NCBI GenBank assembly: GCA_021846145.1
Contig: JAJZCJ010000033.1
Location: 1-17,552 of the forward strand
Direction: 5' to 3'
Source: Bacillota bacterium
GTDB taxonomy: Bacteria; Bacillota; Bacilli; Alicyclobacillales; SLC66
Length of the DNA: 17,552 bases
The notes beneath the pieces are model-generated. The model was not told the DNA's origin. It worked only from the letters and a program-made list of their open reading frames with translations, and made no database searches. A program made the translations under genes and the position numbers. Positions 1-17,552 of the stretch are shown piece by piece. Each line of letters opens with the position of its first letter. The first letter of the stretch is position 1.

Positions 1-633
1 GGCTTCAATATCATTGAGAATTTCGGCGGAGTGGTTCACAGCTCCCCGACTCTCTTCCGCTAGTTTGCGAATTTCTGATGCTACCACCGCGAATCCTTTG
101 CCTTCTACGCCAGCGCGCGCCGCTTCAATCGCTGCATTGAGTGACAAGAGGTTGGTCTGGGTCACTACATTTTGGAGAACATCGTGAATTCCCCGGATGC
201 GTTCCACTTGGCTTGCGAAATTCACGGTTTTTTCCTGAATTAAAGTGGATACCTGTGACATTTCCTCCATCAGTACTTCTGTTCCCTGGAGCGCGCTCAT
301 GACTTCTTGTGCGGCGACGAGCGTAGCGTTGCTTTGTTGCTGCATGTTTAACGAAGAGGCGACGATGGTCTGTGCTGTTTGCGAGATTTCTCCTGTCGAA
401 GTAGCCACAGACGAGAGTTCTTTCAGGGCGCTTTCACCGTTGATCCTGACATCTTCCTCTAAAGAGACAGATGTTTCGGCTATGCCCGATAGCACCTTCG
501 TGCTGCGGCGAATTTCTTTTGTGATGGCCGACAGCCGATCAAAAGCGACTTGTGACTCGAAAATCAAGGACTGAATTTTCTCAGTCTGGAAAGGCGGATT
601 AGGAGATTCTTTGTGTGTGAATTTATTCTTCAT
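1..633 (-). CDS. Soluble methyl-accepting chemotaxis protein, N-terminal part (C-terminus outside window)
   Basis: Cytoplasmic chemoreceptor that would relay a signal to CheA/CheW. The 211 visible residues contain the conserved hairpin-tip region of MCP signalling domains at about residues 157-190, with [17 protein letters not shown] followed by [18 protein letters not shown]. Residues 20-150 are a long heptad-rich helix. There is no hydrophobic segment and no periplasmic domain in the N-terminal 60 residues, so this is a soluble receptor, comparable in layout to Bacillus YfmS-type proteins (family knowledge). I chose the ATG at 633 because an AAGGGAAGG ribosome binding site lies 9 bases upstream; an ATG two codons earlier (639) is possible but too close to that site. 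The gene runs off the left edge, so any C-terminal sensor or zinc-binding domain cannot be seen. The family call is secure; the signal sensed is unknown. Confidence 0.93.
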
Positions 634-891
634 CGTCATCAACCTTCCCTTTTGGTATTTCGTGTTATATTATCTTACATCGTATTGCCTGTTTAAATCA
701 AATATCCCTGTAACCAGCTAGTTATACAGAAAAATATAACGCGATAAGTAATTATATATGACACAATAGGGTTTGTGCTTGAGTAGGGGGCCTAGTGGTG
801 AAGTCACACATTTGTGGTCTAATTCAAGTGGAATTTCTCGTTTCTCTATATCCGCTTTATTGACTGAGGACTAACGCCGAATAACGCAAGA

Positions 892-920
892 GGGATCCCG
901 CGATTGTAATTCGGGGTCCC
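892..920. repeat. Hairpin, 9-bp GC-rich stem with 11-nt loop
   Basis: GGGATCCCG at 892-900 pairs with CGGGGTCCC at 912-920, allowing one G-T wobble, around an 11-nt loop. No T run follows on either strand, so it is not a standard terminator. The -35 box of the downstream promoter (904-909) lies in its loop, so it could be a cruciform or a second binding site upstream of the hicB-like gene. Its role is unknown. Confidence 0.55.
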
Positions 921-932
921 ATACAATATAAT
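904..932 (+). promoter_or_regulatory. Predicted sigma-A promoter of the HicB-Uma2 gene
   Basis: The -35 box TTGTAA (904-909, four of six consensus bases) is separated by exactly 17 bp from a perfect -10 box TATAAT (927-932). The start codon lies about 60 bases downstream. The -10 box is inside the left half of a palindrome (924-948), the usual arrangement for a repressed promoter. Confidence 0.65.
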
Positions 933-948
933 ATCGTATATGATATTG
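924..948. promoter_or_regulatory. Imperfect palindromic operator over the -10 box, probable autoregulatory site
   Basis: The left half CAATAT-A-ATAT (924-934) mirrors the right half ATAT-G-ATATTG (938-948) around CGT. The match is 10 of 11 positions per arm. It covers the -10 box. HicB-type antitoxins commonly repress their own promoter through a DNA-binding C-terminal part (family knowledge), and the downstream protein has such a part, so self-repression is the natural inference. AT-rich sequence makes partial palindromes easier by chance. Confidence 0.5.
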
Positions 949-993
949 CTCGGCGCGAGTCATTGACATCCTCAGCCAAAAGGGGTGGATTTG

Positions 994-1971
994 ATGAAGA
1001 AGGATTTGGATTATTATATGTCTCTACCATATGTGATCATGGTGATTCCTGATCCGCGATCGGGAGGCTATGTTGCAAAGATCAACGAGTTACCCGGATG
1101 CATTACGCAAGCGGAGACGCTACCTGAATTAATGAATATGATTCAAGATGCCAAGCGTTGCTGGTTAGATGGTGCCCTACAGGGTGGCATTGAAATTCCT
1201 GAGTCAACTGATTTAACTGATGCTGAACCCAGCAAATTTCTTTTGCGTTTACCCAAATCACTGCAACGTGATTTGGCTGCCAGAGCAAAATTGGAGGGGG
1301 TTAGTCTTAACCAGTACATGCTATACCAGCTTGCACGTTCAATGGGACTTTATCACAAAGGGGGAAGTATAACCATGCCGGAAAAAAAGGCCTCTGCTGC
1401 AACGGGATATACGTTTGGTCGTTGCCTAGAAGAATTTCCTGACGAACGCTTTGAACTGATCGATGGAACTGTTTTCATGACACCGCCACCATCGTATCGT
1501 CATCAAGATATATCGTCCAATTTGGTTGGAGAACTGTGGTCGTTCTTGCGAAAATCAAAAAAGGATTGTCGGGTCTATCATGCGCCTACGGGTTTGTTTT
1601 TTGAGGATCACGGCAAGGATTTAAAAAAGGAAAAAGGTTATGTTGAACCGGATATTTTTATTACGTGTTCAAACGTGCGTACTGATGGCTTTGTCGTTGG
1701 GGTGCCTCATCTTATCATTGAAATCTTGTCACCGTCAACGAGCAAACATGACAAGGTTGTAAAACTAAACTTATATCAAAAAAACAAGGTTCGTGAATAT
1801 TGGATCATTGATCCCTTGAATGAAATCATTGACGTTTACAAATTACTGGATGAACACTATCAGTTCCCGACCACTTATACAAAAGAAGACTCCCTTGTAT
1901 TCGTGTTGGACAAAGCAGATCAAGACGGTGAAGATGAAACCGTTATTCAGCTACAAACAGTTTTTAGTTGA
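994..1971 (+). CDS. HicB antitoxin-like domain fused to a Uma2-family PD-(D/E)XK nuclease
   Basis: A 325-residue protein in two parts. Residues 1-118 match HicB antitoxins: the HicB fold (YVIMVIPDPRSGGYVAKINELPGC, broken here as YVIMVIPD then GGYVAKINELPGC at 13-36, with the WLDGAL segment near 57-62) and a ribbon-helix-helix-like tail (KFLLRLPKSLQRDLAARA, then GVSLNQYML, 81-110). Residues 128-325 match Uma2/DUF820 endonuclease-like proteins: ERFELIDG (151-158), RHQDIS (169-174), EPD (218-220), HLIIEILSPSTS (239-250), K257 and REYWIIDP (267-274). The D220, E243 and K257 candidates for the PD-(D/E)XK site are present. I chose ATG 994 over GTG 985 because AGGGG at 981-985 lies 8 bases upstream. 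A strong GGGGGA and an ATG at 1375 fall exactly at the domain junction, so a separate 198-residue Uma2 protein may also be made. No hicA is visible nearby. Domain calls are firm; the biological role is unknown. Confidence 0.88.
   Translation: MKKDLDYYMSLPYVIMVIPDPRSGGYVAKINELPGCITQAETLPELMNMIQDAKRCWLDGALQGGIEIPESTDLTDAEPSKFLLRLPKSLQRDLAARAKLEGVSLNQYMLYQLARSMGLYHKGGSITMPEKKASAATGYTFGRCLEEFPDERFELIDGTVFMTPPPSYRHQDISSNLVGELWSFLRKSKKDCRVYHAPTGLFFEDHGKDLKKEKGYVEPDIFITCSNVRTDGFVVGVPHLIIEILSPSTSKHDKVVKLNLYQKNKVREYWIIDPLNEIIDVYKLLDEHYQFPTTYTKEDSLVFVLDKADQDGEDETVIQLQTVFS
1360..1377 (+). promoter_or_regulatory. Internal ribosome binding site and ATG inside the fused gene
   Basis: GGGGGA (1360-1365) lies 9 bases before an in-frame ATG (1375-1377). 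The protein from this ATG would be 198 residues and begin MPEKKASA, the normal length and start style of stand-alone Uma2 proteins. The site is read through as the linker HKGGSIT in the long product. This suggests two products from one frame, or a recent loss of a stop codon between two formerly separate genes. Confidence 0.6.
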
Positions 1972-2049
1972 TGCTGGCCTTAAGTACGCAATTAATTTGG
2001 TAGAATAATGGCTATTTCGGTTATCGAATAATAATTGGGAGGCGGTATT

Positions 2050-3051
2050 ATGAACAAGCAAACGCTAGGACAAACAGGCCCATTGGTTTCGAGGATGGGA
2101 CTTGGTTGCATGGGAATGTCGGGAATGTATGGCCAGGCAGACCGAAAGGAAAGCATTGCGACTATCCATTCAGCGTTGGAAGCTGGCATCAATCTGCTTG
2201 ACACCGGGGATTTTTACGGAATGGGCCATAATGAATTGCTGATCGCGGAGGCGCTGCGGGAACGCTCCCGCGAGGATGTCGTGATCAGCGTCAAATTTGG
2301 TGGGATGCGCACCCCTACAGGTGTGTTTATTGGGCAGGATTGTCGGCCCGAAGCGGTGAAAAATTTTCTCGCCTATTCATTAACTCGTCTCGGTACCGAT
2401 TACATTGATATCTATCGGCCTGCGCGTGTTGATCAAAATGTGCCCATTGAAGAAACGGTTGGTGCCATTGCGCAAATGGTTCAGGCCGGTTATGTGCGCC
2501 ACATTGGGCTGTCAGAGATGAGCGCAAAAACGCTGCGCCGGGCGCACAAGGTTCATCCGATCACTGATGTGCAAATCGAATATTCGCTGTTTTCCCGCGG
2601 TATCGAGGCGGAAATTCTGCCTGCCGCCCGGGAACTTGGTGTAGGAATTACGGCTTACGGCGTTCTTTCGCGTGGCTTACTGGGATCCAACTGGTCAAAA
2701 GAGAAAGCGTTAAAGGGTGATATTCGCGGCGGGATGCCCCGTTTCCAAGGGGAAAACCTGGAGACTAATCTGAAGCTGATCGATGCGCTAAGGGTGATTG
2801 CACAGGAAAAAGAGGTGACCCTCGCCGAACTTAGCATTGCTTGGGTGCTGGCGCAAGGGGTGGATATTGTGCCGCTGATTGGTGCCAGACGACGTGATCA
2901 ATTCAGTGAGGCGTTGTCTGCGCATGCATTGATCCTCAATGAAGATGATCTGGCGCGCATTGAACAGGCGGTTCCTTCGCAGGCGGTGGCAGGTGACCGG
3001 TATGCGGCGATCCAAATGGCGCACCTTGATAGCGAACGGACAGGACAATAA
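2050..3051 (+). CDS. Aldo/keto reductase (intact, atypical tetrad)
   Basis: A 333-residue NAD(P)H-dependent oxidoreductase of the aldo/keto reductase superfamily, a cytoplasmic (beta/alpha)8 barrel. Visible features are the N-terminal TLGQTGPLVSRMGLGCMGMSG, the LLDTGDFYG motif with D51 and Y56, SVKFGG with K82, DYIDIYRPARVD around 118-128, YVRHIGLSEM, and the cofactor-binding IVPLIGARRRDQF near the C-terminus. The catalytic His normally found in the YxxHRxD segment is replaced (A125 in RPARVD); a subgroup of the family is known to carry this PAR variant. The ATG at 2050 is preceded by GGGAGG at 2037-2042 with 7-base spacing; an upstream GTG/ATG-like extension would read through the ribosome binding site. 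It is followed directly by a damaged second aldo/keto reductase. The substrate is not predictable. Confidence 0.93.
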   Translation: MNKQTLGQTGPLVSRMGLGCMGMSGMYGQADRKESIATIHSALEAGINLLDTGDFYGMGHNELLIAEALRERSREDVVISVKFGGMRTPTGVFIGQDCRPEAVKNFLAYSLTRLGTDYIDIYRPARVDQNVPIEETVGAIAQMVQAGYVRHIGLSEMSAKTLRRAHKVHPITDVQIEYSLFSRGIEAEILPAARELGVGITAYGVLSRGLLGSNWSKEKALKGDIRGGMPRFQGENLETNLKLIDALRVIAQEKEVTLAELSIAWVLAQGVDIVPLIGARRRDQFSEALSAHALILNEDDLARIEQAVPSQAVAGDRYAAIQMAHLDSERTGQ

Positions 3052-3052
3052 A

Positions 3053-3745
3053 TTGGCTTGGCAATTTGGTGGTGAGTGGGGGCGGGATTTTTTCCAGAAC
3101 GAGGCGGATGTCATTCTTGATCGCGCCCACGAAGAAGGCATTAATTTGATTGATACGGCAGAGTGCTACGGCAACCATTTGTCGGAGTCATTTATTGGCG
3201 ATTACCTCTCACGCCGTAACCGTACAGACTGGGTATTGGCCACGAAATTCGGTCACGCGTTTAGTGGTCATCTTGAGCGTGAGCAATTGTGGAAGCCGAA
3301 TGATGTCCTGCGCCAACTGGAAGATTCTCTTCGGGCATTGAAGACGGACTACATTGACCTTTATCAGTTTCATTCCGGTACGGATGAGGTGTTCGATCAG
3401 GACGACCTGTGGACGATGCTGGACAAGCAGGTGCAGTCAGGGAAAATCCGCCATCTTGGCACGTCCATTGGCAGTAACGACAATCTCCATCAAACCGAAG
3501 CGTCCAGTCACATCGGTTCTAAAGCGATTCAGGTGGTGTATAACCGGCTGGATCGCAAGCCGGAGGAGCGGGTTTTCCCGGTTTGCTTGGAACAGAATCT
3601 GGGGGTATTAGCTCGGGTGCCGCTGGCCAGCGGCTATCTGAGCGGGAAATACAAGCCTGGCGCGGTGTTTCCCGCAAACGATGTGCGTAATCGCCATAAT
3701 TCTGATGATACGCCTGAACCTCTAAATTTATCCATGGGGTTCTAA
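3053..3745 (+). pseudogene. Second aldo/keto reductase, truncated at both ends
   Basis: The open frame from TTG 3053 encodes about 230 residues of a different aldo/keto reductase subgroup. It starts abruptly at LAWQFGGEWG, which in full-length relatives follows about 20 residues of N-terminal strand and the GLG segment; these are missing. The tetrad is intact: D34 and Y39 in LIDTAECYG, K65 in ATKFGH, H107 in LYQFHSG. It ends after SGYLSGKYKPGAVFPANDVR; the last codons come from the right end of an IS605-type element, so the final ~70-80 residues of the barrel are lost. The frame begins only two bases past the stop of the preceding reductase, with AGGA at 3042-3045, so it might still be translated by coupling, but the barrel is incomplete and a functional enzyme is unlikely. 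Confidence 0.82.
3716..3742 (-). mobile_element. Right-end hairpin of an IS605-family element
   Basis: GAACCTC (3716-3722) and GGGGTTC (3736-3742) form a short stem around an AT-rich loop that itself contains the palindrome TAAATTTA. On the tnpB strand this lies 8 bases past the tnpB stop codon and ends in GGTTCA, the position and style of subterminal right-end hairpins in IS200/IS605 elements (family knowledge). The aldo/keto reductase frame breaks here, marking the insertion border at about 3714-3716. Confidence 0.5.
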
Positions 3746-3749
3746 AAGC

Positions 3750-4625
3750 CTATACCGTTGCACTCTCGTGGGTTCTCACGTTAGCTTTCACCTTCGCTAC
3801 ACCATCCCACGCCTTATGTTCAGGCAGACTCTCTTTTTCAGACGACCCGCTCTGACTCCGATATGTACCGAAGGAGGTTGGCACTGGCCTTCCACTCGCA
3901 GGTTGGTTTTGCACTCGTCGCCAAGCCGTCCGCAGGAGCGGTTCCGACTCGTAGGCCTTGTCCACTTGGAGCCGATCTTCTTCCACGTGCTTTGCTAGGT
4001 ACGCACTGAACAAGTCCCGTTGCATGACCACACCGCATTCACAATCATGAACACGTTCGGATAACGTTTTCTTGTGCTTCCTTTCACAAATACACGTTTG
4101 TGACAATGCCGTGTGATACGTGCTGAATTCTTCGACCTGCCCGCCAGCACTTTCAGCCTTGCGGGTGAGGATCGATAAAAACGTTTTTGGGGCGCGAATA
4201 CCGATGGAACGGCCAAACATCTTTTGAAACGCTTTGTAGCTCAGTTTTTCTGTTTTAATTTTTGCACCAATGGCAATCACTTCATTCGCCAGTTGACCGT
4301 GCAATGTCTTGCGATGCGCCGCTTCCCGACGATGCAATTCACGCAGTACTGCTTCGGTGTCTCGTTGATGCTGGCTTTTCTTGGTGGGGTGTTTGCCTTT
4401 AATGGCACGCCCCTTTTCATCAAAACAGTCGGGATTGTTCGCCCTTCGTTGCCGGTCTTGCTTGCGTTGGAGCTTGCGAATGCGGCGGTGACCTCGCACA
4501 ACCGCTTCCGCAAACAAGTCTAACTCAGCCTTGGTATCACCTACAATGGCAATCGTAGAAGGCCCGATATCGAGACCGACTGTTTCATTGCCGATGAGTG
4601 TGAGTTCTTGTGTCGTTAAAGGTGC
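3750..4625 (-). pseudogene. tnpB: tnpB of an IS605-family element, 5'-truncated
   Basis: TnpB is the RNA-guided RuvC-type nuclease that accompanies IS200/IS605 elements. The open frame holds 291 codons covering the RuvC part: VGLDIGPSTIAIVG with the first Asp, the arginine-rich helix HRRIRKLQRKQDRQRRANNP, IKTEKLSYKAFQKMFGRSIG with the central Glu, a zinc ribbon (CIC ... CEC) and QRDLFSAYLA with the last Asp. All three catalytic acidic residues are therefore present. The N-terminal bridge and REC-like part, roughly 180 or more residues, is absent: an in-frame TAA lies at 4626-4628, with no ATG after it. A start at TTG 4517 would omit the first catalytic Asp. Upstream on the same strand the unrelated gene 4649-5320 begins 23 bases away, so the break is a deletion border. 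The C-terminal tail (NQPASGRPVPTSFG) resembles relatives from memory. Probably inactive. Confidence 0.85.
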
Positions 4626-4648
4626 TTAAACGCAAGAAAGGATTAGAT

Positions 4649-5320
4649 TCATGCCACCCAATAGTCAATTTCTTGACCGTCTGGGGTGACTAGCTGAACC
4701 ACATTTGGTTCCTTTCTTGTCTTCGGTTGTGATGACGGCACGTCTGCTGTATTGATTGTAAAGACGTTAAGCCCAGTTCTCTGCGGTTTGGCTACGATTA
4801 CGATTTGATTTCCGTATGAGTAGACTCTTTTGACTTCGACTTGCATCACAACAAACATCATTTTATCAAATGCTTTTTTCTCTAACGCAGGAACCTGCTG
4901 CATCTCTTGTGCAATACCCACGTCATGAATGAAGTTGTAATAAATGCCTGCAGTTATGTAAGAAGCGTATGTACGATGAAGAGCATAGTGAATTCTGGTT
5001 TTTGGATTGCTCCAACGTCCTCCAGCGACTGAAGGACTCCAATAAGTTCGATACACTGGTCGTTCCCAGTTCGGAACATGCAACACTGTATCAGAGGGGA
5101 TGTGTTTTCCCTGACGGATTACTTGTAGTGGGGATACCAAGGACGATATAACGTGCTGGGTATAGGGAGGGCGGAAATACTCGGAATCCAGCATGTCCCG
5201 CTGCTGTTGATGAGAAAACACGGGTTCATTCGAAGTCGTCTCAGAAAAAACTGGTTTTAGAAACACACCGAATGAAACCATAATCATCAGGCACATCAAG
5301 AAGATCGGCTTTTTATGCAC
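4649..5320 (-). CDS. Secreted protein of unknown function
   Basis: I do not recognise this 223-residue protein. It starts best at GTG 5320 (reading MHKKP), with GGGGG 8 bases upstream; a TTG at 5335 would place the ribosome binding site inside the gene. Residues 1-25 form a typical signal peptide: KK, a hydrophobic core IFLMCLMIMVSFGVFL, and a plausible signal peptidase I site after PVFS. The mature part has no further membrane segment, is rich in aromatic and charged residues (YFRPPYTQHVIS, NWERPVYRTYWSPS) and ends near TPDGQEIDYWVA. It is expected at the outer cell surface or in the medium. Its 5' end overlaps by 6 bases the head-to-head creatininase pseudogene, and the tnpB relic follows 23 bases downstream, so its neighbourhood has been rearranged. 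Confidence 0.7.
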   Translation of the reverse strand: MHKKPIFLMCLMIMVSFGVFLKPVFSETTSNEPVFSHQQQRDMLDSEYFRPPYTQHVISSLVSPLQVIRQGKHIPSDTVLHVPNWERPVYRTYWSPSVAGGRWSNPKTRIHYALHRTYASYITAGIYYNFIHDVGIAQEMQQVPALEKKAFDKMMFVVMQVEVKRVYSYGNQIVIVAKPQRTGLNVFTINTADVPSSQPKTRKEPNVVQLVTPDGQEIDYWVA

Positions 5321-5982
5321 ATCAGATACCCCCAAAAAACAACGTTTGAGGGTAGTGTGTCCAGTTTATTGGATGACTCGTCTCTTTCTTTAAGCGGCAT
5401 AGATACTGCAGTCATTCCAATTGGTGCAACTGAACAATTTGGTCCTTATCTTCCAATGCATTTGGATACCTTAATTGCCGAACTATATGCTACTGAGTAT
5501 GGCAAAGCTTTAAATGCTTATGTTTTACCAGTGCTACCTTTTAACACTTCAGAGGAGCACACGGCATTGAAAGGTACTGTAACAGTGAGCCCCCAAATTA
5601 TTAGTGCCTTTGTAGAGGAGATCATTGTAAACCTGAGGCGACAAGGTTTTAAAAAGTTTCTCATTGTGTCTGGTCATGGTGGTTCGTATTGGATTGGATC
5701 ATTCATTAAACACATTAACTACGTATATCAGGACATTGTGGTCATTCACCCTCACCATCAACCGAACGCTTGGGATGATGCCGTTAAAGCGGCAGGGTTT
5801 GAAAGAAGAAATGAAATTCATGGTGGATTGATTGGGGTTATTTCGTTTCAGGTCAATATTCAACTGAGGAGTTGGCGGAAAAGGGTAGGAAATTGTGGAT
5901 GACTCTAATCCATAAAAATTGTGATGGTCTAAAGGAACACATTGAAGAAGCGTATTCGATGAAGACTGGGCAACATTCATAG
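5315..5982 (+). pseudogene. Creatininase-family amidohydrolase, frameshifted with internal deletion
   Basis: Similar to the creatininase/MftE family of metal-dependent amidases: VIPIGATEQFGPYLPMHLDTLIAE near residues 34-57, LPVLPFNTSEEHTALKGTVTVSP, and FKKFLIVSGHGGSYW. The first frame reads to EIHGG (about residue 171) and then turns to nonsense, stopping at 5902. The C-terminus continues one frame back as IDWGYFVSGQYSTEELAEKGRK and ends at 5980-5982. The joined product would be about 220 residues; the segment between the EIHGG and the SGQYSTEELAEKG parts, which in relatives holds the ETSLML-like block, is missing. The metal-binding EQHG of active members reads EQFG here, so a ligand His is lost as well. 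The start ATG 5315 has only a weak ribosome binding site (AAGAAG) and overlaps the divergent gene. Clearly a decayed gene. Confidence 0.8.
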
Positions 5983-6209
5983 ACGTCCATCAAGAAGGAA
6001 TTTGTTCCTTAAATACATAAATATACATTGCTAGCTTAACGCTGTTGCATCGCTCTCGGATCGAAGTGTTCCATAGCAACCAGAACGAGAACGCACGAAT
6101 AATGGTAGTCTGTAAGCGTGATTTGGAATATTTGTTACGACACCATGATACGGTGGGGGGCATAGGTTCGATTTGTCTTCCTGAGCCCATAGATCCTCAT
6201 ACTGTCATC
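5983..6209. other. Gap upstream of arsM, no gene seen
   Basis: A small 6-bp hairpin (AAGGAA 5995-6000 with TTCCTT 6005-6010) follows the creatininase relic, but without a T run. The 17-mer AAATACATAAATATACA at 6011-6027 recurs with one change at 12112-12128. The open frame that runs through this gap into arsM encodes no recognisable protein, and arsM has a much better start at 6297. Confidence 0.55.
6011..6027. repeat. 17-mer repeat, copy 1
   Basis: AAATACATAAATATACA, matching 16 of 17 bases at 12112-12128. The match does not extend on either side. Both copies lie in non-coding sequence just after a small hairpin. It could be a shared element end or a chance match in AT-rich sequence. Confidence 0.3.
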
Positions 6210-6240
6210 TTGACTATATCGAAAAAAATAGATATAGTCA
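6210..6240 (+). promoter_or_regulatory. arsM promoter embedded in a perfect inverted repeat (probable ArsR operator)
   Basis: TGACTATATC (6211-6220) and GATATAGTCA (6231-6240) form a perfect 10-bp inverted repeat with a 10-bp A-rich centre. The same bases form an excellent sigma-A promoter: -35 TTGACT (6210-6215), 17-bp spacing, -10 TATAGT (6233-6238). A dimeric repressor bound here would block RNA polymerase directly. An ArsR/SmtB-family gene is the second gene of the unit, so arsenic-relieved autorepression is the natural inference. Confidence 0.8.
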
Positions 6241-6296
6241 CTTCATCTAAATTTACCGATGTAACGAAGTTGATAAAAGTTGAGGAGGCTAAAACG

Positions 6297-7085
6297 ATGA
6301 ATCAGGCTCAAAACGATGAAATCCGTCAAAACGTGCGCAATCGGTACCAACAAATTGCTGAGCAAGATGGAGGCTTTGAATCTAATAGCGGATGCTGCTG
6401 CGGATCGTCTACTGGTTATGATGAAGAATCGGCAAAAATGGGATATTCTGCAGATGAATTAGCTACGGTTCCAGAAGGAGCGAATTTAGGACTTGGTTGC
6501 GGTAATCCACAAGCGATTGCAGCTCTGAAACCAGGTGAAACGGTTTTGGATCTTGGCAGCGGCGGTGGATTTGACTGCTTCCTTGCTGCAAGGCAAGTTG
6601 GTGACAGTGGGTACGTGATTGGAGTCGATATGACACCCGCAATGATCAGTCGCGCACGAAAAAACGCTGTCACGGGTCAATTTTCCAATACTGAATTTCG
6701 TTTAGGGGAAATTGAGCATTTACCTGTTGGCGATAATTCCGTCGATGTTTTGATTTCGAACTGCGTGATCAATTTATCACCCGATAAACCACAGGTTCTG
6801 AGTGAGGCATTCCGTGTCTTGAAGCCGGGCGGTCGGCTGGCTATTTCGGATATCGTAACAACAGCGGAATTACCGGAGCAAATTAAGCAAGACGTGAACG
6901 CTCTAGCAGGGTGCATTTCCGGAGCCTCCAGCATTTTGCAACTTCAAACTATGTTGATGCAAGCTGGTTTCGAGAAGATTGAAATTGAACCTAAAGACGA
7001 ATCACGGTACTTCATCAAAGATTGGATTCCAGGAACGAACATTGACGACTACATTGTGTCTGCAGTAATTAAGGCAGTAAAATAG
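6297..7085 (+). CDS. arsM: Arsenite S-adenosylmethionine methyltransferase ArsM
   Basis: Methylates As(III) using S-adenosylmethionine, producing methylated and volatile arsenicals; cytoplasmic. The 262-residue protein has the SAM-binding motif VLDLGSGGGFDCF (83-95) and the acidic IGVDMTPAMI (108-117). The three cysteines that bind arsenic in ArsM enzymes are present: C68 in LGLGCGNP, C156 in ISNCVINL, and C206 in LAGCISGA. An additional CCC run at 33-35 lies in the N-terminal segment, as in many bacterial ArsM proteins. The start ATG 6297 has GAGGAGG at 6282-6288, 8 bases upstream; frame extension further upstream would cross the promoter. The arsR-like gene follows 64 bases later in the same direction, so the two form a small arsenic-response unit. 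No arsenite pump or arsenate reductase is visible in the window. Confidence 0.95.
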   Translation: MNQAQNDEIRQNVRNRYQQIAEQDGGFESNSGCCCGSSTGYDEESAKMGYSADELATVPEGANLGLGCGNPQAIAALKPGETVLDLGSGGGFDCFLAARQVGDSGYVIGVDMTPAMISRARKNAVTGQFSNTEFRLGEIEHLPVGDNSVDVLISNCVINLSPDKPQVLSEAFRVLKPGGRLAISDIVTTAELPEQIKQDVNALAGCISGASSILQLQTMLMQAGFEKIEIEPKDESRYFIKDWIPGTNIDDYIVSAVIKAVK

Positions 7086-7149
7086 CTGACGGAGTCTTCC
7101 GAGTCGTGTTATCGGCTCTCGTTAAGTATTGTGAAGTTAGGTGATTTTC

Positions 7150-7509
7150 ATGGATATGGCAAAGGTGTTCAAAGCTCTCGGGCATAAATTTCGTTTTCAG
7201 ATCTTCATGGCGCTGCTTCAAGGCAATATACATTCTTGCTGTGGAGAACTTCGCTCGTATGAGCAAGGTTGTTGTGTTACAGACATAACGGGCATGTTTG
7301 ATATTTCGCAATCCACCGTATCGCACCACTTAGGAATTCTGGTCGATGCCGGCATTGTAAAAATGGAAAAGCGGGGTCTTTGGAGTGTATACCTTATCTC
7401 TACCGAAACCATCCAGGAACTTTATAATGCCATTGGTGGGTGGTTATCGTCGAGTTGTGAAAATCCCCAATCCATCGAAAATTTCTCTTGCGGAATAAAT
7501 CTAGATTAA
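7150..7509 (+). CDS. arsR: ArsR/SmtB-family metalloregulator with paired cysteines
   Basis: A 119-residue winged-helix repressor expected to bind the operator at 6211-6240 and release it on binding As(III) or a related metalloid. Recognition-helix region: DISQSTVSHHLGILVDAGIVKMEKRG (51-76, with the STVSHHLGIL core). Classical ArsR proteins bind arsenic through ELCVCDL; here that position reads GCCVTDI (C41, C42), and further pairs or single cysteines occur at C30-C31, C103 and C114. The metal site is therefore not the textbook one. The start ATG 7150 has AGGTGA at 7138-7143; a GTG at 7141 would overlap this site. A weak hairpin (7544-7572) follows the gene but no T-rich terminator is seen. 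The family is firm; the exact ligand is inferred from the neighbouring arsM. Confidence 0.9.
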   Translation: MDMAKVFKALGHKFRFQIFMALLQGNIHSCCGELRSYEQGCCVTDITGMFDISQSTVSHHLGILVDAGIVKMEKRGLWSVYLISTETIQELYNAIGGWLSSSCENPQSIENFSCGINLD

Positions 7510-7543
7510 CTGAATTTGAAGAAAAGGTAAAATGCGATTTGGT

Positions 7544-7572
7544 CACATGAGCACATTAGAGTCGCTTATGTG
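7544..7572 (+). repeat. Hairpin just before a ribosome binding site
   Basis: CACATGAGC (7544-7552) pairs with GCTTATGTG (7564-7572) with one G-T wobble and an 11-nt loop. Its 3' arm touches the GGGAGGG that would serve the frameshifted gene at 7583. No T run follows, so it is not a standard terminator. Confidence 0.4.
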
Positions 7573-7582
7573 GGAGGGTAGA

Positions 7583-7911
7583 TTGAGTGTGGGAAACAAA
7601 TCAAAGTCAAAACTACAGCGACAAGAAGAGCGAGAAATCTTTGATGAATATCATGAGCAGGTCACAGAGGAAGCCCTCGAACTGTTGTACAGACTGTTCT
7701 AGAGTGGAAGCAAGGTACACTTCCATATTACGAGCTAACAGAGCATATCCACCTTTTTCACAAACAGAACCAAGAGATTTTTAAAGAATTCAACTATGGC
7801 AATCGAAATGAACTAATTCTTTATGCAAAAAGGAAGCTCGGGCGACTAAGCGAAGAAGATGTTGCTCAATACAAATGGCTATTGGAGCAATGGGGATACG
7901 ACAATGCATAA
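7583..7911 (+). pseudogene. Small hypothetical protein gene with one frameshift
   Basis: After GGGAGGG (7572-7578) a frame starts at TTG 7583 or GTG 7589 and encodes a charged helical segment (KLQRQEEREIFDEYHEQVTE ... ELLYRLF), stopping at TAG 7700-7702. The protein clearly continues in another frame from 7702: EWKQGTLPYYELTEHIHLF, KLGRLSEEDVAQYKWLLEQ, ending at TAA 7909-7911. One missing base near 7700 (for example CTTA reduced to CTA, restoring LFLEWKQ) would give a continuous protein of about 109 residues. I do not recognise the family. The codon content on both sides of the break looks real, so this is either a recently broken gene or a sequencing error. Confidence 0.65.
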
Positions 7912-8040
7912 CCATGCACTGGATTGTTTTGGGATATCTTAAACTGTTGGGTCGTAAAGTACCATAACAACAATGTCAAAACAAAACATCAAATTCGCGT
8001 ACCCATATATTTGTATAAATGACCAATAGGAGATGTATCG

Positions 8041-9573
8041 ATGAGACTTTGCGAGCTGACTGCGACACAATTGGCAGAAGGAATCAGAGAAGGTCGTTTC
8101 AAAAGTATAGATGTAGTTCGCGATTTTATCGAACAAATTCAGAAACTTAATAACAGCATTAACGCAATTGTCATACCGTTATTTGAGGATGCAGGGAGGG
8201 AAGCCATACGCCTTGATGCACTCATAGCAAAGGGTGAAGTAATTGGCCCTCTTCACGGTGTTCCTATTACGGTGAAAGAAAGTCTTCACGTAACTGGTAC
8301 CCCTTCCACGTGGGGAATTGAGGGCCATGAAGCCAATGTCTCGGACATCGATGATGAATTCATTCAACGTTTGCGGGCAAGCGGAGCGATATTACTTGGT
8401 AAAACCAATGTTATGCAATTGCTTCTAGGCTGCGAGACTGTTAATCCAGTATACGGAAGAACCATGAACCCATGGGACACTAAACGTACCCCTGGAGGCA
8501 GTTCGGGTGGGGAGGCTGCCGCTGTCGCGGCGTTGTTTTCGCCTCTCGGCATGGGGACGGACATTGGGGGGAGTATCCGTACCCCATCACATTTTTGCGG
8601 CGTACATGGCTTGAAACCAACGTCTGGCTTGATCCCGCAACATCCTCCGCAGGGTATCTACATTGTGCGATCGGAAGCTTCAAAAATGTCGTCACCAGGT
8701 CCCATCGCACGCTCTGTAGAAGACTTAAGAGTGGCGTTCGATGTTATGGCGCAGCGCAAAACTTCCCTGATATCCGTTTCAGGATTGCGGATCGGCATAT
8801 GGTTATCGGACGGTGTTCTCAGTCCATCCCCTGCCATCAAACGGGCTATCCAGGAGGCAACAAATATACTAGAACATTTGGGAACCGAGATTGTGATGTA
8901 CCAACCACTTAACGTGATTCAGTCAATGAGAACATTTTACGGACTGATGTGCGCTGACGGTGGGAGCGGAATTCGAAAAAGTCTAGGTGGTACACGCATG
9001 ACCCGACAGGTTCAAAATGTACTCAGATCACAATCGCCGTCTAAAAACAAGCGAAGGATTATCAGCACGGTTTTACGGCTATTAGGGCAAAGAACGGTTA
9101 CTCAAATGATCTTGCCCTATTGTGGAGAAAAAAGTCAGAACCAGTATCAACAGCTTCTTGATCGCCAATCTTCCGACAGGCAAAAAATCATTGACGATAT
9201 GAAGCATCGAGGAATTGACGCTATTATTTCCCCAACATTTCCAATTCCGGCATTTCCTCACGACATCTCAGTATCTCTTGCTTATGAAGGTGCGTATAAC
9301 TCAATGATGAACTACTGGGGTATGCCAGCCGGCGCATTCTCGTGTACAGTGGTTCGCTCTGGAGAAGAGTTCGCGCGAAGCCCCTCAAAGGATCGAGTAA
9401 TCATGTCTGCCTTGTCTGCTGAAAAAGAATCGGTGGGACTTCCTGTGGCAATACAAATTGCCGCGCAACCAGGTAGAGAAGACCTTGTGCTATCAATAAT
9501 GAAGGCACTTGAGCAGGAATTTCAATCCAACGAGGACTATCCACCCATGCTTGCTAAACACATTTTTCAATGA
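8041..9573 (+). CDS. Amidase, amidase-signature family
   Basis: A 510-residue cytoplasmic hydrolase that cleaves an amide bond. The Ser-Ser-Lys triad of the amidase signature family is complete: K79 in PLHGVPITVKES, a serine in PGGSSGGEAAA (151-161), and the nucleophile S178 in GTDIGGSIRTP, followed by FCGVHGLKPTSG. The length and the C-terminal layout (IDAIISPTFPIPAFPHD, then MNYWGMPAG and LPVAIQIAAQPGRED) are as in fatty-acid-amide-hydrolase-like members (family knowledge), but the substrate cannot be read. The ATG 8041 follows AGGAGA at about 8029-8034. The preceding 129-base gap has no clear promoter and no terminator. No gene nearby defines a pathway. Confidence 0.92.
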   Translation: MRLCELTATQLAEGIREGRFKSIDVVRDFIEQIQKLNNSINAIVIPLFEDAGREAIRLDALIAKGEVIGPLHGVPITVKESLHVTGTPSTWGIEGHEANVSDIDDEFIQRLRASGAILLGKTNVMQLLLGCETVNPVYGRTMNPWDTKRTPGGSSGGEAAAVAALFSPLGMGTDIGGSIRTPSHFCGVHGLKPTSGLIPQHPPQGIYIVRSEASKMSSPGPIARSVEDLRVAFDVMAQRKTSLISVSGLRIGIWLSDGVLSPSPAIKRAIQEATNILEHLGTEIVMYQPLNVIQSMRTFYGLMCADGGSGIRKSLGGTRMTRQVQNVLRSQSPSKNKRRIISTVLRLLGQRTVTQMILPYCGEKSQNQYQQLLDRQSSDRQKIIDDMKHRGIDAIISPTFPIPAFPHDISVSLAYEGAYNSMMNYWGMPAGAFSCTVVRSGEEFARSPSKDRVIMSALSAEKESVGLPVAIQIAAQPGREDLVLSIMKALEQEFQSNEDYPPMLAKHIFQ

Positions 9574-9745
9574 GTATTTTTGTCCCAAACAGTTAACAAA
9601 ATCGCAAGTCTTTTCGTTTATTAAGTCGTAACCATTCTTGAACAAACGGGCCGGAATGTGCAATAGCAAAATTGTTTCTTGAGCGGTATGATTAATACTG
9701 GATTCGTTGGATTTCATCAAGGATTTCGTGGGAGAAACAACGATA

Positions 9746-10417
9746 ATGAAGATGAATTGGGTTAAGACCATGGAACAGGAGTTGCAGGGTGTTATTCAGG
9801 GGCGAATACACCGATGGTCGTTTTTTGTTGCCGTGTTGGTCATAGGTGGCCTCTTTGGCATCTTGTCAAAAAATATAACTATAGGTCCTAGCTGGATCCT
9901 ACTTGTCATCGTAGTGTTCTTGTCTGTTCCCTTGTTGTTGACCGTCTATCTGAGTCAGCACGTATGGACAAGGATTCTTTCACTGGTCATGATAGGCGTT
10001 CTAACTCTAGGTTTACTCAGTAGTGTGATATTTCTTGTGGATTCGTTGTTCCGTCATTCCGAGAACGGTCTGGCCTTGTTTCGTGATGCGGCTGTGCTTT
10101 GGATTTCAAATGTAGTCATGTTTGGAGTCTGGTATTGGGAGATTGATCAAGGTGGGCCTATACGAAGACACATATATAAGGTGCAACCAAAAGATTTTTT
10201 GTTTCCTCAAAGTACGGTTGAGGGTGACTTGTGGTCTAAATGGAAGCCATCATTCGTAGACTACCTCTTTCTTGCCTTCAATACGAGTACAGCGTTTAGC
10301 CCGACTGATACGCTGGTGATGTCTAGACGAGCTAAAGTACTGATGATCACGCAGTCTTCTATATCCTTGGTGATTCTTGCCGTCCTAGCTGCTAGAGCGA
10401 TCAACATTATCAATTGA
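9746..10417 (+). CDS. Integral membrane protein, DUF1345-like
   Basis: A 223-residue membrane protein with about five to six hydrophobic segments: WSFFVAVLVIGGLFGIL, SWILLVIVVFLSVPLLLTVYL, ILSLVMIGVLTLGLLSSVIFLV, AVLWISNVVMFGVWYW, and a C-terminal SSISLVILAVLAARAINII. The C-terminal block DYLFLAFNTSTAFSPTDTLVMSRRAK followed by a last helix resembles DUF1345 proteins, whose pore-loop-like layout recalls potassium channels; that functional hint is weak. I chose ATG 9746, with GGGAGA at 9730-9735; TTG 9707 has no ribosome binding site. The 172-base gap before it holds no recognisable gene or clear promoter. Confidence 0.78.
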   Translation: MKMNWVKTMEQELQGVIQGRIHRWSFFVAVLVIGGLFGILSKNITIGPSWILLVIVVFLSVPLLLTVYLSQHVWTRILSLVMIGVLTLGLLSSVIFLVDSLFRHSENGLALFRDAAVLWISNVVMFGVWYWEIDQGGPIRRHIYKVQPKDFLFPQSTVEGDLWSKWKPSFVDYLFLAFNTSTAFSPTDTLVMSRRAKVLMITQSSISLVILAVLAARAINIIN

Positions 10418-10564
10418 TGTGTTTTCAAGGGTCGGGACAGTTCAGATCCGAGTGTAAGAAAACCTTGAGGCTCATATTTGTACTACGATCGGAAGTGCGA
10501 TTAGCCTTGTTACGGAGCCATCACCCAATAGCAAGAGAATAATGATTTCCCCCAGGCTACTTTC
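10418..10564. other. Gap without a clear gene
   Basis: No gene, promoter or terminator is recognised. TTCCCCCA (10547-10554) and TGGGGGAA (10566-10573) form an 8-bp perfect hairpin with an 11-nt loop that overlaps the start of the small frame at 10565; no T run follows. Confidence 0.5.
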
Positions 10565-10732
10565 ATGGGGGAAGTTGGCGATGAGATATTCGAGGAGTTG
10601 GAAACATTCGCCACGGGAATATTGCATGAACATGCATCAATTATCAACCTATCTTACTGCGTTAACGGGCAGAAGTGCGCGATTAGGGCTCGCGATAACC
10701 GCAATTGTCTGTTCAATGAGGTTGATAACTAG
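10565..10732 (+). CDS. Possible small ORF or gene remnant upstream of the ATP-grasp gene
   Basis: An open frame of 55 codons from ATG 10565 reads MGEVGDEIFEELETFATGIL, then HEHASIINLSYCVNGQK and CAIRARDNRNCLFNEVDN. The composition looks like a real protein rather than chance frame. It has no good ribosome binding site, and the frame is open back to a TAG at 10529, so it may be the 3' remnant of a larger gene. It ends 21 bases before the ATP-grasp start and could be co-transcribed with it. Family not recognised. Confidence 0.4.
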   Translation: MGEVGDEIFEELETFATGILHEHASIINLSYCVNGQKCAIRARDNRNCLFNEVDN

Positions 10733-10753
10733 AACATTTTAGGGGAGAAATGT

Positions 10754-12001
10754 ATGCGGATCTTATTGCCTGAAGGGTCTAGCCTGTCAGCCAGACAAGC
10801 AGTCAATGCACTGGCATCAAGTGACTATGAAATCGACGTCTGCGATCCCGATGAATGGTGTATTTGCCGATTTTCACGCAATGTCCACAAGGTGTATCGA
10901 ACCCCGGCAATCAATGAAGATCCCATCACCTATCTCAATGCCGTCATGACAGTGTTGACCGAGCGGCATTACGATGTGTTGTTGCCTATTCATGAAAATG
11001 CCTACCTCTTCGCCAACGAATACGACCAGTTATCGAAGCTCACACGCATTCCCATAGCGAGTTTTGAAGCGTTTGAGCGAGTGCAGAGCAAGGTAGAATT
11101 CATGCGCTTGTTGGAAGAACTAGATCTGCCTCATCCTAAGACAAAGTACGCACTGGCTGTGGACGATGTATTGAACTGCGCGAACTTTCCCGTGTATGTG
11201 AAGGCACCTTTTGGTACAGCAGGCAGTGGTACATGGTTGGTTAAGGATCCCGCTGGACTGAAGGACGTAGCTTTGCGACTGGAACGAGATCACAGTGTGG
11301 AGGGCAGGGTACAGGCCATCATTCAAGATGTTGCGCCAGGAACACTTTGTGTGGCGCAAGCGGTTTTCAATCATGGATCGTTGTTAGCCGTACACATGTA
11401 TGAACAGAGTAAATATGGAGTCGGTGGGAGTGCCAGTGCACGCATTGCCATAGACCATCCAGTCGTACGTGAGCACATGCAGAAAATTGGCGCGCATCTT
11501 CAATGGCACGGGAGCTTGATGATTGATTACTTGTTTGATTCGACCTCTAATCAAGTTGCCTATATCGAGGCAAATCCTAGACCGGGTGAAACAATGAATG
11601 CCACTGAGTCTGGAGTAAACCTCATACAAATGTTGGTGAGAATTGCCATGGAGGATGTTCCTTCACCTGTTTTGGGTGAGCGAATAGGAATACGTTCTCA
11701 CAGCGGGATTGCAGTACTGTTAGGTATAGCACAGAGAAGTGGCTCTCGTTGGGCAATTTTCAAAGAATCTGTGAAAATGATGTTCAAACAGGGCGAGTAT
11801 CGACACAGCAAGGAAGACTTAACACCAGTTATGAAAGATTGGCCCAGCGTAGTACCAATGCTGGTGATCTTTTTTACTTTAATGATGCGGCCTTCGTCCG
11901 TAGAGGTACTATCTGCAAAAACTATCGGTCGTTATTCGCTAGGGGTAAGAGCTGTTTCTATTATCCGTTCGAGGGAGCATCGACGCGACTATACTGCCTA
12001 A
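10754..12001 (+). CDS. ATP-grasp carboxylate-amine ligase-like protein
   Basis: A 415-residue protein with the ATP-grasp fold, which joins a carboxylate to an amine or thiol through an acylphosphate. The N-terminal pre-ATP-grasp Rossmann-like part is MRILLPEGSSLSARQAVNAL with RHYDVLLPIHENAYLF; the ATP-binding loop is FPVYVKAPFGTAGSGTWLV; and the metal-binding end of the domain is VAYIEANPRPGETMNATESGV, with the Glu and Asn that normally hold magnesium. It resembles the predicted carboligases related to carbamoyl-phosphate synthase and biotin carboxylase. The ATG 10754 has AGGGGAG at 10740-10746, spacing 7. The C-terminal ~100 residues (KMMFKQGEYRHSKED onward) are not recognised. Substrates cannot be told; neighbours do not define a biosynthetic pathway. 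Confidence 0.88.
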   Translation: MRILLPEGSSLSARQAVNALASSDYEIDVCDPDEWCICRFSRNVHKVYRTPAINEDPITYLNAVMTVLTERHYDVLLPIHENAYLFANEYDQLSKLTRIPIASFEAFERVQSKVEFMRLLEELDLPHPKTKYALAVDDVLNCANFPVYVKAPFGTAGSGTWLVKDPAGLKDVALRLERDHSVEGRVQAIIQDVAPGTLCVAQAVFNHGSLLAVHMYEQSKYGVGGSASARIAIDHPVVREHMQKIGAHLQWHGSLMIDYLFDSTSNQVAYIEANPRPGETMNATESGVNLIQMLVRIAMEDVPSPVLGERIGIRSHSGIAVLLGIAQRSGSRWAIFKESVKMMFKQGEYRHSKEDLTPVMKDWPSVVPMLVIFFTLMMRPSSVEVLSAKTIGRYSLGVRAVSIIRSREHRRDYTA

Positions 12002-12111
12002 TTGAAGAGCAGTTTTAACTCTATTCCGGCCGGGAGAGCTTTTTCAGCAAACTGAGCACGTTTACGAATTGTACCATTCGGGGGAAATGTCCTGAAAGGA
12101 CTTGGCCCTGC

Positions 12112-12128
12112 AAATACGTAAATATACA
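12112..12128. repeat. 17-mer repeat, copy 2
   Basis: AAATACGTAAATATACA, differing from 6011-6027 at one base. It lies 139 bases before the IS110 relic start and follows a small hairpin, as does the other copy. Confidence 0.3.
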
Positions 12129-12208
12129 AAAATGATTCGGAGGCGTTCTTACGCTTATGGGCAGCATTCCTGTTATAAAGCAATTTTCGGGTTTGAGGAA
12201 ATAAGAAA

Positions 12209-12254
12209 CTCCTGATAGTGTTGAGTTTGTCCGAACACACTACTAATCAGGAGG
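12209..12254 (+). promoter_or_regulatory. Hairpin that hides the IS110 ribosome binding site
   Basis: CTCCTGAT (12209-12216) is perfectly complementary to ATCAGGAG (12246-12253), and that second arm contains the AGGAGG Shine-Dalgarno (12249-12254) of the ATG at 12267. Inside, TAGTGTT and AACACACTA can add a further imperfect stem. Such hairpins keep transposase translation low when transcription enters from outside (known for several IS families). Confidence 0.6.
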
Positions 12255-12266
12255 TAGATCTACAAC

Positions 12267-12392
12267 ATGAGTATAGCGCAGAACAGTAAGATTCGCCGCA
12301 TTACAGATTCAACTTTGGTCGTTGGTGCAGCCATTGCCAAACAGATTCACGTAGCTCGCGCAAGCGATGCACGTGTCATTGAACTGAACTAG
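12267..12392 (+). pseudogene. IS110-family transposase, N-terminal fragment
   Basis: The 41 codons from ATG 12267 match the N-terminus of IS110-family DEDD transposases: QNSKIRRITDSTLVVG, then IAKQIHVARA. The family motif is VGVDIAK; here it reads VGAAIAK, so the first catalytic Asp is lost. The frame stops at TAG 12390-12392 and nothing of the remaining ~370-400 residues is present. A strong ribosome binding site remains. Only a relic; the right end of the element is not visible because decayed dehydrogenase sequence follows directly. Confidence 0.7.
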
Positions 12393-12405
12393 GGCAGTCC
12401 AGACG

Positions 12406-12436
12406 GATTTTCGACAATCACACTCTGTCGAAAATC
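12406..12436. repeat. Perfect 11-bp inverted repeat with 9-nt loop at the SDR break point
   Basis: GATTTTCGACA (12406-12416) and TGTCGAAAATC (12426-12436) are exact reverse complements around ATCACACTC. The repeat starts where recognisable SDR sequence starts, 14 bases after the IS110 relic stop. No T run follows. A repeat of this length is unlikely by chance. Confidence 0.75.
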
Positions 12437-12952
12437 TGGTAAGTGCAACGGTTCGTGGAGTTGGCGGCATCGACATTTTAGTCGTGAATGCCGGTGTTAG
12501 TTGCGATCATCGACCAGTTGAGGAGAGCGTTCCAGATGATTGGATAACCACCATTGAGGTCAATCTGATCGGAGCTTACAACTGTACCCACGCGGTCATC
12601 CCGTATCTTAAGAGTAGAGGCGGTGGCAAAATTATTACGATTGATTCTGGACTTGGGGTATCGTGGAACACCAGAAAGATCGGCTTACGCGTGCTCAAAA
12701 GCCGGATTGTGGATGCTGACACGCATCTTGGCAGAGGAACTTTGGCCGTACAAGATTAGTGTGAACGAATTGATACTCGGATCTGTTAGAACATCCATAG
12801 ATGCCAATACCTCCACCAAGGGAAGTGTAACAGCAATTGAGAGCGGATGGGTCAAGGTGCCAGAGGATGTCGTACCCCCGGCATTGTTCCTGACGACTCA
12901 ACCTGAGATCGGATCAACAGCGCAGAGTTTTAGCCTGATGCGGCGTAACTGA
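12406..12952 (+). pseudogene. Short-chain dehydrogenase/reductase, 5'-truncated and frameshifted
   Basis: Classical SDR sequence in two frames. The first (from about 12406) gives VRGVGGIDILVVNAGV with the NAG motif, DDWITTIEVNLIGAYNCTHAV, and GGGKIITIDSGLGV. The second continues from about 12662 with RGTPERSAYACSKAGLWMLT, holding the catalytic Tyr and Lys in YxxxK, then ELWPYKISVNELILGSVRT, and ends at TGA 12950-12952. One extra base around 12660-12661 explains the shift. The N-terminal ~60 residues, including the TGxxxGIG cofactor loop, are missing; the IS110 relic lies in their place. Dead gene. Confidence 0.85.
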
Positions 12953-13102
12953 TTGCATGTATATGAATTGAAGATCCATCTATTTTTCTTGAATTTTTGA
13001 GGCAGTCAAAATTAAGTATAAATTTATAAATTAAAACATAAAAAAGGGTGGCGAATTTTTGAATACTGAGGACGTTTTTGGAGATTTACCCAATCTCGAA
13101 AC

Positions 13103-13141
13103 AGATCGATTGTTTTTGCGGAAAGTAAAAACAATCGATCT
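13103..13141. repeat. Perfect 15-bp inverted repeat with 9-nt loop at the GNAT break point
   Basis: AGATCGATTGTTTTT (13103-13117) and AAAAACAATCGATCT (13127-13141) are exact reverse complements around GCGGAAAGT. The 5' arm lies in acetyltransferase-like coding sequence, and the similarity ends at the 3' arm. No T run follows. The geometry (perfect arms, 9-nt loop, at a gene break) is the same as at 12406-12436. Confidence 0.85.
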
Positions 13142-13171
13142 TAACTGCCCGACCCCTCAAGGTCATACTGT

Positions 13172-13201
13172 CTGCTATTTCCTTCAAGGAAACATAAGCA
13201 G
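13172..13201. repeat. Imperfect hairpin before the esterase gene
   Basis: CTGCT (13172-13176) pairs with AGCAG (13197-13201), and TTTCC (13178-13182) with GGAAA (13188-13192), with small internal bulges. It lies about 45 bases before the esterase ribosome binding site; it could act as a leader structure or a weak terminator without T run. Confidence 0.4.
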
Positions 13202-13259
13202 GCATGGCGTCTCACCTTTCAATAATAACAGTACCATACACGACTGAGGAGGTGAGGTG

Positions 13260-14726
13260 ATGAGACCTCTTGAAACCCTGTTGTCCCTTGCTAATTTACT
13301 GATATTTTGCATATCAGTGATTCCGTGGCTTCACGCGATACAATGGATGGGTTATTTAGCACTAATCACGGTGCTAATAGCCATTATACAGACGCTAGTT
13401 GAGGGTCTGCGCTGGGAGATGATCCCTGCGTATGCATTGACAATAATCTTCTTCACAATCTGGTTGCTCGGTAATGTCATGCCAGATAGCGCAGGGGTAG
13501 GCGGTGGGCTGGGAGTGCTTGCGCTAGCGGTCTCCATCGTTCTGCCGATGGTTTTCCCCGTATTCCGCTTTCCGCATCCAAGTGGATCTTACCAGATTGG
13601 TACTGTGACCTATCATTGGGTGGATACAAGTCGCCACGAGATCTTCAGCGCTGATCCGAATGCCCATCGTGAATTGATAGTGCAAATCTGGTACCCGGTC
13701 AAGGGAGACAAATCATCCGCGCGCGCTCCCTACGTGCAGGATGCTAGCGTACTTTCGCCCGTATTGGCGCGGCTGGCACATTTGCCAGGGTTCACCTTTG
13801 ATCACTTTAAATATGTCACCACAAATGCCATTCCTTCCGCACCCACGGCAAATGATAAGCCCAGTTACCCGGTGCTGATCTTCTTGGAAGGGTTAAACGG
13901 TTTTCGCCAGATGAATACCTTTCAGGTCGAGGAACTGGTCTCACACGGCTACATTGTCGCGGCCATCGATCAGCCGTATGCTGCGGCATCGGTAGTTTTC
14001 CCGGACGGACAACAGATAACCGGATTGACGAAAAATCAGATGAACCCTTTCACCCAACAGAGCATCAGCCCGGTCGAAAAAGCGCCAATGCTTAACGGCC
14101 AATCTCTCAAGAATGGTACCATCCCGTATTTCGCGCAAGACGTCAGCTTCACCCTCAATCAGCTTACTGTCCTAAATAAAGCTGACTCGAACGGTATTCT
14201 GACAGGGCGGCTAGACCTGCAACACGTTGGTATTTTCGGGATTTCACTTGGTGCCATAGTAGCCAGTGAAGCCTGTCACACGGACCCACGTCTGAAAGCT
14301 TGTCTGATGATGGACGCTGCCATGCCTGCCGATGTAGTTCAAGCTGGATTACGGCAGTCGAGTATGTGGATCACCAGGGATGCTGACACTATGCGGTTCG
14401 AAAGAAAGCGGGCCGGCGGCTGGTCAGAGGCAGACATCGATCAAACTCTGACCACAATGCGGGCAGTGTTCGAGAAGAGCCAGCCGGGAAATGGTTACTA
14501 TGTGCAGGTATCCGGTATGTTCCACCTCAACTTTACCGATACTCCGTATTTTTCCCCGCTTGCGTCCCTACTGGGTTTTGCGGGGCTGATTGATGCAAAG
14601 CGGGCGCACGATATCGTCAACAATTACTCGCTGGCGTTTTTCGACCAGCATTTGGAGGGGCACCCGGCGGCACCATTCGATGGCCTTGCAAAACAGTACC
14701 CTGAAGTGCTCTTTGAAACACGCTAG
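13260..14726 (+). CDS. Membrane-anchored PAF-acetylhydrolase-like esterase
   Basis: A 488-residue protein. Residues 1-100 hold about four hydrophobic segments (LLSLANLLIFCISVIPWL, WMGYLALITVLIAIIQTLV, MIPAYALTIIFFTIWLLG, LGVLALAVSIVLPMVFPVF). The rest is an alpha/beta hydrolase like platelet-activating-factor acetylhydrolases: LIVQIWYPV, YPVLIFLEGLNGFR (oxyanion region), and the nucleophile S329 in VGIFGISLGA, D352 in LMMDAAMP and H422 in SGMFHLNF. The 23-residue Ser-Asp distance equals that of the human plasma enzyme (family knowledge). The likely substrates are short acyl esters, with the catalytic domain probably facing outside. The ATG 13260 follows AGGAGG (13247-13252) with ideal spacing; the adjacent GTG 13257 is too close. 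A terminator lies about 220 bases downstream. Confidence 0.87.
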   Translation: MRPLETLLSLANLLIFCISVIPWLHAIQWMGYLALITVLIAIIQTLVEGLRWEMIPAYALTIIFFTIWLLGNVMPDSAGVGGGLGVLALAVSIVLPMVFPVFRFPHPSGSYQIGTVTYHWVDTSRHEIFSADPNAHRELIVQIWYPVKGDKSSARAPYVQDASVLSPVLARLAHLPGFTFDHFKYVTTNAIPSAPTANDKPSYPVLIFLEGLNGFRQMNTFQVEELVSHGYIVAAIDQPYAAASVVFPDGQQITGLTKNQMNPFTQQSISPVEKAPMLNGQSLKNGTIPYFAQDVSFTLNQLTVLNKADSNGILTGRLDLQHVGIFGISLGAIVASEACHTDPRLKACLMMDAAMPADVVQAGLRQSSMWITRDADTMRFERKRAGGWSEADIDQTLTTMRAVFEKSQPGNGYYVQVSGMFHLNFTDTPYFSPLASLLGFAGLIDAKRAHDIVNNYSLAFFDQHLEGHPAAPFDGLAKQYPEVLFETR

Positions 14727-14942
14727 GAGTCGTCACCATCCGCATAACATTTCTCACTAGGTTCTTCTTTGGTGTTACGACGTACACGCCAATCTGGTCG
14801 TGATGCATTTGCTCGACATGTCGTTCATCAGAAACACTTGGAACGGTATGACGTAAATACTGACGAACAACGCAACGCAGAACGGGAATACAAGTAGCAC
14901 GAACTCACCCAGTGAAATGAATTAGGGGGCGAAACATAGGGA
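14727..14942. other. Gap after the esterase gene, no clear gene
   Basis: One frame stays open for some 45 codons to a TAG at 14895-14897 and ends ARHVVHQKHLERYDVNTDEQ, with RNAEREYK before the stop. It has a protein-like composition but no start codon or ribosome binding site, so it could be a 3' gene remnant. I recognise no family and do not call it. Confidence 0.35.
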
Positions 14943-14977
14943 ATGGGTACTGGCGATGAAGCTGGTACCCATTTTTT
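14943..14977 (+). terminator. Rho-independent terminator
   Basis: ATGGGTAC (14943-14950) and GTACCCAT (14965-14972) form a perfect 8-bp stem with a 14-nt loop, followed directly by six T residues (14972-14977). It would end plus-strand transcripts coming from the esterase gene. Confidence 0.82.
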
Positions 14978-15062
14978 AATGGGTATCACAATCTACGAAA
15001 AACGCATTCACCTATTAACTTTCTGTTAATTTGTAAAATAATGATATTCAATATTAGGGGGC

Positions 15063-15102
15063 AAATGTTCATATAGTAGAGAACCTCTAAGTTTGAACAT
15101 TT
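15063..15102. repeat. 9-bp inverted repeat upstream of hyfB
   Basis: AAATGTTCA (15063-15071) and TGAACATTT (15094-15102) are exact reverse complements with 22 bases between. It lies about 72 bases before the -35 box of the hyf promoter, so it may be a regulator site; no partner regulator gene is visible. Confidence 0.5.
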
Positions 15103-15114
15103 AAGTTACAGATA

Positions 15115-15136
15115 TGGCGTGCCAATCGGCACGCCA
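15115..15136. terminator. GC-rich hairpin, possible bidirectional terminator or leader structure
   Basis: TGGCGTGCC (15115-15123) pairs perfectly with GGCACGCCA (15128-15136) around AATC. A 9-bp GC-rich stem is very stable, but no T run follows on either strand. It lies upstream of the hyf promoter, so it could insulate the operon or be a binding site. Confidence 0.45.
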
Positions 15137-15173
15137 ATTATGTTGTCAGTTACCTGTTTTTTCATCGTCATTC

Positions 15174-15202
15174 TTGACGTTGATTATTTTAGTGTATATA
15201 GT
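15174..15202 (+). promoter_or_regulatory. Predicted sigma-A promoter of the hyf operon
   Basis: -35 TTGACG (15174-15179, five of six consensus bases), 17-bp spacing, -10 TATAGT (15197-15202, five of six). The start codon of hyfB lies 56 bases downstream. Further TA-rich sequence follows the -10 box. Confidence 0.72.
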
Positions 15203-15257
15203 AATATATATAGATTGTAATATTCATATATATGGTGTGAAGTGAGGGAACCTGATT

Positions 15258-17234
15258 TTGATTTCATCGATAGCACTCGATATCTCGATATTGTTTGTAA
15301 CGATTAGTATGTTGGTGGGACTACTTGTCGCCATTGCAAAACGATTCACCTATTTGGGGCATGTCATCGGAATGTTTGCATCACTCGGTTTCGTGGTGTC
15401 CGGGGTCACGGAATTGCTAGCGCCGTCTTCATCTGCACTGATTTTGCAAGGGTCTTTTGCTTTTACTTCATTAAATTTTCGCATCAATGCGATGGCAGGA
15501 TTGTTTGTATTGCTCATCGGTATCGTGGGTTTATTTGTCGCGGTATATGGAATCGGGTATGTAAGAGAGTACAAAGAACGCAAGTCAGTGTCACTGCTAG
15601 TCTCAGGCGTGCTAATATTTCTTGCGACGATGATGGCTGTGGTGCTGGCGGGAAATGTTTTTACCTTTTTAGTGTCATGGGAATCGATGTCCATCGTATC
15701 CTTTTTGTTAGTGATCTATGAACACGAGCAACGCGAAGTGCAAAACGCTGGCTTTATTTATGTGGTGATGACGCATATCGGAACCGTTTTTATCACGATT
15801 TCCTTTTTGATGCTCGCCCATTATTCAGGGAGTTTCACTTTTCACGACATGAGTTCAGTGCATATGCCAACAGCCATGAAGTCGCTCGTCTTTTTGTCCG
15901 CGTTCATTGGATTTGGGACGAAGGCGGGGTTAGTGCCTTTTCACATCTGGTTGCCGCGCGCTCACCCTGTTGCGCCTAGTCATGTCTCCGCACTGATGTC
16001 TGGTGTCATGTTGAAAATGGCGATGTATGGATTCCTTTTGGTTGTTTTTCGATTGTTATTAAGTGGGCCGCTTTGGTGGGGTATCGTAGTGGCGTGCGTA
16101 GGGGCGATATCAGCGCTGCTAGGTATTTTGCATGCGCTAGGACAACGCGATCAAAAGCGAATGCTTGCTTATAGTAGCATTGAAAACATGGGCATCATTT
16201 TCATGGGACTTGGCATTAGCTTAATTCTTTTCGCTCTGCACGATGATACACTAGCCGCGTTTGCGCTGTTGGCTTCCTTAGTTCACGCCTTCAATCACGC
16301 CTTATTTAAAAGTTTGCTGTTTTTGGGAGCAGGTGCCGTACTCTCTACCACGCATACAAAAAATATGGATCTTCTCGGTGGCGTGATGAAAAAAATGCCG
16401 TGGACGGCGATATTTACATTAGTTGGTGCGTTGTCTATTGCTGCGATGCCGCCATTCAATGGATTTATCGGGGAATGGATGTTGTTCCAGTCCGCTTTCG
16501 GGCTGGCAACTACAGCGCCTTCTTCCTGGATTAATCTATTTGCCGTATTGATCATCGGGGCGCTGACGATGACTGGGGCGTTGGTCGCGATGGCATTTGT
16601 CCGTTCATTTGGCACCACTTTTTTGGCATTGCCTAGAAGCGAGAACGCACAACATGCGCACGAGGTGACGGTATCGATGCGTATTGGCATGGCTGGATTA
16701 GCGGTGTTATGTCTACTGACGGGGATTTTTTCGATGAATTGGGTGTGGTTGTTAAGTAGATCAGTGCAAGTAGTGACGGGAATTCGTTTGAATATGCATG
16801 CCAATTGGCATCTATCCATGTTCGCGGTGCTGATTACCGCGGCAATTGCACTGATGATTCTCTGGTTGGTTGTTCGCAAAGTGGGGAGACGCACATCGAT
16901 CGTGCGGGAAGAGACTTGGGCTTGTGGGAGTACCTTGACACCTTTAATGACCTACACGGCAAGTGGCTATAGTAAGCCGATTCGCGTCGCCTTTCAGAAA
17001 GTGCTACTCCCTTCGCGCACGCTGAATCGCATGGAAGGAAGCGTGTATTTTCCCTCTAAATACGTGTATACCAGTAAAATATATTCGTTTGCTGAAACCT
17101 ACTTATATCAGCCCGTCTTTCATTCGGTAGTGCGTATCGCACGCATCATACGGGGTATTCAAAATGGACAAGTTCAAAGTTATTTGGCGTATTTGTTTAT
17201 CACACTGATCGTGGTACTGCTATTAGTGAAGTGA
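15258..17234 (+). CDS. hyfB: Hydrogenase-4-type membrane subunit B (HyfB/NuoL-like proton channel)
   Basis: A 658-residue antiporter-like membrane subunit of complex-I-related assemblies. It belongs to the NuoL/NuoM/MrpA superfamily and is expected to carry proton or sodium translocation driven by an attached hydrogenase-type module. Conserved charged residues in membrane helices are present: E142 in FLVSWESMSIVSF, K222 in GFGTKAGLVPFHIWLPRAH (219-236), K253 in SGVMLKMAMYG, and HAFNHALFKSLLFLGAG with its Lys and His. The C-terminal EETWACGS region points to the HyfB/HycC group rather than NuoL. About 14-16 hydrophobic helices can be counted. The TTG start 15258 has GAGGG at 15244-15248. The hyfC-like gene follows 12 bases later. 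Whether a NiFe hydrogenase or another electron carrier is attached cannot be told because the operon continues outside the window. Confidence 0.9.
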   Translation: MISSIALDISILFVTISMLVGLLVAIAKRFTYLGHVIGMFASLGFVVSGVTELLAPSSSALILQGSFAFTSLNFRINAMAGLFVLLIGIVGLFVAVYGIGYVREYKERKSVSLLVSGVLIFLATMMAVVLAGNVFTFLVSWESMSIVSFLLVIYEHEQREVQNAGFIYVVMTHIGTVFITISFLMLAHYSGSFTFHDMSSVHMPTAMKSLVFLSAFIGFGTKAGLVPFHIWLPRAHPVAPSHVSALMSGVMLKMAMYGFLLVVFRLLLSGPLWWGIVVACVGAISALLGILHALGQRDQKRMLAYSSIENMGIIFMGLGISLILFALHDDTLAAFALLASLVHAFNHALFKSLLFLGAGAVLSTTHTKNMDLLGGVMKKMPWTAIFTLVGALSIAAMPPFNGFIGEWMLFQSAFGLATTAPSSWINLFAVLIIGALTMTGALVAMAFVRSFGTTFLALPRSENAQHAHEVTVSMRIGMAGLAVLCLLTGIFSMNWVWLLSRSVQVVTGIRLNMHANWHLSMFAVLITAAIALMILWLVVRKVGRRTSIVREETWACGSTLTPLMTYTASGYSKPIRVAFQKVLLPSRTLNRMEGSVYFPSKYVYTSKIYSFAETYLYQPVFHSVVRIARIIRGIQNGQVQSYLAYLFITLIVVLLLVK

Positions 17235-17246
17235 GGGGAATCTGAC

Positions 17247-17552
17247 ATGGTACACGTGATCTTGGATAGTATTCAAATCATTTTTTTAATCGGAGTTGCG
17301 CCGCTAATTCAAGGAATTGTCAAAAAGACAAAAGCATTACTTCAAGGCCGTTATGGCCCCCCTATTTGGCAACCTTATTATGATTTGCAGAAATACATGA
17401 AAAAAGATGAAGTCATCTCTGTGCATGCTTCGTGGTTATTTTTTAGCACACCATATGTGGTGTTTGCCGCCATGATTGCAGTGGTGGCTATGGTTCCCGC
17501 ATTTATGACGCAGACTTTATTGTCCTTTACAGGGCAAGTGGTGTTGCTAGTC
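17247..17552 (+). CDS. hyfC: Hydrogenase-4-type membrane subunit C (HyfC/NuoH-like), N-terminal part
   Basis: The 102 visible residues show the NuoH-like first helix VILDSIQIIFLIGVAPLIQGIV and the diagnostic loop GRYGPPIWQPYYDLQKYMKKDEV, a hallmark of HyfC/HycD-type subunits that anchor the peripheral hydrogenase arm. Two more helices follow (FFSTPYVVFAAMIAVVAMVP and TLLSFTGQVVLLV). ATG 17247 has GAGGGG (17233-17238), which overlaps the hyfB stop codon, so the two are translationally close. The gene leaves the window at the right edge. Confidence 0.92.
   Translation, partial: MVHVILDSIQIIFLIGVAPLIQGIVKKTKALLQGRYGPPIWQPYYDLQKYMKKDEVISVHASWLFFSTPYVVFAAMIAVVAMVPAFMTQTLLSFTGQVVLLV

Follow-up and report, generated by a model that had tools for sequence, protein, structure and literature searches.

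What is an antitoxin doing at the front of a nuclease? In the window (that is, the whole 17,552-nucleotide stretch of DNA analysed here) a single frame of 325 aa at 994-1971, with no stop, runs from a HicB part (a partial RNase-H fold followed by a ribbon-helix-helix, RHH) into a complete Uma2 domain. Is this a protein with a use, a toxin and its antitoxin packed into one gene, or the debris of a rearrangement that happened to stay open?

One frame and its joint

The initial annotation proposed an in-frame HicB-Uma2 fusion, and this is borne out: the frame is open, and three Pfam domains score above their curated cut-offs, HicB_lk_antitox at residues 13-76 (E 8.6e-7; residues are counted from 994), HicB at 81-111 (E 3.6e-7) and Uma2 at 145-301 (E 2.1e-31; 109.2 bits vs a cut-off of 27). 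No NCBIfam model reached its own cut-off against the 325-aa frame; Rfam gave no match. There is also an in-frame GTG at 985. The start at 994 is the equivalent of the hicB start in relatives, and its Shine-Dalgarno (SD) energy is -11.3 kcal/mol, vs +0.7 ahead of 985.

HicB homology is already over at nt ~1348, while Uma2 begins at residue 128 (ATG 1375); the joint holds GGGGGA, a spacer of nine nucleotides and that ATG. Its proposed strength as a ribosome-binding site stands: only five of 359 plus-strand ATGs, counting 1375 itself and 994, have an SD energy at least as good. The internal ATG is most simply taken as the ancestral uma2 start because two free Uma2 proteins, P0001 (192 aa, 69% identical to the window Uma2 and the nearest free one found) and P0002 (190 aa, 59%), have the corresponding methionine as their first residue, as had been surmised; an SD also precedes the P0002 gene, a weaker one (-6.2 kcal/mol). 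A long and a short product from one gene, also suggested at the outset, are thereby supported as a possibility. The linker cannot be credited with similarity to the lost HicB tail: at the protein level 72-135 of 1000 shuffles reached the score against four tails, and for the 72 nt that follow 1348 the count was 318 of 1000 DNA shuffles. The open joint is weak evidence of selection, because an arbitrary junction is computed to be in frame and open ~22% of the time.

(A technical note on structure, the prediction of which had been proposed as a check: an AlphaFold2 model built on 43 aligned sequences has a mean pLDDT of 84 and a pTM of 0.61, with pLDDT 80-94 over the HicB fold, 48-78 over the RHH, 82-97 over Uma2 and below 50 at the joint, residues 116-132. 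The domains are separate, which suits tethered, independent units, and the model is as compatible with an inhibitory contact between them as with its absence. Searched against known structures, Uma2 resembles 9y1l and 6okh, with a TM score by target of 0.86-0.88; the HicB part has weak matches to HicB, the best with E 3e-3 and a TM by target of 0.43.)

Origin at a decaying hicAB locus

The fusion very probably arose by DNA rearrangement. The window HicB is 89% identical over 125 aa to that of Alicyclobacillus mengziensis (locus L001), where a complete hicA lies upstream and its stop overlaps the hicB start. By blastn, window 881-957 aligns to the promoter region of L001 (5673-5748, 73%, E 3e-4) and of a second relative, L002 (83%, E 1e-16), and window 955-1348 to the end of hicA together with hicB in L001 (5962-6355, 89%). 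From ~1349 onward uma2, with its own ribosome-binding site, takes the place of the last 18 HicB codons and their stop (Table 1). The early remark that no hicA is visible is right as regards a gene, and overlooked a remnant of its last 11 codons. As read from these alignments, the ancestral partner of HicB at this locus is HicA, with Uma2 not the partner.

Table 1. Features of the fusion locus in the window
Feature	Position	Strand	Evidence
Retained hicAB promoter, TTGTAA, 17 nt, TATAAT	904..932	+	Promoter scan 10/12; the block precedes hicA in relatives
Putative HicB operator, AATATC-N6-GATATT (a perfect inverted repeat over the -10 box)	930..947	+	Shuffles; nine loci
Deletion point, ~216 nt of hicA gone	957..958	.	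blastn vs L001, L002
Remains of hicA: 11 terminal codons (VIDILSQKGWI) plus stop, which overlaps the hicB start	959..994	+	Comparison with relatives
hicB lacking the final 18 codons; ribbon-helix-helix after a partial RNase-H fold	994..1348	+	Pfam PF15919, PF05534
Probable former uma2 leader, now read as linker	1349..1374	+	HicB homology ends at 1348; Shine-Dalgarno 1360-1365, -10.9 kcal/mol
uma2 from its native ATG; PD-EXX-K nuclease by prediction	1375..1971	+	Pfam PF05685, free Uma2 relatives, PADLOC, fold matches

Six peptide patterns run against a genome collection picked out three contigs, each from Alicyclobacillaceae and each with its match in the HicB half. The close relatives come to eight loci in six genomes, five of these loci having been added from genomes of the order, and with the window they make nine for comparison. 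In all eight relatives HicB is a free protein of 136 aa that has its own stop and whose tail reads DEMAATVTG or a variant of this. The toxin gene has fared otherwise: hicA can be read throughout in four of the nine loci (L001, L051, L052 and L053) and interrupted or truncated in five (the window, L002, L003, L037 and L038), assembly error being possible. The lesions differ among the broken loci while hicB stays open, its frame persisting in 9/9, with the tail missing in the window. HicB thus outlives its toxin.

On the window branch of hicB, 10.25 synonymous and 7.25 nonsynonymous changes are counted against 78:276 sites (binomial test on 7/17, p 0.001, using only the window, L001 and L002). 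The L001 and L002 branches carry 1.75 and 4.25 nonsynonymous changes; the window branch is accordingly less constrained than these, yet still below neutral. On these counts hicB appears constrained on the window branch, yet the constraint may predate the fusion.

(A note on the surroundings: a TnpB-like fragment with a Cas12f1-like TNB domain lies on the minus strand at 3753-4517, adjoining the truncated aldo/keto reductase gene at 2939-3742; a creatininase-family gene at 5315-5902 ends early, covering 13-164 of a 238-position profile; and 6297-7506 holds a SAM methyltransferase and an ArsR-type regulator, a pair that we take to resemble an arsenic methylation locus. The 658-aa protein encoded at 15258-17234 is 77% identical to its nearest counterpart in 59 genomes of the Alicyclobacillus order, so the window belongs to a relative outside that set.)

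The inherited promoter

With just 26 nt of its own leader, uma2 probably relies on the hicAB promoter. The scan that found this promoter returned 6 sites in the region vs 3.8 expected and is weak alone. The 18-nt inverted repeat over its -10 box occurs once in the window and in none of 200 shuffles, and its core, ATATC-N6-GATAT, recurs near the -10 box upstream of hicB in eight of the nine loci, L038 being the exception. Binding of B. pseudomallei HicB to a palindrome that overlaps the predicted -10 sequence is recounted in a review (PMC11594946). One sequence within hicB, at 1221-1234, resembles a terminator, which is no more than chance would give (1.1 expected).

The Uma2 half

The putative active-site residues H170, D220 (within EPD), E243 and K257 are in place, as first suggested, by reference to the motif of the putative COG4636 active site in PMC551604. 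The spacing from E to K is 14; it is 16 in all3650 (E111, K127), unlike the window, while for Tt1808, which has EXR with R118 and K130, a spacing of 14, the same as the window, may be deduced from that paper. The Uma2/COG4636 family is described as one of predicted nucleases in PMC2701414 and PMC551604; it is large, its role is unproven, and the former calls Uma2 a likely solo toxin with which known antitoxins are rarely associated. The synonymous difference between the window uma2 and the P0002 gene is saturated (pS 0.76, pN 0.25).

In the PADLOC collection of defence proteins, both established and candidate, the Uma2 part matches PDC-S03 (E 2.6e-46), where PDC presumably stands for phage defence candidate; no literature on PDC-S03 was found. 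If the chimera has a role, it is likely that of Uma2 generally, itself unproven: candidate phage defence or solo toxin.

Is the architecture found elsewhere?

A search for other HicB-Uma2 fusions, called for at the outset, found none in proteins, viruses, phages or the 59 genomes of the order. No protein with both domains is present in the best 120 of 578 matches, nor among nine HicB relatives of 179-569 aa drawn from 134 candidates; a Uma2 profile search, which scored the 7,999 candidates with most shared words, has Uma2 alone in its Pfam column for the best 120 of 7,961 matches. (These protein searches rest on shared 5-residue words, which a distant fusion may escape.) Viral contigs gave two pattern matches, neither a confirmed relative, and 32 phage records match, none covering >80% of the query. 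When the halves were searched apart on plasmids, 33 records had Uma2 and 15 had HicB. No match in the 59 genomes spans both halves; one (G047 C28) covers residues 104-283 with two stops inside. No description of a HicB-Uma2 fusion was recognised among the papers that literature searches brought up. Five proteins of 388-432 aa (P0129-P0133) have only Uma2 in the Pfam column at ~1.2-1.4 times the single-domain score and are probably tandem Uma2.

Are hicB and uma2 at least neighbours elsewhere? The 59 genomes hold 85 Uma2 and 86 HicB_lk_antitox matches which, judged by eye from the two match lists, fall within 1 kb of each other only at G048 C27. One genome of the order has a hicA-hicB-uma2 row on one strand (L025, 749-2070). 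Separate adjacent genes, a search for which had been proposed, exist in one place, and the hicB there is distant (28% identity).

A DNA-binding domain ahead of Uma2, on the other hand, is a recurrent layout. Uma2 is present in at least 138 of 299 genomes of a phylum sample, and many Bacillota Uma2 proteins have an N-terminal helix-turn-helix (HTH): a MerR/excisionase-type HTH peptide precedes Uma2 in 25 of 29 frames (L061, L062, L064-L067, L069, L071-L074, L076-L089) from 30 Bacillota loci, a sample selected for long Uma2 frames that yields no rate. Four of five such long frames run on Pfam passed the HTH_17 cut-off. The long Bacillota frames are either HTH-Uma2 or upstream read-through; no HicB was seen in them (Pfam on five).

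A working chimera or an accident?

The reading preferred here, at odds slightly better than even (about 0.55), is that the locus specifies a functional, autorepressed chimera, young and born in a decaying hicAB module, in which the retained HicB would repress uma2 and long and short forms would coexist. The sequence shows the first two of its steps, and the others are proposed: 1) hicA was deleted and the HicB tail swapped for a uma2 that kept a ribosome-binding site and its start; 2) the hicAB promoter, the candidate operator and the HicB DNA-binding domain survived the rearrangement; 3) the old promoter would yield a single mRNA; 4) the start at 994 would yield HicB-Uma2, dimerising via its ribbon-helix-helix; 5) this protein would bind the candidate operator over the -10 box and so repress its own gene; 6) the start at 1375 would yield some free Uma2. 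Uma2 would end up as an autorepressed, DNA-tethered predicted nuclease, the HTH-Uma2 layout of Bacillota having been reached independently.

The main rival is a silent accident, and it deserves serious weight: a rearrangement in frame by luck, after which the cell would make chiefly the Uma2 that starts at 1375, or nothing of use, with HicB a passenger on its way to being lost. The odds of an open joint are not long, hicA is decaying at most of the loci compared, the fusion is a singleton among the sequences searched, so that the joined form itself has no conservation behind it, the window branch is the less constrained, and two nearby genes (the aldo/keto reductase and the creatininase) look truncated. 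Set against this are the intactness of both halves, of the promoter, of the inverted repeat and of both SD sites, and a hicB that still changes at below the neutral rate on the window branch. A strong internal start could also make the short form dominant and the fusion incidental.

A further suggestion, put forward tentatively, is that an antitoxin freed of its toxin became the half of a nuclease that regulates it and targets it to DNA, with a long self-repressing and a short free form, convergent with HTH-Uma2. If true, it would be reuse of an antitoxin after toxin decay, caught in the act.

Could the gene instead be a self-contained toxin-antitoxin, its HicB part inhibiting the Uma2 part in cis or in trans? 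That is quite unlikely, though precedents can be cited: fused toxin-antitoxin proteins exist (HicAB classes 11-13, CapRel; PMC10865869), Uma2 carries the solo-toxin label already mentioned, and a table for Synechocystis sets HicB-type antitoxins beside PIN3 and DUF4258 toxins (PMC4963859), which tells against tying HicB to HicA alone. Yet HicA was the partner at this locus, HicA and HicB are said to form strictly unique pairs (PMC2701414), the modelled joint is of low confidence, and a single hicB-uma2 adjacency in 59 genomes gives no signal of partnership; the earlier idea that HicB is the antitoxin of Uma2 thus found no positive support. Least probable of all is the recent loss of a stop codon, or a sequencing error, between coupled hicB and uma2 genes, the alternative first offered: the hicA-hicB-uma2 row in one genome of the order lends it some colour, but its hicB is a distant one, and the missing HicB tail contradicts it, since no point change removes 18 codons and puts in their place a sequence that matches them only at shuffle level.

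The locus records a stage, traceable in the sequence, in the history of a toxin-antitoxin system: the toxin has gone, the antitoxin and a candidate operator remain, and another effector has been joined on in frame. Should the preferred reading of a functional chimera be right, a retained DNA-binding antitoxin can pass its regulation on to a candidate defence nuclease, and the chimera offers a way to test what an N-terminal DNA-binding domain contributes to Uma2.

Comparison with known systems

With hicAB modules whose HicB bears an RHH (A. mengziensis and kin) the window shares the promoter region, the inverted repeat, the hicB start and a HicB that combines a partial RNase-H fold with an RHH (by Pfam and weak structural matches); it differs in having, beside hicB, only the 11 terminal codons of hicA, and Uma2 in place of the HicB tail. 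With the free Uma2 proteins (COG4636, DUF820) it shares the complete domain, by score and by PD-EXX-K residues, and a native start with its SD, and adds the upstream, in-frame HicB-RHH part.

Two kinds of HicB fusion come near it. Fused HicA-HicB proteins (class 11; P0064; Slr1999 of Synechocystis, whose fusion is described in PMC4963859) are likewise one-gene hic products whose HicB part is DNA-binding (by RHH or HTH in class 11), but their partner is the HicA that the window has lost. P0121, from one contig of 1180 bases, likewise continues from HicB-RHH into a second, unrelated domain, there a nucleotidyltransferase. In layout the window resembles the HTH_17-Uma2 proteins of Bacillota (L062, L064, L067, L069 and others), with an N-terminal DNA-binding domain, a linker and a C-terminal Uma2; theirs is a MerR/excisionase-type HTH, that of the window a HicB-RHH, and the origins of the two are unrelated.
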